Positions 1 through 64,000 are shown, numbered from the stretch's first letter. The stretch is 64,000 nt of DNA from Alphaproteobacteria bacterium (GCA_017983635.1 JAGOBA010000003.1:248001-312000), one strand, 5' to 3'. Notes: generated by a model from the letters alone, not told the origin. Numbers and translations: made by a program.

Positions 1-937
<937 letters not shown>

Positions 938-1010
938 TTAGATGTTGTAGCGGTGGCTACATAGCGAATGCGAGGCGGGGGCGAAAGGCCGTCGCTCTGC
1001 GGCGGTTCGC

Positions 1011-2405
1011 TCAGCCGTCAGTTGCGAGTTTGACGAAGCCCAGATTTGCCACGAACAGAACGAAGATGACGATCGGCACCACGATTCCCAGAAGGAACTG
1101 CAAGGCGCGCCACCTTGGGCCGTCCTTGAGTCCAAGCTCTGCCAGCACCGCTTCCTTCGACATCACCCAACCAACGAACAAGCCCAGGAAGATGCCCCCC
1201 AAGGGCAGCATGATGTTTGAGGTTAGGTAGTCGACGATGTCGAAGAACGTCTTTGTCTCGAAGGGCGGAACCGATGCGAGCGGGAACCACTTGCTCCAGT
1301 TGTTAAACGACAGAACGGTGCCGAGGCCGATCACCCAGCAGATAAGCGCGCTACCATAGGCGGCGACGGGGCGGGCCACGCCGACGCGCTCGGTTACCCA
1401 AGCGACCACGAGTTCGAGGAGCGAGATCGCCGAGGCGAGGGCCGATATCACAAGGAGAAGGAAGAACGCAGCCCCAACATAAGCGCCAGCCGGCATCTGC
1501 CCGAAGGCTATCGGCAGCGTCGTGAACATGAGGCCCGCGCCTTCGCCTGGGTTGAGGCCGTAGGCAAAAACAAGCGGAAAGATCGCAAAGGCCGCAAGGA
1601 ACGAGGCGAACGTGTCGGCGGCGATCGTCCACACCGCCGCTTGCCCGAGCCGGATCTCGCGCGGCGCGTATGCGGCGTAGGTGATCATGGCACCGATCCC
1701 GGTACCAATCGAAAAGAAGCCGAGCCCAATCGCGCTGAGTGCGACCTCGGGCGTCAGTTTCGACCAGTCGGGCTTGAAGAAGAAAGTTGCAGCGGCGCCG
1801 ATGTCGGCTGTCGCAAACGCGTAGCCGACAAGGCCAATCAGGATGATGAACATCAGGGGCATGAGAAATGTGACTGCGCGTTCGATGCCGTCACTGATGC
1901 CACGTGCGACAACAACCGCGGTCATGGCCATGAAAACGGCATGGTGAAACGCGAGTCCGACGGGGTCCGCCAGCATTGCGCCGAACGATGCGCCGATTGA
2001 CTCCGGCGATTGCCCGGCGAACGCGTTGCTCAACGCTTGCGGCACATAGGCAATCGTCCAGCCGCCGATCACGGAGTAGAAGCTCAAGATCAAGAAGCCG
2101 GTGAGAACGCCCCACGCGCCGACGGCCCCCCACCACGACGTTGCCCCACTTTCTACGGCCACCTTGGCCAGGCTGCCGACGGCGCTTTTGCCGCCCCGCC
2201 GGCCGATCACGAATTCGCCGATCATCAGCGGCAGGATCAACACGACGAGACTGGCAAGATACGCAAACAGGAATGCGCTGCCGCCGTTGGCGCCGACCAT
2301 GTAGGGGAACTTCCAGATACTCCCTAGGCCGACCGCGGAACCGACGGTTGCCATCAGAAACGCAAATCGGCCCGACCAAGCTTGCTTCTCCGGCGGTGCC
2401 GACAT
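1011..2405 (-). CDS. Neurotransmitter:sodium symporter (NSS/SNF) family transporter
   Basis: Inner-membrane Na+-coupled symporter, probably for an amino acid (464 aa). The first helix carries the NSS signature GSAVGLGSIWKFPY, whose unwound segment binds Na+ and substrate in LeuT-type proteins. About a dozen hydrophobic segments follow across the whole length. I chose the ATG at 2405 because AAAGAAGGAGATAGC places a strong ribosome site just before it; the frame is open further upstream, but that part is basic and low-complexity. Substrate cannot be read from the sequence. Confidence 0.93.
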   Translation of the reverse strand: MSAPPEKQAWSGRFAFLMATVGSAVGLGSIWKFPYMVGANGGSAFLFAYLASLVVLILPLMIGEFVIGRRGGKSAVGSLAKVAVESGATSWWGAVGAWGVLTGFLILSFYSVIGGWTIAYVPQALSNAFAGQSPESIGASFGAMLADPVGLAFHHAVFMAMTAVVVARGISDGIERAVTFLMPLMFIILIGLVGYAFATADIGAAATFFFKPDWSKLTPEVALSAIGLGFFSIGTGIGAMITYAAYAPREIRLGQAAVWTIAADTFASFLAAFAIFPLVFAYGLNPGEGAGLMFTTLPIAFGQMPAGAYVGAAFFLLLVISALASAISLLELVVAWVTERVGVARPVAAYGSALICWVIGLGTVLSFNNWSKWFPLASVPPFETKTFFDIVDYLTSNIMLPLGGIFLGLFVGWVMSKEAVLAELGLKDGPRWRALQFLLGIVVPIVIFVLFVANLGFVKLATDG

Positions 2406-2628
2406 TGCTATCTCCTTCTTTGCAAACTGACCATTAACCCAATGGCGCGGCGCCAACAAATGTCCGCGCCGGATGCGGAGGAGCTTCCTCCGCGAGCCTC
2501 GGTCCCGCAATTTCCCTTGCCGCTTAACCTTTCGGTCCATTGCCCCCTTCATTTCCCCACGCTTGCGCTTAGCCTGGGGAGCAAGTGAGTCGCCGATCCC
2601 GGCGGCTTCGTGAGAGGGGAATCTCGCT

Positions 2629-3015
2629 ATGTCAGGTTTGGTAGTTTTGGTGACGCTTGGTTCGTTGCTGTTTTTGTTTTGGACGGGGATTTTGGTTGCT
2701 CAGGCGCGCGGTAAGCACGGAATCAAGGCACCGGCAGTGACCGGCAATCCAGACTTCGAGCGCACTTATCGCGTGCAGATGAACACGTTGGAGTGGATGC
2801 CGCTTTTCCTGGGCAGCCTCTGGATCTTTGCGATGTATTGGGATCCGCGCATTGCGGCGGCGCTTGGCCTCGTTTGGATCGTCGGACGGGTCATGTACGC
2901 GCAGGGCTATATCGCCGAAGCCGGCAAGCGCAGCATGGGCTTTATGGTTCAAGGCGTCGCCGTGTTGCTGCTTTTCGGCGGCGGGCTGGTTGGCGCGGTG
3001 ATGTCGCTGCTCTAG
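2629..3015 (+). CDS. MAPEG family membrane protein
   Basis: Small integral membrane protein of the MAPEG family (membrane-associated eicosanoid/glutathione metabolism), 128 aa with four hydrophobic helices. The motif FERTYRVQMNTLEWMP (about residues 43-58) matches the family's glutathione-binding E-R-x-x-R-x-x-x-N-x-x-E pattern. Bacterial members are probably glutathione transferases or peroxidases of unknown substrate. It stands alone between the divergent symporter and kdsA. Confidence 0.88.
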   Translation: MSGLVVLVTLGSLLFLFWTGILVAQARGKHGIKAPAVTGNPDFERTYRVQMNTLEWMPLFLGSLWIFAMYWDPRIAAALGLVWIVGRVMYAQGYIAEAGKRSMGFMVQGVAVLLLFGGGLVGAVMSLL

Positions 3016-3082
3016 CAGCTTGCGTTTCGTCCGCCCAAAACCTACCTAGCGGGCTTCAACGGGGTAGGTCTGGAGAGTTGTG

Positions 3083-5625
<2,543 letters not shown>

Positions 5626-5664
5626 TCACGCTAGGCACGGCACGTTAACAGTTGCGGAAAACCG

Positions 5665-6096
5665 CTATGGATTGGTCCCACCTGTCGGTGCGGCCGGTGC
5701 AGGGGCTGCAGGTGCCGCGGGCGCAGGTGTGGACGGCGACGGTTCGGCTGGAACGGGAATCGCCGACGGCGATGCCGGTGTCGGCGTTGCAGGCGGCTGT
5801 GTCCCGGGCAACGTCGTCAAGGGTGCCGGGCCATTGCCGCCTGCGGGTGCGAGCGGGTTGTTCTTGACCGTCGACTTCGCGACGAGTGCGAGCGCGATTG
5901 AGGTCGAAATGAAGATCGCGGCAAGAATCACCGTCGTGCGCGTCAGCGCGTTCGCGGTGCCACGGCCGGTCATCAGCCCACCAACCCCACCGCCTGTGCC
6001 TAGGCCCAGACCGCCGCCTTCCGAGCGCTGCAATAGGATCACGCCGATCATGGCGATGCAGACGACGACTTGGACGGTAATGAGGACGGCAAACAT
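5665..6096 (-). CDS. secG: Preprotein translocase subunit SecG
   Basis: Accessory subunit of the SecYEG channel, 143 aa. Two transmembrane helices (about residues 3-22 and 52-75) flank the conserved cytoplasmic loop LLQRSEGGGLGLGTGGG. The long Ala/Pro/Ser-rich C-terminal tail (residues ~85-143) is typical of alphaproteobacterial SecG and is low-complexity. It lies 108 bp upstream of pyrG on the same strand, a common alphaproteobacterial arrangement. Confidence 0.95.
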   Translation of the reverse strand: MFAVLITVQVVVCIAMIGVILLQRSEGGGLGLGTGGGVGGLMTGRGTANALTRTTVILAAIFISTSIALALVAKSTVKNNPLAPAGGNGPAPLTTLPGTQPPATPTPASPSAIPVPAEPSPSTPAPAAPAAPAPAAPTGGTNP

Positions 6097-6303
6097 GGGC
6101 GGCTTGGTCTCGGTTTTGGCGCACGCAACCCTTAGGGGTGCGGGAAAGCGGCGGTTTGTAGCGGATGCAGGGGCAACTGACTACCCCTGCGTTGTGCGGC
6201 AAAGATGGTGGTTGGCCAGCCCTGAAACAACCCACAGTCGCCTAGCTTCCGCCACGATGCGGGCCGATGATCTTGATCCCCAAGATTCGATGGTGAATCT
6301 GCC

Positions 6304-7218
6304 GTGATCCACGCCGTGAAAGTCTTGCTCGCCGTGTTTGTGTTTCTGTTGGCCGCGTGCGGCGAACGCGTACAGCCACCCGTGTCGAATGCGCCAGTGC
6401 CGAATCCACCGGAGAGCGATGTGGTGACGGCGGCGGTGCAGTTCTCGGCGGTGCGGCTGCCAAGCGGCGGGCGGTCGCAGGTCTTTGGCTCTTACACGCG
6501 CGGGTGCATTGCGGGGGCGAGTGCGTTGGCGCAATCGGGTCCGCATTGGCAGGTGCTGAAGCCGTCGCGCAATCGCGCCTGGGGGCATCCGGAATTAATC
6601 GCGTTCATCCGAATGCTCGCGGATGAGGTGGCGGCGGATGGATATCGCGGGCTCTTGGTTGGCGATCTGGCGCAGCCGCGTGGCGGGCCCCTGCCCTCAA
6701 GCCACAACTCGCATCAAGTGGGGCTCGATGCCGACATCTGGTTGACGCCGATGCCGGCGCGGAAGCTGGACGCTGACGACATCGAGAATTACGAGCCACC
6801 GTCCTTCGTCGACTTCGATGCGATGAAGGTGACGGCCGCCTTCGGTGCGGCGCAACTGGCGATGGTCAAGCGCGCCGCGGAGGCCGACGAGGTCGAGCGG
6901 ATCTTCGTGTCACCGGTGATCAAGCGGGCGCTATGTCAACGCTCGCCGGTTAGCGCGCGCGGTTGGCTACGCAAGGTGCGGCCTTGGACGGGGCATGCGG
7001 CCCATATGCATGTACGGCTCGCGTGCCCGTCGGAGAGCGGCGACTGCAAGGCGCAGGACGAACCGCCCGAGGGCGACGGCTGCGGCGCGGAGTTGCAGTC
7101 GTGGTTCGACGATCGCTCGTGGATGCAAGAGAGCACCGGGACTTATGTGCCGAAGAAGCCGCTGACGCTCGACCAGCTGCCGGATGAATGCCGGGCGGTG
7201 TTAGCGGGGCAAGGCTAG
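6304..7218 (+). CDS. mepA: Penicillin-insensitive murein endopeptidase (lipoprotein)
   Basis: Peptidase family M74 zinc enzyme that cuts D-Ala-mDAP crosslinks in peptidoglycan. 304 aa from a GTG start. The N-terminus is a lipoprotein signal (hydrophobic stretch ending LLAAC), so it is probably membrane-anchored in the periplasm, whereas E. coli MepA is soluble. Zinc ligands are visible in SHNSHQVGLDADIW (His and Asp) and HAAHMHVRLACP (His). Conserved cysteines fit the periplasmic disulfides of the family. Confidence 0.93.
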   Translation: MIHAVKVLLAVFVFLLAACGERVQPPVSNAPVPNPPESDVVTAAVQFSAVRLPSGGRSQVFGSYTRGCIAGASALAQSGPHWQVLKPSRNRAWGHPELIAFIRMLADEVAADGYRGLLVGDLAQPRGGPLPSSHNSHQVGLDADIWLTPMPARKLDADDIENYEPPSFVDFDAMKVTAAFGAAQLAMVKRAAEADEVERIFVSPVIKRALCQRSPVSARGWLRKVRPWTGHAAHMHVRLACPSESGDCKAQDEPPEGDGCGAELQSWFDDRSWMQESTGTYVPKKPLTLDQLPDECRAVLAGQG

Positions 7219-7221
7219 ACC

Positions 7222-7644
7222 TTACGGCGCTTCCATTTCCTCGCCACGGAGGCGTGCGGCGATCTCGGTCGCGACGAAGGCGGCGTCGGGTGCCGGTTCG
7301 CCTTGGGCCCAAAGATATTCGACGTGCAGCGTTCCCTTCAGCAGATAGATCATGGGATCCGGCGCACCATAGGCTTGGCTCAACACGATTCTTGAAATCA
7401 GTTTGCCGACTTCGGGTTTCAGGGCAGGGTTCCTGCAGACGGTCCCGAACGCAGTGCTGAGGAACGTGAGACGGCTGCCGACGAAGGCATTAGCGCCGTC
7501 TGCGTCGTCGCCGAAGGCGTCCCACTTCACCGTGATGGCGGGTGAGGCACTGCAAACGGCGGCGATGGCGGCTCTGGTCTTCGGGATTGTTTCGGCGTCG
7601 AATGTCGGGTTGGCGAGGGCCGCGGCAGCCAGCAGTGCTAGCAT
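7222..7644 (-). CDS. Secreted hypothetical protein
   Basis: 140 aa with a short signal-like N-terminus (MLALLAAAALANP). The mature part is small, with cysteines in AAVCSAS and GTVCRNP that could pair in the periplasm. I do not recognise a family. Its ATG overlaps the stop of the upstream symporter gene by one base (TGATG), so the two are likely translationally coupled and the protein may be made with the transporter. Function unknown. Confidence 0.7.
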   Translation of the reverse strand: MLALLAAAALANPTFDAETIPKTRAAIAAVCSASPAITVKWDAFGDDADGANAFVGSRLTFLSTAFGTVCRNPALKPEVGKLISRIVLSQAYGAPDPMIYLLKGTLHVEYLWAQGEPAPDAAFVATEIAARLRGEEMEAP

Positions 7645-9191
7645 CAGTCTGTCCCCATAATCATCTGCCGTTCTTTAGCATCGTAGGCGTTGCGGGCGGA
7701 AGCTTCGGGCCGCAACAGGGAGACCAGGATGCCGACTGCGAAGCCGAGGGGGATGGTCACGATCGCGGGGTTCTTGAGCGGGAAGAGCGCGCTTTCGGCG
7801 CCGAGCATGTCGACCATGATCACCGGCGAGAGTGCGATCAGGGTGAGGCTTGCGACCGTGCCGGTGACGATTGAGGCGACGGCGCCTGCGGTTGTGAAGC
7901 CGCGCCAGAATATGGAGAGCACGAGGGCCGGGAAGTTGCCCGAGGCGGCGACCGCGAAGGCGAGGCCGACCATGAAGGCGACGTTCTGGCCCTTGAAGAG
8001 GATGCCCAGCAGGATCGCGACGATGCCGAGCACGATGGTCGCGATGCGCGCGACCATCAGCTGCTCCTCGCGCGGCGCATTGCCTTTGCGGTGCACGGAA
8101 ACCCAGAGGTCGTGGCTGAGAGCGGCAGCGCCCGAGAGTGTAAGGCCTGCGACGACGGCGAGGATCGTTGCGAACGCGACCGCGGCGATGAAGCCGAGCA
8201 AGCCCGTGCCGCCCAGCGCCTCTGCCAGAAGCGGGGCCGCCATGTTGCCGCCCTTGTCGACGGCGACGATCGCCTCGCGGCCGACGAGTACCATCGCACC
8301 GAATCCTAAGATGAAGGTCATCAGGTAGAACGCGCCGATGAGTCCGGTCGCCCAGAAAACAGATTGGCGCGCGGCCTTGGCATCGGGGACGGTGTAGAAA
8401 CGCATCAGGATGTGCGGCAAGCCGGCGGTGCCGAACATCAGGGCGAGGCCGAGCGAGATCGCGTCCCAGGGGTTGGCGACTTGCTTGCCGGGGGCGAGCA
8501 CGGCTGGTCCGTAGGATTCGACCGCTTTCTGGAAGAGCAAGAGCGGGTTGAACTGAAATTGTGCCAGCGTCAGGACGCAGAGCAGCGCTGCGCCGCCGAG
8601 CAGAAGCACGGCCTTCACGATCTGCACCCACGTGGTGGCGAGCATGCCGCCGAAGAGAACGTAAGCCAGCATGACGATGCCGACGCCTACGACGGCGAGT
8701 TCGTAGGAGATGCCGAACATCAGTTTGATCAACGTTCCGGCGCCGACCATCTGCGCGATCAGGTAGAAGGTTACGACCGCGAGCGTGCCGATCGCGGCGG
8801 CGACGCGGACCGGTGTTTGTTGCAGACGGAAGCTCACGACGTCCGCGAACGTGTACTTGCCCAGATTGCGCAGCGGCTCGGCGATTAGGAACAGCACCAC
8901 GGGCCAGCCGACAAGCCAGCCGGTCGAATAGATCAGACCGTCAAAGCCCGACAGCGAGACAATTCCGGCGATGCCGAGAAAGCTCGCCGCGCTCATATAG
9001 TCGCCGGCGAGTGCAAAGCCGTTCTGGCGGCCGCTGATGGAGCGGCCGGCGGCGAAGTATTCCTCGGTCGTCTTGGTCTTGCGCGCCGCCCAGTACGTGA
9101 TCACGAGCGTGGCCGCAATGAATGCAAGGAAGAAGGCGATGGCGGTGAAGTTCGGTTCGCCAAGGGAGGTCGCGGGGGCTGTCGGGGTCAT
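7644..9191 (-). CDS. actP: Cation/acetate symporter (SSS family, ActP-like)
   Basis: Sodium:solute symporter for acetate or other short monocarboxylates, 515 aa with about 13 hydrophobic helices. ActP-type features: ARKTKTTEEYFAAGRSISG after the first helix and the segment ALAGDYMSAASFLGIAG. The preceding gene encodes the DUF485 partner, overlapping by 4 bp, which is the usual yjcH-actP pairing and supports the assignment. Substrate remains an inference from the family. Confidence 0.92.
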   Translation of the reverse strand: MTPTAPATSLGEPNFTAIAFFLAFIAATLVITYWAARKTKTTEEYFAAGRSISGRQNGFALAGDYMSAASFLGIAGIVSLSGFDGLIYSTGWLVGWPVVLFLIAEPLRNLGKYTFADVVSFRLQQTPVRVAAAIGTLAVVTFYLIAQMVGAGTLIKLMFGISYELAVVGVGIVMLAYVLFGGMLATTWVQIVKAVLLLGGAALLCVLTLAQFQFNPLLLFQKAVESYGPAVLAPGKQVANPWDAISLGLALMFGTAGLPHILMRFYTVPDAKAARQSVFWATGLIGAFYLMTFILGFGAMVLVGREAIVAVDKGGNMAAPLLAEALGGTGLLGFIAAVAFATILAVVAGLTLSGAAALSHDLWVSVHRKGNAPREEQLMVARIATIVLGIVAILLGILFKGQNVAFMVGLAFAVAASGNFPALVLSIFWRGFTTAGAVASIVTGTVASLTLIALSPVIMVDMLGAESALFPLKNPAIVTIPLGFAVGILVSLLRPEASARNAYDAKERQMIMGTD

Positions 9192-9463
9192 TCGGCGCTC
9201 CGTCCTTCGATGCCCGAGCGGCGGGTGTCGAAGTGGCGGTTGGCCCAGGTGACGTAGATCCAGGTCGTGATCCAGGCACCGACGATCACGAGCGCGCCGG
9301 CCAGAATTCCAAGGCTCAGCCCCGGCGCGATTTCACTCGCCATGACGTCTTTGGCAAAGGCGACCGCCAGGATGAACCCGAAATAGAGGATGAAGACGGC
9401 TGCGCTCAGCGCGATCGCCACCCGCCAGCGGCTCCGCGCGAGTGCTTTGATTTCAGCGTTCAT
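9188..9463 (-). CDS. DUF485 domain membrane protein (YjcH-like)
   Basis: 91 aa with two transmembrane helices (about residues 17-38 and 50-72) followed by ITTWIYVTWANRHFD, the end signature of DUF485 proteins. In enterobacteria YjcH sits directly before ActP, and here the stop overlaps the actP start by 4 bp. Thought to assist the symporter; the mechanism is not established. Confidence 0.88.
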   Translation of the reverse strand: MNAEIKALARSRWRVAIALSAAVFILYFGFILAVAFAKDVMASEIAPGLSLGILAGALVIVGAWITTWIYVTWANRHFDTRRSGIEGRSAE

Positions 9464-9563
9464 TAGCGCTTGCCCGTTGAAGTCCCGACGGCGTTCGGTA
9501 TCGCCAAACGCCTATCGTGACACGCAAGCCATGCGCGATCAAATGGGTGGGTTGCCTCGGTGG

Positions 9564-10010
9564 CTACTGCTGGACCACCGTGGCCGTTGCAGCCCAGCTC
9601 TGCAGGAAGCCGCGGTTGCAGCCGGTGTCGCTGATCCACCCGAAGGCTTTCACCTTCGCGATTTGTAGGCCCGCGGCGTAACCGCTGCCGATGCTGATTG
9701 TCTGAGCCTGTCCTGGCGAAAGGAGACCGGTGCCGCCGAGTGTGTTGCGGAGATCATAGGTGAAGACGTGAATACCAACCTTCGAGCAGTGCATTGGCGA
9801 GGCCTGGATCGTCACCGAATAGTTGAACTGTGGGCCCGCGGAGGTGAAGCGAAGGTCGGGCGTCGCCTGGGGACCGAGGCATTCGTTCACGGTGCCGGCG
9901 TAGGTGTTGTTGGTGATGCAGGTGCCTTGCAGAGATTGCGCGGGCTCGGCGCTGGCGGTGCCGAGGGCTCCGCAGAGCGCGACGAGGCCGGCGGTGTGTT
10001 TAATCCTCAT
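9564..10010 (-). CDS. Secreted hypothetical protein, paralog of the upstream gene
   Basis: 148 aa with a Sec signal peptide (AGLVALCGALGTASA). The mature region holds four cysteines. It shares a pattern with the protein encoded just upstream (10021-10482): HCSKVGIHVFTYD, an AGQ/PGQ turn, IGSGYAAGLQI, then GCNRGFLQSWAATA at the end. The pair therefore arose by tandem duplication. No known family recognised; presumably periplasmic or extracellular. Confidence 0.75.
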   Translation of the reverse strand: MRIKHTAGLVALCGALGTASAEPAQSLQGTCITNNTYAGTVNECLGPQATPDLRFTSAGPQFNYSVTIQASPMHCSKVGIHVFTYDLRNTLGGTGLLSPGQAQTISIGSGYAAGLQIAKVKAFGWISDTGCNRGFLQSWAATATVVQQ

Positions 10011-10020
10011 GGCGCGCGCC

Positions 10021-10482
10021 TCATGGGATCACAACGAGTTCGACGAGGGCGGCCCAGCTGTGCATGCGGCCCTGATTGCAACCGCCGACTTTGCCGAGGG
10101 CGCGGATGTTGACCACCTGCAGACCGCGCGCGAAGTCGTTACCGATCGGCACAATCTCGCTTTGGCCTGCTGCCAGGAATGCACGCGTGCGGCCAAGCAA
10201 GCGGTCTTCGTAGGTTGCGTAGACTTGATAGTTGACGTCGGAGCAATGCGTCGGCGGGGCTGTGAACTTGATGCCGTAGCTTGTTGGGATGCCATCGGAT
10301 TGAAAGCGGTATTGCTGCTGTCCGGCGCAGGTTGTGTAGACGAGACCGGGACCTGCTGGTGGCAGCGCGTCGCTAGCGGCACAAGTCACTTCGACCCGGG
10401 TTTGACCGGCGGACGCCGGGACGGCGGCGAGCGCGATGAGTGCGGTGGCGGCAAATGTTGCGGCGGCTATGTTGCGTTGCAT
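10021..10482 (-). CDS. Secreted hypothetical protein, paralog of the downstream gene
   Basis: 153 aa with a signal peptide (ATALIALAAVPASA). The same cysteine-framed layout as its neighbour: HCSDVNYQVYATYED, AAGQSEIVPIG, FARGLQVVNIRALG, then GCNQGRMHSWAALVE. Separated by 10 bp from the downstream paralog and probably co-transcribed with it. Function unknown. Confidence 0.75.
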   Translation of the reverse strand: MQRNIAAATFAATALIALAAVPASAGQTRVEVTCAASDALPPAGPGLVYTTCAGQQQYRFQSDGIPTSYGIKFTAPPTHCSDVNYQVYATYEDRLLGRTRAFLAAGQSEIVPIGNDFARGLQVVNIRALGKVGGCNQGRMHSWAALVELVVIP

Positions 10483-10561
10483 GGTGGCTGTCGTCCTCGT
10501 TAGCTCGCGAACGGTAGATCGGCCGCACGGTCGGCGGCGCTCCCCGTTTGGGTAGCGCGTG

Positions 10562-11683
10562 TCAGCTTTCCGGGACTTGTTTGATCAGTGTCACAAGTTG
10601 CGCCTGGCTCTCGGCGCCGGTTTTGCGGAAGACGCCTTTGAGCAGGAAGCGGGCGGCTTCGACGCTGACGCCGCGCTCGGAGGCGTAGGTGGCGAGTGTT
10701 TTGCCGGTCATGAGTGCGGCGGCGAGGCGCGCCTCCGACGGCGTCAGGTCGAACCAGGCGCGTAGTCGGTCGACCTCGATCAGCGGCGCCGGGTGGGGCA
10801 TCGAGATCGAGAGGATGATTTTGGCGCCTTCGATCCAGCCGCCCAGAACTTGTTCGCGCTGCGGGCGGACGTTCATGGCCAACGCGGCGTAGCGCTCGCC
10901 GGCAGCGCTATCGATATTGAAAGCGTCGCTGGCAGGCGTGTCTTGCGCGGCGAGCGCCGACAGTCGCTTTTGCACGTCCATGCTGGCGAAGAGCGCGCGG
11001 CCGTTGTGCAGCGCGTAAAGACCAAGATGTGCCAGTCCCTCCGCCTTCGCATTGTGGCTGATGACGCGCAGGCTTGCGTCCAATGCGAGGATGGCCACAT
11101 GACCGAGGTTCAGCGCGGCCTCGGCTCCCGCGGCGCGCAAGTGTGCTTCGGCGAGGCCGTGGCTGATGCGCATCGTGCGCTGAACGTGCGGCGCGATGAG
11201 GCGCAGGCCGCGCTTCAGCCCGTCGATTTCGCGGTCCGGCGGACCCGGCATCGCCAGCGCCAGTTGCTCGTCGTCGGCGCGTTCGAAGATCACGAACAGT
11301 GCCATCTCCATGCGCCAGGTCTTCAGGAATTTCTGGTAGAGGTCGCTTTTCAGGAACTCCGCGCGGGTCAGCAGTTCGTCGGTATCGATCACCTGTCCCA
11401 TCGGCAGTCCGACCGCGCGCGAACTCCACACATTCGTGCCGGCGAAGACCATCTCGTAGGCTTGGATCGCGTGCGCGACGAGGCCGGTGGTTCCAACCCA
11501 GCGCACGGCCGGCTTGTTCATGCCTTCCCACATGAGCGCGGCCACATCCCAGTCCGGCGGGCTGAACACGGAGACGAAACGCGTCAGCGTGTCATTCCAG
11601 CGTGACGGCTCAAGCGCGCACTCGTAGATGTCGCCGATGAGCGCAGAGAGTTGGAGCGGATCAACTTGAGGAACGGCGTGCAA
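10562..11683 (-). CDS. LuxR-family transcriptional regulator
   Basis: 373 aa. The C-terminal ~65 residues form a LuxR/GerE-type helix-turn-helix (LTPSEARLAAALMTGKTLA, then VSVEAARFLLKGVFRKTG). The N-terminal ~300 residues look like a degenerate PAS/sensor region of the kind found in alphaproteobacterial HTH proteins; no ligand site can be read. The best start is a TTG at 11683, with no strong ribosome site, so the N-terminus is uncertain. It stands alone. Confidence 0.8.
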   Translation of the reverse strand: MHAVPQVDPLQLSALIGDIYECALEPSRWNDTLTRFVSVFSPPDWDVAALMWEGMNKPAVRWVGTTGLVAHAIQAYEMVFAGTNVWSSRAVGLPMGQVIDTDELLTRAEFLKSDLYQKFLKTWRMEMALFVIFERADDEQLALAMPGPPDREIDGLKRGLRLIAPHVQRTMRISHGLAEAHLRAAGAEAALNLGHVAILALDASLRVISHNAKAEGLAHLGLYALHNGRALFASMDVQKRLSALAAQDTPASDAFNIDSAAGERYAALAMNVRPQREQVLGGWIEGAKIILSISMPHPAPLIEVDRLRAWFDLTPSEARLAAALMTGKTLATYASERGVSVEAARFLLKGVFRKTGAESQAQLVTLIKQVPES

Positions 11684-11907
11684 GCGGACTTGACCGGGCG
11701 AGTTAGAGGCTAAGCATAGCCTTTTCGGCAGTGGCGGATGGGGTGTCCGGAGGTGTGGACGTCGCGGGCGTTCGTAGCGCTCCGCGGACGTCCTCCGGAA
11801 GGCAAGCCCTGCGCAATCGTTCCTCCATCAATAGGTTGCCCCTGTTCGCACGCGTCCGAGTTTGTCCGGCCCAACAACAGGGCCAGAACGGGACCGAGAG
11901 GTGAACC

Positions 11908-12661
11908 ATGGCGCCGAGAGTGCTTCACAAGCTAAACTCCAAACAGGTCGCCTCGGCGACAAATACCGGCCGTCTGAGCGAAAGTGGCGGACTGTACCTT
12001 TCGATCGACAGTGACCGCAAGCGGTGGGTCTTCATGTACGCCCTGCGGGGCCGTCAGCGAGAGATGGGCCTTGGTGTCGCCGGTAAAGAGGGCGTTTCCC
12101 TTGCGAGGTGATGACCCTTCGCGACCATGCCGCTCCAATACGGCGCTTGTGGCTGAAGGAAGTCGACACTGAAGCCGTGTTGACGGTTCTGCGACCAATT
12201 TGGTTGACGGTGCCGGCCCGCCCGCTGGCGCGGGCGGTCAGCCACCTCCTGCCGCGAAGGCAGAAGCTAACCCGCGGCCACCATCGCGCGCTCCCCTTTG
12301 ATCAAGTGCCGGCGTTCATGGCCACGCTCCGCGGCCGCGACGATCTTTGCTCGCATCTCCTGGAGTTCGTTGTCCTGACCGCAGCTCGCTCGGGCGAGGC
12401 GCGAGGTGCGCGGTGGTCTGAAGTCGATCGCGCCGGTCGCGTGTGGACGGTGCCACGGGAGCGAATGAAAGTCGGAAAAGAGCACCGAGTTCCGCTGAGC
12501 GATCGGGCGTCGGAAATTCTCGATGCATTGGAAAGCTTGAGAACGAGCGAGTTCATTTTTCCGAACCTCGCTGGAAGGCCCTTTAGCGACATGTCCATGA
12601 CGCAATTGCTGAGACGAATGGGCTTTGCAATCAGCTCCGGACTCGATGCGGGGCACCCGCG
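11908..12661 (+). pseudogene. Degraded P4-type tyrosine integrase
   Basis: Remnant of a phage/island integrase in two frames. 11908-12111 encodes the N-terminal arm-binding (DUF4102-type) domain with GGLYLSIDSDRKRWVFMY and GRQREMGLG, then stops. 12108 onward continues with the core-binding part (RLWLKEVDTEAVLTVLRPIW), a junction lacking the usual middle helices, and the catalytic-domain start (LTAARSGEARGARWSEVD, holding the first catalytic Arg). The HxxR and Tyr catalytic blocks are missing after about 12640. At least two internal deletions and loss of the C-terminus make it inactive. No flanking tRNA is visible. Confidence 0.85.
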
Positions 12662-12745
12662 CGGGTTGAACGGCATGCATTTGTCGTCGCAAGGGGCAAG
12701 GGCATCAACACCTCGCGAGCCCCCGCCCTTCAGGGTCACCAGATT

Positions 12746-13558
12746 CTATGCGCGCACGACCAGCGCGTCCGCCGTCAACACCTCGAGAAGTGTTTCCGCG
12801 ACGCTGCCAAGGAAGGCCCGCGCCACGCCCTTCCGGCCGTGCGTTCCGAAGATCACAAGGTCAGGGTTCGATTCGGCGATCACACGCTGCAGCACTCCAA
12901 CCGCGCGGCCGCTCTTGACGATCAGCTGCGGCCCACCCTGACCGGCAACGCCAAGCTCTTGGCACTTCACGCGAACCATGTCTTCCACCTGATGGCGCGC
13001 GCCGAGCTGACCGCTTTCGTCCGCATGAACGATCGAAATCTTCGCACCCGGAAACGCGCGCAAGGCCACCGTCAAAGCATGACGCGAGGGCTCGCCACCA
13101 TCCACGCTGACCAAGATCGACCCATACGCCCGCCGCGCCCGCCGCTTAACCGCCAGCACCGGACACGCAGACGCCCGCACCACGCGATCAATCGTCGTTC
13201 CGCGCACCATCGCACTCACGGTGCCATGCTGTGCAAGACCCATGACGATGAGATCGGCCGGCATCTTGGAGGCCTCCTCAACGACGACGGTGTCGGCCGC
13301 GCCGGTCGCAGCCTTCACCGACGCCTCGACCAGCTGCCCGCTCACGCACTCCCGCACGTCGCGCTCCAGTATAGCTTTGGCTTCCGCTATGCTCTCCTGG
13401 ACAAGTTCCGCGGGTAGCAAATTGGAATCGATGACATGGAGCACGCGCAGCTTTGCCTTCTGCTCTTCCGCCAGCAGAAGCGCCCGGTCGAACGCTCGAT
13501 CCGAGAAGGCCGTCAGGTCCGTCGCGAGCAAGATGTTCCGAAGACTGAAAGCCGTCAT
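12746..13558 (-). CDS. Universal stress protein, two UspA domains
   Basis: 270 aa with tandem Usp domains (about residues 5-140 and 145-270). The second carries the ATP-binding pattern FGTHGRKGVARAFLGS (GxxG-x9-GS); the first has a weaker version, MGLAQHGTVSAMVRGT. It is 9 bp downstream of another usp gene and probably shares its promoter near 14.4 kb, where a Crp/Fnr-type site lies. Such tandem Usp proteins act in survival under low oxygen or energy stress; the exact role is unknown. Confidence 0.9.
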   Translation of the reverse strand: MTAFSLRNILLATDLTAFSDRAFDRALLLAEEQKAKLRVLHVIDSNLLPAELVQESIAEAKAILERDVRECVSGQLVEASVKAATGAADTVVVEEASKMPADLIVMGLAQHGTVSAMVRGTTIDRVVRASACPVLAVKRRARRAYGSILVSVDGGEPSRHALTVALRAFPGAKISIVHADESGQLGARHQVEDMVRVKCQELGVAGQGGPQLIVKSGRAVGVLQRVIAESNPDLVIFGTHGRKGVARAFLGSVAETLLEVLTADALVVRA

Positions 13559-13567
13559 GGAGCTCCC

Positions 13568-14401
13568 TCAATGGTAGATGAACAGCGACGTCGGGCACTG
13601 CGCCAGAAGCCGCGTCGTGCACGAGCCCAGCAGCGTCTCGCGCCAGCCGCTATGCCCGTAAGCCCCCATCACCAGCAGATCGGCGCTGGTGCCTGACACA
13701 TGATCGATCAGGACCTGCGCAGGATCGCTGTTTGAAACCAGCGCGTGTGCATCGCAGTCGTGCCCATAGAGCTGCAGGTAAGCGCGCGCTTGCTTGAGAT
13801 TCCGCTCGGCCACACCGCGCTCAGCGTGCGTGGACACCGCGTGCAGCTCGCACTCGCGCGCGAGCCCGAGCAGCGTGAAAATCTGTAGCGCCCGCGCCGC
13901 GGCAACACTGCCGTCATAGGCAATGAGCACGCGCGACGGCGGCTTAGCAGCCGTTGGAATCACGAACAGCGGCCGCGGCTGACCTTTCAGAATGCGCGCA
14001 ACTGTCTTGGCGAGACCGCCGCTGGGTTCCCCGTGAAACTCCGTGTCCCGCCCCATCATGATCGCGTCATGCGTGACGGCGGCCGTTCGCACCTCTTCGG
14101 ACGGAGTGCCTTCGAGCATCGCGACCCTAGAGTGCACTTTGCTCGCCGCGCAGCGCGCGAGAAATCGCTCGCGCAGACGCACCGCCTGCTCATGTGCATG
14201 TTCAAGCCGGGCCAGATCGGACTTGAACTTGTAGTATGCGCCGCCGATCGGCATCGGCTGCGGCGCCGTCAGGTAGTCGATATCGAGCACGGTGAGGCCC
14301 GTGAGCGCGGCGTCAAGCCGGCCCGCAAGCGCGACCGCTACATCCAGCGCGCTGCAGCTCGCCAGCGTATCGTCCAGAGCGATTGCAAGACTTCGCATCA
14401 A
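13568..14401 (-). CDS. Universal stress protein, two UspA domains
   Basis: 277 aa. The second domain ends with MGAYGHSGWRETLLGS, a complete GxxG-x9-GS nucleotide-binding motif; the first domain lacks a clear one. First gene of a two-gene usp unit reading leftward. Its start at 14401 faces a third usp gene at 14551, and the 149 bp between them holds TTGATCTTCGTCAA, a plausible shared regulator site. Confidence 0.9.
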   Translation of the reverse strand: MMRSLAIALDDTLASCSALDVAVALAGRLDAALTGLTVLDIDYLTAPQPMPIGGAYYKFKSDLARLEHAHEQAVRLRERFLARCAASKVHSRVAMLEGTPSEEVRTAAVTHDAIMMGRDTEFHGEPSGGLAKTVARILKGQPRPLFVIPTAAKPPSRVLIAYDGSVAAARALQIFTLLGLARECELHAVSTHAERGVAERNLKQARAYLQLYGHDCDAHALVSNSDPAQVLIDHVSGTSADLLVMGAYGHSGWRETLLGSCTTRLLAQCPTSLFIYH

Positions 14402-14466
14402 CCAGCCTCCACGGCAGCAACGGTGTGGATTTCACCACACGATTTCACACTGCGGCTGGCGCGGCT

Positions 14467-14480
14467 TTGATCTTCGTCAA
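14467..14480. promoter_or_regulatory. Crp/Fnr-type site between divergent usp genes
   Basis: TTGATCTTCGTCAA matches the FNR/FixK consensus TTGAT-N4-ATCAA with G for A at one place. If it acts at -41.5 for the rightward gene, transcription would begin near 14515, leaving a 36-nt leader with GAAGGAGA before the ATG at 14551. Binding is inferred, not shown. Confidence 0.65.
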
Positions 14481-14550
14481 GTTGATGTTTGTCGCAAGGC
14501 ACCCATATTGCCTGCCTGCGTTCCGATGATACGTGAAGGAGACTGTACTC

Positions 14551-15378
14551 ATGACCTACCGCGACGTTCTGGTGCATGTGAAGTATCATGAGACCTGGTC
14601 GCCGCACATCGACGTTGCGGGCCACATCGCCCAAACCTTCGGCGCGCGGCTAACCGGCCTCTACACGATGAGCGACATCGCCGCCATGAAGACCGTGATG
14701 GGCGCAAGGTCGCAAAGCGTGTTGGACCGCCAAGCCCGCGACGCGGAGAAGGTGGGCAAGGCCGAAGCGGCGTTTCGCGCGTTCCTGGAGCGCACAAAAC
14801 TTTCCGGCGACTGGAAAGTCGGCGAAGGCAACGCCAGCGACCTTCTCCGCTGGTCGAGCCGCTTCAACGATCTCGTCGTCATCGAACAAACCGACCTCGG
14901 CACGGACGAGCCCGGCCTCGAAGCCGAGATCCAATGCGTCATGGGCAGCGGCCGTCCGACACTCATCGTCCCCTCGCGCGGCACATTCCCTTCCGTGGGC
15001 AAACGCATCCTCATCGCCTGGAACGGCAGCCGCGAAGCGGCCCTGGCCGTGCACGGCGCCCTACCCTTCATCGAACGCGCCGAGCACGTTGAGCTCCTGA
15101 TCGGCCGCGGCAAGGAAGTGTTCTCGAGCGTCACCCGCTACCCGGCCTTCCGCATCGCCGACTACCTCGCTGAACGCGCGCGCAACATACGCACACGCGC
15201 CTTCGAACCCCCGGACGCGCAAGCCGGCGCTGAGATTCTCAAGGCAGCGGCTGAGGCAGAGGCTGACTTGATTGTCATGGGGGCCTTCGCCCGCTCTTGG
15301 TTTCGCGAGTGGATCTTTGGCGGCGCCACGCTGCATGTGCTGAGATCGATGAAGATGCCGGTGCTCATGGCGCATTAG
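14551..15378 (+). CDS. Universal stress protein, two UspA domains
   Basis: 275 aa, beginning MTYRDVLVHVKYHETW. GAAGGAGA about 10 bp before the ATG at 14551 decides the start. The C-terminal half ends MGAFARSWFREWIFGGAT, a near-canonical Usp nucleotide-binding loop. It is divergent from the usp pair to the left and has a Crp/Fnr-type site 71 bp upstream. Confidence 0.9.
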   Translation: MTYRDVLVHVKYHETWSPHIDVAGHIAQTFGARLTGLYTMSDIAAMKTVMGARSQSVLDRQARDAEKVGKAEAAFRAFLERTKLSGDWKVGEGNASDLLRWSSRFNDLVVIEQTDLGTDEPGLEAEIQCVMGSGRPTLIVPSRGTFPSVGKRILIAWNGSREAALAVHGALPFIERAEHVELLIGRGKEVFSSVTRYPAFRIADYLAERARNIRTRAFEPPDAQAGAEILKAAAEAEADLIVMGAFARSWFREWIFGGATLHVLRSMKMPVLMAH

Positions 15379-15392
15379 AAGAGGAAAACGCG

Positions 15393-15544
15393 ATGATGGA
15401 GTTGCACGAACTGTTTGCCATCCTCACGCTTATCCTCGTCGTCTCCATGTCGCGGGCGTCGCGATCGCGAGTTGGGCGCGCAAGGAGAGCCTCGTGAAAG
15501 CAGTGCTCACCGGCAAGAAGCGGGCCGTTACAGCGCTTTCTTAG
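15393..15544 (+). pseudogene. Cytochrome b561-type C-terminal fragment, frameshifted
   Basis: Just after the usp gene, the frame from 15393 reads MMELHELFAILTLILVVS. After a one-base frameshift at about 15446 it continues HVAGVAIASWARKESLVKAV and ends LTGKKRAV. Joined, this resembles the last helix and tail of a cytochrome b561/thiosulfate-reductase b subunit (HE...HVAGV...ENLVxAMxTGxKR). Only this C-terminal ~50 residues remain. The shift could be a sequencing error, but the missing N-terminal three helices make a dead fragment likely. Confidence 0.6.
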
Positions 15545-15561
15545 AGTGTCGGGCGTTGACG

Positions 15562-16407
15562 CTATTGCAGCGCGCCCCTCTCTCTCGCCCGTTTCGCCGC
15601 AGCGATCATGGTTGCGGCGACTTCAAGCGCCGCATTTTGATTCTGTCCGGTGATCAAGCGTCCGTCGCTGACGACGTGATTTGCGAAGATGTCGCGAAAG
15701 GCGGTCGCGCCTTCAAACCGGGCGCCTGCCGCGCGGAGTTCGCGCTCAGGGTGGAGCGGCGTCATCGTGATGCCGAGCTCTTGCACTTGCTTGTCGCTGA
15801 CGCCGGTCACACGCCGACCGCGCACGAGCGGCGCGCCGGTCTCATCCTGAGTTCGGAGCAGGCCTCGCGGCCCATGGCAAACCCCGCCCAGAATGCGTCC
15901 GGCCTTCCAGGCTTCGGTGAGCTTCCGTCCCAAGACATCGGACTGGCCAAGATCGTAGGCAGCGCCCCAACCGCCGGCGAGATAGACGATGTCGTAGCTC
16001 GCGAAGTCCACATCGTCGATCTTGAGCGCGTTTCGCACCTTGCCGCGAAACGCGGCGTCCACTTTGAAGCGCTTGTCGTCGTGCGTTTCGACAAACCAAT
16101 AGAATGACAACGGATCGATCGGGATTGCCCCGCCGGCGATGCTTGCAACATCGACGTGCAGGCCCGCGTCGTTGAAGACGTAGTAAGGGCCCGTCATCTC
16201 GGAGGCGAAAACGCCGGTCGCCTCAGTGCCCGGCGAAAGAGCGCCGTGGCTTGTGGTGACGATCAAGGCGCGGCCGCCCGGGAACGCGATCCGTTCGCCG
16301 GCATAGTCGGGATGCAGGCCCAGCGTCTTAAACAACAGCGGAAGGCCAATCCAGGCGCCGACGGCAAGCGCTGCAATGACAAGGCCAACAGTGGTTAGGC
16401 TGCGCAT
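15562..16407 (-). CDS. DJ-1/PfpI family protein with membrane anchor
   Basis: About 281 aa. An N-terminal transmembrane helix (residues ~5-27) precedes a class I glutamine-amidotransferase-like fold with nucleophile elbow GGVCHGPRGLL (Cys) and SFYWFVETHDDKR. Relatives include Hsp31-type chaperone/glyoxalase proteins and PfpI-type hydrolases. The anchor suggests that the domain faces the periplasm. The ATG at 16407 follows a GGAG at suitable distance; a longer open frame upstream has no family similarity. Confidence 0.82.
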   Translation of the reverse strand: MRSLTTVGLVIAALAVGAWIGLPLLFKTLGLHPDYAGERIAFPGGRALIVTTSHGALSPGTEATGVFASEMTGPYYVFNDAGLHVDVASIAGGAIPIDPLSFYWFVETHDDKRFKVDAAFRGKVRNALKIDDVDFASYDIVYLAGGWGAAYDLGQSDVLGRKLTEAWKAGRILGGVCHGPRGLLRTQDETGAPLVRGRRVTGVSDKQVQELGITMTPLHPERELRAAGARFEGATAFRDIFANHVVSDGRLITGQNQNAALEVAATMIAAAKRARERGALQ

Positions 16408-16485
16408 GGGGCTTCTCCAGCGCCGGTCGTCCTTCTTCGGCGTGTGCAGGCGCCGGCAATCATGCACGTCTGGTCCGAGGTTCGG

Positions 16486-16499
16486 TTGACTTGCGTCAA
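16486..16499. promoter_or_regulatory. Crp/Fnr-type site before cytochrome genes
   Basis: TTGACTTGCGTCAA is a perfect inverted repeat of the TTGAC-N4-GTCAA variant. Placed at -41.5 it would start rightward transcription near 16534, favouring the GTG at 16572 rather than that at 16527 as the start of the cytochrome b gene. It could also serve the leftward PfpI-like gene. Confidence 0.65.
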
Positions 16500-16571
16500 T
16501 GATGCCCCAACCCAAGGTCGTGGAGAGTGCCGTGCGAGCCGGAATGGCCGGTCGCGGGGCGGACCGAAGCT

Positions 16572-17150
16572 GTGCGAACGAGCGTTATTCTAAAGGAGAT
16601 TCTGCCGTTCTACGCGTCTTTGGCGGCGTTGATCGGTTCGGCGGTCGTGCTCGATCTGCTCTTGCACGTTGCGGGCGCGGTTTGGATCGGACGTTATCTA
16701 GGCGTTCCCGGCGTTCTGCTGATCCTGGCGTCGTTCGGGCACTCGTTGCGCAAACGCAAGATCATCGCCGTGGGGCATCCACTTTTGTTCATGCGCTTGC
16801 ACGAGTGGTTGGCGTGGATCGGATCCTTGCTGGTGCTGGTGCATGCGGGCATTCACTTCAACGGCGTTCTGCCTTGGCTTGCGGTTCTGGCGATGCTTGC
16901 GAATATGACGAGCGGGCTCACGGGCAAGTACCTGCTCATGCGCGTTCAGCGGAGCCTGATCGAGCAGAGGACGCGCTTGCGCGATCGCGGCGTCAGCGAG
17001 GCGGAGGTCGAGGAGCGGCTCTATTGGGATAGTCTCGCGTTCGATCTCGTGCGGCAGTGGCGAAAGGTGCACGTGGGTGTGGCCGCGTCCTTTGCCGTGT
17101 TGGCGACGGCGCACATCGTGGCGGTCTTCATGTTTTGGGGGTGGCGGTGA
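16572..17150 (+). CDS. Membrane b-type cytochrome-like protein
   Basis: About 192 aa with roughly five hydrophobic helices. Histidines suited to heme b ligation occur in DLLLHVAGAVWIG, ASFGHSLRKR, VGHPLLFMRLHEWLAW, LVLVHAGIHF and VLATAHIVAVF. I read it as a cytochrome b561/ferric-reductase-like membrane subunit, without an exact family. It ends in a GTGA overlap with the eight-heme cytochrome c gene, so the pair probably forms one electron-transfer unit across the inner membrane. The start is uncertain (GTG 16527 is also possible). Confidence 0.75.
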   Translation: MRTSVILKEILPFYASLAALIGSAVVLDLLLHVAGAVWIGRYLGVPGVLLILASFGHSLRKRKIIAVGHPLLFMRLHEWLAWIGSLLVLVHAGIHFNGVLPWLAVLAMLANMTSGLTGKYLLMRVQRSLIEQRTRLRDRGVSEAEVEERLYWDSLAFDLVRQWRKVHVGVAASFAVLATAHIVAVFMFWGWR

Positions 17151-18370
17151 TCGGGCGCTGGCTGCCGGCGCTCATCGGCGTGGCGCTTACCGGCGTGATA
17201 GCACTCGCGCTCGTCTATCCTCACCAGATGGTCGGCCCCGGCAAGTTGATGCCCGCGCACAAGGCGCTGGAGAACGACTGCCTCGCCTGTCACACGCCCT
17301 TTCAAGGCGCCTCGCCCGAGCGTTGCATGGCGTGTCACGTGGTGGCCGATATCGGGCGTCGCACGACGAAAGGTGTTACGATCCAAACCGACCGGCGGCG
17401 CACGGTGTTTCATCAGGCTCTTGTCGAGAAGAACTGCACCGCATGCCATCGCGATCATCCGCCGCCCGCGCTTGCGAGCAAGCGGGCGCTTGCGTTCGAT
17501 CACAGTTTGCTGGAGGCGAAAGTCCGCACGCAATGTAGCGCGTGTCACGATGCCCCCAGCGATGCGTTCCATCGCACGGCGACGGCGACCGCGTCCTGTT
17601 CGGAGTGCCATCGCAGCACAGGCTGGAAGCCAGCGATGTTCGACCATAGCCGCGTCTTTCCGCTCGATGCCGATCACAACGTCGCATGCTCGACGTGCCA
17701 CGCCGGCGGGGACTATCGCCGGTACACTTGCTATGGCTGCCACGAGCATCAGCAAAGCCGCATGGTGGCCGAGCACCTGGAAGAAGGCATCCGCAACATC
17801 GAGAACTGCACGCGCTGCCACAACGCCAACGACCAGCGCGGCGATCGCGACCAAAAGGGCCGCGACGACGACTAGCCGACATCGACACCCTGCCCCCGAG
17901 CGCTGCTCGGTTGGCCACCGCGCCTCCCGCCCGCACGTAGATTCCGCGGGAGCCAGCGTGTCACCGATTTCCGATGCTCGGCGCAGCGTGCGACTCACCG
18001 GGCAACGGCCGGCAATTTCGAACAGCCGCTGCCTCTGTTCGTCGCTGAGCGCGCCGGTGAGCGTAATCACGCGCTCGAACAGATCCGGCACATCGCCCGA
18101 CGGCGTGCCGGCGCGCGCGTGTCTCAGCCGCACTTCCACACGTTCGAGCGGCCATTTGTGGCGCTCCGCATAGAGGCGGATGGTCGTCGACGTGCATGCA
18201 CCCAGGGCCGCCAACAACAGTTCGTACGGATCGGGACCAGTGTCGCGACCACCAAGCGCCTCCGGTTCGTCGGCGCCGAAGACATGGCGTCCGGACGTGA
18301 CATATTGACCGTAAGGCCCGGTTCCGCTCTCGACAACCGTCGCCGTCCGCTCACGCTTGGCGCCGTCCAT
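17021..18370 (-). CDS. OsmC family protein with anomalous antisense read-through tail
   Basis: Residues 1-~140 are a typical OsmC/Ohr-type peroxidase-like domain: GPDPYELLLAALGACTSTT holds the first cysteine (C59) and AGRCPVSRTLRR the second (C123). Family members end shortly after this point, yet no stop occurs in frame until 17021, so the open frame runs ~300 codons antisense through both cytochrome genes. I regard only about 17950-18370 as the real domain. The tail is probably not a conserved protein; a lost stop codon or a short frameshift near 17.93 kb would explain it. The start overlaps the ABC ATPase gene upstream by 20 bp. Confidence 0.6.
   Translation of the reverse strand: MDGAKRERTATVVESGTGPYGQYVTSGRHVFGADEPEALGGRDTGPDPYELLLAALGACTSTTIRLYAERHKWPLERVEVRLRHARAGTPSGDVPDLFERVITLTGALSDEQRQRLFEIAGRCPVSRTLRRASEIGDTLAPAESTCGREARWPTEQRSGAGCRCRLVVVAALLVAIAALVVGVVAARAVLDVADAFFQVLGHHAALLMLVAAIASVPAIVPAGVARRACDVVIGIERKDAAMVEHRWLPACAAMALRTGRGRRRRAMERIAGGIVTRATLRADFRLQQTVIERKRPLARKRGRRMIAMACGAVLLDKSLMKHRAPPVGLDRNTFRRATPDIGHHVTRHATLGRGALKGRVTGEAVVLQRLVRGHQLAGADHLVRIDERECYHAGKRHADERRQPAPDHRHPQNMKTATMCAVANTAKDAATPTCTFRHCRTRSNARLSQ
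17147..17875 (+). CDS. Membrane-anchored octaheme cytochrome c
   Basis: About 242 aa. An N-terminal signal/anchor helix (residues ~5-25) is followed by eight CxxCH heme-binding motifs: CLACH, CMACH, CTACH, CSACH, CSECH, CSTCH, CYGCH and CTRCH. The spacing is like class III/cytochrome c3-family proteins. The GTG at 17147 overlaps the preceding stop (GTGA), showing translational coupling to the b-type subunit. Likely carries electrons between a membrane quinol site and a periplasmic partner; the partner is not visible here. Its 3' end lies over the tail of an antisense open frame from the OsmC gene. Confidence 0.88.
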   Translation: MIGRWLPALIGVALTGVIALALVYPHQMVGPGKLMPAHKALENDCLACHTPFQGASPERCMACHVVADIGRRTTKGVTIQTDRRRTVFHQALVEKNCTACHRDHPPPALASKRALAFDHSLLEAKVRTQCSACHDAPSDAFHRTATATASCSECHRSTGWKPAMFDHSRVFPLDADHNVACSTCHAGGDYRRYTCYGCHEHQQSRMVAEHLEEGIRNIENCTRCHNANDQRGDRDQKGRDDD

Positions 18371-19115
18371 TTTGTTCCCTCATGTTTGGCTCCTCTTGGG
18401 CTGGCGCCAGCGCGTCATTGCTGAGCCGGCCGTCCCTCAACTGATAGATCCGGTCGAACCGGTCGAAGATCTTTTCGTCATGCGTGACCGCGATGATCGC
18501 GGCATCCTGCTCGCCGGCGACCTTGCGCAGCAAATCCATCACGATGCCTGCTCGCTTCGAGTCGAGCGCCGCCGTGGGTTCGTCGGCCAAGATGATCCGC
18601 GGCTTGTTCGCAAGCGCGCGTGCGATCGCCACGCGCTGCGCTTCGCCGCCGGAGAGCTGCGCCGGGAAGGCTGCCCTGCGATGGCTGACCTCCAGATAAT
18701 CGAGCAGTTCCACCGCGCGCGCCTTGGCGCGGGCCGCGTCGAACCCAGCGAGATGCAGCACGAGCGCCACATTGTCGGTCGCGTCGAGAAAGGGCAGCAG
18801 ATTGTGGAACTGAAAGATAAAGCCGATCTTGTCCAAGCGAAGCCGCCGCAGGTCGCTGCGCAGCCATCGCCCGTCATAGACGATGTCGCCGTCGAGCTCC
18901 ATCCAACCGCCCGACGGCTCGACGATGCAGCCGATGACATTCAACAACGTGGTCTTGCCGGACCCCGACGGCCCCAACAGCGCAATGACCTCCGCTGCGT
19001 GGATCTCAAGCGAGACGTTCCGCAACGCGTCGACGCGTGTTTCGCCCTCACCAAAGTGCTTTGAGACATCTCGTAGTCCAACCAGGACATCCCTGCTGTT
19101 CGCCGCCGGTTGCAT
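18351..19115 (-). CDS. ABC transporter ATP-binding protein (DevA/LolD/MacB type)
   Basis: 254 aa. Walker A GPSGSGKTT, signature LSGGEAQRVAIARAL, Walker B IILADEPTAALDS and the switch His in AVTHDEKIF are all present. This class energises FtsX-like permeases in tripartite or lipoprotein exporters. It is the third gene of an HlyD-FtsX-ATPase-OsmC run, 2 bp downstream of the permease gene. Confidence 0.92.
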   Translation of the reverse strand: MQPAANSRDVLVGLRDVSKHFGEGETRVDALRNVSLEIHAAEVIALLGPSGSGKTTLLNVIGCIVEPSGGWMELDGDIVYDGRWLRSDLRRLRLDKIGFIFQFHNLLPFLDATDNVALVLHLAGFDAARAKARAVELLDYLEVSHRRAAFPAQLSGGEAQRVAIARALANKPRIILADEPTAALDSKRAGIVMDLLRKVAGEQDAAIIAVTHDEKIFDRFDRIYQLRDGRLSNDALAPAQEEPNMREQNGRRQA

Positions 19116-19117
19116 GA

Positions 19118-20251
19118 CTAACCCCCGAGCGCGGTCGCAGGATCAACACGCAGCGCCGCTCTGACGCCGAGGCCGCTCGACACAATGCAAACGGCAAAGA
19201 CGATCGCGCCCAGCACCAACACGTTGTCGGGTTCGAGCACGACGCGGCGCGGGAAGTAATCCTTGATGTTGACAATCAGAATTGCGCCGATAAAAAATCC
19301 AATCAACCCGAGCGCAAGCGCCTGTTGCACGATCATCCCGATAATCGAGCGATCAGGCGCGCCGATCAGCTTGAGCGTCGCGATCTGCTTCAACTTCTCC
19401 ATCGTCATCGTATAGATGATCAACGCGATAATTACCGCCGACACGATCAGCAGCAGAGAGGTGAAAAGGCCGATCTGCCGCCGCGCGCGGTCGACGAGCG
19501 AGAGCGAAAGGATCACCTCCTGCTCGCTCTGCGTGATGGCGGACAGATGCTTCCAGCGCCGGACCGTACGCGCCACATTATCCGCCGCGGCGCCGGGCGC
19601 GATGCGCGCGACGACCGCGTTGATGGTGTCGCGGGTCCCGCCCGCGATGCCGCGCGCAGCTTGCACGCGCGCCGCGGCGGGCGCGAGATCGAATTGCAGC
19701 TTCTGCGCATCCAGCAACGTCATGTAGACTGCCGGATCGCCGCCCGAGTTGACCTGATCGCGCGTCAGGCCGACCACGGTGAACACATTGCGTCCGAGCG
19801 CTATCCGGTCACCCAGCTGAAGCCCCGTCGTGCGATCGGCGACGAGTTCGTAGTGGCTGCGCACGATGCCATGCCCCGCAATCAACGATGGCGGGCCACC
19901 GATACGCTCCGGCTCGTAGCCGATAACGTAGAGCCTGAGCTTGCGCGCCCGATGTTCGGCTTCGACGGTTTGATAGGTCAGGCTACCGGCCGACCTCACG
20001 CCGCTCAGCCTGGCGATGGATTCGCGCGTGTCGCCCGGAATGCGCGATGCTTCCGCGAACGGTCCGCGCGTGCCTGCTTCTACGATCCAAAGGTCGATTG
20101 CAGGGGCGCGCGCGATCGTCAGCGCGTCCACGACGATCCCGCGATAGATGCCGATCATCGCGAGCACGACGCCCAAAAGCAGCCCCAAGCCAACGCACGT
20201 CAGCAGAAAGCGAAACCAATTGTGCCGGACATCGCGGTAAGCGAGATTCAT
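19118..20251 (-). CDS. FtsX-like ABC permease (DevC type)
   Basis: 377 aa. One N-terminal helix (~15-35), a large periplasmic region (~40-265), then three C-terminal helices (~265-375), the standard MacB/DevC topology. The motif ATLKLIGAPDRSIIGMIVQQ is the conserved FtsX cytoplasmic loop. It overlaps the adaptor gene by 4 bp. Together with the ATPase and HlyD adaptor it should form a DevBCA-like exporter; the substrate is unknown. Confidence 0.9.
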   Translation of the reverse strand: MNLAYRDVRHNWFRFLLTCVGLGLLLGVVLAMIGIYRGIVVDALTIARAPAIDLWIVEAGTRGPFAEASRIPGDTRESIARLSGVRSAGSLTYQTVEAEHRARKLRLYVIGYEPERIGGPPSLIAGHGIVRSHYELVADRTTGLQLGDRIALGRNVFTVVGLTRDQVNSGGDPAVYMTLLDAQKLQFDLAPAAARVQAARGIAGGTRDTINAVVARIAPGAAADNVARTVRRWKHLSAITQSEQEVILSLSLVDRARRQIGLFTSLLLIVSAVIIALIIYTMTMEKLKQIATLKLIGAPDRSIIGMIVQQALALGLIGFFIGAILIVNIKDYFPRRVVLEPDNVLVLGAIVFAVCIVSSGLGVRAALRVDPATALGG

Positions 20252-21495
20252 GGCGGCGCCGGCGTCGCCGCATAAGCGGCGCGCCCCTCGCGAAAGCTCG
20301 ACGCCGGCTCGACCGCGACGCTGGCGCCGTTCGGAAGACCCGCGACGATCTCAAGCCGCGCGTCTTCCGTCTTATGGCGGAACCTTGCCGGGCGGCGGCG
20401 TAGGCGGCCTTCCTCGATCGTCCATAACGTCCCGCTGACGCCGTCATAGTCTTCGACGGCAGCCTCGGGCACCAGTAAGGCGCTTGGCAACACCGCGACC
20501 GTTACGAGCAGCTCGGCCTGCTCGCCCAGTTGGAGGGTGGGCGGACAATGATCGCACTTCACGTAGACGCGCCGCTCTTCGTTGACGCGATCGCTTTCGA
20601 TGCCGACCCGGACAACGCGGCCGTGGTACGCTGTTTCGGGCCGCGAGCGCAGCCGCACTTCGGCGGGCTGACCAACCGCGATCCGCCCGGCGCGCGCCTC
20701 ATCCACGTAAGCGAGCGCCCAGACCGACTCGGGATCGGTTAGTGTGAAGATCGCGTCGCCCGCGCGGACGACGGACCCAACTTCCTTTAGGCGCTCAACC
20801 ACGACGCCGTCGAACGGCGCATAGAGCGTGTGGTGGTCGAGGATTGTTTCTTCGTAGGCAAGTTGGGCGCGTGCGGTTTCGACTTGCGTCCGCGCCACGT
20901 CCACATCCCGGGCAGCAACCGACGCTTCAGCAGTCGCCACGTCTTCATCGCGTTGCGCCTCCTCGGCGCCCTGTTGAGAGACGAACCCCTTGGCCGCAAG
21001 CTCCCTCTTCCGCCGATTTGCGGCTTGCCTCTGGGCGAGCACGGCACGGGCCTTGGCCAAATTTGCTTCGGTCTTCGTCGCCGCGACCTCGGCGCTGGAG
21101 TGGTCGGCCTTCGCCTTCATTACTTTGGCGACCTGCTCCGTGGCGTGCAGCCGCGCTAGAACGTCCCCCTTTTTGACCTTGTCGCCATGATCCGCGTTCA
21201 GTTCGACGAGCGCCGCGCTGACTTCGAAACTGATCTTCGAGACGACGCGCGCTTCAACCGTGCCGAGGCCGAACACACGCACCGGCACGTCCCGCTCGAC
21301 CGCAGCAACCCGCACTGAGAGCGGCGCGGCGTTGAACAGGGCGAACCCCACCGCAACAAGCGCAAGCACGCCAACGCCAGCGAACACCCATATCGTCGTT
21401 CGCTTGTTCGTCACGAACTTGGCCCAAGCGCTTGACAGGATCGCGCGCAACCAGCCAAAGCCGCGGACGAGCGGCTGTGTGATGGAAGCCCTCAT
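20248..21495 (-). CDS. HlyD family periplasmic adaptor (DevB type)
   Basis: 415 aa. A transmembrane helix (~33-53) is followed by a lipoyl half-motif (LNADHGDKVKKGDVLARLHA), an Ala/Glu/Lys-rich coiled hairpin (~110-190), the second lipoyl half (LYAPFDGVVVERLKEVGSVV) and the beta-barrel region. First gene of the exporter operon. TTGATCTGTCTCAA at 21529 lies just upstream, though too close for a standard leader. Confidence 0.9.
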   Translation of the reverse strand: MRASITQPLVRGFGWLRAILSSAWAKFVTNKRTTIWVFAGVGVLALVAVGFALFNAAPLSVRVAAVERDVPVRVFGLGTVEARVVSKISFEVSAALVELNADHGDKVKKGDVLARLHATEQVAKVMKAKADHSSAEVAATKTEANLAKARAVLAQRQAANRRKRELAAKGFVSQQGAEEAQRDEDVATAEASVAARDVDVARTQVETARAQLAYEETILDHHTLYAPFDGVVVERLKEVGSVVRAGDAIFTLTDPESVWALAYVDEARAGRIAVGQPAEVRLRSRPETAYHGRVVRVGIESDRVNEERRVYVKCDHCPPTLQLGEQAELLVTVAVLPSALLVPEAAVEDYDGVSGTLWTIEEGRLRRRPARFRHKTEDARLEIVAGLPNGASVAVEPASSFREGRAAYAATPAPP

Positions 21496-21528
21496 GAGCC
21501 AACCTAGTCAGAGCGGGCTCGCCATCAA

Positions 21529-21542
21529 TTGATCTGTCTCAA
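21529..21542. promoter_or_regulatory. Imperfect Crp/Fnr-type site
   Basis: TTGATCTGTCTCAA has a perfect left half-site and one mismatch in the right (CTCAA). At -41.5 it would fit rightward transcription from about 21577, towards the broken glutamine amidotransferase at 21635, better than the leftward HlyD gene, whose start would then be leaderless. Confidence 0.4.
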
Positions 21543-21634
21543 GCCTCTGTGATCACCAATCTTCGAGTAAGCTTGATCTCGCGCCGCCGCCCGTGCTGCC
21601 GTCGGCGCGCCGTGGAAGCGGAGTTTGCGAGCGA

Positions 21635-21830
21635 ATGTGCGAACTCTTTGGCCTAAGTGCGACCGGAGCTGGTCGACGGGCGGCTTTCGCTCCGCCAGCT
21701 TGCCCGGCACGGCCGCGAGATCGATCAGTGCAGCGACGGTTGAGGCATCGCGTTCGCCGACGGTCGCGATTTTCGCACTTCCAAGGAGGCCGCCAATGTT
21801 GGCTCAAGCTGCCGTTAATCTGGGGGGTGC
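21635..21830 (+). pseudogene. Broken class II glutamine amidotransferase (YafJ-like)
   Basis: The frame from the ATG at 21635 begins MCELFGLSATG, the family N-terminus with catalytic Cys2. After a one-base shift near 21667 it continues VDGRLSLRQLARHG, then SDG-stop-GIAFADGRDF and SKEAANVGSS, where the conserved DGWG tryptophan codon has become TGA. This tracks the intact homolog at 30112 (VDVKLSLGALARHG, DGWGVAFGDGKDF, FKEAGPAWNS) residue by residue. The rest of the gene is gone or unreadable before the LuxR gene end at 21885. Two lesions plus truncation make it a pseudogene. Confidence 0.75.
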
Positions 21831-21884
21831 ACAGCGCAGAACACTGATCCACCTCAGTGACGAGCTCCGCCTCCGAAGACGACA

Positions 21885-22604
21885 CTACTTACTGACGAGA
21901 TCCGGCCGTTCACGCATGAGCTTGGTGACGGCTTGGATCCGTGTCGCGACGTTGAGCTTCACCTTGGCGTTGTGGACGTGAAACCGCACTGTGCGCGCCG
22001 ATACCGAAAGAATGCGCGCGACCTCTTGATCGGTCTTACCCCTCGCAACCCAACGCAGGCACTCGACTTCGCGCAAGGTTAGCGCGAACGCGTTGACACC
22101 CGCCGCACCGGATCCGACCTCCTTCGATCTCTGCCAGCCGGCGTGCACAGCGAGCTTCAACGCGTCGCGCGCCAACGGACTCAGGACGGGTCTGAGTCCG
22201 GTCAACGTGGCCATCGCAACCACTTGATGCCCCTCTTGCACGGGCACGATCAAGCCGTTCAGTTCCGGAATCGGCAACGGGTGTTGCGCATCACGCGTTC
22301 GCTTCAAGCCGAACCCCAAGGACATCGATATCTCAAAGGGTTCACGGGTGCCCCGGGCGCGCGTGACCAACGGGTGCGATGAAAAGTCTCCCGCACGGTC
22401 AAGGCGCCGGAGCAGCGCTTGAGGCGCATCGGTGCAGATTACCGCTTCGCGAATGCGCGGCGTTGGCTTTCGAAGGTCGAAGAACGACACCCGGCTCAGT
22501 CCAAAACCGACGGCATATTGCTTGAGCAACGTACAAATCGCCGTGAAGCTTGCAGCCGTCGACAGTCGACCGAGCAACTCGCCCAATTCGATGAACGCAT
22601 CCAC
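21885..22604 (-). CDS. LuxR-family regulator with N-terminal sensor domain
   Basis: 239 aa. The C-terminal LuxR/GerE helix-turn-helix (~172-235) reads LTLREVECLRWVARGKTDQE, then ILSVSARTVRFHVHNAKVKL. The N-terminal ~160 residues have the size and position of an autoinducer-binding (GAF-like) domain, but I cannot confirm the acyl-homoserine-lactone contact residues. No luxI-type synthase is visible in the window, so it may be an orphan (solo) receptor or respond to another ligand. Confidence 0.85.
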   Translation of the reverse strand: MDAFIELGELLGRLSTAASFTAICTLLKQYAVGFGLSRVSFFDLRKPTPRIREAVICTDAPQALLRRLDRAGDFSSHPLVTRARGTREPFEISMSLGFGLKRTRDAQHPLPIPELNGLIVPVQEGHQVVAMATLTGLRPVLSPLARDALKLAVHAGWQRSKEVGSGAAGVNAFALTLREVECLRWVARGKTDQEVARILSVSARTVRFHVHNAKVKLNVATRIQAVTKLMRERPDLVSK

Positions 22605-22747
22605 CCAATCTGTCCTGACCTTGAGTAGCCAGCACTCCGACGACCCGGCCGAACTTGAAACGGCCAGAATTATTTTCGCGACTCATGTTGAGGCGCTGGG
22701 GTCAAACGGACCGGCAATTGCTTTCAGATGACACAAGCGGCAGGCTG

Positions 22748-22880
22748 TTACGACTGACGCCTTCGACAGCCTGCCGTGATGTCGCTGCCGAGCAACGAGG
22801 CAATCTCCTCAGGCGTGAGCACGAATTCCGGCATCTGCTTTTCACCTTTGTGGCCGACCAGAATGCCTTCGGCGAACGCT
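22748..22880 (-). pseudogene. C-terminal fragment of a small c-type cytochrome
   Basis: In the 347 bp between the LuxR and RND genes the leftward frame reads AFAEGILVGHKGEKQMPEF followed by VLTPEEIASLLG. This matches the last third of small cytochromes c (EAxAEGIxxGHxxMPEFxLxPxEIxDLIxYL), with the axial Met in MPEF. No CxxCH motif or N-terminus remains upstream. It is therefore a short remnant directly 3' of the RND gene. Called from pattern only. Confidence 0.45.
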
Positions 22881-22951
22881 TCGGCGGCAAAACGAGCCCT
22901 TTGCCGACGACCGTGTCGAACGTGATCAAGGGACACCGCGGGCCTCGCTCG

Positions 22952-25900
22952 CTATGTTCGCAAGGCTTGCGTGTCGAGGTCGAGGTGCCGCACCTCGGCC
23001 ACGTCGTCTCGAAGTGCGACATAGATCGCCGGTATGACCAGCAGCGTCAGAAGGGTCGACGATGCCAGGCCGAACAGCAGCGAGATCGCCAGACCCTGGA
23101 AGATCGGGTCGGTCAAGATCACCGCCGCGCCGATCATCGCGGCCAGCGCCGTCAGCAGGATCGGCTTGAAACGGATCGCGCCCGCCTCCAGCAGCACGTC
23201 GCGCAAGGCACGTCCGGGCGTGCGACCGTGGCGGATGAAATCGGTCAGCAGAATGGAGTTGCGCACGATAATGCCCGCGAGCGCGATGAACCCGATCATC
23301 GAGGTCGCCGTGAACGGTGCACCGAACAGCGCGTGCCCGATCACGATGCCGATCAACGTCAGCGGGATCGGCGTCAGGATGACAAGCGGCAGCTTGAAGC
23401 TTTTGAACTGCGCCACGACGAGAACGTATATCCCCAAAAGTGCGACCATGAACGCCGCCCCCATATCGCGAAAAGTCACATAGGTAATCTCCCACTCGCC
23501 GTCCCACAGCAGAGAGGGTTTGGACTCGTCCTCCGGCTGTCCGTAAAGGCGTATCGTCGGCTTCGCCAAAGCGCCCCAGTCGTGCGCGTCGACGGCAGCG
23601 CCCACGTCGAGCATCCCGTAGATCGGCGCTTCATAAGTTCCGGCGAGCTCGGCGGTCACCATTTCGGCGAACCGCCCGTCGCGCCGGAACAACGGCAACG
23701 AGCCGGCCTCGCGTTCAGCGTGCATCACTTCGCCCAGTTCGATCGTCTTCGCGCCCTGCGCCGTTCGCAGCACGGCGACCGGCGTGGCCGTCAATTTCGC
23801 ATTCCACGACAGATCGCTGCGGGGCAGACGCACCGAAATCTCAAGCGGGTTGCGCCCCTCGCCGCGATGCGAATAGCCGACCACCGTCCCAGTCAGCAAC
23901 GCGGCAACCGAATCCGAAACGTCTTGCTCCTTGAGCGCGAAAAACTCCAAGGCGTCACGCTTGATCGTCAGACGCAGCCGCGGCCGCGGCACGCCGTAGG
24001 AATCGTCGACATCCACGATATAGGGCACGCTCCTGAACAGCCGCTTCGTTTCCTCGGCGACGGCGCGCCGCGTTGCGGCGTCCGGTCCATAAATCTCGGC
24101 GAGCAGCGTCGCGATCACCGGCGGACCCGGCGGAACCTCGACCACTTTCACGACCGCTCCGGCGGGCAGTTTCAACGCCGCCAGCCGCGTGCGCAGATCG
24201 AGCGCGATGTCGTGGCTGACGCGCGCGCGATCGTCCTTGGGCTTCAAATTCACCTGCAGATCGCCGAGCTCGGGACGCTGGCGGAAATAATAATGGCGCA
24301 CCAGCCCGTTGAAGTTGAACGGCGCCGCCGTGCCGGCATAGGCTTGCACCGACGTCACCTCGGGCAGCGTTTTGACGATCTCGGCTGCTTCCAGCAGCGT
24401 GCGCTCGCTCGCCTCCAGCGTCGCGCCTTCCGGCAAGTCGACCACGACTTGAAGCTCGGACTTGTTGTCGAACGGCAAGAGCTTCACCGTCACCGTCTTC
24501 GTGGCGAATAACAGACAGGCCACCAGCGTGACGACGCCGACCGAAATCAAGAAGATCCACGCGCGTTTGCGTGTCCGGATGACAGGCTCGGCCACGCGGC
24601 GATAAAGCCGCCCCAGCGGGCCTTCGCCGTGCGCCGCTTCGTGCGCGTGCGAGCCCGCTTTCGAGGCGAATTTCGTCATCAGCCACGGTGCCAACACGAC
24701 GGCGACGAAAAACGAGAACAGCATCGCCGCCGACGCGTTGGCCGGGATGGGCGCCATGTAAGGTCCCATGAGCCCGGAGACGAACATCATCGGCAAAAGT
24801 GCGGCCACCACTGTCAGTGTCGCGATGATCGTGGGGTTGCCGACCTCGGCGACGGCCTCCACCGCCGCCTGGACGCGCGGGCGCCCGTCGCGCATCGCCC
24901 AATGGCGCGCCACGTTCTCGATGATGACGATGGCGTCATCGACCAGAATGCCGATCGAGAAAATCAGGGCGAACAGGCTGACGCGGTTGATCGTGTAGCC
25001 CATCAGATTGGCGGCGAACAGCGTCAGCATGATCGTCGTGGGAATGACGACCGCGGTCACCATCGCCTCGCGCCAACCGATGGCGATCGCGATCAGGATG
25101 ACGATCGAAATCGTCGCCAGACCCAGATGAAACAGCAGCTCGTTCGCCTTGTCGTTCGCCGTCAAGCCGTAGTTGCGCGTGATCGTGGCGTCGAGACTAT
25201 TGGGGATCAGCGGCCCCTTCAGCGCCGCGATGCGGTCGACGACGCGCTGCGAAATCGTCACCGCGTTGGCGCCCGACCGCTTGGCGATGGCAAGACTGAT
25301 CGCGGGCACCGTCGTCCATTTCCCGTCGGCACCGCGCGCCAGCGACCAAACGCGCGCATCGTCGCTCCGCGGCGCCTGCACGACGGTGGCGACGTCCTTG
25401 ACGTAGACGGCGCGCCCGTCCGCCGCCGTTACGGTCAGAAGTCCGATTTCCTCCGCCCCCGCCAGCGTGCGCCCAGCTATCGTCGAAACCGCGTTGTCGC
25501 GCTCGCGCAACGTGGTCAGAGGAAACGCTCTATTCGCGTCGCGCACCGCCGAAATCAACGAACCGAGCGGCACGCCGTAAAGCGCCAGCCGACCCGGGTC
25601 GGGCTCGACACGAATCTCCTGCGGCCGGCCGCCGACGAGAAAACTCAAGCCCACGTCCTCGACCTTCGCCAGTTCCGAGCGCAACTCGTCCGCGACGTCG
25701 AACAGCGCCTGGTCTGTCCAACGGTCGGCCGTTTCAGCCTTCGGCGTCAGGGTGACGACCACGATCGGCACGTCGTTGATCCCGCGCGCCACGATCAGGG
25801 GCTCGGGAATGCCGGCCGGGATACGGTCATAGTTGGCACGGATTTTTTCGTGGACGCGCACGATGGCATCGTCCGGATCGACCCCCACCTTGAAACGCGC

Positions 25901-26191
25901 CGTCACCAGAACGCGGTCGTCTTCGGTTTGGCTGTAGATGTGCTCGACCTGATCGATGCTTTTGACGATCGCCTCGAGCGGCTTGCTGATCAGCTCGATC
26001 GCGTCGACCGCCCGCACCCCGTCGGCGCGCACCGAAATGTCGACCAGCGGCACGCTGATTTGCGGCTCCTCCTCGCGCGGGATGGAAATCACCGCCAGAA
26101 GGCCAAGCGCCAGCGCGGCCAAAAGAAACAAAGGCGTAAGCGGCGAGCCGATCGTGGCTCGCGTCAGCCTGCCCGACAGCCCGAGGTTCAC
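22952..26191 (-). CDS. RND efflux transporter, inner-membrane pump
   Basis: 1079 aa, the size of AcrB/CzcA-type pumps. Twelve helices in the usual 1+5+1+5 pattern with two large periplasmic loops. Motifs include VSLFALIFSIGILVDDAIVI (TM4 with the proton-relay Asp pair) and PREEEPQISVPLVDI after the first helix. The latter resembles the branch of hydrophobe/sulfur-compound RND pumps often found without their own outer-membrane channel. It overlaps the adaptor gene by 4 bp and lies in the ArsR/rhodanese operon, hinting at sulfide or metal(loid) control; the substrate is unknown. Confidence 0.93.
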   Translation of the reverse strand: MNLGLSGRLTRATIGSPLTPLFLLAALALGLLAVISIPREEEPQISVPLVDISVRADGVRAVDAIELISKPLEAIVKSIDQVEHIYSQTEDDRVLVTARFKVGVDPDDAIVRVHEKIRANYDRIPAGIPEPLIVARGINDVPIVVVTLTPKAETADRWTDQALFDVADELRSELAKVEDVGLSFLVGGRPQEIRVEPDPGRLALYGVPLGSLISAVRDANRAFPLTTLRERDNAVSTIAGRTLAGAEEIGLLTVTAADGRAVYVKDVATVVQAPRSDDARVWSLARGADGKWTTVPAISLAIAKRSGANAVTISQRVVDRIAALKGPLIPNSLDATITRNYGLTANDKANELLFHLGLATISIVILIAIAIGWREAMVTAVVIPTTIMLTLFAANLMGYTINRVSLFALIFSIGILVDDAIVIIENVARHWAMRDGRPRVQAAVEAVAEVGNPTIIATLTVVAALLPMMFVSGLMGPYMAPIPANASAAMLFSFFVAVVLAPWLMTKFASKAGSHAHEAAHGEGPLGRLYRRVAEPVIRTRKRAWIFLISVGVVTLVACLLFATKTVTVKLLPFDNKSELQVVVDLPEGATLEASERTLLEAAEIVKTLPEVTSVQAYAGTAAPFNFNGLVRHYYFRQRPELGDLQVNLKPKDDRARVSHDIALDLRTRLAALKLPAGAVVKVVEVPPGPPVIATLLAEIYGPDAATRRAVAEETKRLFRSVPYIVDVDDSYGVPRPRLRLTIKRDALEFFALKEQDVSDSVAALLTGTVVGYSHRGEGRNPLEISVRLPRSDLSWNAKLTATPVAVLRTAQGAKTIELGEVMHAEREAGSLPLFRRDGRFAEMVTAELAGTYEAPIYGMLDVGAAVDAHDWGALAKPTIRLYGQPEDESKPSLLWDGEWEITYVTFRDMGAAFMVALLGIYVLVVAQFKSFKLPLVILTPIPLTLIGIVIGHALFGAPFTATSMIGFIALAGIIVRNSILLTDFIRHGRTPGRALRDVLLEAGAIRFKPILLTALAAMIGAAVILTDPIFQGLAISLLFGLASSTLLTLLVIPAIYVALRDDVAEVRHLDLDTQALRT

Positions 26192-27213
26192 AGCGTCACC
26201 AGTTTTCCGTCCGGCCGGATAATCGTATCGCCCGGCTTGAGACCAGACAATATCTCGATCCCGTCCGGCACGCCCTCCACGTCGATGTGCTGTCCGCGTT
26301 GCACCGGAATGTCGAGCGCGCCGCCTTTGCCGGCCAGACTCACATAGTCGACGCCGAAACGCGTGGTGACGAAGTCTTGCGGTACGACGATGGCGCGCCG
26401 TTCGCCGGCCGCGATCAAGACGCGCACGCGCTCGCCCACAAAGCCCGAGCCGAGACCCGCGGCTTCAAGATCGGCGGTCACTCGCCCATTGCGTATTTCG
26501 GGATAAATCTCTCTCACGCGCGCCGCCACGTCGCGCCCATCGACCGCGCCGCCCTCGCCGACGAGACGCACCGCATCGCCCTTTTTCAGGCCCCGCGCCT
26601 CGCGCTCCGGAACTTCGATGCGCACGACAGCGTCGTTCGTGGCGACCACCGCGATCACGTCGCCCGCCATCACCACGGCGCCCGCAGGCACCGAGGCGCG
26701 CACCACCCTGCCCGCCGCCGGCGCCAGAACCTTGCCTTGTCCCACTTGCTCGCTGACGACCGCTTGCGACGCGACCGCTGCCTTCCAAGCCGACTCGGCC
26801 GACTTCGCCGCCGCGACCGCTTGGTCGAGCCGCGCCTTCGAATAGAATCCCTTGTCGAAAACGGTTTTCACCCGCGCCAAATCCGCTTCCGCCCGATCGC
26901 GCTCGGCTTTCAGCGCGCCGGCCTGCGCTTGGCGCGCCTGAACTTCCAGCGCGTTTTTCTGATCGGCGATGACGGCGAGCGTCTGTCCCTTCGTCACCGT
27001 ATCGCCTTCGCGCACCCGAAGCTCCGTCAGCGTGCCGGCGATGCGCGCGCGCGCCTCGCCCATGTCGCGCGTTGTCAGCGTCGCGGCCACCATTTTGTAG
27101 TCCGGCACCGTGCGTTCCTGAACCGCGTGCGTTTCCGCGGCGCGGCCGGCCGACGTCAGCGCCAGCACCGCGATGAACGCGGCGGCCGCTGCCTTGACCG
27201 AAAGCTTTCTCAT
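26188..27213 (-). CDS. RND periplasmic adaptor (membrane fusion protein)
   Basis: 341 aa. Signal peptide (AFIAVLALTSAGRAAE), lipoyl half-motifs (LRVREGDTVTKGQTLAVIAD and VLAPAAGRVVRASVPAGAVV) around a coiled hairpin, then barrel domains. The ATG at 27213 follows GGAGGCGGTAAC, a strong ribosome site; the frame is open much further upstream but overlaps the rhodanese gene there. It pairs with the pump downstream. Confidence 0.92.
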   Translation of the reverse strand: MRKLSVKAAAAAFIAVLALTSAGRAAETHAVQERTVPDYKMVAATLTTRDMGEARARIAGTLTELRVREGDTVTKGQTLAVIADQKNALEVQARQAQAGALKAERDRAEADLARVKTVFDKGFYSKARLDQAVAAAKSAESAWKAAVASQAVVSEQVGQGKVLAPAAGRVVRASVPAGAVVMAGDVIAVVATNDAVVRIEVPEREARGLKKGDAVRLVGEGGAVDGRDVAARVREIYPEIRNGRVTADLEAAGLGSGFVGERVRVLIAAGERRAIVVPQDFVTTRFGVDYVSLAGKGGALDIPVQRGQHIDVEGVPDGIEILSGLKPGDTIIRPDGKLVTL

Positions 27214-27248
27214 GTTACCGCCTCCACGTTGCGGCCGGCCGGGCCGGC

Positions 27249-27602
27249 TCAGCGTCTGTCCTGCACTTGTCCGGTTCCGGGATCGATCGCCACCGTTGCG
27301 AAACCGGCCTGTTTCCACGCCGCAATACCGCCCGACAAATGCGCGTTGTGCGCCAAGCCTGCAGCCGCGCACTGCGCCACGGCCGTGGCGGAGCGTTTGC
27401 CCGAACCGCACTGAAACACGATCTTGCGCTTGTGCGCCTCGGGAAGAGCGTACGCATCGAACGTCGACAGCGGAAACAGCAGCGCGCCGTGGATGCGCTC
27501 GGCCGCGAACTCCTGCGGTTCGCGAACGTCGATCAGCACGATCGTCCGGTCCGCCAGTCCCTTCCTCACCTCTTCCGCTTCCCAATGATGAATCTTGCTC
27601 AT
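27249..27602 (-). CDS. Rhodanese-domain sulfurtransferase
   Basis: 117 aa single-domain rhodanese. Conserved VLIDVREPQEFAAERIHGAL and the active-site loop VFQCGSGKRSATA with the catalytic Cys that carries the persulfide; ends with GGIAAWKQAG. The ATG at 27602 overlaps the ArsR stop (4 bp), so it is the second gene of the regulator's operon. Likely moves sulfane sulfur produced by the divergent sulfide:quinone oxidoreductase. Confidence 0.9.
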   Translation of the reverse strand: MSKIHHWEAEEVRKGLADRTIVLIDVREPQEFAAERIHGALLFPLSTFDAYALPEAHKRKIVFQCGSGKRSATAVAQCAAAGLAHNAHLSGGIAAWKQAGFATVAIDPGTGQVQDRR

Positions 27603-27979
27603 CCGCGCACCTTTCTTGCAGAACTTTGCTTTGCAGATTCGCCGCGCCCCGAACGCCCGACGCCTTCGCACAGCGTCGCCGGCGAACAGAAATGTCTGTA
27701 AAGCGCGTCGACCACCGAACGGGCGACTGGACTGCCGATCGAATAGAAGATCGTTTGCCCCTCGCGGCGCGTGCGCACGATCCCGTCCTTGCGCAACAGC
27801 GCCAAATGCTGCGACGCCGTCGAATCGCGAATGCCCAGCGCCTGCGCCAAGTCGCCGACCGGCCGCTCGCCGTCGATCAGCTGACACACCAGCATCAGCC
27901 GGTGTCGGTTGGCGAGCGCCTTGAGGAATTCGCTGGCGTCGTCCGCCGCGGCTTCCATGTGTTTCGCATTGATAGTCAT
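27599..27979 (-). CDS. ArsR-family repressor, BigR/SqrR-type persulfide sensor
   Basis: 126 aa winged-helix protein (FLKALANRHRLMLVCQL, then DSTASQHLALLRKDGIV). Cysteines at positions 32 and 98 are 66 residues apart, the same spacing as the redox pair of BigR (C42/C108) and SqrR (C41/C107), which form a sulfur bridge on sensing persulfide. An extra Cys lies at 104. I chose the ATG at 27979 over a longer frame because it gives the normal family N-terminus and sits just behind an inverted-repeat operator. Confidence 0.9.
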   Translation of the reverse strand: MTINAKHMEAAADDASEFLKALANRHRLMLVCQLIDGERPVGDLAQALGIRDSTASQHLALLRKDGIVRTRREGQTIFYSIGSPVARSVVDALYRHFCSPATLCEGVGRSGRGESAKQSSARKVRG

Positions 27980-27985
27980 ACTTTC

Positions 27986-28009
27986 ATATCTACGCACATT
28001 CGCATATAT
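27986..28009. promoter_or_regulatory. Putative ArsR (BigR-like) operator
   Basis: Imperfect AT-rich inverted repeat, half-sites ATATCTACG and CGCATATAT separated by 6 bases, 7 bp upstream of the arsR ATG. BigR-family operators are similar AT-rich palindromes at the regulator's own promoter. It also lies in the promoter region of the divergent SQR operon. Confidence 0.6.
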
Positions 28010-28076
28010 TGTCAATGCCGCCGCTCGCAGAAGCCCGCGTTTGCACGGTAAATGAGCGAAATTTGCGTGTCGCGCC

Positions 28077-28090
28077 CTGACCCACGTCAA
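28077..28090. promoter_or_regulatory. Crp/Fnr-type site before the SQR operon
   Basis: CTGACCCACGTCAA is one base off the TTGAC-N4-GTCAA palindrome. At -41.5 it predicts a start near 28125 and a 26-nt leader containing GAAGGAGA before the ATG at 28151, a good fit. Inferred. Confidence 0.5.
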
Positions 28091-28150
28091 GTTCGCCCCT
28101 CGAAATCAAGGGCAGAATTCGGGTCTGCACCCGCCGCGAAGGAGAACACC

Positions 28151-29422
28151 ATGGCCAGTATCGTCGTTCTGGGAGCCGGCCTCGGCGGCACGCTGATGGC
28201 CTATGAATTGAAAACCCAGCTGCGCGAGGGCGACAAGCTCACCGTCGTCGGCCAAGGACAGACCTATCATTTCGTGCCCTCGAACCCATGGGTGGCGGTC
28301 GATTGGCGCAAACGCGAATCCATCGAGGTCGATCTGGCGCCGATCTTCACGAAGAAGGGCATCGACTTCGTAACCTGCGGCGCAAAGAAAGTCGTTCCCG
28401 CCGAAAACCGCATCGAACTGGAGAACGGAACGTCGCTCCCTTACGATTACCTCGTCGTCGCCACGGGTCCCGATCTCGCCTTCGACGAAATCGAAGGCCT
28501 TGGACCCAACGGGCACACGCAATCGATCTGCCATGTCGATCACGCGGAGAAAGCGCAACAGGCGTTCGCCGCCTTCGTCAAGACTCCGGGACCGATCGTC
28601 GTCGGCGCCGTGCAAGGCGCGTCGTGTTACGGCCCTGCCTATGAGTTCGCTTTCATCCTCGACACCGAACTGCGCCGCCGCAGACTCCGCGACCGTGTGC
28701 CGATGACCTTCGTCACCCCCGAACCCTACATCGGCCATCTGGGTCTTGACGGTGTCGGCGACACGAAATCGATGCTCGAAAGCGAACTGCGCGATCGCCA
28801 TATCAAATGGATCGTGAATGCCCGCGTGACGAAGGTCGAAGCCGGCAAGATGTTCGTCGAAGAGGTCAACGACGACGCGACCACGAAGGCCGCGCACGAG
28901 CTTCCCTTCTCTTATTCCATGTTGCTTCCGGCGTTCCGGGGCGTACCAGCGGTGCGCGGCATTGAGGGTTTGACCAATCCGCGCGGCTTCATTCTGGCCG
29001 ACAAGACGCAACGTAATCCGAAATTCCCGAACGTCTTCTCGATCGGCGTGTGCGTCGCAATTCCGCCGGTCGGCAAGACGCCGCTGCCCGTCGGCGTGCC
29101 GAAGACCGGCTTCATGATCGAATCCATGGTCACGGCGACGGCGCTCAACATCGGCGCGCTGCTGCGCGGTCAACCCGCGACGCGCGAGCCGACCTGGAAC
29201 GCGGTCTGCCTCGCAGATTTCGGCGACGGCGGCGTCGCCTTCGTCGCTCAACCGCAGATTCCGCCGCGCAACGTCAACTGGTCGGCGCGCGGCAAGTGGG
29301 TACATTACGCCAAGATCGGCTTCGAAAAATTCTTCCTGCACAAACTGCGCAGCGGCGTCAGCGAACCCTTCTACGAAAAATTCGTCATGGATGCGTTGGG
29401 CATCCACAAACTAAGAGCGTGA
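28151..29422 (+). CDS. sqr: Sulfide:quinone oxidoreductase
   Basis: Flavoprotein that oxidises sulfide to sulfane sulfur and reduces the quinone pool at the inner membrane. 423 aa from an ATG behind GAAGGAGA. GAGLGGT is the FAD-binding loop. Cysteines C127, C159 (GASCYGPAYEF) and C353 (NAVCLADFGDG) fall almost exactly where the three catalytic cysteines of Acidithiobacillus SQR lie (128/160/356). Ends with an amphipathic FEKFFLHKLRSG region suited to membrane contact. First gene of SQR-trxC-DUF2892. Confidence 0.92.
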   Translation: MASIVVLGAGLGGTLMAYELKTQLREGDKLTVVGQGQTYHFVPSNPWVAVDWRKRESIEVDLAPIFTKKGIDFVTCGAKKVVPAENRIELENGTSLPYDYLVVATGPDLAFDEIEGLGPNGHTQSICHVDHAEKAQQAFAAFVKTPGPIVVGAVQGASCYGPAYEFAFILDTELRRRRLRDRVPMTFVTPEPYIGHLGLDGVGDTKSMLESELRDRHIKWIVNARVTKVEAGKMFVEEVNDDATTKAAHELPFSYSMLLPAFRGVPAVRGIEGLTNPRGFILADKTQRNPKFPNVFSIGVCVAIPPVGKTPLPVGVPKTGFMIESMVTATALNIGALLRGQPATREPTWNAVCLADFGDGGVAFVAQPQIPPRNVNWSARGKWVHYAKIGFEKFFLHKLRSGVSEPFYEKFVMDALGIHKLRA

Positions 29423-29432
29423 GACGATCCGA

Positions 29433-29903
29433 ATGACGACGGCAAAGCAACACATCGTGTGCACGGCCTGCGGCGCGATCAACGCCGCCGCGCCCGAACG
29501 CGACGCGGCGGCGGCCAAATGCGGCGTCTGCGCCGCGCGGCTGTTCGCCGGCAAACCCGCCGACGTCGACACCGCCGGGTTCGAGCGTCACACCAAGCGC
29601 GACGACATCCCTGTCCTCGTCGACGTTTGGGCGCCGTGGTGCGGACCTTGCCGCACGATGGCGCCGATGTTCCAGGCGGCGGCCCGCGAACTCGAACCGC
29701 AAGTCCGCCTCCTCAAGCTCAACGCCGACACCGCGCCCGAAATCAGCCGACGCTTCGGCATTCGCGGCATCCCCGCTCTGCTGCTTCTGCATCGCGGCCG
29801 CCTCATCGCGCAATCGGCGGGCGCGATGGACACGCACCGCATCGTCGCATGGACTCGCGCGGCGCTTTCTTCAACCCAGGAGACCGCACATGACAATCGA
29901 TAA
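29433..29903 (+). CDS. trxC: Thioredoxin 2 (zinc-binding)
   Basis: 156 aa. The N-terminal zinc ribbon has two CxxC pairs (CTACG and CGVC, residues ~10-35). The thioredoxin fold follows with active site WAPWCGPCRTMAP and the cis-Pro loop GIRGIPALLL. Ten bases after the SQR stop. In this context it may reduce persulfides or the SQR-generated polysulfide; TrxC is also a general oxidative-stress reductant. Confidence 0.93.
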   Translation: MTTAKQHIVCTACGAINAAAPERDAAAAKCGVCAARLFAGKPADVDTAGFERHTKRDDIPVLVDVWAPWCGPCRTMAPMFQAAARELEPQVRLLKLNADTAPEISRRFGIRGIPALLLLHRGRLIAQSAGAMDTHRIVAWTRAALSSTQETAHDNR

Positions 29904-30093
29904 AGCCGTACTCGTGTTCGCAGGATTCATGGTCCTGTTGTCGCTCGTCCTCACCTATTACGTGAGCCCCTGGTGGGTGCTGCTGACGATCTTCGTCGGC
30001 GTGAACCTGATCCAATCCGCCTTCACCGGCCTTTGCCCGGCGGCGATGGTGTTCAAACAACTCGGCCTGAAACCCGGCGGTTTGTTCCGCTAA
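29890..30093 (+). CDS. DUF2892 (YgaP-type) membrane protein
   Basis: 67 aa, two transmembrane helices with the family signature SPWWVLLTIFVGVNLIQSAF then TGLCPAAMVFKQLG. In other bacteria this domain is fused to rhodanese (YgaP) or encoded in BigR operons, which agrees with its place here. Starts inside the end of trxC (14-bp overlap). Confidence 0.9.
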   Translation: MTIDKAVLVFAGFMVLLSLVLTYYVSPWWVLLTIFVGVNLIQSAFTGLCPAAMVFKQLGLKPGGLFR

Positions 30094-30111
30094 GCGCAGG
30101 CGTGACGGCTC

Positions 30112-30900
30112 GTGTGCGAGCTCTTCGCGCTCAGCGCCAACGCGACGGTCGACGTCAAGCTGTCGCTCGGCGCGCTGGCGCGTCACGGCGGCGGCACCGG
30201 CCCGCATCGCGACGGCTGGGGCGTGGCCTTCGGTGACGGCAAAGACTTCCGCCTCTTCAAAGAGGCGGGCCCCGCCTGGAACAGCCCGCTGATCGAATGT
30301 CTGGCTGCCCATCCTGTGCGCAGCCGCACCGTCCTCGCCCACATCCGCCACGCCACGCGCGGCCCCGTCGCCGCCGAAAACACGCAGCCCTTCGTGCGCG
30401 AGCTCGGAGGCATGCTGCGCGTCTTCGCGCATAACGGCAATCTGGGCGCCGCCGACCCGGCTGACGCCAGCCGCGTGCCGCGCTTCATGCCGGTCGGCGA
30501 GACCGATTCGGAAGCGGCGTTTTGCTCGCTTCTGAACGAGGCCACCGGCGAACCGGCGAAACCGTTGCCGTTCGAACTCTTCGCCCGCTTCGCAAAACGC
30601 GCCCGCGACAAGGGCCCGGCGAATTTCATCTACGCCGAACCGGGCCGACTGCTGGTGCACGCCGACCGCCGCACGCAGGCGAGCGGCGCGATCGAGCCGC
30701 CCGGCCTGTGGATGCTGGGCCGCAGCTGCATGGCAGAGCCGCCGCCAGCCTCGCCCGTTACGGTCGGCGCCACGGCCGATACCGTCGTCGCGCTGTTCGC
30801 CAGCGTGCCCCTGACCGGCGAAGCCTGGGTGCCCATCGAACGCGGAACGATCATCGAGGCCGCGAACGGCCACGTCGCGCGAACCGAACGCGCGACGTGA
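30112..30900 (+). CDS. Class II glutamine amidotransferase (YafJ-like)
   Basis: 262 aa from a GTG start, so Cys2 becomes the N-terminal nucleophile (M-C-E-L-F-A-L-S). Family motifs GPHRDGWGVAF, LAHIRHATRG and FAHNGNLG are intact. Such stand-alone N-terminal nucleophile glutaminases have no firmly known substrate. A frameshifted copy of the same gene lies at 21635, so the function may have been duplicated or replaced here. Confidence 0.88.
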   Translation: MCELFALSANATVDVKLSLGALARHGGGTGPHRDGWGVAFGDGKDFRLFKEAGPAWNSPLIECLAAHPVRSRTVLAHIRHATRGPVAAENTQPFVRELGGMLRVFAHNGNLGAADPADASRVPRFMPVGETDSEAAFCSLLNEATGEPAKPLPFELFARFAKRARDKGPANFIYAEPGRLLVHADRRTQASGAIEPPGLWMLGRSCMAEPPPASPVTVGATADTVVALFASVPLTGEAWVPIERGTIIEAANGHVARTERAT

Positions 30901-31080
30901 GCGCGTTTGCGCATTGGCATCGAAGCACAACGTGTGAGAGTCCTAGTCGACATCACCGATCCCCTTGAGCGCCGGTCGCGCCTCGCACACGGCTACCAGG
31001 TGGACGCGGCAGTCGTCCTCTGGCATGCGCCGGCGAACCGTCCGCGATCCCGGTTGTTTGTCACATCATCCGACACATGA
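30901..31080 (+). pseudogene. C-terminal fragment of an HlyD-type adaptor
   Basis: Directly after the amidotransferase stop the rightward frame reads IGIEAQRVRVLVDITDP, then LAHGYQVDAAVVLWHAP, before a stop at 31078. This resembles the beta-barrel of HlyD-type adaptors (LGVEEQRVNVxxDFTDP...LGDGYxVExRIVxW). No start codon or lipoyl/coiled-coil part precedes it. A remnant from a lost exporter; overlaps the 3' end of the next leftward gene by 20 bp. Confidence 0.55.
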
Positions 31081-31540
31081 GAAACATCGGCAGAATCTCG
31101 TCAGCCGTGCGCTTCTGGTTGGCATCAAGCGCCGCATAGAGCGTTGCAACAGCGCTTTGCGTTTTCTTCATTTCGGCCAAGTGATCTTCCATCATCTTGA
31201 TGTGTTGCGTCATTCGCTCCGGTATCGGTCGTGCACCCTTGTCGCCACCCATCGGGCCCATCATCGGCATATCGCCACCATGCCCCTTCGCGTTGCGATA
31301 GGACACCGCGAAAGCCTGCCACGCCGCTTCTTGCGACGACGTGATCTTGAGCTCTGCCTTCAAGTAGGCAAGCGAACCCTCGGTACGCTGCCCCAAACCC
31401 ATCCCGCACATCCCGCGCATCATGCCCGTTGCGGGGCGTTCTTCACCCATCATGGCGCCCGGCCGGTGGCCCGGAGGCGGGGCTGCGAGCGCCGGTAAAC
31501 TCAGTGCGAGCAGCACGGCTGCGACAGCGAATGTCTTCAT
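31061..31540 (-). CDS. Spy/CpxP-like periplasmic protein
   Basis: 159 aa. Signal peptide (FAVAAVLLALSLPALAAPP), a Met/Gly-rich segment (GMMRGMCGMGLGQR, MPMMGPMGG) and helical LTxxQ-like repeats (LKITSSQEAAWQAF, LDANQKRTADEIL). This is the layout of Spy-type chaperones and alphaproteobacterial metal-responsive periplasmic proteins. The methionine clusters suggest copper/silver contact, an inference. The ATG at 31540 follows GAGGACAAGGAC. Confidence 0.8.
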   Translation of the reverse strand: MKTFAVAAVLLALSLPALAAPPPGHRPGAMMGEERPATGMMRGMCGMGLGQRTEGSLAYLKAELKITSSQEAAWQAFAVSYRNAKGHGGDMPMMGPMGGDKGARPIPERMTQHIKMMEDHLAEMKKTQSAVATLYAALDANQKRTADEILPMFLMCRMM

Positions 31541-31617
31541 GTCCTTGTCCTCAAGTTGTCGTAGATTCAGCATGGCCGGCTGCAAAGCAACCGTCATTGC
31601 GAAGCATCAATGTTCGA

Positions 31618-31887
31618 TCAGCGCAAATGGTCCGGCTCTTCGAGATCGTCGTTCTCGCCAATGATCTCCAAGATCGCCATCACCTTGGTCGACTCCGGAT
31701 GACCGCGTTGGGGAACCACATCCGCCTGCCCTTCGCGCCACATCTGCGCCTCTTCAAGCTCCGCAGTGGTTGGGGCAAGCGTCAAGATCCTCAGCACGTC
31801 CTGCGCATCCAGCTCGCCGAACAGCCGCCCGATGTCCGCGCGCGTTGCGAACGTGGCGCTCTGTAATTGGCGGGTCGCTGCGGTCAT
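31618..31887 (-). CDS. Hypothetical protein
   Basis: 89 aa, no family recognised. The middle LFGELDAQDVLRILTLAPT and the acidic segments suggest a small soluble protein. GAGG eight bases before the ATG supports translation. It precedes the Spy-like gene by 77 bp on the same strand. Confidence 0.55.
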   Translation of the reverse strand: MTAATRQLQSATFATRADIGRLFGELDAQDVLRILTLAPTTAELEEAQMWREGQADVVPQRGHPESTKVMAILEIIGENDDLEEPDHLR

Positions 31888-32129
31888 GACATCCTCACGT
31901 GATTGACGCGCTCAAGAAAGCGGGACCCGCGCCGTTGACCTTCCACCCTGGAGTTACCTCTTGGGGCGCTGGGTTTGGCGGCCGCGGGTCCGCCCGTTCG
32001 CATCCACAGCAGATCGGCTCATCGCCTCGATCGATCCGCGCCGGTTCAAGACGCTTCACCATCGCGCTTCATCAACCTTGCCTCCGCCGAACGGTGGATA
32101 CAGTCAACGCCAGCGCATCGCTCTGAGCA

Positions 32130-32143
32130 TTGATTTGCGTCAA
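32130..32143. promoter_or_regulatory. Crp/Fnr-type site without an obvious target gene
   Basis: TTGATTTGCGTCAA is a good match to the Crp/Fnr-type sites elsewhere in the window, but it sits directly behind the truncated MBL-fold gene and 243 bp from the nearest leftward start. Probably a leftover of a rearrangement, or it drives something not recognised in 31888-32129, where I see no convincing gene. Confidence 0.5.
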
Positions 32144-32150
32144 CTTCAGG

Positions 32151-32537
32151 TCAGATCAATCGCTTCCAAGTGGCCGGGGACGTGGAATACCCGACGCGGT
32201 TCGCGCGCTCGGCGTCTTCCTCCGCGAGCCGCGCGCTGTCCGGCAACAGGATGCGGCAGAGGTCCGCCGTGGCCTCACTGCAAAGGATGCGGCCGTGGAA
32301 GCCCTTCTTGATCAGGAGCGGCAGGTAGCCCGAATGGTCGATGTGGGCATGGGTCAGCACGACGGCGGAGATCGTCTTGGGATCGAAGGACGGCTGCGCC
32401 CAGTTGCGCTGCCGCAGCGGCTTGAACCCCTGAAACAAGCCGCAATCGACGAGCAATTGCGCATTGCCGGCGCGCACGAGGTACTTCGAACCGGTGACGG
32501 TGCCCGCCGCGCCGTGGAACTCGAGATCCATGGTCAT
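32151..32537 (-). pseudogene. Truncated MBL-fold RNA hydrolase/exonuclease
   Basis: 128 aa. Begins like the ~450-residue CPSF/YSH1-type metallo-beta-lactamase proteins (FHGAAGTVTGSKYLV, LLVDCGLFQG) and has the first metal motif THAHIDHSGYLP. Similarity ends near residue 115, after EEDAERANR, and a stop follows 12 codons later. The beta-CASP domain and remaining metal ligands are absent, so it cannot be an active nuclease. Full-length homologs often sit beside Usp and phosphoribosyltransferase genes. Confidence 0.75.
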
Positions 32538-32613
32538 GTGCGGGAGGTTAGCGCATCGTCCTCAGGTCGTGAAATTTCACCGTCAAGCGACACGCCGCGG
32601 CGGTGTTGAGGCG

Positions 32614-33207
32614 CTAGGGTTGGTGCGGTCGTCCCGGCAATGCAAAGCTCGTGGCCACGCCCACGAACAGTCCGGCGACGGCACCCGCGGCAGCGCCGAT
32701 TAGCGCGATCAAGAACAACGGCCAGTCGCGATCGACTGACGTCGCGGCGAGCATGATCGTTGCCATCGCGGGCGCCCAACCGATGGCGTTCGCCCCGACC
32801 CACGGAAAGAGCGCTATTACATCCCGAGCCGCAACCCACTGCACAACGCCCATCAGCATTCCCATCGCGATGCCCATCGCTGCGCCGAGCCCGAGCAACA
32901 CCACCGCGCTCGGTTCGCCACCACCCGCCGCGCCTTCGGCGCCCGCACCGCCAAGAAGCGAAAGCGCGTAACCGGCGATCGCGCCCAACATCGTCAACGG
33001 CATCCAAAGCGAAAGTCGAACGCCGAATGTGCGCAACACAAGTGCCTGGGCCACGCCTAAGCACAGTCCTTCCCACGCGCCCGCCGAGAGGACCCAGGCG
33101 ACCTCTGACTGTAGCAGTTCGCGATCGATGGCAGCGTACGTCGTCGCGACGGCCGCGATGCCAAGCGCCTCTCCAAGCACACAGGCGACTACCCAGCGTC
33201 GAAGCAC
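32614..33207 (-). CDS. Hypothetical integral membrane protein
   Basis: About 197 aa with five or six hydrophobic helices rich in Gly/Ala/Met (MGIAMGMLMGVVQWVAARDV). The tryptophan/glycine pattern of paired helices suggests an internal repeat. The GTG at 33207 follows AGGAG at 7 bp; a longer start would overlap the CFA synthase gene by 38 bp. No family recognised. Probably co-transcribed with cfa. Confidence 0.65.
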   Translation of the reverse strand: MLRRWVVACVLGEALGIAAVATTYAAIDRELLQSEVAWVLSAGAWEGLCLGVAQALVLRTFGVRLSLWMPLTMLGAIAGYALSLLGGAGAEGAAGGGEPSAVVLLGLGAAMGIAMGMLMGVVQWVAARDVIALFPWVGANAIGWAPAMATIMLAATSVDRDWPLFLIALIGAAAGAVAGLFVGVATSFALPGRPHQP

Positions 33208-33217
33208 GTCCGATCTC

Positions 33218-34474
33218 CTAAGCGGCAGCCTTTTTTCGGTCAGGCGCGCGGACAACTCCGCTTCGCGAGGGAACCGCAGTGCTGGTCATCATGTAATCGC
33301 GGGTCAGCGGCAGTGTGTCGACGCGCTTGGCGAGCTGCAGCTGAAAGACAATCAGGCCCTGGTGGCGGAAGCCCATCTCGGCGCCGGCGAGGTAATACTC
33401 CCACATCCGGCAGAAGCGTTCGTCGTAAAGCCGTTTCGCGCGGTCCCAGTTCGCCACGAAGCGGCGCCGCCATTCGGCAAGCGTCAGCGCGTAGTGCAGC
33501 CGCAGGATCTCGACGTCGGTCACGATCAGCCCGGCGCGTTCGATAGCGGGCAACACCTCGCTCAGGGCGGGCGTGTAGCCGCCCGGGAAGATGTACTTCG
33601 TGATCCAAGCATTCGTCGTCCCGGGCCCGTCGCTGCGCCCGATGGCATGGATGAGCGCCACACCGTCGTCGGTCAGCAGACTCGCGACCTTGGCGAAGAA
33701 GGCATCGTATTGCCCGATGCCGACATGCTCCAACATCCCGACGGAGACGATGCGCTCGAAGGGGCCCGTCGCGTCGCGATAGTCTTGATGTTCGAAGCGC
33801 ACGCGATCGGCGCTCGCTGAGCCCGCGGCACGGTCGCGCGACACCTTGAGCTGTTCGTCCGACAGCGTGATGCCTTTGACGTCGACCTTGGCGCTCTCGG
33901 CCAGATGGAGCGCAAGCCCGCCCCAGCCGGAGCCGATGTCGAGCACACGCTGCCCGGCCTTGAGGTCGAGCTTCGCCGCGATGCGCCGCTTCTTGTTCGT
34001 CTGCGCCGTTTCGAGCGAGTCGGTGGGACGCTCGAAGAATGCGCATGAATATTGTTTGTCGCTGTCGAGAAAGAGATCGTAGAGCTGCCCCGAAAGGTCG
34101 TAATGGTGCGCCACATTGCGCTTCGCGCGCCTGACGCCGTTGCGGGGGTTGAACGCGCGCAGTAGATTGCGCGCCTTCGCAATCCATTCCAAATGCTTGC
34201 CGCCGAAGTTGGTGCCGATGTTGCGGGCGATGAGGTCCAACAGATCGGCGATCGAACCGCCGTCGATGCTGATGCGGCCGTCCATATAGGCCTCGCCCAG
34301 CGTCAGTTGCGGGTTGCGCAGCAGGTCGAACGCGACGCGACGGTCGTGCAAGCGAAACATGACAGGCGCCGCCGACGGGTCGCCGCAATCATAGACCTTG
34401 CCCTTCGCATCGATCAGCGTGAGACGTCCGTTCTTCACGATCCGGCGAAGCAGCGAGGCGAACAAGCGCTCCAT
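33218..34474 (-). CDS. cfa: Cyclopropane-fatty-acyl-phospholipid synthase
   Basis: 418 aa. Adds a methylene from S-adenosylmethionine across double bonds of membrane phospholipids, typical of stationary or acid-stressed cells. Motifs: AHHYDLSGQLYDLFLD, YSCAFFERPTDSLETAQ, the SAM loop VLDIGSGWGGLALHLA and IVSVGMLEHVG. A degenerate Crp/Fnr-like site (GTGACCTGCCTCAA, 34536-34549) lies at a distance that would give a 27-nt leader. Confidence 0.94.
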   Translation of the reverse strand: MERLFASLLRRIVKNGRLTLIDAKGKVYDCGDPSAAPVMFRLHDRRVAFDLLRNPQLTLGEAYMDGRISIDGGSIADLLDLIARNIGTNFGGKHLEWIAKARNLLRAFNPRNGVRRAKRNVAHHYDLSGQLYDLFLDSDKQYSCAFFERPTDSLETAQTNKKRRIAAKLDLKAGQRVLDIGSGWGGLALHLAESAKVDVKGITLSDEQLKVSRDRAAGSASADRVRFEHQDYRDATGPFERIVSVGMLEHVGIGQYDAFFAKVASLLTDDGVALIHAIGRSDGPGTTNAWITKYIFPGGYTPALSEVLPAIERAGLIVTDVEILRLHYALTLAEWRRRFVANWDRAKRLYDERFCRMWEYYLAGAEMGFRHQGLIVFQLQLAKRVDTLPLTRDYMMTSTAVPSRSGVVRAPDRKKAAA

Positions 34475-34594
34475 GACACTGTCCCTTCATCAGTTCATTC
34501 GCGCCGAAGCATCGGGCCGGGTTGCGCCGAAATCCGTGACCTGCCTCAAACTCTTGTCCGCGCCGGATCTTGGTTATCGGCGGCACGCCGGCGC

Positions 34595-36112
34595 CTAGCG
34601 TACGCCCTGCCAGAGCTCCCTTTCCCAGCGTCGCGGATCGTCGATCACTTTGGAAACCGCATCGAAGCGCATCGTGGCCCTATGTCTGATGTCGTATTTG
34701 GGCCAGCCGGGGTTGCCCGTTGCCGCGAACGCAACCCAGGCCTTGTGCATGGCATCGGCGAGAGATTGCGGCGGCTCGGGACCCAAAAGCGGCCCGAGCA
34801 TCTGGTCCGCACCCTTGTCGAGCGTGTCGAACACGAACGCGATCTCGAGCGCGTGGCATGCGCCGAAAAGGCCACCTGCCGCGGGTGAGGGCCAGGCGAA
34901 TTCATACATGTAGGTCGCACCAGGCGCGCCGACCCGCGCTTCTGCAAGACGGATCGCGGGTATACGGCACCACCAATCGGTTTGAACGGCGGCGAGGATG
35001 TCGGCGCCGCTCGCGCCCGGCATGACCGCGCGATAGGCCGCGAGCGCCTTCTCCGCCGGAAGGCCGTAGGCAGCGAGCGATTGAAAGCCGTGCTTTGCAA
35101 CGGGTCCGGTCGCGATGTCGTCGGTGATCCGGCCCATCAAGCCGTTGGCGACGACGAACATCTTCCAGTCCTGGGTATTCGATCCCGCAATGACGTCGAC
35201 CTGTCGGCTAGCACCGGCGGCGATGCGCGTGATCGGCGGCGCGGGCACAATCGAACCGTCCACCACGGTGTGAAACGGCATCATTGTGGCGACGACTTCA
35301 TCGCCCCAGCGGACAGGATCGGGAGCGGCCGCGACTTCCTCTTTCAGTTCCGTCTGCGCGGCGAGAAGGCGCTCGTCCGGCACTGCCGCGAGCGCCTCTC
35401 GTGTCAGGGGAACGGCGAGTTTTTCGGAAAGGCGGCGCGCGGTCTTCATCGCCGTCTCGGCCGACATCACCGTCGACGGACCGCCGCTTTGCAGGATTGC
35501 GCGGCGGAACATGCCTTGCGCGCGCGGCATGGACAGCAGAGCGCCGATGCTCATCGCGCCCGCAGACTCGCCGAAGATGGTCACGTTCGCCGGATCGCCC
35601 CCGAAGGCCGCGATATTGTCGCGGACCCAGGTCAGCGCCGCGATCTGATCAAGCAGGCCGAAATTCGCTTCGCCTTCGTCGAGATAAAGGAAGCCGCTCG
35701 CGCCGACGCGATAGTTGATCGTGACGCACACGACATCGTCGCGAGCAAAGCGGCTACCGTCGTAGGTGGCGCCGGAGCCAACCTCGAACATGCCGCCTGG
35801 AATCCAGACCATCACCGGCATGCCGGAGCCGTCCAGCGTCTTCGTCCAGATATTGAGGTTCAAGCAATCGTCGCCGTTCGCGGACGGATCGGGCGCCATC
35901 GCAGCGATCTCGGGCGGTGCAATCGGTTGGAGCGGCCGCGCGCCAAAGCTGAGCGCATCGCGGATGCCGCTCCACGACTCGACCGGTCGCGGCGATCGAA
36001 ACCGATTGCCGCCGACCGGCGGCGCCGCATAGGGCACACCCAAGAAGGCGTGCAGCCCGCCCGCGAGTCTGCCACGCACCTTACCTGCGCGAACTCTTAC
36101 CACCGATTCCAT
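34595..36112 (-). CDS. Type B carboxylesterase/lipase
   Basis: 505 aa alpha/beta hydrolase. Nucleophile elbow FGESAGAMSIG, oxyanion-hole segment MVWIPGGMFEVGSG, N-terminal FLGVPYAAPPVGGNRF and the conserved DCLNLNIWT mark the carboxylesterase type-B family (para-nitrobenzyl esterase type). No signal peptide, so probably cytosolic. Substrate unknown. Confidence 0.9.
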   Translation of the reverse strand: MESVVRVRAGKVRGRLAGGLHAFLGVPYAAPPVGGNRFRSPRPVESWSGIRDALSFGARPLQPIAPPEIAAMAPDPSANGDDCLNLNIWTKTLDGSGMPVMVWIPGGMFEVGSGATYDGSRFARDDVVCVTINYRVGASGFLYLDEGEANFGLLDQIAALTWVRDNIAAFGGDPANVTIFGESAGAMSIGALLSMPRAQGMFRRAILQSGGPSTVMSAETAMKTARRLSEKLAVPLTREALAAVPDERLLAAQTELKEEVAAAPDPVRWGDEVVATMMPFHTVVDGSIVPAPPITRIAAGASRQVDVIAGSNTQDWKMFVVANGLMGRITDDIATGPVAKHGFQSLAAYGLPAEKALAAYRAVMPGASGADILAAVQTDWWCRIPAIRLAEARVGAPGATYMYEFAWPSPAAGGLFGACHALEIAFVFDTLDKGADQMLGPLLGPEPPQSLADAMHKAWVAFAATGNPGWPKYDIRHRATMRFDAVSKVIDDPRRWERELWQGVR

Positions 36113-36157
36113 GTGGATCTTCCTTCGCGCAGCTAAAGTTCGGTCCGGCTGCCGTGG

Positions 36158-36643
36158 TCAGGCCGCCTTAACAGGTATCTTCTTCACTTCCTTTTTCACG
36201 CCCGGCGGTTTGCCGATGTGCAGCTTCAACACGCCTTTGTCGTAGCTCGCCTCGACCTTGCCTGCGTCGATTTCGAACGGCAGCGCGAGCGAGCGCGTGA
36301 AGGCGCCGAAGCTGCGCTCCGCATGGTAAAAGTCTTTGTCTTTCGTTTCCTTCTCGGACTTTTTCTCGCCCTTGATCGTGACGGTATCGCCAGAGACGGT
36401 GATGTCGACGTCCTTTGGATCGACGCCCGGCAGTTCGGCAACGACATCGACCGCGTCGCTCGATTCAGTCATGTCGAGCGCCGGCCAGTAGTGTCCATCG
36501 CCGTTTCCCAGCCGCGGCAGCGACCAGCGGCCGCTGAAATCGTCGAACAAACGATCGATTTGATGCTGCAGATCCGTCATATGCTCGCCCAACGACGCCC
36601 CGGCGCGCCGGACCAGATTCGGCAAACTGTGTTTCGTTTCCAT
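36158..36643 (-). CDS. Small heat shock protein (Hsp20/alpha-crystallin)
   Basis: 161 aa holdase chaperone. The alpha-crystallin domain spans ~45-150: VDVVAELPGVDPKDVDITV, RSFGAFTRSLALPFEID and the closing VLKLHIGKPPGVKK. Second gene after a usp gene (36 bp gap), so probably under the same control as that gene, with the Crp/Fnr-type site at 37645. Confidence 0.92.
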   Translation of the reverse strand: METKHSLPNLVRRAGASLGEHMTDLQHQIDRLFDDFSGRWSLPRLGNGDGHYWPALDMTESSDAVDVVAELPGVDPKDVDITVSGDTVTIKGEKKSEKETKDKDFYHAERSFGAFTRSLALPFEIDAGKVEASYDKGVLKLHIGKPPGVKKEVKKIPVKAA

Positions 36644-36679
36644 ACGATTTTCCTTTCAAGGTGGTGAGTGTGCGGACCG

Positions 36680-37558
36680 CTAGTGGGTCATCAGAATGGC
36701 TAGTGGTGAGCCGTTGCGCAGGAGGTGACGGGTGACGCCGCCGAGCACGAATTCCCGAATCCGGCTGTGCCCATACCCGCCGAGCACGAGCAGATCGCAA
36801 CGTTGAGCCTGCACCGCCAGCGCCAGCGTCTCCGCGACCGGCGGCAGACCCGCCTCGATGACATGCTCGACCACCTCGATGCCGCGCAGCGACAGATAGT
36901 TGTGCAAGTCCATCAGCACCGGCGACTGACCCGTCGCCGGCGTCACTTCAAAGCTGTGAACGGCTTTCGCGCGCGAGAGAAACGGCAACGCCGCGGTCAC
37001 GGCATGCGACGCCGCGGCACTTCCGTCATAAGCGATAGCGACGCGCTGGCCAGGCATTTCCGTCGGCTGATGCGGCACGAACAGGACCGGACGCGAGCCG
37101 CTGAGCAGCGCCGCCTCAAATCCCTCCCGGATGATGTCCTGCCCATCGCCAGTCCCCGCGGCGCCGAACACAATGAGATCGCACAACCGGCTTGCCCGCT
37201 CGATCTCCTCCGCGAAATCGCCCTGTACGATCTTCAGATTGGCGGTCGCACTGGTGCGAGCCCCCGGCTTCGCGGTCACTTCAACCGCAAGCTTGTCGAC
37301 GGCCTTGTTGAATATCTCTGACGCGACTTTCTGAGCGGAGTCCGCAGCCCTGATCGCAGCGTCGATCGCGTACTGCGCCGAATAACCGCTGAAATCGCTG
37401 CCCAAGTAGCCGTACGGAACCGCTCTCACCGGATCGGACCGGACAAACAGCGCCTCGACATGCGCGCCGAACTGCTTGCCCAGACCCAGGGCGGCATCGA
37501 CCGCCGTGCGATCATGAGGCGTTCCGAAGACCGGAACGAGAATCTTGCGGTACGACAT
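36680..37558 (-). CDS. Universal stress protein, two UspA domains
   Basis: 292 aa. N-terminal MSYRKILVPVFGTPHDRTAV; the C-terminal domain ends LGGYGHSRIREFVLGGVTRH, the nucleotide-binding loop. Leads the usp-hsp20 unit. Divergent from the host-attachment-type gene, with TTGACCGCGATCAA between them. Confidence 0.9.
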   Translation of the reverse strand: MSYRKILVPVFGTPHDRTAVDAALGLGKQFGAHVEALFVRSDPVRAVPYGYLGSDFSGYSAQYAIDAAIRAADSAQKVASEIFNKAVDKLAVEVTAKPGARTSATANLKIVQGDFAEEIERASRLCDLIVFGAAGTGDGQDIIREGFEAALLSGSRPVLFVPHQPTEMPGQRVAIAYDGSAAASHAVTAALPFLSRAKAVHSFEVTPATGQSPVLMDLHNYLSLRGIEVVEHVIEAGLPPVAETLALAVQAQRCDLLVLGGYGHSRIREFVLGGVTRHLLRNGSPLAILMTH

Positions 37559-37644
37559 CTGCTGGCCTCATCGTTGTCGCAGGCGACGCTATACCCGCCG
37601 GCGCCGCGGTCTTTGCGCAGGATCAAATTCTGGGCAAACGGTTC

Positions 37645-37658
37645 TTGACCGCGATCAA
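37645..37658. promoter_or_regulatory. Crp/Fnr-type site in usp/attachment divergon
   Basis: TTGACCGCGATCAA fits TTGAY-N4-ATCAA. At -41.5 it would start the rightward gene near 37693 (20-nt leader with GAGGAA) or the leftward usp near 37610 (52-nt leader). Either or both could be targets. Confidence 0.65.
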
Positions 37659-37712
37659 AGACCGGTGCCCAGCCCCATGCCTCATTGGTGCATACCTTGA
37701 GGAACAATCGTG

Positions 37713-38168
37713 ATGACCAAGACACCGCTGCCGCATGACGCTTGGGTTCTTGTCGGCGATGGCCGCAAAGCGCTGGTGCTCCGCAACGAAGGGGACGAAC
37801 AATTCCCCAACCTGCAGGCGACCACCGTATTTAAGGATCACGACAACCCCGCAACCGCGAAGCTTGGAAGCGATCGCCCGGGACGCTCAATCCTGCATCT
37901 GTCCGGTCGGCGCAGCGGGATGGAGCAGACGGATTGGCATGAGATCGCCGAACACCGCTTTGCCCAGCAGGTCGCCGCCACCCTTTGTGCACGAGACCAA
38001 GACGGGGACATCAGTGCACTTGTCGTCGTTGCGCCGCCCAGAACCTTGGCTGAACTGCGCCAATCATTTACCGAATCGCTGAAGCGCAAGGTCATCGCCG
38101 AGATCAACAAGGATCTGACCCATCATCCCTTGCATGAGATCGAGCGCCTGATTGGTGGGCACTCCTGA
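37713..38168 (+). CDS. Host attachment protein family (AtsE-like)
   Basis: 151 aa. The opening WVLVGDGRKALVLRNEGDEQ, the later ALVVVAPPRTLAELR and the C-terminal KDLTHHPLHEIERLI match the family named for an Agrobacterium attachment protein. Despite the name, the fold resembles eRF1 domain/baeRF-type proteins, and a link to ribosome or stress function is possible. GTG at 37710 and ATG at 37713 are both possible starts. Confidence 0.8.
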   Translation: MTKTPLPHDAWVLVGDGRKALVLRNEGDEQFPNLQATTVFKDHDNPATAKLGSDRPGRSILHLSGRRSGMEQTDWHEIAEHRFAQQVAATLCARDQDGDISALVVVAPPRTLAELRQSFTESLKRKVIAEINKDLTHHPLHEIERLIGGHS

Positions 38169-38171
38169 CGA

Positions 38172-38573
38172 TCATGCGTGTTCCGTGGTGCGGCCGCCGA
38201 AGTGATGCTTGTGCGCGACCGCATCGGCCTTCGTTGCATGCACGGTGCCGTCGGCATGTTCAGGCGGTCCATAGATCGTATACAGCCGAAGCGGTGCAGC
38301 GCCTGTGTTGACCACGTTGTGCCGGGCGCCGGCCGGCACCAGAATCGCATCGTCGCCATTGACCGTTGACCGCTTCCCGTCGATCCAGACCTCGCCCTCG
38401 CCCGCTTCGACGCGAAAGAATTGATCGCGATCATGGTGAACTTCATGCCCGATCTCTTCACCCGGCTGCAGCGTCATCAGAACGAGCTGCAAGTGCTTGC
38501 CGGTGTAGAGAACCCGCCGAAAGTCCGCATTCCCCTCGGCCATGTCTTCGATATCACCCACAAATCCCTTCAT
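38172..38573 (-). CDS. Cupin-domain protein
   Basis: 133 aa single cupin barrel. The metal-site motif HEVHHDRDQFFRVEAGEGEV and second motif LVPAGARHNVVNTG are complete, so it probably binds a metal. Convergent with the attachment gene (3 bp apart). AAGGGAGG lies before the ATG. The perfect Crp/Fnr-type site at 38627 would give a 19-nt leader for this gene. Substrate unknown. Confidence 0.85.
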   Translation of the reverse strand: MKGFVGDIEDMAEGNADFRRVLYTGKHLQLVLMTLQPGEEIGHEVHHDRDQFFRVEAGEGEVWIDGKRSTVNGDDAILVPAGARHNVVNTGAAPLRLYTIYGPPEHADGTVHATKADAVAHKHHFGGRTTEHA

Positions 38574-38626
38574 GACGTCGCACCTCCCTTTGCGATTTCA
38601 TGTAGCCGGGAAGGAGCGCGGCATTG

Positions 38627-38640
38627 TTGATGTGAATCAA
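38627..38640. promoter_or_regulatory. Perfect FNR/FixK-consensus site
   Basis: TTGATGTGAATCAA matches TTGAT-N4-ATCAA exactly. It lies between the leftward cupin gene (ATG 38573) and the rightward kinase gene (ATG 38685). Spacing favours the cupin gene, with the kinase also possible. Confidence 0.75.
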
Positions 38641-38684
38641 GCTGGGGCCGCGACAAGCCCGGTCGGGCCGAGTAGTCTGGCGCC

Positions 38685-41030
38685 ATGATCAAAGACATGT
38701 TCGGGCCGGCGCGGCGTAATGAATGGCTTGTTCTTTCGGCCTTGGCGCTCGCGGCGGTGTTGATCTTCGCCGCCGACTTGAGCTTTGCGCACCGCTATAC
38801 GGTCTGGGTGCTCTACCTCCCGCTCTGTGTCGGAGCCGCCTGGCTCGACCGGCCGCGCGAAGCGGTCGCCGCCAGTGCCATCGCAACCATCCTCATTGCC
38901 ACCGGATGGCTCCTTGCACCCGATGCCGGGCCGGCGATCTTTCCAATCGTCAGCCGGACCCTTGAAGCCGTTACGATTTGGCTCGCCGTCGCCTTGGTGT
39001 TGCTTCGTCAGCAATCCGCCCGGACCATCGAGGCGGCATTTCGCACGGCGCGCGAGGCGAACGATCGCCTAAGCGGCATCATCATCAACAACGCGGAAGA
39101 CGCGATCATCTGTATCGACGACGCGCAGCGCATTACACTTTTCAATCAAGGCGCGGAGCGTATCTTCGGCTACACGACCGATGAGGCGGTCGGAAAGCCG
39201 CTGACCATCCTGTTGCCAATCCGAGCCGCGGACAGTCACGAAGCCTACGTTCGCCAGTTTGGCGTGTCGGCCGTGCACTCGCGGCGCATGGGGGAGCGCG
39301 GCGCCGTCGCGGGTGTCCGCAAAGATGGGACTGAGTTTCCGGCCGAGATTTCCATTTCGAAGCTCTCGACACCCGTAGGGATGGTCTACACGGCGATCTT
39401 GCGCGACATCAGTGAGCGCATCAAAGCCGAAGAATTGTTCCGCGAGCGGGAACGGCGGCTCCGCATCGCCCTATCCGCCGGCCAGATGGGTACGTTCGAC
39501 GTCAACGAGTTAACCAGCGTCGTGCGTCAGGACGAGACCGCCCTAAGGCTGCTTCGATTACCGGCCACACAGATAGAGGTACCGATCGAGGACTACTTCC
39601 GTCAAATACACCCCCAGGACATTGACGCGGTTCGCGAACGTCATGCGCAGGTGCGGCGCGCTGGCGGCGACTTCCATATGGAGTACCGGGTGCTGTCGCC
39701 GGACGGCAGCGTTCGTTGGTTGGCATCACAAGGCACGTGCGAACTCGACGCGCGCGGAGAACCTCGGCGAACGACGGGGGTCACTTACGACATCACGGAT
39801 ACCAAGTTGGTGGAAGAAGCGCTTGGGGCGCGCGTTGCCGAGCGAACGGCGGAGCTGCGCAAGGAGATCGCTCAGCGCGAAGGCGTCCAAGCCGACCTCT
39901 TGCGTTCGCAGAAGCTGCAAGCCGTGGGCGAACTCACCGGCGGCATGGCGCACGACTTCAATAATCTGTTGACGATCATCACCGGCAACCTGGAACTTCT
40001 GGGTCTGCGGCAGCTCGACGACAAGGCGCACGATCTGATTCGGCGCGCGGAAGGCGCCGCGAAGATGGGGGCCAGATTGGCGAGCCGGTTGCTCGCGATC
40101 GGGCGCCGCCAGCGCTTGCAGCCGATCTCGCTGGACCTCAACGAGGTCGCGCGAAGCATGAGCGATGTTCTGACGCGGACGTTGGGTGACGAGATCGAAA
40201 TCCGAACGTCCCTGGCAGAGAATTTGATGCCCGCGTTGGCCGACATCAGCGAAGTGGAGAACGCAATCCTCAACCTGGCGATCAACGCGCGCGACGCGAT
40301 GCCGAACGGCGGCAAGCTCATCATCGCGACGGCAAACGCGTCGCTCGGACCCGACGATGTTGCCGGCGAGGCGGGGCTGAAGCCCGGCAACTATGTTCTG
40401 CTGTCGGTCGCCGACACCGGCGTCGGCATGTCGCCGGACGTCTTGGCGCATGCGTTCGAGCCCTACTTCACCACAAAGGGGCCCGGTCGTGGCACCGGCC
40501 TCGGCCTGAGCACGATCTACGGCTTCGCAAAGCAGTCGGGTGGGCACCTGACCATCTACAGCGAGGTCGGGAAGGGCACGTCGGTCAGGCTCTACCTGCC
40601 CCAAGCCGGCGCGCCCGCCCAAGCGAGGGTTGATGCGGCGCCGACCAACGCAAATGAGGCGGCGCGTGGCGAGACCATTCTGGTCGTTGAGGACAATCCC
40701 GAGGTGCGCGACGTCACGGTCAAGCGGCTGGACCTCTTGGGATATGGGGTTCTGACCGCGGAGAACGCGCCCGCCGCGATCGCTGTGCTTGAAAGCGATC
40801 GGAAAGTCGATCTCGTCTTTTCAGATGTCGTGATGCCCGGCGGGATGTCCGGCTTCGATCTGGCGCAATGGGTTCGCCGTCACCGGCCTGACATCAGAGT
40901 GTTGCTGACGTCGGGTTTCACCGGCGATGTTGCCAAGAACGGCGAGAAATCGGCACAAGACGTCGACGTCCTGCGCAAACCCTACGCCACGGCGGAACTC
41001 GCGCAGGCCATTCGCGAGGCGCTGAGCTGA
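38685..41030 (+). CDS. Hybrid sensor histidine kinase (TM-PAS-PAS-HisKA-HATPase-REC)
   Basis: 781 aa. N-terminal membrane helices (~15-115), PAS domain 1 (~125-250, IIINNAEDAIICIDDAQRI), PAS 2 (~255-380), phosphoacceptor GGMAHDFNNLLT, ATPase boxes NAILNLAINARDAMPNGG and GRGTGLGLSTIYG, and a receiver domain (~660-780) with FSDVVMPGG. The first PAS resembles general redox/energy PAS domains (ERGAVAGVRKDGTEFPAE); I see no convincing heme ligand. It ends one base before the stop of a convergent OmpR regulator. Confidence 0.92.
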   Translation: MIKDMFGPARRNEWLVLSALALAAVLIFAADLSFAHRYTVWVLYLPLCVGAAWLDRPREAVAASAIATILIATGWLLAPDAGPAIFPIVSRTLEAVTIWLAVALVLLRQQSARTIEAAFRTAREANDRLSGIIINNAEDAIICIDDAQRITLFNQGAERIFGYTTDEAVGKPLTILLPIRAADSHEAYVRQFGVSAVHSRRMGERGAVAGVRKDGTEFPAEISISKLSTPVGMVYTAILRDISERIKAEELFRERERRLRIALSAGQMGTFDVNELTSVVRQDETALRLLRLPATQIEVPIEDYFRQIHPQDIDAVRERHAQVRRAGGDFHMEYRVLSPDGSVRWLASQGTCELDARGEPRRTTGVTYDITDTKLVEEALGARVAERTAELRKEIAQREGVQADLLRSQKLQAVGELTGGMAHDFNNLLTIITGNLELLGLRQLDDKAHDLIRRAEGAAKMGARLASRLLAIGRRQRLQPISLDLNEVARSMSDVLTRTLGDEIEIRTSLAENLMPALADISEVENAILNLAINARDAMPNGGKLIIATANASLGPDDVAGEAGLKPGNYVLLSVADTGVGMSPDVLAHAFEPYFTTKGPGRGTGLGLSTIYGFAKQSGGHLTIYSEVGKGTSVRLYLPQAGAPAQARVDAAPTNANEAARGETILVVEDNPEVRDVTVKRLDLLGYGVLTAENAPAAIAVLESDRKVDLVFSDVVMPGGMSGFDLAQWVRRHRPDIRVLLTSGFTGDVAKNGEKSAQDVDVLRKPYATAELAQAIREALS

Positions 41031-41771
41031 TCAACCCTTGTGAACGTCGGCTGAGAAAACGTAGCCGACGCCGCGCACCGTCTTGATTAACCGCGGCTGA
41101 TCCTGATCCGGCTCGATCTTCTTGCGCAACCGCGCCACAAGCGTATCGATCGAACGATCGAGCGGCGACCAATCGTGCCCCTTCAACGCGTCCATAATGT
41201 TGTCCCGCGACATGACGCGGCTTGGCCGTTTGACGAACAGTTCAAGCAGGTTGAACTCCGCCGTCGTCAATTCGATCAACGCCCCTTGCTCGGTCGCCAA
41301 CTCGCGGCGTTCCGAAGACAGCGCGAAACCGTCGAACCGAAGCCGCTGGTCCGAGCTGCCGCCACCGACGGATGGACGATCCTCAGGTTGATAGCGCCGC
41401 AAGACCGCGCGCACCCGGGCCAGCACCTCGCGCAAGTGAAAGGGCTTCGTGATGTAGTCGTCGGCGCCGAGCTCCAGCCCGACCACGCGATCGATCGGAT
41501 CCGATTTTCCCGTCACCATGACAATCGGTACGTTGCGCTTGGCGCGCAGTTCCCGCGCAAGCGCAAATCCATCTTCCCCGGCCAGGTTCACGTCGAGGGT
41601 AACCAGGGTGACATCCTGCTTGTCGAACTGGCTACGCGTTTCCGCGCCATCCTTGGCCTCGCTGACCAAGTAGCCCTCCAATTCAAAGTACTCGCGCAGC
41701 AGCGTACGGATTTCAGCCTCGTCATCGACGACAAGGATCTGGACCGGATTCCTCGCTGCCATGGGCCTCAA
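41031..41771 (-). CDS. OmpR-family response regulator
   Basis: 246 aa. Receiver (~10-125) with ILVVDDEAEIRT, phospho-Asp in VTLDVNLAGEDG and KPFHLREVL; then an OmpR winged helix (~150-240) ending DRSIDTLVARLRKKIEPD and IKTVRGVGYVF. The ATG at 41771 or 41762 may be used. Tail-to-tail with the hybrid kinase, a possible but unproven partner. Confidence 0.92.
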   Translation of the reverse strand: MRPMAARNPVQILVVDDEAEIRTLLREYFELEGYLVSEAKDGAETRSQFDKQDVTLVTLDVNLAGEDGFALARELRAKRNVPIVMVTGKSDPIDRVVGLELGADDYITKPFHLREVLARVRAVLRRYQPEDRPSVGGGSSDQRLRFDGFALSSERRELATEQGALIELTTAEFNLLELFVKRPSRVMSRDNIMDALKGHDWSPLDRSIDTLVARLRKKIEPDQDQPRLIKTVRGVGYVFSADVHKG

Positions 41772-41870
41772 ACCTAGTTCCGTTACAATTTCTCACATTT
41801 CGTCACGATCAAGACAAGCACGGGTCGCCCCCGCCGGTCAGCTTGCTCCCCTCAACTAGGAGATCGGGCC

Positions 41871-42608
41871 ATGCTGAGCAGCGCGAACATCGAGACCGGA
41901 ACAAGCCGCACTTTCCCCCGCCTCGTTCAACGCACGCCCGGCCGGGCTGTGGAGGCCTGCTTCGCTGAGGTGCCCTCGCGGCAACTGCGCGCGAATGAGC
42001 CACTTTTTGCCGAAGGTGATGCCAAAACCGGTATGTATCAAGTCGAAGCGGGCGCCGTCTTGATCTACAAGATTCTCAGCGACGGCCTCCGCCAGATCGT
42101 TAACTTTGCCTTCCCCGGTGACATCATCGGCCTCGACGCGTCGCACCACTACACTTACGACGCGCAGACGATTGCACCTACGCGCGTCCGCTCGCTGTCT
42201 TGCGCGACCCTGTGGCGCCGCGCCGAAGACGATCCGGCCATCGCGAGGGAACTCTTCGAAATCCTGTCGCGCGAGGTCTCCGACACGCGTGAGCACCTGC
42301 TGACGATTGGCCGCTTGAACGCCACTGGGCGCATCGCGAACCTGCTCATGGCGCTCTCGCGCCGCAATGAACGCAAGGGGCTTGACGCTCTCAACCTGCT
42401 CTTGCCGCTGCGGCGGAGCGATATGGCTGACTTCTTGTGCCTGTCGGTTGAAACCGTGAGCCGCTCGCTGACAGAGCTCAAGCTTGCCGGCATAGTCAGC
42501 CTTCGCGGCTGGCGCCAGATTAAGCTCGTCAACCGGAACGCTCTGCAGCGCCTTGCAACCGGCGAAACCCGAATCGAAGACGAAACGCCGGCACGCCGGG
42601 CTGCCTAA
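41871..42608 (+). CDS. Crp/Fnr-family regulator, FixK-like
   Basis: 245 aa. Cyclic-nucleotide-type barrel (~35-140, FAEGDAKTGMYQVEAGAVLI) and a Crp helix-turn-helix (~170-225) with DMADFLCLSVETVSRSLTEL. The E-x-x-S-R recognition helix is that of FNR/FixK, which read TTGAT-N4-ATCAA. The N-terminus lacks the cysteine cluster that holds the FNR iron-sulfur centre, so oxygen is not sensed that way; FixK-type proteins are driven by upstream kinases. Convergent with DUF6629 (4 bp overlap). It is the best candidate to bind the boxes listed in this window. Confidence 0.88.
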   Translation: MLSSANIETGTSRTFPRLVQRTPGRAVEACFAEVPSRQLRANEPLFAEGDAKTGMYQVEAGAVLIYKILSDGLRQIVNFAFPGDIIGLDASHHYTYDAQTIAPTRVRSLSCATLWRRAEDDPAIARELFEILSREVSDTREHLLTIGRLNATGRIANLLMALSRRNERKGLDALNLLLPLRRSDMADFLCLSVETVSRSLTELKLAGIVSLRGWRQIKLVNRNALQRLATGETRIEDETPARRAA

Positions 42609-43243
42609 GCGGCGCGAACGGGCCTTCGCCGTTCCCATTCGAAGTGGCCGGCAACAACGACGCTGCCGGCCGCGGCAAAGAAGCACCAGACCGAGATAAA
42701 GGCCTGGTCGTAGGCGGCATAGGTCGCAATTGATCCGGTCAGGACCACGAGCCCCAACAAGCCGACCGCGGGCACGGACGACAGCAAGAGCGGCAGCGTC
42801 GTCGCCACCACGTAGAGGCCGCCAACAAAAACCGGCGTGTTGACGACATCATACTGGAGGTGACCATCGACGACCCTCGCAGTGTGCGGAAACGCCAAGA
42901 GCTGCCACGAGAAATACGCCGCGACGCCGGCGCCGACCGCGAGGCACGCAGCGATCAATCGGCGACGCGGCGGTTCTGTCTCTATAGCCAACGCTGCAGC
43001 GGGCGAGAACACCGGCCAGAAAATCAGCGCCAATACGAGGAACGCCTGTGTGAGAGATCCAGCGCCGACGTCGGCCGGCCCAGCCACCCACAGCCTACCC
43101 TCGATGAACTGTTGCAGAGCAAATACGACCGGGATGAACGCGATCGGCAACTCTCGCGGTTGCCGAGAGCGAAGCACGGCAACCACACCCACGACCCCGG
43201 TAAATACACCTGTCAGAAGACTCGCCGTCTCGGAGAAACACAT
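42605..43243 (-). CDS. DUF6629-type membrane protein
   Basis: 212 aa, about seven hydrophobic helices. The N-terminus MCFSETASLLTGVF and the early FIPVVFALQQFIEGRLW are typical of a bacterial membrane family of unknown role (DUF6629). Last gene of a four-gene leftward run; 3 bp after the HPF-like gene. Confidence 0.75.
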   Translation of the reverse strand: MCFSETASLLTGVFTGVVGVVAVLRSRQPRELPIAFIPVVFALQQFIEGRLWVAGPADVGAGSLTQAFLVLALIFWPVFSPAAALAIETEPPRRRLIAACLAVGAGVAAYFSWQLLAFPHTARVVDGHLQYDVVNTPVFVGGLYVVATTLPLLLSSVPAVGLLGLVVLTGSIATYAAYDQAFISVWCFFAAAGSVVVAGHFEWERRRPVRAA

Positions 43244-43246
43244 CGC

Positions 43247-43657
43247 TCAGCGCCTGCGCGAGGCGGTCGGTGGCTTCACATCTTCGCCGTCGATAGGTGC
43301 GGCGCGCCGGGCACGTGAGACCTTAACGTCCCCTCTCATCTCGCGCACGGTGTCCTGCAGCCGCCGACGCGTCTGCGCGAACGCCTTACGAAGCGAGACC
43401 GCCAAATGCTCGCGTTCCGGTTGGTCTTCCGCCCGCCGGCTGATCACGATGTCCGGATGGCCGGGAACCTGCACCGCAACGTGCACATCGAACTGACCTC
43501 CGGTTCGATGCCGCGCGTCCGGACACGTCACGGCGACGCGACAGCGCGTGATCCTCTTGTGAAAGCGTTCGAGCACGTCAGCTGCCTTAATGACCTCGTC
43601 GCGAACCACCGACGGCTGCGGCACTTTCTTGAGGACGACCTGCACCGGCACTTGCAT
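43247..43657 (-). CDS. HPF/RaiA-type ribosome-associated protein
   Basis: 136 aa. Core pattern of the sigma-54 modulation/ribosome hibernation family: VVRDEVIKAADVLERFHKRI, then FDVHVAVQVPGHPDIVISRR and LAVSLRKAFAQTRRRLQDTV. Lacks the long C-terminal dimerisation domain of long HPF. Probably binds the 30S A/P site in resting cells. AAGGAG precedes the ATG at 43657. Lies between the phosphoribosyltransferase and DUF6629 genes. Confidence 0.82.
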   Translation of the reverse strand: MQVPVQVVLKKVPQPSVVRDEVIKAADVLERFHKRITRCRVAVTCPDARHRTGGQFDVHVAVQVPGHPDIVISRRAEDQPEREHLAVSLRKAFAQTRRRLQDTVREMRGDVKVSRARRAAPIDGEDVKPPTASRRR

Positions 43658-43667
43658 GACAAACTCC

Positions 43668-44342
43668 TTACGTCGGTTGATCACGGCGGCTTACGCATTT
43701 CAGCTCGTCCAGCGCCGACAACACATCGGCGTCGCTGAGTTGATGAAAATCTCGGTAGAAGGATCCAACGCCGAAGAACGACTCCGTCACGAGAGGGCAA
43801 ACCACCTCGGCACCATCCGCCTCGAGCTCGGCCACGGCGGCCGGCGGTGCAACCGGCACGGCCACGATCACACGGGTGGCGCCGCGACGGCGCAGCGCCT
43901 TCACCGCCGCTCGCATCGATGCCCCTGTCGCCAAACCGTCATCCACAATGATCGCTGGTCGGCCCGTCGGCATCAGCGGAATACCGCCGTATCGCCGGCG
44001 CCGACGCTCGACCTCCTGCAGCTCGCGCTGCGTGATCTCCTCCAAGACACTCCGCGAAACGCCCGAGCGGCGCACAAGCGCTTCGTTGAACACGATGTCC
44101 GGCTCGGCGCCATCGACGACAGCGCCCAGCGCCAGTTCCGGTTCAAGTGGCGCGCCAATCTTGCGGACGTAGAGCAGGTCCAACCTCGACCCCAACGCCT
44201 TGGCAACCTCGACCGCCACGGGAACGCCCCCGCGCGGGAGCGCAAACACCACGATCCCGCTTTGCTTCCAATTGGCGAGCAGCCCCGCCAGCTGTCGCCC
44301 GGCGTCGCGGCGATCGAGATATTTGTGGTGCGCGACCGGCAT
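43668..44342 (-). CDS. Phosphoribosyltransferase-domain protein
   Basis: 224 aa. The PRPP loop AIIVDDGLATGASM is complete. The N-terminal hood reads FALPRGGVPVAVEVAKALG and LLYVRKIGAP, as in the stand-alone PRT family also found in the mycobacterial DosR regulon (Rv0571c type). No substrate known. The ATG at 44342 is 2 bp after the DUF3775 stop, so the two are coupled. Confidence 0.88.
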   Translation of the reverse strand: MPVAHHKYLDRRDAGRQLAGLLANWKQSGIVVFALPRGGVPVAVEVAKALGSRLDLLYVRKIGAPLEPELALGAVVDGAEPDIVFNEALVRRSGVSRSVLEEITQRELQEVERRRRRYGGIPLMPTGRPAIIVDDGLATGASMRAAVKALRRRGATRVIVAVPVAPPAAVAELEADGAEVVCPLVTESFFGVGSFYRDFHQLSDADVLSALDELKCVSRRDQPT

Positions 44343-44344
44343 CG

Positions 44345-44761
44345 CTAGGACGCGTCCTCTTCCGCCGGCGGCGGCACCGCAACGCCTAATTCCGCCAACC
44401 CTTCCTCGATGAGGTCGCCCAGCATCGGCGTTCCGACCAGATAGCGCACAATCCGCTTGTTCTTGGCCTCCCGCGCCTGCCGTACCGCCTCGCGCCAGCT
44501 GGCCCGCTCGTAATCCCCGCGGCCGACCCAAAGCAGCGCCAGCAACTCAGTCAACTCTTCGTCATTCAAATTGCTCAATGTCGAGGTCAGCTCAAGCTCG
44601 GCCGGGTTGTCGGACGTGTCTTCGAGGGCGGCCAACATGTGATCGTCGGTTGGATTCGAACCGCTGTCCGGATCGTCAACATCCACCAAGGCGTCGAACG
44701 CACGAGCCTTCTCGATGATGTACGAGAGTGTCTCCACCGGCAGCGACATTGCTATGTTCAT
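44345..44761 (-). CDS. DUF3775 domain protein
   Basis: 138 aa acidic protein. The end pattern LLALLWVGRGDYERASWREA, then VRYLVGTPMLGDLIEEGLAELG is characteristic of DUF3775, a small alphaproteobacterial family of unknown function. First gene of the operon DUF3775-PRT-HPF-DUF6629. The ATG at 44761 has GGAG 8 bp upstream. Confidence 0.8.
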   Translation of the reverse strand: MNIAMSLPVETLSYIIEKARAFDALVDVDDPDSGSNPTDDHMLAALEDTSDNPAELELTSTLSNLNDEELTELLALLWVGRGDYERASWREAVRQAREAKNKRIVRYLVGTPMLGDLIEEGLAELGVAVPPPAEEDAS

Positions 44762-44826
44762 GATCGTGCTCCCGCAGGCGCGAATTGCAGCTTCATAAAG
44801 CAACGCGTTGCGGCGGCCTTGATGCC

Positions 44827-44849
44827 GGTCAAACTCCGAAAGTTTGACC
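44827..44849. promoter_or_regulatory. Palindrome in the divergent DUF3775/phasin promoter
   Basis: Perfect inverted repeat GGTCAAACT-N5-AGTTTGACC, about 77 bp from the leftward ATG (44761) and 83 bp from the rightward ATG (44921). No T-run follows, so it is unlikely to be a terminator. Half-sites face outward (GTCAA...TTGAC), unlike FNR sites. Probably an operator for an unidentified dimeric regulator shared by both operons. Confidence 0.6.
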
Positions 44850-44920
44850 TAACGCAAGGCCGCTGAGCCGCCTTCATGGCACTTGGCCCGCGACCCTTCC
44901 CCTGTGCCCGGAGTTGCAAA

Positions 44921-45298
44921 ATGAAACACCAAAAGCCGCCTCACGCTCACGAGGAACACCCGTTCGCGGCCTTTGCCGCCCCCTTGAACGCTTCCCTGTC
45001 CGACACCTTCGGCAAGAGCGCCTCCGCGTTAGGCCGCACGTTCGCGACGATGCAGAAAGAGAGCCTGCGCTTCCTCAACCAACGCGTTGAGGAGAACATG
45101 AAGGCCGTCGAGGAGTTCGGCGCCTGCCGTAGTCTCCCGGACTACTTCGCTACCCAGCAGCGCTGGTTTGCGGGCGTCACCCGCGCCTACGCCGAAGAAT
45201 GGCAGCGCTGCAGCGAACTGATGTCGGACATGGCGCGTGAAGGCGCGGCAGAGGCAGCCCCCGAGCAAGACAGGCCGCCCCGGTCCGAGCCGCACTGA
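44921..45298 (+). CDS. Phasin-family granule protein
   Basis: 125 aa amphipathic helical protein (ATMQKESLRFLNQRVEENMK, then LPDYFATQQRWFAGVTRAYA). The pattern is that of polyhydroxyalkanoate granule-coating phasins. GGAG precedes the ATG at 44921; an upstream in-frame start at 44876 is less convincing. Directly before the PHA synthase gene. Confidence 0.85.
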   Translation: MKHQKPPHAHEEHPFAAFAAPLNASLSDTFGKSASALGRTFATMQKESLRFLNQRVEENMKAVEEFGACRSLPDYFATQQRWFAGVTRAYAEEWQRCSELMSDMAREGAAEAAPEQDRPPRSEPH

Positions 45299-45309
45299 GC
45301 AGCACCAAC

Positions 45310-47166
45310 ATGTCCAGGGTTGCGTCGGAATACGCCGCACAGGTCGCTATGTTGCGCCCGCAGCCGGCACAAGCCTCGGAAGCGACGCCGCCAACAAGAT
45401 CGCTGGCGCTGCCGGATCCTCTCGAACGCGACTCTTATGCCTCGACCGCGTTTGCGGACATCGCTGATCGGTCGTTCCATGCGGCGACCGCACGCCTCAC
45501 GCGCGGCTTATCACCGGCCGCATTGGGACAGGCCTATCTTGACTGGTGGACTCACTTGGCCTTCTCCCCCGGCAAGCAAATGCAACTCGCCGAGAAGGCC
45601 GGCAAGAAAGCCCTCCGCTTCTGGAACTACGCCATCAACGCCACCCTGCGCGGCGAGGCCGGGAGCCCTTGTATCGAACCGTTGCCCCAGGATCACCGTT
45701 TCGCTGGGGCCGCTTGGGCGCAATGGCCCTACAATCTGATCTATCAGGGGTTCTTGTTGAACCAGCAATGGTGGCACAACGCAACGACCGGCGTGCGCGG
45801 CGTCGCGCAGCGTAACGAGGATACGGTCGCGTTCGCCACGCGCCAGATGCTCGACATGATGGCGCCGTCGAACTTCATTGGCAGCAACCCGGAACTCTTT
45901 GATCGTACGATCAAGACAGGCGGCGCCAATCTGGTCGCCGGGCTCGCAAACCTCCTGCAGGATTGGGAGCGCGCCGTCGGCGCGCAAAAGCCTTTCGGCG
46001 CCGAAGCGTTCGAAGTCGGCCGAGACATTGCCGCGACGCCGGGTCGTGTGGTTTTCCGGAACCGCCTTATCGAACTTATCCAATACGAGCCGACAACGCC
46101 GACGGTTTACGCCGAACCGGTGCTGATCGTGCCGGCATGGATCATGAAGTACTACATCCTCGACCTGTCGCCCCGAAACTCGCTGGTCAGGCATTTGGTG
46201 GCGCAGGGCTTCACCGTGTTCATGATTTCTTGGAAAAACCCGGGCGCGGAGGATCGCGACCTGGGCCTCGATGACTACCGTACACTCGGCGTTGCCGCCG
46301 CGCTCGACGCGATAGCGGCCATCGTTCCTGGCCGAAACGTCCACGCCGCCGGCTACTGCCTCGGCGCAACACTTCTCGCGATCAGCGCGGCTGCCATGGC
46401 CCGGGACGATGACGATCGCTTGAAGACCATCACGCTGCTCGCCGGGCAAACCGACTTCAGCGAGCCTGGAGAGCTTGGCCTCTTCATCAACGAGAGCCAA
46501 CTCACATTCCTCGAGGATATGATGTGGGGTCAGGGCGTGCTGGATACACGCCAAATGGCGGGCGCATTCCAGCTTCTTCGCTCCAACGATCTGATCTGGT
46601 CGCGCCTCGTGCGCAACTACCTCATGGGCGAACGTCCGGCGATGACGGATCTGATGGCGTGGAACGCCGATGGCACGCGTATGCCCTATCGCATGCATAC
46701 AGAGTACCTCAGAAAGTTGTTTCTGGAGAACGATCTGGCCTCTGGCCGCTATGGGGTCGATGGCAAACCCATCGCGCTCACCGACATCCGCGCGCCGATC
46801 TTCGCCGTCGGCACTGAATGGGATCACGTGGCGCCGTGGCGCTCCGCCTATAAAATTCACCTGCTCACCGACACGGAGGTAACCTTCCTGCTCACAACGG
46901 GCGGGCACAACGCCGGAATCGTGTCGGAGCCAGGCGTCGAACACCGTACCTATCGCATCCGGACGAAGGCTCACGACGAACAGTACACCGACCCGGCGAC
47001 GTGGCTTGCACAAACGACCTCCCGCAGTGGCTCTTGGTGGGCCGAGTGGTTCGCCTGGCTTGCGGCACGCTCCGGCGACGTTCTGGCTCCACCCGCGATG
47101 GGCGCTGCCGAACGCGGATACCGCCCACTCGGCCCGGCGCCGGGCGCCTATGTGAAGCAAACCTAA
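45310..47166 (+). CDS. phaC: Class I polyhydroxyalkanoate synthase
   Basis: 618 aa. Polymerises hydroxyacyl-CoA into storage polyester. Catalytic Cys in the lipase-like box AGYCLGATLL, Asp in VGTEWDHVAPW and His in TTGGHNAGIVSEPG; the PHA-specific core VPAWIMKYYILDLSPRNSLV is present. Eleven bases after the phasin gene, so granule coat and synthase are made together. Confidence 0.94.
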   Translation: MSRVASEYAAQVAMLRPQPAQASEATPPTRSLALPDPLERDSYASTAFADIADRSFHAATARLTRGLSPAALGQAYLDWWTHLAFSPGKQMQLAEKAGKKALRFWNYAINATLRGEAGSPCIEPLPQDHRFAGAAWAQWPYNLIYQGFLLNQQWWHNATTGVRGVAQRNEDTVAFATRQMLDMMAPSNFIGSNPELFDRTIKTGGANLVAGLANLLQDWERAVGAQKPFGAEAFEVGRDIAATPGRVVFRNRLIELIQYEPTTPTVYAEPVLIVPAWIMKYYILDLSPRNSLVRHLVAQGFTVFMISWKNPGAEDRDLGLDDYRTLGVAAALDAIAAIVPGRNVHAAGYCLGATLLAISAAAMARDDDDRLKTITLLAGQTDFSEPGELGLFINESQLTFLEDMMWGQGVLDTRQMAGAFQLLRSNDLIWSRLVRNYLMGERPAMTDLMAWNADGTRMPYRMHTEYLRKLFLENDLASGRYGVDGKPIALTDIRAPIFAVGTEWDHVAPWRSAYKIHLLTDTEVTFLLTTGGHNAGIVSEPGVEHRTYRIRTKAHDEQYTDPATWLAQTTSRSGSWWAEWFAWLAARSGDVLAPPAMGAAERGYRPLGPAPGAYVKQT

Positions 47167-47409
47167 GTGCCCATGCCGGACACAAGCGGACGCCAAGCGT
47201 TCTGGGGCTGCGACGCACCTGCGCTGTTGCGCTCGCTCGGATCCGGACCGGGCGGCTTGTCGGAAGCAGACGCTCGCGCCACGCTGAAGCGATTTGGCGC
47301 AAATGACGTCCGTGACGACGCGCTTCCCTTGGCGTTGCGGCTCGCCGGCTATGTTTTGGCGACAGAGGCCATGAAATGGGCTTTCTATTGCCACCCGGGA
47401 GACACTTGA
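47167..47409 (+). pseudogene. N-terminal fragment of a P-type cation ATPase
   Basis: 80 aa open frame. FWGCDAPALLRSLGSGPGGL and SEADARATLKRFGAND match the cation-ATPase N-terminal domain of the MgtA/PacL type. The similarity ends near residue 58, where an unrelated short tail leads to a stop. It lies immediately upstream of a complete P-type ATPase that has its own N-terminus, so this is a stub of a second pump, not a frameshifted start. Confidence 0.65.
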
Positions 47410-47419
47410 CCTGGATCAA
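47406..47419. promoter_or_regulatory. Crp/Fnr-type site before the P-type ATPase
   Basis: TTGACCTGGATCAA fits TTGAY-N4-ATCAA. At -41.5 it places the transcript start near 47454, after the GTG at 47450, which argues for the ATG at 47489 as the ATPase start. Confidence 0.65.
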
Positions 47420-47488
47420 GTCTGACCGCGACGGGGCGGGCACACTCTCGTGACAATTCAACGCCCCCGCTCTGAGCGACCGTCGGCC

Positions 47489-49999
47489 ATGAACAACGTG
47501 GAGGAAAATGGTCTCACCGAACAGGAGGCTGCACACCGGCTCGCGGCCGAGGGCCCGAATGAGGTTCCGGCGCAAGGTCAACGGGACGCACTCACCATTC
47601 TCTTCGGGGTCTTAAGCGAACCAATGTTTGCGCTGTTGTTGGTGGCAGCCGGAATCTACTTCATTCTGGGCGAAGGCAGCGAGGCGATCGCCCTTTCGCT
47701 ATTTGCGACCTTCTCGGTTTCGATTGCGCTGATCCAAGAGTGGCGAAGCGAGCGCGTCCTGACCGCGTTGCGAGACCTCACAAGCCCGCGCGCCCTTGTC
47801 ATCCGCGACGGGCACCAACGTCGCATCCCCGGGCGCGAGGTGGTGCGCGGCGACGTCGTCGTCCTCGTCGAAGGCGATCGCGTGCCCGCGGACGCCTGGA
47901 TCGTTTCCGGCCACGATCTTTCGGCTGACGAGTCTCTGCTGACGGGCGAGTCTGCGCCCGTTCGGAAAGCGGCCGAGCCGGACCTGAAGCCCTGCGCACT
48001 GCGTCCGGGCGGGGACGATTTGCCCGCCGTCTACTCGGGCTCTCTGCTCGTCCGCGGACACGGACGAGCGGTCGTAACTGCGACCGGTACCGCCAGCGAG
48101 ATCGGCAAGATCGGTAGCGCGCTCGGCGCAATCCGCACCGAAACACCTCGCCTGCAGAACGAGACGCGCGAGATCGTGCGGATCGCGGCGATCGCAGGCT
48201 TGGCCGTAAGCTTCACCGTGGCGATCGCGTACGGACTCTCGCGCCAATCCTGGCTTGAAGGCCTGTTGTCGGGAATTGCGGTCGGCATGTCGCTCCTGCC
48301 CGAGGAGTTCCCCCTCGTTCTCGCCGTCTTTATGGTCATGGGCGCTTGGCGGATCGCTCAAGCCAAGGTTCTTACCCGGCGCGCCGCATCCATTGAATCT
48401 CTAGGCGCTGTGACCGTTCTGTGCACGGACAAAACCGGCACGTTGACTCAGAACAAGATGGAACTCGTCCACGCCGAGACTGCAACAGAGTTTTGGGATC
48501 GCGACTCGAAGGGCCTTACGCCTTCCGTTCGCGAACTTCTCGAAACGGCGGTCCTTGCCGGTTTACCGGACCCTTTCGACCCGATGGAACGCGCGTTGCA
48601 AGGCACATGGCAGCAACAAGCGGCCGGGCTCGACACTGTCTTCGACCCGCGCGAGCTGCTCGAACACCGGGGTATCTCCGCCGAACGCCTCGCCATGACG
48701 CAAGTTTGGCGCGACCGCCGCACAGGCGCGACCATGTCCGCCGTCAAAGGTGCCCCCGAGGCGGTTGTGAGAATGTGCGCCCTGCCGGCGGCGGTTGCCG
48801 GCAAACTCTTGGCCCGCACGGCGGAACTTGCCACGCGCGGCCTGCGCGTTCTTGCCATCGCGGACTCGGTTGACGGCGAGGCGTTTCGGTATCTGGGGCT
48901 CGTCGGTTTTGAGGATCCCCTGCGCGAGAGCGCCCGGGGTGCAATCATAGAATGCCGCGAAGCCGGCATCCGCGTGATCATGATCACGGGCGACTACCCT
49001 CAGACGGCGCGAGCGATTGCAGCCCAAGCTGGAATCGAAACGATCGACGTCCTGTCCGGCACCGATCTTGAGCGGCTTGATGATGCCGCCCTTAGCGAGC
49101 GCGTCAAGACCTGCCAAGTCTTCGCGCGCATACTGCCGGAGCAGAAGCTGCGCATTGTCGAGGCCCTCAAGGCCAACGGCGAGATCGTCGGCATGACCGG
49201 CGACGGGGTCAACGACGCACCGTCGCTGCGCGCCGCGCATATCGGCATAGCGATGGGCGGCCGCGGCACGGATGTGGCGCGCGAAGCCTCATCGATCGTT
49301 TTACTCGACGACGACTTCGGCTCCATCGTCAAAACGATCCGATTGGGCCGCCGCATCTACGACAATCTTCGCAAAGCGATGGGCTACATCTTGTCCGTTC
49401 ACGTCCCGATCGCGGGGCTGGCGCTCCTGCCGCTCGGGCTGGGTGGCCCGCTCATTCTCACGCCGGCGCTGATCGCATTGCTCGAGATGATCATCGACCC
49501 GGCCTGCTCCGTCGCCTTCGAGGCCGAGGCGGAAGAGAGCAATGTGATGAAGCGCCCACCGCGCAATCCTCAGTCGCGTTTGCTTGACCGGCGTCTTTTG
49601 ATCTCCGGGCTCGCGCTCGGCGCGGCCGCATTGATCACGGTCGCCGCCGTCTTCTTGATCGGCAAAGCGCGCGGCGGGTCGCTCGAGGACCTGCGCACGC
49701 TCGTACTCGTTTCGTTGGTCACGACAAACGTCGGGCTGATCTTCGCGCACCGCTCGTTCGACGGCTCGCTGACGCAGGCATTTGGCCGGCCCAATCGCTG
49801 GCTCTGGACCGGCATCGCGGGGATTGCCGCCGTACTAGCCGTGCTTGAGGCCACACCCGCGATGCGAGATGCCTTTGGCCTCGCGCCGATGCACGCCGAC
49901 GATCTTATCCTGTCGGTCGCCGCAGCGGTCGCCTTCCTTGCTGCGACCTGGATGCTCCGAACGCTGGTGTTTCGCGCCCCACCCGATTCCGCAAGATGA
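47489..49999 (+). CDS. Cation-translocating P-type ATPase
   Basis: 836 aa from the ATG at 47489 (a GTG at 47450 is also in frame). Actuator LTGESAPVRK, phosphorylation site CTDKTGTLTQNK, nucleotide motif SAVKGAPEAVV, hinge MTGDGVNDAPSLRAAHIGIAM, and about ten helices. It is the P2-like architecture of Ca2+/Mg2+ pumps, but I cannot read the ion from the helices: TM4 has LLPEEFPLVLAVF. In mycobacteria the similar CtpF belongs to the dormancy regulon. Confidence 0.9.
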   Translation: MNNVEENGLTEQEAAHRLAAEGPNEVPAQGQRDALTILFGVLSEPMFALLLVAAGIYFILGEGSEAIALSLFATFSVSIALIQEWRSERVLTALRDLTSPRALVIRDGHQRRIPGREVVRGDVVVLVEGDRVPADAWIVSGHDLSADESLLTGESAPVRKAAEPDLKPCALRPGGDDLPAVYSGSLLVRGHGRAVVTATGTASEIGKIGSALGAIRTETPRLQNETREIVRIAAIAGLAVSFTVAIAYGLSRQSWLEGLLSGIAVGMSLLPEEFPLVLAVFMVMGAWRIAQAKVLTRRAASIESLGAVTVLCTDKTGTLTQNKMELVHAETATEFWDRDSKGLTPSVRELLETAVLAGLPDPFDPMERALQGTWQQQAAGLDTVFDPRELLEHRGISAERLAMTQVWRDRRTGATMSAVKGAPEAVVRMCALPAAVAGKLLARTAELATRGLRVLAIADSVDGEAFRYLGLVGFEDPLRESARGAIIECREAGIRVIMITGDYPQTARAIAAQAGIETIDVLSGTDLERLDDAALSERVKTCQVFARILPEQKLRIVEALKANGEIVGMTGDGVNDAPSLRAAHIGIAMGGRGTDVAREASSIVLLDDDFGSIVKTIRLGRRIYDNLRKAMGYILSVHVPIAGLALLPLGLGGPLILTPALIALLEMIIDPACSVAFEAEAEESNVMKRPPRNPQSRLLDRRLLISGLALGAAALITVAAVFLIGKARGGSLEDLRTLVLVSLVTTNVGLIFAHRSFDGSLTQAFGRPNRWLWTGIAGIAAVLAVLEATPAMRDAFGLAPMHADDLILSVAAAVAFLAATWMLRTLVFRAPPDSAR

Positions 50000-50064
50000 T
50001 CCGCCGTCCACATCACCGGATGAGGGGAAGGTGCCGCGGATTGCCGCGACACCACGCTCGGCAA

Positions 50065-50438
50065 CTAGATCTTCGCCCGGGTGTGATCGATCGATGCGTG
50101 AAGAACGGGAAGGAGCGCGAAGCCCACTTGTGCGGCCAAGCCCAGTTGCGCACTGAGCGACTGGTGGGTGGCGAAGTGCGGCCGAACCCGAACACGGAGA
50201 CGGTAAGCTCCGCCAGCATCAACAACGCGAATCCGACGCCTCCCATCGTGAAGCGCGAGATCCGATCGGCCGGCACGACGAACCACCGCAGCAGCCGCGC
50301 GCATGCGACCGAGGATAGCGCGAGCAACACGACGGCGTTCGCCGCCGCTGATGCTGGAGGAGATTCATTGATCGACCTGCAAAGGAACTGGGACCAAAAC
50401 CAGGACCGACCCTGCGCCACGCCGAAATATTGGCGCAT
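50065..50438 (-). pseudogene. Frameshifted small membrane protein
   Basis: The leftward frame from 50438 reads NAVVLLALSSVACARLLRWF, then MGGVGFALLMLAELTVSVFG, then loses sense. A shift near 50200 restores HFATHQSLSAQLGLAAQVGF and ALLPVLHASIDHTRAKI to a stop at 50065. Together they make a plausible ~110-residue three-helix membrane protein. One frameshift, no clear start codon, and a position beside the tRNA junction point to decay. Confidence 0.55.
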
Positions 50439-50450
50439 TTAGGGCTTGAC

Positions 50451-50506
50451 TGGCGGATGGGGTGAGATTCGAACTCACGGACGCTTGCGCGTCGCCGGTT
50501 TTCAAG
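50451..50506 (-). tRNA. 3' half of a split tRNA-Ser(UGA)
   Basis: Reading leftward: anticodon-loop part CTTGAAAACCGG, a long serine-type variable arm, T-arm GAGTTCGAATCTC and acceptor CCCATCC-G-CCA. It lacks D-arm and 5' acceptor. The missing 5' half, with matching acceptor GGATGGG, is at 58368-58408. The gene was cut at the anticodon loop by insertion of the element between them, so this half is not functional alone. Confidence 0.85.
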
Positions 50507-50665
50507 TTTTTACATTGCCAGTACTTAGCTGCAAGTAGTTGCCCGTAGTTGCCAGAAAACGCTTATGATTCAGTGGCTTGAAGCCCTTGCTTGATCGCCG
50601 CTGCATGCCGTAACCCTTAGCTGCGCGTTGGAAATCTGTTTAAGGCGCAGCACGGAGAGATAGCG

Positions 50666-51946
50666 ATGGCGACGCCGAAGAACGCACCAGTGAAGTTGAC
50701 GAAAGCCTTTATCGACAAAATTCGGCCACCTGCTCACGACTACGAATATCACTGGGACCTTACTATCAAAGGATACGGCCTCCGCGTCATGCCCAGCGGC
50801 AAGCGCGTTTTCGTCGCCATGGGGCGGATTAGAGGCAAGCTGGTCTCGATTAGCCTTGGCCCCTACGGCGAACTGACTGAATTTGAAGCCCGAGAGAAGG
50901 CGCGCAAAGCGCTACAGCAAATGCGCGAAGGGATCGATCCGCGCGATGTCAAGAAAGCGGATGAAGCAGCCAAGGTGACGTTGAGAGCCGTAGCGACCGA
51001 GTACATGAACCGGCCGGGAAAGTTGAAGCAGAGCAGCAAGGATGCGATCGAGCGGCACGTGACCACCACATTTCAGCCGTGGCTGATGAAGCCTATTGCG
51101 TCGATCTCCGAGTCAGACGTTCGCAAACGGTATCGCGAAATTCTGACGAAGGGTCTCCGGGGGAAAGCTCCCGCTCCGGGGCAGGCAGCACAGGGGTTCA
51201 GCGTCCTTCGCGCGCTTATCAATTTCGCAATGCGCCGACACAAACGTTCGGATGGCAGACCAATCATTGCCTACAACCCCGTTGTCGCTTTGAAAGACGA
51301 TTGGGTCCAGTTGCAGCCGCGCACGTCGCGCATCCCCGACAATAAAGTCGGCGCGGTATGGTCAGCGCTTCAAGACTGGCGTCAGAAAGCTTACTCACGC
51401 GAGAGCCGCACAGGGGTCGATCTGGTGATGTTCCTGATGCTCACCGGCTGTCGGCTGAACGAAGCCACTCAGCTCACTTGGGACCGCGTCCACATTGACG
51501 ATGATCCGACAGCAAGCTGGTGGCATCTGCCCGACCCGAAGAACCGTCACCCCTTCTGGTTTCCGCTCAGCAACTCCGCTGTTGAACTGCTCAAGAACCG
51601 TGAGCGAGTGGACGGATCGCCTTTCGTGTTCCCCTCTTGGGGAGCGTCGGGCAGAATTGTCACTGTGCGCGACCTTCTGATGAAAGTGAGCAAGATTGCT
51701 GGCGTCAAGATAACGGCGCACGATTTGCGCAGGACGATGATTACGATTGGCGCTGCGCATTGCGGCATAGATCTGCATAAGATCGAACTACTCTCCGGAC
51801 ACCTTCCAAAGACCGTCACCGCGCGTCACTACCTCGAAACCTCGCGCCTTCAGTACCTTTATCCAGAGTGCCAGCGCATTGCTGATTGGATCGAGGACGC
51901 CGGCAAGATGGCGAGCGGCGCGAACGTGGTGCCCTTGCGCGCGTAG
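50666..51946 (+). CDS. int: Tyrosine integrase (P4-type)
   Basis: 426 aa. N-terminal arm-binding DUF4102-type domain (~10-95, LTIKGYGLRVMPSGKRVF), SAM-like core-binding domain (~105-200), catalytic domain with Arg in LTGCRLNEATQLTW, HDLRRTM, SGHL and the nucleophile Tyr near TARHYLETS. All catalytic residues are present. Adjacent to the left attachment junction, as expected for the recombinase that put the element into the tRNA gene. Confidence 0.93.
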   Translation: MATPKNAPVKLTKAFIDKIRPPAHDYEYHWDLTIKGYGLRVMPSGKRVFVAMGRIRGKLVSISLGPYGELTEFEAREKARKALQQMREGIDPRDVKKADEAAKVTLRAVATEYMNRPGKLKQSSKDAIERHVTTTFQPWLMKPIASISESDVRKRYREILTKGLRGKAPAPGQAAQGFSVLRALINFAMRRHKRSDGRPIIAYNPVVALKDDWVQLQPRTSRIPDNKVGAVWSALQDWRQKAYSRESRTGVDLVMFLMLTGCRLNEATQLTWDRVHIDDDPTASWWHLPDPKNRHPFWFPLSNSAVELLKNRERVDGSPFVFPSWGASGRIVTVRDLLMKVSKIAGVKITAHDLRRTMITIGAAHCGIDLHKIELLSGHLPKTVTARHYLETSRLQYLYPECQRIADWIEDAGKMASGANVVPLRA

Positions 51947-52524
51947 CAGCCGCGTACAGCCGCGCTAAGCTGCCGGGGTACTACCCTGGCGGCGACTACG
52001 GTTGACCCTCCTGCTTGCGGCTTACAGCCGTTCACTTGCGCTGACAGCCGTTCACTTGCAACGACCAAACCGCAGAACGTTGCGGCGCTCGCAGATTCGC
52101 AGCCGAGAAAAATTTGATGCCGCCAGTTTCGAGGCCGGGCGCCGACCACTATCGCCGTATCCCCCGGTGGCTCCCCGAACACATGATTGAGACGGCGCAC
52201 GCCCGACGTTGATCCAAATGCGCTAAGCGAAAATAATCGCTTGCGTGAGCGACAGCGTGCTGGTTAGGGTAGTTTCACGTACTCGCTCTCCACCACGTCG
52301 TGCGCGCGGTGGATGCCTTGATAAGGCGCATCCGGCAGCAGCTACATGGTTGGGCTGTCGGAGACTGAAAATCACCGCATGGCGGTGTGGCGGGGCCAAT
52401 GTCCCATCCCTAAACGGATGGGCGCATTGAGAAGCGCAGACCCATGAACCCCGTAGAACAATCGAAATCAGTACGCGCTCGCTACTGTAACAGCAGCAGC
52501 TTGACAACTTCCGAGGTGGAGGCA
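51947..52524. other. Intergenic stretch after integrase
   Basis: About 580 bases without a convincing gene. Contains the direct repeats at 52024-52059, a short hairpin AAGCGA/TCGCTT near 52226-52243 and the leader of the excisionase-like gene. Could hold recombination accessory sites and the element's control region. Confidence 0.5.
52024..52059. repeat. 16-bp direct repeat pair
   Basis: ACAGCCGTTCACTTGC occurs at 52024-52039 and again at 52044-52059 (period 20, two helical turns). A shorter echo, CAGCCGCG, is doubled at 51949-51965. Suited to integrase arm-type or excisionase binding; role inferred. Confidence 0.6.
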
Positions 52525-52782
52525 ATGACATTCGAGCAGCTTTGCGAGCTGTTCAACTACACCCCCAAGGGCAAAGCGCTCCGCCGCAAGGAAGCTGCTG
52601 ACGTTCTGGGCCTCTCTGTCGCCACGCTTGAAGGATACGCCGGCCGCGGCGTTGGTCCCCGATACTTCATGCCTCGCGGCACGCGCCGCGTCTGGTACGC
52701 GGAACGCGATCTGCTCGTCTGGTTGGCGTCCGGCCTTCGCCGAAGTACGAGTGATCTACCCGCTGATCTCGCGGCAGCCTGA
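52525..52782 (+). CDS. Excisionase-like helix-turn-helix protein (AlpA/MerR type)
   Basis: About 85 aa. RRKEAADVLGLSVATLEGYA then GVGPRYFMPRGTRRVWYAER is the winged helix of small AlpA/HTH_17 DNA-binding proteins that act as excisionases or element regulators. The ATG at 52525 is chosen for GGAGG just upstream; the frame extends 27 codons further without similarity. Confidence 0.8.
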   Translation: MTFEQLCELFNYTPKGKALRRKEAADVLGLSVATLEGYAGRGVGPRYFMPRGTRRVWYAERDLLVWLASGLRRSTSDLPADLAAA

Positions 52783-52966
52783 CCAACAACAAACAATAAA
52801 TTTGCCGTTCGTTTGAGCGAAAGCTGAACGCTGCCGCGGGTTGCGCGCGCCGTTGGACACCTTCGTCCAACACATGTGCAGCCTGATCCAAGAAAAAACG
52901 GCCGGACACCCGAAGTATCCGACCGCCAAGTTTGATCCAAACCACCAGCCATCTCAAGGACTAGCA

Positions 52967-54328
52967 ATGCAAATAATGGGACAGCCACCGATAGGTCCGC
53001 AAGCGACCATTGCAGACAGCATACAATGGCCGCCTGGGCGCGCCGGCAGGTTCGCTCAATTCATCTTCAACCGCAGTTATTCTCCAGTGCGAGAGGTTGC
53101 GATCGCAGCGACCCTCGGCTTGCTCGCGGGTGTGTGTGGGCGCGGTTGTCAAACTTATACCGATAAGGACCTGGCGCTCTATCTAATCCTCGTCGCGCGC
53201 AGCGGCATCGGGAAAGACGCCATACACGAAGGCATTCCGCTGATGATCAAACTCGCCTCGAACCCGATGGCCGATCGCTTCGTGCGCGCACAGGATTTTG
53301 TAAGCGGAGAAGCACTGCACAAGGAGGTGCTGAGAGAGCCAGGCTTCCTCAATCTACAAGGAGAGTTCGGGCGCAAACTGAAGCGCATGTCCGAACCGAG
53401 AGACACACCGATGCAGAATTTTCGCACGGTCATGACGAACGCCTACGCCAAGCAACACCTTGAGGGAAAGAGCTACAGCAATTCCGAAAACAACCTGCTT
53501 AGCGTGAACAGGCCTGCGCTCTCATTCCTGGGCGAGACCACGCCGAGCACCTTTTTTGAGTGCCTCACAACCGACATGATGGCGGATGGTTTTCTTTCAC
53601 GCTTCCTCTGCGTGAATTACGAGGGCGACAAACCGCTGCAGAACCGACGTCGTAACGCAGAATTGAACCCCGAAGACTTGGAGATGTGGAAGGCGCTCGT
53701 TGGCCACATGGTGCCCTATCAGATTCCGATTAACACCCCTCCGCCCTGCATCGTTCAACCGAACGAAGACGCGCGGGAGAAGTTGGAATATTTCGAGGAA
53801 GACTGCCGCAGCAACTTGAACGCGACGGAGGACGAGTCCGAGCGGCAGGTTTGGAACCGCGCTCACCTGAAGGCGCTCAAGGTGGCATCGCTGCTGGCCG
53901 TCGCCGACAACTATCTCAACCCGATCATCACGATCCAGCACGTCGCGTGGGCGCTGAACCTTGTTCGATTCGACATCGAGATGTTCCAGTCCCGCAAGAA
54001 GAGCGGCGACATTGGAGTCGATGACGACGCCCGCGAACGCAAGCTCATCGCGTTCCTAAAGGATTATCTGGTCAAGCCCGCGCCGGCCAGTTACGGAATT
54101 CCGCGGGGAATGCAGGAAAACAGCATCGTGACCCGCGCCTACCTGCAAAGGCGGGCGGTATCCCTTCCAGCTTTTTATAACCACAGGTTCGGCGGCAAGA
54201 AAGCCTTAGAGGACGCAATCTCGAGTTTGATTGCGAACGGCTACCTACAGGAAATTAAGACAGACAAGCTGATTGATGCCTACTCCTTCTGGGGCAAAGC
54301 TTACCGAATAGTACGGCTTCCGGATTGA
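52967..54328 (+). CDS. DUF3987-like primase/helicase-type protein
   Basis: About 453 aa. A P-loop-like segment ILVARSGIGKDAIHEG (~80) follows REVAIAATLGLLAGVCGR; later come LSFLGETTPSTFFECL and MMADGFLSRFLCVNY, the core of DUF3987 proteins, which occur with replication functions in phages and islands. The C-terminal ~100 residues look like a winged helix. AAGGA before the ATG at 52967 supports this start; 52874 and 52841 are in-frame alternatives. A likely replication protein of the element. Confidence 0.7.
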   Translation: MQIMGQPPIGPQATIADSIQWPPGRAGRFAQFIFNRSYSPVREVAIAATLGLLAGVCGRGCQTYTDKDLALYLILVARSGIGKDAIHEGIPLMIKLASNPMADRFVRAQDFVSGEALHKEVLREPGFLNLQGEFGRKLKRMSEPRDTPMQNFRTVMTNAYAKQHLEGKSYSNSENNLLSVNRPALSFLGETTPSTFFECLTTDMMADGFLSRFLCVNYEGDKPLQNRRRNAELNPEDLEMWKALVGHMVPYQIPINTPPPCIVQPNEDAREKLEYFEEDCRSNLNATEDESERQVWNRAHLKALKVASLLAVADNYLNPIITIQHVAWALNLVRFDIEMFQSRKKSGDIGVDDDARERKLIAFLKDYLVKPAPASYGIPRGMQENSIVTRAYLQRRAVSLPAFYNHRFGGKKALEDAISSLIANGYLQEIKTDKLIDAYSFWGKAYRIVRLPD

Positions 54329-54669
54329 ATGACCACACTGGTGCCTTAATTTAAAGATGGTCTCTCTTTATGCGATGGGTACGATAATCCCTGCAAGGCC
54401 AACGGTATTTACTACTATATTAGTACATTAAGAAATTAATATAGGCCCCCTTCCACCTATTTCTATTTTCGAGTTTGGTTTTGCTGCGTATGTATGGGGG
54501 CGACTCTTTTTTCTTAATGCCATTATTCCAGGTCCCATCATTCAAGCTGCACGCGTCGCCGTCAACGAATATGCGGGCCCTACGCTGGCGCTCGCTGCCG
54601 CCGCTACCCATGCACCGAACGTGTGGTCATCGCCGCAGTACGCGCCCCACAGCCGCCTGCACAAATGAA
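54329..54669. other. AT-rich non-coding stretch
   Basis: Clearly lower GC than the rest of the window, especially 54400-54540, with short palindromic AT runs around 54410-54440. No gene I would defend. It follows the replication-type gene, so an origin or a promoter region is possible, or simply foreign DNA. Confidence 0.4.
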
Positions 54670-54694
54670 AAAGCGCCCCGCGTGGGGGCGCTTT
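54670..54694. terminator. Strong hairpin, probable bidirectional terminator
   Basis: Perfect 10-bp stem AAAGCGCCCC / GGGGCGCTTT around a 5-base loop, with A-run on one side and T on the other. It lies 24 bp beyond the stop of the leftward gene at 54719 and downstream of the rightward primase-like gene. Confidence 0.7.
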
Positions 54695-54718
54695 GCAGCT
54701 TGGCAGTTGGTGTGGTCG

Positions 54719-55069
54719 TTATTTCGTTGCTGTCGCCGTGCGCGTAACGCCATTGAACTTGCGCCACTGATAAAGTTCGATAAGCGCGTTGTTGACGTTC
54801 CACCCCTTCTCAATTGCGACAGCCTTCATGTCGGCCGCCTTCATGTCCCCGTGTTGGTCTAGATATTCCCACACTTCTAGACACTTGCCGGGCGCTGGCC
54901 GTTTTACGCCATTCCGTTCCTCGCGCGATGGTTTCGGGACGGCCACCTTCCTTGCCTTGCGTGTGGTTATCGGAGACTCTTGCGATTCCATCTCCACCGC
55001 TGTCGCCTCAACTTCTGGCAACTGCTCCGGTGCGCCCTTCTTCAATTTCGCCTTCTTCGATTTACCCAT
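54719..55069 (-). CDS. Small basic hypothetical protein
   Basis: 116 aa. Lysine-rich start (MGKSKKAKLKKGAP), then a C-terminal helical part GKCLEVWEYLDQHGDMKAAD and GWNVNNALIELYQWRKFNG that looks like a small DNA-binding fold. GAGGAG precedes the ATG. The only leftward protein gene of the element. No family recognised. Confidence 0.6.
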   Translation of the reverse strand: MGKSKKAKLKKGAPEQLPEVEATAVEMESQESPITTRKARKVAVPKPSREERNGVKRPAPGKCLEVWEYLDQHGDMKAADMKAVAIEKGWNVNNALIELYQWRKFNGVTRTATATK

Positions 55070-55258
55070 CTTAGTTCTCCTCGGTTGAACAGAGGAGCAA
55101 ACAACTATGATTCAAAGGGGATGAGACGCAACCGATTTATGCCGCGCGCATGAACTAGTTGTTTTTGCTGCACTTCCTGCTGTTTGTTGTTGCGACCTTT
55201 TTTGCTTCGCGCGTACAACGCACAAAGCATATCAACCGCCTCTCTATATGGGGACACC

Positions 55259-55969
55259 ATGAAAACTAATGTTGATACGAAAGTGACTCCGGCGTTGCAC
55301 CCGGAGAATGTGACGCAGATCGAAGGGTACGACGAAGAGACGGCCGTCTACCTCGCCCCAACGGTCACCGCGTTTAGCGAAGCGTATGAGGGTATCCGTG
55401 CTACGTGGGCAGCTAGGGAGGCGGCGGCGAAGAATCCGACGTTGAATGAAGCCGCTCAAATCATCGAGACGGATTCATACGCTCAGAAGCAGTTCGCACG
55501 CATCGCCAGGGGATTCGACTCTGTGCGCGGCACGCTCGAAAAAAGCATTGTAGCGCTTGAGCAACAGCTCTCCGCTCCGCTTGAGAGCAAGGCGGCGCAC
55601 CCGGTGGCGAGTGAGATCCGCGCCCACGTGAAGAACCTATCGACCGAGAAGCGGCACATCTTCATCAAAGGTGCGGTCGATTCCGGAGACGCGGTAACGG
55701 TCAGCAGCGTTCTCGGCGCGCCAGCTTATCTGTCGGGACTCGATCAAGAGTTTCAGCCCATCTACACCCGCCTTTGGAACGAGCGGCATTCCCCGGAGGT
55801 GACAAAGCGTCTCAAGGTGATGATCGGCGCTAAGGAGTTGATCGAGAACCGCGCGGGGCTCGTTTTCAAGGAGCTTGAGAAGGCAGTCGGAGCGCCTCCG
55901 CACAAAGCGCGAGCCCTTCGGGAAGCAAAAACGAACTCTGAGAAGGCATTTGTCCTTCAAGGTCCGTGA
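55259..55969 (+). CDS. Hypothetical helical protein of the element
   Basis: 236 aa, mostly alpha-helical, rich in Ala/Glu, no membrane segments. Segments FARIARGFDSVRGTLEKSIV and VIGAKELIENRAGLVFKE suggest coiled coils. I do not recognise a family; size and composition fit a phage-type accessory or structural protein. The ATG at 55259 is preceded by GGGGACA. Confidence 0.55.
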   Translation: MKTNVDTKVTPALHPENVTQIEGYDEETAVYLAPTVTAFSEAYEGIRATWAAREAAAKNPTLNEAAQIIETDSYAQKQFARIARGFDSVRGTLEKSIVALEQQLSAPLESKAAHPVASEIRAHVKNLSTEKRHIFIKGAVDSGDAVTVSSVLGAPAYLSGLDQEFQPIYTRLWNERHSPEVTKRLKVMIGAKELIENRAGLVFKELEKAVGAPPHKARALREAKTNSEKAFVLQGP

Positions 55970-56090
55970 ATCCCAGGATGAAAAACTTCGATCGATCAAA
56001 ATCAGGGCCGAGGCCTCGACTCAACCACCTGGGTCCCCCGGGATCGGTGGCGACGGCATCTGATCCATTCCTGTTGAGAGCAAGCGTCGG

Positions 56091-56543
56091 ATGAGTGAGC
56101 CTGAATGGATGAATGGGTTCGTACCTACACCCACTGGACCTATGGGACGGTGGGTCAAAGGACAGAGTGGCAATCCGAAGGGACGCCGGCCCGGAATCAT
56201 CGATAAGCGAACGAAGGTGACGCAGTCCCTGATGGATGACGCGCCTGCCGTTGCACGCGTGGTCATCAACGCTGCGTTGGACGGAGACGTTCAAGCGGCT
56301 GCGTTGGTCCTGTCGCGCGTGGCGCCGCCCATCAAAGCCCAAGCCGAGCGCGTTCAATTCGAATTGAGCAAGGACGCACCGTTGTCTGACCAAGCGCAGC
56401 AAATTCTGCAAGCCGTCGCGGATGGCAAGGTGGACCCTGAAACCGGCAGAACCTTGATCGGATGCATTCAATCCGTTGCGGGCATCCAAGCGATTGAAAA
56501 TCTGGAACAACGCATCATCACGCTAGAGGAGAAGGCAGCATGA
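56091..56543 (+). CDS. DUF5681-type protein
   Basis: 150 aa. The basic motif RWVKGQSGNPKGRRPG (~20-36) marks DUF5681, seen in alphaproteobacterial phages and islands. Middle helix VARVVINAALDGDVQAAALV. Overlaps the next gene by 4 bp (ATGA), starting a run of small genes. Function unknown; DNA packaging-linked roles have been suggested by context elsewhere. Confidence 0.7.
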   Translation: MSEPEWMNGFVPTPTGPMGRWVKGQSGNPKGRRPGIIDKRTKVTQSLMDDAPAVARVVINAALDGDVQAAALVLSRVAPPIKAQAERVQFELSKDAPLSDQAQQILQAVADGKVDPETGRTLIGCIQSVAGIQAIENLEQRIITLEEKAA

Positions 56544-56923
56544 GCGTCATCAGAACTAAGCGGAATATGGTGTGCGCGTACGAGCCGCTTCCGACTGACA
56601 ATGTGGTTATGACCCGCATCGGGAATGCACGTGCGTACGTAAACATCGACAGGTATTGCGCTGCGGTACGCAACGCAGTCGAAGCGGCTGACGACCACGC
56701 GGATGGGCACATCGACGTCGTGCCCATGACAATCACAGAGTTTGTGCAACACAAATCGGGCATCTCGTTTGGAGATTGGCTGAACTCGTTGCCGGCCGCA
56801 ACCATCGAAACGCTGCGCCAAGATTGCATAGAGGCGTGCGCGGAAGCGCTGCGCTATTGCGAGGAGCCCGCCGTGCGGGCTGAAGCAGCATGGGTACTCG
56901 CTAAGCTCGGAGTAGTTCGATGA
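56540..56923 (+). CDS. Hypothetical protein
   Basis: 127 aa with no recognised domain. Translationally coupled to its neighbours by 4-bp overlaps at both ends (ATGA). The C-terminal helix LRQDCIEACAEALRYCEEPA carries three cysteines. Confidence 0.55.
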   Translation: MSVIRTKRNMVCAYEPLPTDNVVMTRIGNARAYVNIDRYCAAVRNAVEAADDHADGHIDVVPMTITEFVQHKSGISFGDWLNSLPAATIETLRQDCIEACAEALRYCEEPAVRAEAAWVLAKLGVVR

Positions 56924-57081
56924 ATAACGATGAACCCTCAGGGACACTGATGCACGCCGAAAAGCAGCGCCTTGTTGAGCGTCACGTTGAGGTGATGGAG
57001 ATGCGCAAGCTCGAAGAGGACTTGCGACTGCTCGATATGATCAAAGCCGCGCAAATACTGGCGCCCACGTTCAAGCGCTGA
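56920..57081 (+). CDS. Small hypothetical protein (53 aa)
   Basis: Begins at an ATGA overlap with the previous gene and encodes a 53-residue charged helix (VMEMRKLEEDLRLLDMIKAA). The tight coupling supports it as a real gene. Function unknown. Confidence 0.45.
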   Translation: MNNDEPSGTLMHAEKQRLVERHVEVMEMRKLEEDLRLLDMIKAAQILAPTFKR

Positions 57082-57085
57082 CCAC

Positions 57086-57337
57086 ATGGGCGTGAAGGGT
57101 CTTCAAAAGCGCGTCCGTCGCCTAGAGCAGGCGCGGTCGCCTCGCACTCCGATTGAACGCTGGGTCGGGTCTTTGGAGGTGTTTGAGGCGTGGGTGCAGG
57201 CTGAGATTGACGCAGGCAGGACGTGCAGGTTTGATGGACCGCTTATCTTGAACGCCATACGTCGCTGGCATCAAGAGGGTCTATTTGGCGCTTGGCGGCG
57301 CCAAGGCAATCAGGTGTGGGAATACCATGGGCGATGA
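57086..57337 (+). CDS. Small hypothetical protein (83 aa)
   Basis: Four bases after the previous stop. An Arg-rich N-terminus (GLQKRVRRLEQARSPRT) and an aromatic C-terminus. No family recognised. Fourth gene of the small-gene run from 56091. Confidence 0.5.
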   Translation: MGVKGLQKRVRRLEQARSPRTPIERWVGSLEVFEAWVQAEIDAGRTCRFDGPLILNAIRRWHQEGLFGAWRRQGNQVWEYHGR

Positions 57338-57412
57338 CTACCAGTGCCCGCGAGCTGGCTTGTAATCCTGTGCAAGGTTCAGCTTACTGGTCTTCAAAAG
57401 CAGGAGGATTGT

Positions 57413-58123
57413 ATGATTGGGAAGCAAGGGGAATCGATGAACCGCAACATAGTCATCTCAATTCTGGCCGCATCGCTTACCTCGGGTTGCGCCATGACAC
57501 CCGGTGAGCCATTGCCGCTCGCTGACGCGTGGACGGCATCTAAGACAACTGATCCCATCACCAGCGTGAGCCGTTGCGTTGTTGCTGTTCCGGATAGCGT
57601 CAACGTCGGCACGATCTTTTATTCTACCCGCATTGGGCGTCTCTACCCGTTCGTCGAAAGCAACTCGCAGCTCGGACTGCTTGTTGGCGTTGGGTCTGGC
57701 GGACAATTTCGCATGCCGGTGGGCGATGTCGTTTGGCGCGTTGACGACAAGCCGTTTCGCACGCTGCGTGTGATGGACAATCCCGGCAGCGCCAACGTCG
57801 CTGTTGCAATGCCCGCCCGCACGGGGCCAGCGTCGAATCCGACCGAGAAGGCGATGCGAGAAGCAACGGACCTAGGTCTCAAGATGGCTCAGTCGATAAC
57901 CTCGAGCGCAACGGTGGCGAGCGGGGCCAAAGCAAAAGAGATGCTGGCCGAGATGCTTGAGGGCAAGGGCTTGATCTTCCGGTCCGCAGCCGCTGCACCA
58001 GCCTATGGTCTGCCAAGCAGCACCCCTTACAGCGTCGGCCAGTACACGACGACCGAAGGGCAAAGACCCATTCCGATAGACGAGTCATTTCGTCAGTCAC
58101 TGGCGGCTTGCGGAATCCGATAG
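57413..58123 (+). CDS. Putative lipoprotein of the element
   Basis: 236 aa. The signal ISILAASLTSGCAM has a lipobox Cys. The mature part is beta-rich (SVSRCVVAVPDSVNVGTIFY, GGQFRMPVGDVVWRV) with no recognised family. AGGAGG five bases before 57413 favours this start; ATG 57437, with GGGGA, would give a shorter signal peptide. A surface or periplasmic cargo protein. Confidence 0.6.
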   Translation: MIGKQGESMNRNIVISILAASLTSGCAMTPGEPLPLADAWTASKTTDPITSVSRCVVAVPDSVNVGTIFYSTRIGRLYPFVESNSQLGLLVGVGSGGQFRMPVGDVVWRVDDKPFRTLRVMDNPGSANVAVAMPARTGPASNPTEKAMREATDLGLKMAQSITSSATVASGAKAKEMLAEMLEGKGLIFRSAAAAPAYGLPSSTPYSVGQYTTTEGQRPIPIDESFRQSLAACGIR

Positions 58124-58128
58124 TTCGG

Positions 58129-58144
58129 GCGCTCTCGCGAGCGC
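58129..58144. terminator. Hairpin after the lipoprotein gene
   Basis: GCGCTC-TCGC-GAGCGC, 6 bp after the lipoprotein stop. GC stem without a clear T-run, so a weak or factor-assisted terminator. Confidence 0.4.
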
Positions 58145-58272
58145 GGGCTGCAAGTTTGTTAAAAGCGGCACCGCGTTCGCGCTTTGTAGCAAGCGTGACC
58201 TCGCGGGGTTTTAGCTAGTTCAGAGTGCGTACTGCGCGACAGCGCGACCTACGGCGAAGCGATTGTTTTTAT

Positions 58273-58360
58273 TGGCGGAAGGGGTGGGATTCGAACCCAC
58301 GGTGCGTTTCCGCACGCCGGTTTTCAAGACCGGTGCTTTAAACCACTCAGCCACCCTTCC
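58273..58360 (-). tRNA. tRNA-Ser(UGA), complete, carried by the element
   Basis: Reading leftward from 58360: acceptor GGAAGGG pairing with CCCTTCC, D-arm GGCTGAGTGGTTTAAAGC, anticodon loop CTTGAAA (UGA), long variable arm, T-loop GGGTTCGAATCCC, then G-CCA. Its arms differ from the split host gene (acceptor GGATGGG). It lies just inside the right end of the element and can replace the interrupted serine tRNA. Confidence 0.93.
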
Positions 58361-58367
58361 CACACAA

Positions 58368-58408
58368 GTTTTCAAGACCGGTGCCTTAAACCACTCGACC
58401 ACCCATCC
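58368..58408 (-). tRNA. 5' half of a split tRNA-Ser(UGA)
   Basis: Leftward from 58408: acceptor GGATGGG, D-arm GGTCGAGTGGTTTAAGGC, anticodon stem ACCGG and loop CTTGAAA, then sequence leaves the tRNA. Its acceptor pairs with CCCATCC of the 3' half at 50451. The core GTTTTCAAG is shared with the left junction. Confidence 0.85.
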
Positions 58409-58678
58409 GTCTTTGCTGCGGTGCAGGAGATAGCATCAGGCGCAGAATTCTGCCAAGGGCTGAGGTTCTCTTCGCGCTTGCGTCAAAATTGCGGCGGTGC
58501 AGCGTGGCGTTACCCATGTTCGTACAATGATCACAGACGCGTGCCGCGCGTGCAGATTTGAACGCCGTTCGACGGCAAATCGGGTAAACTGATTCTCATC
58601 AAAGCCGGTCGAAACGAACCGGCGCAGGATGACACTCGAAGCGGACGGAGAGCCGCGGGCGGGTACGGGAGCAGGCGC

Positions 58679-58909
58679 ATGCAGGACCATGACATCACCT
58701 CTTTCAACACATTGCAGCCGATCGTCGTGCGGACGATCCGCGAGGCCTTCGACGAGGCGGTGAAAGAGCTTGAGGCGCGGCGCGGGCTTGGCGCGCTGCC
58801 AGAGGACGCGCGCGCGAAGGTCGCGCGGCACCTGGTCGAACTGGCAAAGCACGGCGAGTGCAATCTGGAACGGCTGCGCAAAGCGGCGCTTAGCGCGATT
58901 CCGGTCTAA
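58679..58909 (+). CDS. Small conserved-looking hypothetical protein
   Basis: 76 aa helical protein (VVRTIREAFDEAVKELEARR, LPEDARAKVARHLVELAKHG). Resembles small alphaproteobacterial proteins of unknown role found next to tRNA-Ser genes. Placed in host DNA right of the element. Confidence 0.65.
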   Translation: MQDHDITSFNTLQPIVVRTIREAFDEAVKELEARRGLGALPEDARAKVARHLVELAKHGECNLERLRKAALSAIPV

Positions 58910-58955
58910 CGCACACGGCTTGTTGAGAGCGCGTAGGCGTGGAACATTCACGCCT

Positions 58956-60251
58956 ATGCTTGCGCGTGTCATTGGTGCTCTTCTGATTTCCATGCTGCTC
59001 GGCGGTTCCGCTGACGCGAAGGCTGTGCCTGGGCTTGATCGGATCGAGACGCCGCCGGCTGGTTGGTCGGGGCCGGTGTTTGTACCGCGGTTTGATTTTC
59101 CGGAGAGGCCGGCGGCTGAGACTTATCCCTGGCAGGCGCTGAATTTTCGTAGTGAACCAGAACGCTATTTGCGGGTGATGCTCGACTACGCTTTGGCGGG
59201 ACAGGATCGGCAGCATTGGCGGCTGCAGGCGAATGCCGTGCGTGGTTGGTATCATGTGCCTTGGCTCGGGCCGGGGGCGCAGGGGCGCGAGTTTGTTCAC
59301 GGCCTAACGCGGGCGCGCGACTTTGCCCCGGGTGAGCTTGGGGCGGCGCAGAGGCACTGCCGGCAAAATTGGGCTCTGGCGTTCTATAACGATCAGGGTG
59401 GTGCGGTGCTCGGGAAGATTTGGGGACGCGGTGGGAGCGATCCCAATCTCAACGCCCTGCCCTTTCCCCCTGGCACGTTGGCAGTGAAGTTGGTGTTCAC
59501 GCAGGCGACGGTAACGGACGATTCGCGGCTGGCCGGCGCGCCGGAGCTGTTGGCGAACATTCATGCTGGCGGAGCGGGTGCGGCATGTGCTCGAGCGGTC
59601 GATGCGCGCGGAAAGCCTGCTGCGCGGGCGCCGCAGACGTTGCGGCTCATTCAAGTTGATGTGGCCGCGCGGGAAACGCGGGCGAGTTACAAGACAGGTT
59701 GGGTGTTCGGCAGTTTTCGCTTTGACGGCACGAAGGCGGGTAACGATCCGTGGGCGAAACTGGTGCCGATGGGGCTCATGTGGGGTAACGATCCGCAGTT
59801 GAGCGATGCAGCGGCGGCCGCGGGCGAGAAGCCGCGACAAAGTGTGGTGTTTGATGCGGGCGTTGGCTTTGGCCGCGGCGGAAGGATGAATGGGGTCGCC
59901 GACGAGCGCGCGTCAGCGTGCTCGTCCTGCCATATGGCGGCGCAATGGCCGAGCGTCGCGCCGATGACCGCGCCCGCCGATTGGGCGGCAGCAAAGTGTT
60001 GGTTCCGAAATCTAGATGCGCGCTACACGTTCGGATTTCCGCCAGGTGTCCAGGGTGGCTGCGCGGACCCGACGGCGCTGGAGAAGATCTGGCCACTCGA
60101 CTTTTCGCTGCAGCTGACCGTCGCCGTGCGCAACTGGGCGATGGAAAAGGCGCGGCGCGGGCGACCGGTGCAGACAATGATCGGTAAGCTCACGCGGCGC
60201 GGCGAGCGATTGGACGTGAACGGGATACACGCGTTGCCGCTGAAGCGGTAG
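58956..60251 (+). CDS. Secreted protein with one heme c motif
   Basis: 431 aa. Signal peptide (LARVIGALLISMLLGGSADA). Mature region rich in Trp with QNWALAFYNDQGGAVLGKIW, GWVFGSFRFDGTKAGNDPWA and one CxxCH site in ACSSCHMAAQWPS near residue 330. No axial Met is obvious, so I cannot say if it is a true cytochrome. Function unknown; periplasmic redox protein likely. Confidence 0.65.
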   Translation: MLARVIGALLISMLLGGSADAKAVPGLDRIETPPAGWSGPVFVPRFDFPERPAAETYPWQALNFRSEPERYLRVMLDYALAGQDRQHWRLQANAVRGWYHVPWLGPGAQGREFVHGLTRARDFAPGELGAAQRHCRQNWALAFYNDQGGAVLGKIWGRGGSDPNLNALPFPPGTLAVKLVFTQATVTDDSRLAGAPELLANIHAGGAGAACARAVDARGKPAARAPQTLRLIQVDVAARETRASYKTGWVFGSFRFDGTKAGNDPWAKLVPMGLMWGNDPQLSDAAAAAGEKPRQSVVFDAGVGFGRGGRMNGVADERASACSSCHMAAQWPSVAPMTAPADWAAAKCWFRNLDARYTFGFPPGVQGGCADPTALEKIWPLDFSLQLTVAVRNWAMEKARRGRPVQTMIGKLTRRGERLDVNGIHALPLKR

Positions 60252-60254
60252 CGC

Positions 60255-60641
60255 CTACTGCACCGCCGCCTTGAGCGCGACTGACTCGCCGCAGCCGCAG
60301 GCGCTGGTTTGGTTCGGGTTGTTGAAGACGAAGCGGGCTTGGAGTTTGTCCCGTATGAAGTCCATCTCGGTGCCGATCAGGAACAAGATTGCCTTCGGAT
60401 CGATCAGGATGCGCACGCCTTTGTCCTCGACGACTTCGTCGAGCGGGTTCTGTTTTTCCGCGTAGTCCATCGTGTAGGACATGCCGGCGCAGCCCGCGTT
60501 CTTCAGGCCGATACGGATGCCGACATAGGGCTTATCGCCCTTCGCCATCGCGGCCTTTACCTGTTCGGCGGCCGCGTCGGTTAGGCGCAATGCTTTTGGG
60601 CGTTCGCGGCGCGGGCGGGTTGGGGCTTGGGTCTCGCTCAT
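60255..60641 (-). CDS. sufA: SufA/ErpA-type iron-sulfur carrier
   Basis: 128 aa A-type carrier. The three cluster-binding cysteines are in NAGCAGMSY and SACGCGESV. An Arg/Pro-rich N-terminal tail precedes the domain. End of the suf operon on this strand, 184 bp downstream of sufT with a large inverted repeat in the gap. Confidence 0.92.
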   Translation of the reverse strand: MSETQAPTRPRRERPKALRLTDAAAEQVKAAMAKGDKPYVGIRIGLKNAGCAGMSYTMDYAEKQNPLDEVVEDKGVRILIDPKAILFLIGTEMDFIRDKLQARFVFNNPNQTSACGCGESVALKAAVQ

Positions 60642-60669
60642 TCGTGCCTTCCTAAACAAGCAACAAACC

Positions 60670-60792
60670 GTGTCATGGTCCGCGAAGGCGGACCACCCAC
60701 GACTTTCTTTCTCATGACTTGACCACAACAAACGCGCGCGCTGCGACGCATCGAAGACGTCGTGGGTGGTCCGCCTTCGCGGACCATGACAC
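60670..60792. repeat. REPIN-like inverted repeat pair
   Basis: Two 34-bp arms (60670-60703 and 60759-60792) are exact reverse complements, flanking 55 bp. Each arm itself contains the small palindrome GGTCCGCGAAGGCGGACC. It lies in the sufT-sufA gap. Arrangement as in paired REP (REPIN) or short MITE elements. Confidence 0.75.
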
Positions 60793-60825
60793 CAATTTTT
60801 GGATGTCGCTTCATTTCGGTGTCAC

Positions 60826-61191
60826 TTAGAACATGTTCAGTTCAAGGCGTGCTTCTTCGGACATGCGTTCGGGGGTCCAGGGCGGGTCGAAGACCATGTT
60901 TACCGTGACTTCGCCGATCCCGGGCACTTTCGCGACCGCGTCCTTCACCCAACCCGGCATTTCGCCCGCGACCGGACAGGCCGGCGCCGTCAGCGTCATG
61001 TCGATTGAAATGTCCTTTTTGTCGGAGACATCGATTTTGTAGATCAGGCCGAGTTCGTAAATATCGACCGGGATCTCGGGATCGAACACGGTTTTGAGCT
61101 CGCGGACGAGCGCTTGAGTCAATTCTTCGAGTTCGTCGGGCTTTAAGCCGACGCCCGCGACTTCGACCTTCGATTCCATCGTGTCGCTCAT
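60826..61191 (-). CDS. sufT: SUF system assembly protein SufT (DUF59/MIP18)
   Basis: 121 aa. The DUF59 core PVDIYELGLIYKIDVSD, MTLTAPACPVAGEMPGW and MVFDPPWTPERMS is complete. Helps mature iron-sulfur proteins. Overlaps sufS by 4 bp. Confidence 0.93.
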   Translation of the reverse strand: MSDTMESKVEVAGVGLKPDELEELTQALVRELKTVFDPEIPVDIYELGLIYKIDVSDKKDISIDMTLTAPACPVAGEMPGWVKDAVAKVPGIGEVTVNMVFDPPWTPERMSEEARLELNMF

Positions 61192-62414
61192 GTGAAGATC
61201 GCCCTCGCCTTCTTGAGCGCTTCGATCAGCACGTCGACTTCGGCGCGTGTATTGTAGAACGCGAACGAGGCGCGCGCGGTGGCGGTGACTCCAAGGCGTT
61301 CCATCAACGGCTGGGCGCAGTGGTGGCCTGCGCGCACGGCCACGCCTTGTCGGTCGACGAGTGTGGCCACGTCATGCGCATGGGCGCCCTCCATGGTGAA
61401 GGATATGATCGAGCCCTTCCCCGGCGCCTGACCCTGGACGCGGATCCAGTTCAGGTCCTTCAGGCGTGCGGTCGCGTGCGCGAGCAAGTCGTGTTCCTGG
61501 CGGATGAGATCGAGGCGGTTGAAGCCTTGAACGTAGTCGATTGCGGCGCCCAAGCCCACCGCTTCGACGATCGGTGGCGTGCCGGCCTCAAAGCGCATGG
61601 GCGAGCGGCCGTAGGTCACGCGGTCGAAGTGCACCTCGTCTATCATCTCGCCGCCGCCACGGAACGGCGGCAGGCGCTCCGTCCAGGCTTTCGACATGTA
61701 GAGAATGCCAATACCGGTCGGGCCGTAGAGTTTGTGGCCCGTTGCAACATAGAAATCGCAGTCGAGGTCTTGGACGTCGACCGGCATGTGCACGCTGGAT
61801 TGGCAGCCGTCGAACAGCACGGGAATGCCGTGCGCGTGGGCGACGCGGACGATCTCCTTCGCGGGCGTCACGGTGCCGAGCACGTTCGACATGTGCGTGA
61901 TGGCGATCAGCTTCGTGCGCTTCGTCAATTGCGCTTCGAAGGCGGCGAGGTCGAGCGCGCCGTCGTCCTTGATCGGCGCCCAGCGGATGACCGCGCCTTT
62001 GCGTTCACGCAGGAAATGCCAGGGAACAATGTTCGAGTGATGCTCCATCTGGCTGAGCACGATCTCGTCGCTCTCGCCGATCGATTGACCGAGCGCGTTG
62101 GCGACGAGGTTGATGGAATCCGTTCCACCGCCGGTGAAGATCACTTGGTCGACCGCGGGCGCGTTGATGAAGGCGCGCACTTTCTCGCGGGCGTTCTCGT
62201 AGGCTTCGGTCGCGGCCGACGACAGCGCGTGCAGGCCGCGATGGACGTTGGCGTAGGAGCTTTGCATCAGGTTCGTCATCGCGTCGATGACGGCCTTGGG
62301 CTTCTGCGCCGAGGCGGCGTTGTCCAGATAAACGAGCGGCTTGCCGTTCACCTGCGTGTGCAGGATCGGGAAGTCGGCGCGGATGCGCTCTACGTCGAAC
62401 GCACGCGCGCTCAT
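61188..62414 (-). CDS. sufS: Cysteine desulfurase SufS
   Basis: 408 aa PLP enzyme that takes sulfur from cysteine for cluster assembly. PLP Lys in ATGHKLYGPTGIG and catalytic Cys in VRAGHHCAQPLM. The ATG at 62414 overlaps the sufD stop (ATGA); a start nine codons upstream is less likely. Confidence 0.95.
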   Translation of the reverse strand: MSARAFDVERIRADFPILHTQVNGKPLVYLDNAASAQKPKAVIDAMTNLMQSSYANVHRGLHALSSAATEAYENAREKVRAFINAPAVDQVIFTGGGTDSINLVANALGQSIGESDEIVLSQMEHHSNIVPWHFLRERKGAVIRWAPIKDDGALDLAAFEAQLTKRTKLIAITHMSNVLGTVTPAKEIVRVAHAHGIPVLFDGCQSSVHMPVDVQDLDCDFYVATGHKLYGPTGIGILYMSKAWTERLPPFRGGGEMIDEVHFDRVTYGRSPMRFEAGTPPIVEAVGLGAAIDYVQGFNRLDLIRQEHDLLAHATARLKDLNWIRVQGQAPGKGSIISFTMEGAHAHDVATLVDRQGVAVRAGHHCAQPLMERLGVTATARASFAFYNTRAEVDVLIEALKKARAIFT

Positions 62415-63706
62415 GACGCGGCTCCGATCTTGGCCATGCAACCGGCAAGCCAGGCCTCGACGGGCGCGCGGTACGGGTCCGGCAGGCGATCAGTGACTTC
62501 GCCAAGGAACGCGGCCACGAGCAGGTTGCGCGCTTCGGTCTCCGGGATGCCGCGCGAGCGCAGGTAGAAGAGTTGGTCCGCGTCGAGCGCGCCGATGGCG
62601 GCGCCGTGACCGCACTTCACGTCGTCGGCGAAGATTTCGAGTTCAGGCTTCTGGTCGATCTCCGCGTGCGGCGAGAGCAAGAGGGCGCGAGAGAGTTGGT
62701 GGCTGTCGGTCTTTTGCGCTTCGGCTTTGACGGTGACCTTGCCCTGCACCACTGCGTGGCCGTTACCGGCGGCGATGCCCTTGGCGACGATGCGGCTCAC
62801 CGTGTTCGGCGCTTCGTGGGTGACGTCGAGCGTGAAGTCGCTGTGCTCACCTTCTCCGGTGGCGTAGGCGCAGGCGAGCGAATAGTCAGCGCCGGTGCCG
62901 GATAGGCGCGCTGTCGATTGTTGGCGCGCGAGCGCGGCGCCGGAGGATACGACGATGCCGCGGTACGAGGCGTCGCGCGCAAGATCGACGTTGTCGGAGC
63001 GAACGACGATGCTCTGAGCATCGCTCGCAGTCACGCGAAGGTGGCGCAGGCGCGCGCCGGGCTCCAGCGTGATCGCGGCGACGGTGCTCATGAAACCTTG
63101 CGTCGCGGGCTGGCCGTCGTCGATTTCGATGAGCGTGAGTTCGGCGTTTTCCTCAAGCGCGATCACGTTGCGCGTGTGCGCCATTCCGGGCCCGAGCGTG
63201 GTGCGCAGGATCACGGGGGCGGCGACTTGTATGCCACGACCGACGCGGATCAGCGTGCCGTCGCTGGCGAAGGCGAGGTTTAGGTTCTCAATCGCGTTGG
63301 CCGTCGGTTGCAACCATTGGCGCAACCAGAGCGACGGCATCGTGAGCGCTTCGGCAAGGCTGAGCACTTCGACGCCGTCCGGCAGGTCGTCGGTGTTCGG
63401 CGCGGAGACGACTTTGCCACCGGAGAGTTGGACGCGGTGCGCTTTCAGGTCGGCGAACAGATTGGGGGGCGTTGCTTCCGCGGATGCGGCAAGCGCGATC
63501 TCAGGCGCGAGCTTGTTGCGGAAGTCGGTGTACTTCCAAGCTTCGACGCGGCGATGCGGTAGACCGTCGCGCTGCAGGCGGGCGATTGCCTCGGCGCGCA
63601 GAGGCTGCAGCCAGGCGCCGCCGGGAAGATTCGCGCGCGCACTCGCGAACAGCGCGGCGATGGCGCCCTCCGGTGTCGCGTCGGGTTTGGTTTCGAGTGC
63701 GGCCAT
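62411..63706 (-). CDS. sufD: Fe-S assembly protein SufD
   Basis: 431 aa beta-helix scaffold partner of SufB and SufC. C-terminal EIFADDVKCGHGAAIGALDA and LFYLRSRGIPETEARNLLV are diagnostic. The start overlaps the sufC stop by one base (TAATG). Confidence 0.94.
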   Translation of the reverse strand: MAALETKPDATPEGAIAALFASARANLPGGAWLQPLRAEAIARLQRDGLPHRRVEAWKYTDFRNKLAPEIALAASAEATPPNLFADLKAHRVQLSGGKVVSAPNTDDLPDGVEVLSLAEALTMPSLWLRQWLQPTANAIENLNLAFASDGTLIRVGRGIQVAAPVILRTTLGPGMAHTRNVIALEENAELTLIEIDDGQPATQGFMSTVAAITLEPGARLRHLRVTASDAQSIVVRSDNVDLARDASYRGIVVSSGAALARQQSTARLSGTGADYSLACAYATGEGEHSDFTLDVTHEAPNTVSRIVAKGIAAGNGHAVVQGKVTVKAEAQKTDSHQLSRALLLSPHAEIDQKPELEIFADDVKCGHGAAIGALDADQLFYLRSRGIPETEARNLLVAAFLGEVTDRLPDPYRAPVEAWLAGCMAKIGAAS

Positions 63707-64000
63707 TAGGCTGCCTTCACGATCTCATCGTAGCCGTGGGCCTCAAGTTCTTTCGCGAGTTCGGGGCCGCCAGACTTCACGATGCGGCCGCCCGCCAGCA
63801 CGTGCACGCGGTCGGGCACGATGTGGTCGAGCAGGCGTTGATAGTGCGTGATCACCAGGAAGCTACGGTCGGGGGCACGAAGCGCGTTGACGCCGTTCGA
63901 CACGACTTTCAGTGCGTCGATGTCGAGGCCGGAGTCGGTTTCGTCGAGGATCGCGAGGCGCGGGAGCAGCATGGCCATTTGCAAGACTTCGTTGCGCTTC
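63706..64000 (-). CDS. sufC: SufC ATPase, N-terminal part beyond window
   Basis: Last ~97 residues of the SUF ABC-type ATPase: the frame is open at base 64000 and reads [19 protein letters not shown] (Walker B) and [12 protein letters not shown] (switch His), ending with a TAA at 63706-63708. Partner of SufB/SufD. Confidence 0.95.

Follow-up and report, generated by a model that had tools for sequence, protein, structure and literature searches.

The window analysed here, 64,000 nucleotides of contig C21 from the 4.59 Mb genome of an Alphaproteobacteria bacterium, carries two divergent groups of genes, as seen in Table 1. On the minus strand, the ArsR gene stands at the head of the order ArsR-rhodanese-RND adaptor-RND permease. 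The ArsR and rhodanese genes overlap by 4 nt, as do the adaptor and permease genes, and the rhodanese and adaptor genes are 35 nt apart. Because of these overlaps and this short gap, the four genes are likely to form one operon. On the plus strand, the sulfide:quinone oxidoreductase (SQR), TrxC and DUF2892 genes are closely spaced. The initial annotation had placed the system at 26188-30093 and had described a rhodanese in the repressor operon, an extension of that operon into an RND adaptor and pump, and a divergent SQR-TrxC-DUF2892 operon. All of these genes were recovered, and the SQR is of type I. The interval itself cut off most of the permease gene, which runs on to 22952. A gene for an outer-membrane channel was not identified within the cluster.

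Table 1. Genes and predicted regulatory features of the divergent locus (positions counted from the first nucleotide of the window)
Feature	Position	Strand	Basis
RND permease, 1079 aa, AcrB-like (HAE-type), GTG start	22952-26191	minus	PF00873 (ACR_tran), 448 bits
RND periplasmic adaptor, 341 aa, without cysteine	26188-27213	minus	TIGR01730, 124.8 bits, above cut-off
Single-domain rhodanese, 117 aa, active-site loop C65-GSGKR	27249-27602	minus	Pfam PF00581, E 3.1e-15
ArsR-family repressor, 126 aa	27599-27979	minus	Pfam HTH_5 and NCBIfam NF033788, above cut-off
AT-rich imperfect palindrome resembling an operator (minus strand: TATATGCGAATGTGCGTAGATA)	27987-28008		Motif from relatives
Likely sigma-70 promoter of the ArsR operon: TTGACA, 17 nt, TAGATA (weak -10)	27987-28015	minus	Read from sequence
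FNR/FixK-like box ahead of SQR (minus strand: TTGACGTGGGTCAG)	28080-28093	plus	Pattern match
Type I SQR, 423 aa, C127/C159/C353	28151-29422	plus	3sz0 match
TrxC (thioredoxin 2), WCGPC active site, N-terminal zinc-ribbon cysteines	29433-29903	plus	NF008229, 126.3 bits (cut-off 125)
DUF2892/YgaP-like transmembrane protein, 67 aa	29890-30093	plus	PF11127, 45 bits

Several neighbouring genes were also recorded. A class II glutamine amidotransferase gene (GATase_4, 30112-30900) begins 18 nt past DUF2892 in the same orientation, and the two may share a transcript; at this place, the same-genus locus L148 has persulfide dioxygenase (PDO) and TrxC genes downstream of DUF2892. Two further genes in the orientation of the pump operon encode a LuxR-type regulator (21885-22604), which has an autoinducer-binding-like domain, and, downstream of it, a second RND-type adaptor (20248-21495). 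The short ORF at 32151-32537 (128 aa), judged by eye, resembles the start of a beta-CASP metallo-beta-lactamase nuclease and ends early; it is perhaps a truncated gene.

The ArsR protein scored above the cut-offs of both PF01022 (43.5 bits; cut-off 22) and NF033788 (85.4 bits; cut-off 55), and its top PDB matches were HlyU, SqrR and BigR. In an ungapped alignment of residues 3-99 with SqrR of Rhodobacter capsulatus and a V. cholerae-type HlyU, C32 and C98, which are 66 residues apart, fall on the cysteines of both proteins. Identity to SqrR is 45 of 97 positions. This alignment confirmed the cysteine pair and spacing given in the initial annotation, and it supports the BigR/SqrR type proposed there in the form of a SqrR/BigR/SoxR-type two-cysteine ArsR. 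The BigR equivalog model NF040642 gave 93 bits, under its curated cut-off of 155, and the protein is therefore better described as a relative of BigR than as BigR itself. By its domain and its cysteines, it is assigned to the two-cysteine sulfane-sulfur subfamily (SqrR/SoxR/BigR/YgaV/HlyU). The equivalent cysteine pair has been shown to mediate responses to sulfane sulfur or sulfide in SoxR of Hyphomicrobium denitrificans (PMC10451225), SqrR of R. capsulatus (PMC9995734) and YgaV of E. coli (PMC9774250). Related clusters hold 63 ArsR genes that lie 5' of the pump and share its strand, and 62 of these keep the exact spacing C-x65-C, a count in which a few clusters share one genome. Among the ArsR-like ORFs recovered from the genome studied here, just two have it: the ArsR of the window and one adjoining a PDO gene. 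Some clusters (L153, L030, L031 and similar) are without a C-x65-C ArsR, and several of these, such as L031, have an ArsR lacking this spacing 3' of the permease. This suggests that the regulator has been replaced in clusters like L031.

Upstream regions of related ArsR genes, 72 in all and without the window, were used to train a motif by expectation-maximisation, which gave TATATTCGnAnnTnCGAATATA; its palindromic form was imposed, and some of the training sites overlap the start codon. The top site of this motif in the whole window is the repeat at 27987-28008, with 22.6-22.9 bits, and the next unrelated site scored 7.7 bits. The repeat overlies the spacer and the -10 element of the likely ArsR promoter. 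When up to two mismatches were allowed, a pattern matching this site had a single occurrence in the genome, and the reversed control had none. Uniqueness is the informative part of this search, since the pattern was written to fit the site in the window. Within the promoter, TTGACAATATAT is kept in two same-genus loci. The consensus promoter scan omitted this promoter because its -10 element matches poorly. The AT-rich inverted repeat that the initial annotation had seen at the ArsR promoter is thus more than chance, with the highest score in the window under a motif trained solely on relatives and no second match in the genome, and we consider it a conserved operator-like site.

The SQR matches the Acidithiobacillus ferrooxidans SQR 3sz0 over its full length (residues 2-422, E 1.9e-141), and all three of its catalytic cysteines are present and aligned. 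On these matches, it is assigned as a genuine type I enzyme; no further SQR was found in the genome. A motif scan of the window did not find a second operator-like site near SQR, and the single site is about 140 bp from the SQR start. It is plausible that this predicted operator also represses the divergent SQR operon. Since the sole operator-like site is on the ArsR promoter, however, control of both operons by one repressor is less certain than had been implied. The FNR/FixK-like box lies about 58 bp ahead of the SQR start. Similar boxes were found in the same-genus loci L148 and L149 as well as in L032, L037 and L069, so that six of 47 intergenic regions carry one, compared with about one expected and a maximum of four in 200 random placements. 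Because the box recurs above expectation, the SQR operon may be under oxygen control of its own, with a low-oxygen response besides or in place of ArsR. Control of the two operons could even be separate, with ArsR answering to sulfane sulfur for the rhodanese-pump operon and an FNR/FixK-type regulator answering to low oxygen for SQR-TrxC-DUF2892. The position of the sole operator-like site and the recurrence of the box agree with such a division. The pattern used did not detect the box in the other 41 intergenic regions, though, and many relatives have so short a gap that one operator could span both promoters. Overall, we regard fully separate control as possible but do not favor it.

The initial annotation also reported that a PDO is absent. 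This stands for the 64 kb window, where none was found; the regulator's locus therefore lacks the PDO or Blh gene of a BigR-type operon. It is wrong for the genome. The search for an ETHE1-type dioxygenase that the annotation had proposed found a PDO on contig C31 that is 53% identical to a Paracoccus PDO, and the idea of a missing PDO was rejected at the genome level. On C31, the PDO gene (114363-115223) is divergent from a second two-cysteine ArsR gene (from about 115300; both in locus L150), which is followed by a TauE-type exporter. A related TTAG..CTAA AT-rich repeat lies upstream of this second ArsR gene and scored 17.3 bits with the same motif. In the same-genus L148 cluster, TauE, permease, adaptor and ArsR genes lie on one side and SQR, DUF2892, PDO and TrxC genes on the other. 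Since L148 joins PDO and TauE with a pump-SQR cluster, the window locus and the C31 locus are best seen as the probable two halves of one response.

The conservation of the arrangement was assessed with the 80 best relatives of the permease, taken at one genome per species, of which 67 had enough upstream sequence. Near the pump, DUF2892 was found in 66 of these 67 relatives, ArsR in 65 (a C-x65-C ArsR in 44), SQR in 56, TrxC in 30, a recognisable rhodanese in 28 and PDO in 12. The order was sampled with 60 genomes, 17 with SQR and 23 with the pump. Every one of the 17 SQR genomes carries the pump too, and in 14 of them the two lie side by side on one contig; the hypergeometric P for the co-occurrence is 2.6e-10, a value that treats the genomes as independent although they share ancestry. 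Genomes that have the pump and lack SQR retain ArsR, DUF2892 and mostly rhodanese, so the pump goes more closely with the regulator and DUF2892 than with SQR. The genome encodes six other RND pumps, and no such sulfur-cluster neighbour was seen beside any of them. Beyond the Alphaproteobacteria, pumps at 38-47% identity adjoin SQR, rhodaneses, DUF2892 and C-x65-C ArsR in L194, L206 and L207, and L205 and L210 have such neighbours in part. Pump homologues at 43-45% identity in other classes are mostly without sulfur neighbours, so the sulfur link is a property of a subset of the wider pump family. Within its bacterial group, the cluster appears from these neighbourhoods to be a common arrangement and not a rarity. 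The initial annotation had called the link to the pump unusual; this was rejected, as the association is standard in the relatives examined and the link between such regulators and RND pumps is in print (PMC12423496). The sphingomonad conjugative plasmids pIBU218 and pISP1 (L017 and L169) carry the pump-SQR cluster with TolC and cytochrome bd genes, and pIBU218 has catalases too. From its gene content, this plasmid-borne cluster is read as a mobile sulfide/oxidative-stress island.

The class of the pump was examined through its sequence and a predicted structure. D418-D419 in TM4 and R977 of the permease are invariant across 16 aligned relatives. An AlphaFold model made from 16 sequences (mean pLDDT 69.9, which serves for class and not for reading the substrate pocket) had AcrB, CmeB, BpeF and OqxB as its best structural matches. 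The permease did not reach the cut-offs of the curated multidrug models RND_permease_1 and RND_permease_2, which sets it apart as a subfamily of its own. The nearest solved relatives of the adaptor are a TriA-type fusion and MexJ, and neither pump nor adaptor has a conserved cysteine. The model and these scores identify the permease as an HAE-type, AcrB-like RND pump of a distinct, conserved subfamily.

Taken together, the locus most probably encodes a sulfane-sulfur-responsive module for detoxification and efflux that is derepressed through ArsR. This reading is built on the gene content, the cysteine pair, the conserved operator-like site, the conserved association and the class of the pump, all of which were observed here, and the chemistry of sensing is carried over from characterised relatives. 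At rest, an ArsR dimer would sit on 27987-28008 and block its own promoter. Sulfide would be converted, largely by the neighbouring SQR, to persulfide or polysulfide, with electrons passing from sulfide to quinone and sulfane sulfur being produced. Sulfane sulfur would then bridge C32 and C98, the repressor would release the DNA and the ArsR-rhodanese-adaptor-permease operon would be expressed. Rhodanese and TrxC would move or reduce sulfane sulfur, and the PDO and the sulfite exporter TauE, encoded elsewhere in the genome under the second two-cysteine ArsR, would complete the oxidation. The RND pump would take up a harmful product in the periplasm or membrane and expel it by way of an outer-membrane channel whose gene lies elsewhere.

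As for that product, the initial annotation had put forward a sulfur species or a toxic compound that sulfide induces, which is kept here as a conjecture. Export of persulfide or polysulfide is possible, and our tentative first choice of cargo is what SQR would make, small organic persulfides or polysulfide. The second choice, nearly as likely as the first but still less likely than not, is a general multidrug, toxicant or xenobiotic exporter that would have come to be controlled by sulfide within a wider stress response, with sulfur compounds as its signal and not its cargo. The AcrB-like (HAE) fold and the multidrug pumps that are the nearest solved relatives of the permease, the resemblance of the adaptor to TriA-type proteins and MexJ, the lack of a conserved cysteine suggestive of thiol handling, and the company of TolC, catalases and cytochrome bd on the sphingomonad plasmids all fit such an exporter. 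However, multidrug pumps are usually paired with TetR, MarR or LysR regulators, unlike the ArsR found here, and the neighbourhood is specifically sulfur-related and kept across orders. A further proposal sees in the pump an RND exporter dedicated to reactive sulfur, either organic persulfide or polysulfide, and the representative of a subfamily with sulfane-sulfur cargo across Alphaproteobacteria and some other Pseudomonadota; this seems doubtful at present. A metal-responsive ArsR with a metal-efflux (HME) RND pump, with the sulfur genes as bystanders or binding metal sulfides, is very improbable: the ArsR/SmtB family has many metal sensors and export of metal sulfides was proposed for an SQR-RND operon of Azospira (PMC5358917), but the cysteine pair aligns with reactive-sulfur sensors, the CusA/CzcA model TIGR00914 gave 251.8 bits against a cut-off of 701.45, and the permease model resembles pumps of the AcrB type, while its 50 best structural matches listed include no CusA-type pump.

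If the pump does export reactive sulfur, sulfide would be detoxified by efflux as well as by SQR-PDO oxidation, and a large RND subfamily that is so far uncharacterised would gain a physiological role. If other toxicants are exported instead, efflux would have sulfide as a natural inducer, with a bearing on sulfide-linked drug tolerance. Both ideas are directly testable through the conserved operator and the cysteine pair.

Among known systems, the association of regulator, RND pump and SQR is already known in outline from two sources. SoxR and sHdrR of H. denitrificans and their relatives belong to the same regulator subfamily as the ArsR of the window. In the survey of Li et al. 2025, the neighbourhoods of two-cysteine ArsR genes include RND pumps, SQR, PDO, rhodanese and TauE, and the relevant passage gives the RND pumps no function (PMC12423496). 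The operon Dsui_3440-3443 of Azospira suillum PS is alike in gene content, with SQR, an RND pump and an adaptor in one operon. According to the passages on this operon, it was highly expressed during H2S oxidation and was flagged in barcoded-transposon fitness data, deletion of the whole operon left the rate of H2S oxidation unchanged, and the authors proposed export of metal sulfides (PMC5358917). The unchanged rate suggests that the importance of the pump may be small or bound to certain conditions. Unlike the organism studied here, A. suillum is a Betaproteobacterium, and ArsR and rhodanese are unmentioned in those passages (PMC5358917). The SqrR system of R. capsulatus shares the two-cysteine ArsR, an AT-rich operator and regulation of SQR and a rhodanese gene, but in the window the regulator's operon continues into an RND pump, and the text on SqrR mentions none (PMC9995734). 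BigR operons of Xylella and Acinetobacter likewise place a two-cysteine ArsR over sulfide detoxification. PDO/Blh and small membrane proteins are part of those operons, whereas here PDO and TauE are at the second locus, and the BigR equivalog cut-off was missed. In E. coli, ygaVP is sulfide-responsive and combines an ArsR with a rhodanese and a DUF2892/YgaP-type transmembrane domain (PMC9774250). Both YgaP domains occur here as separate genes, and to these the window adds SQR, TrxC and the RND pump.
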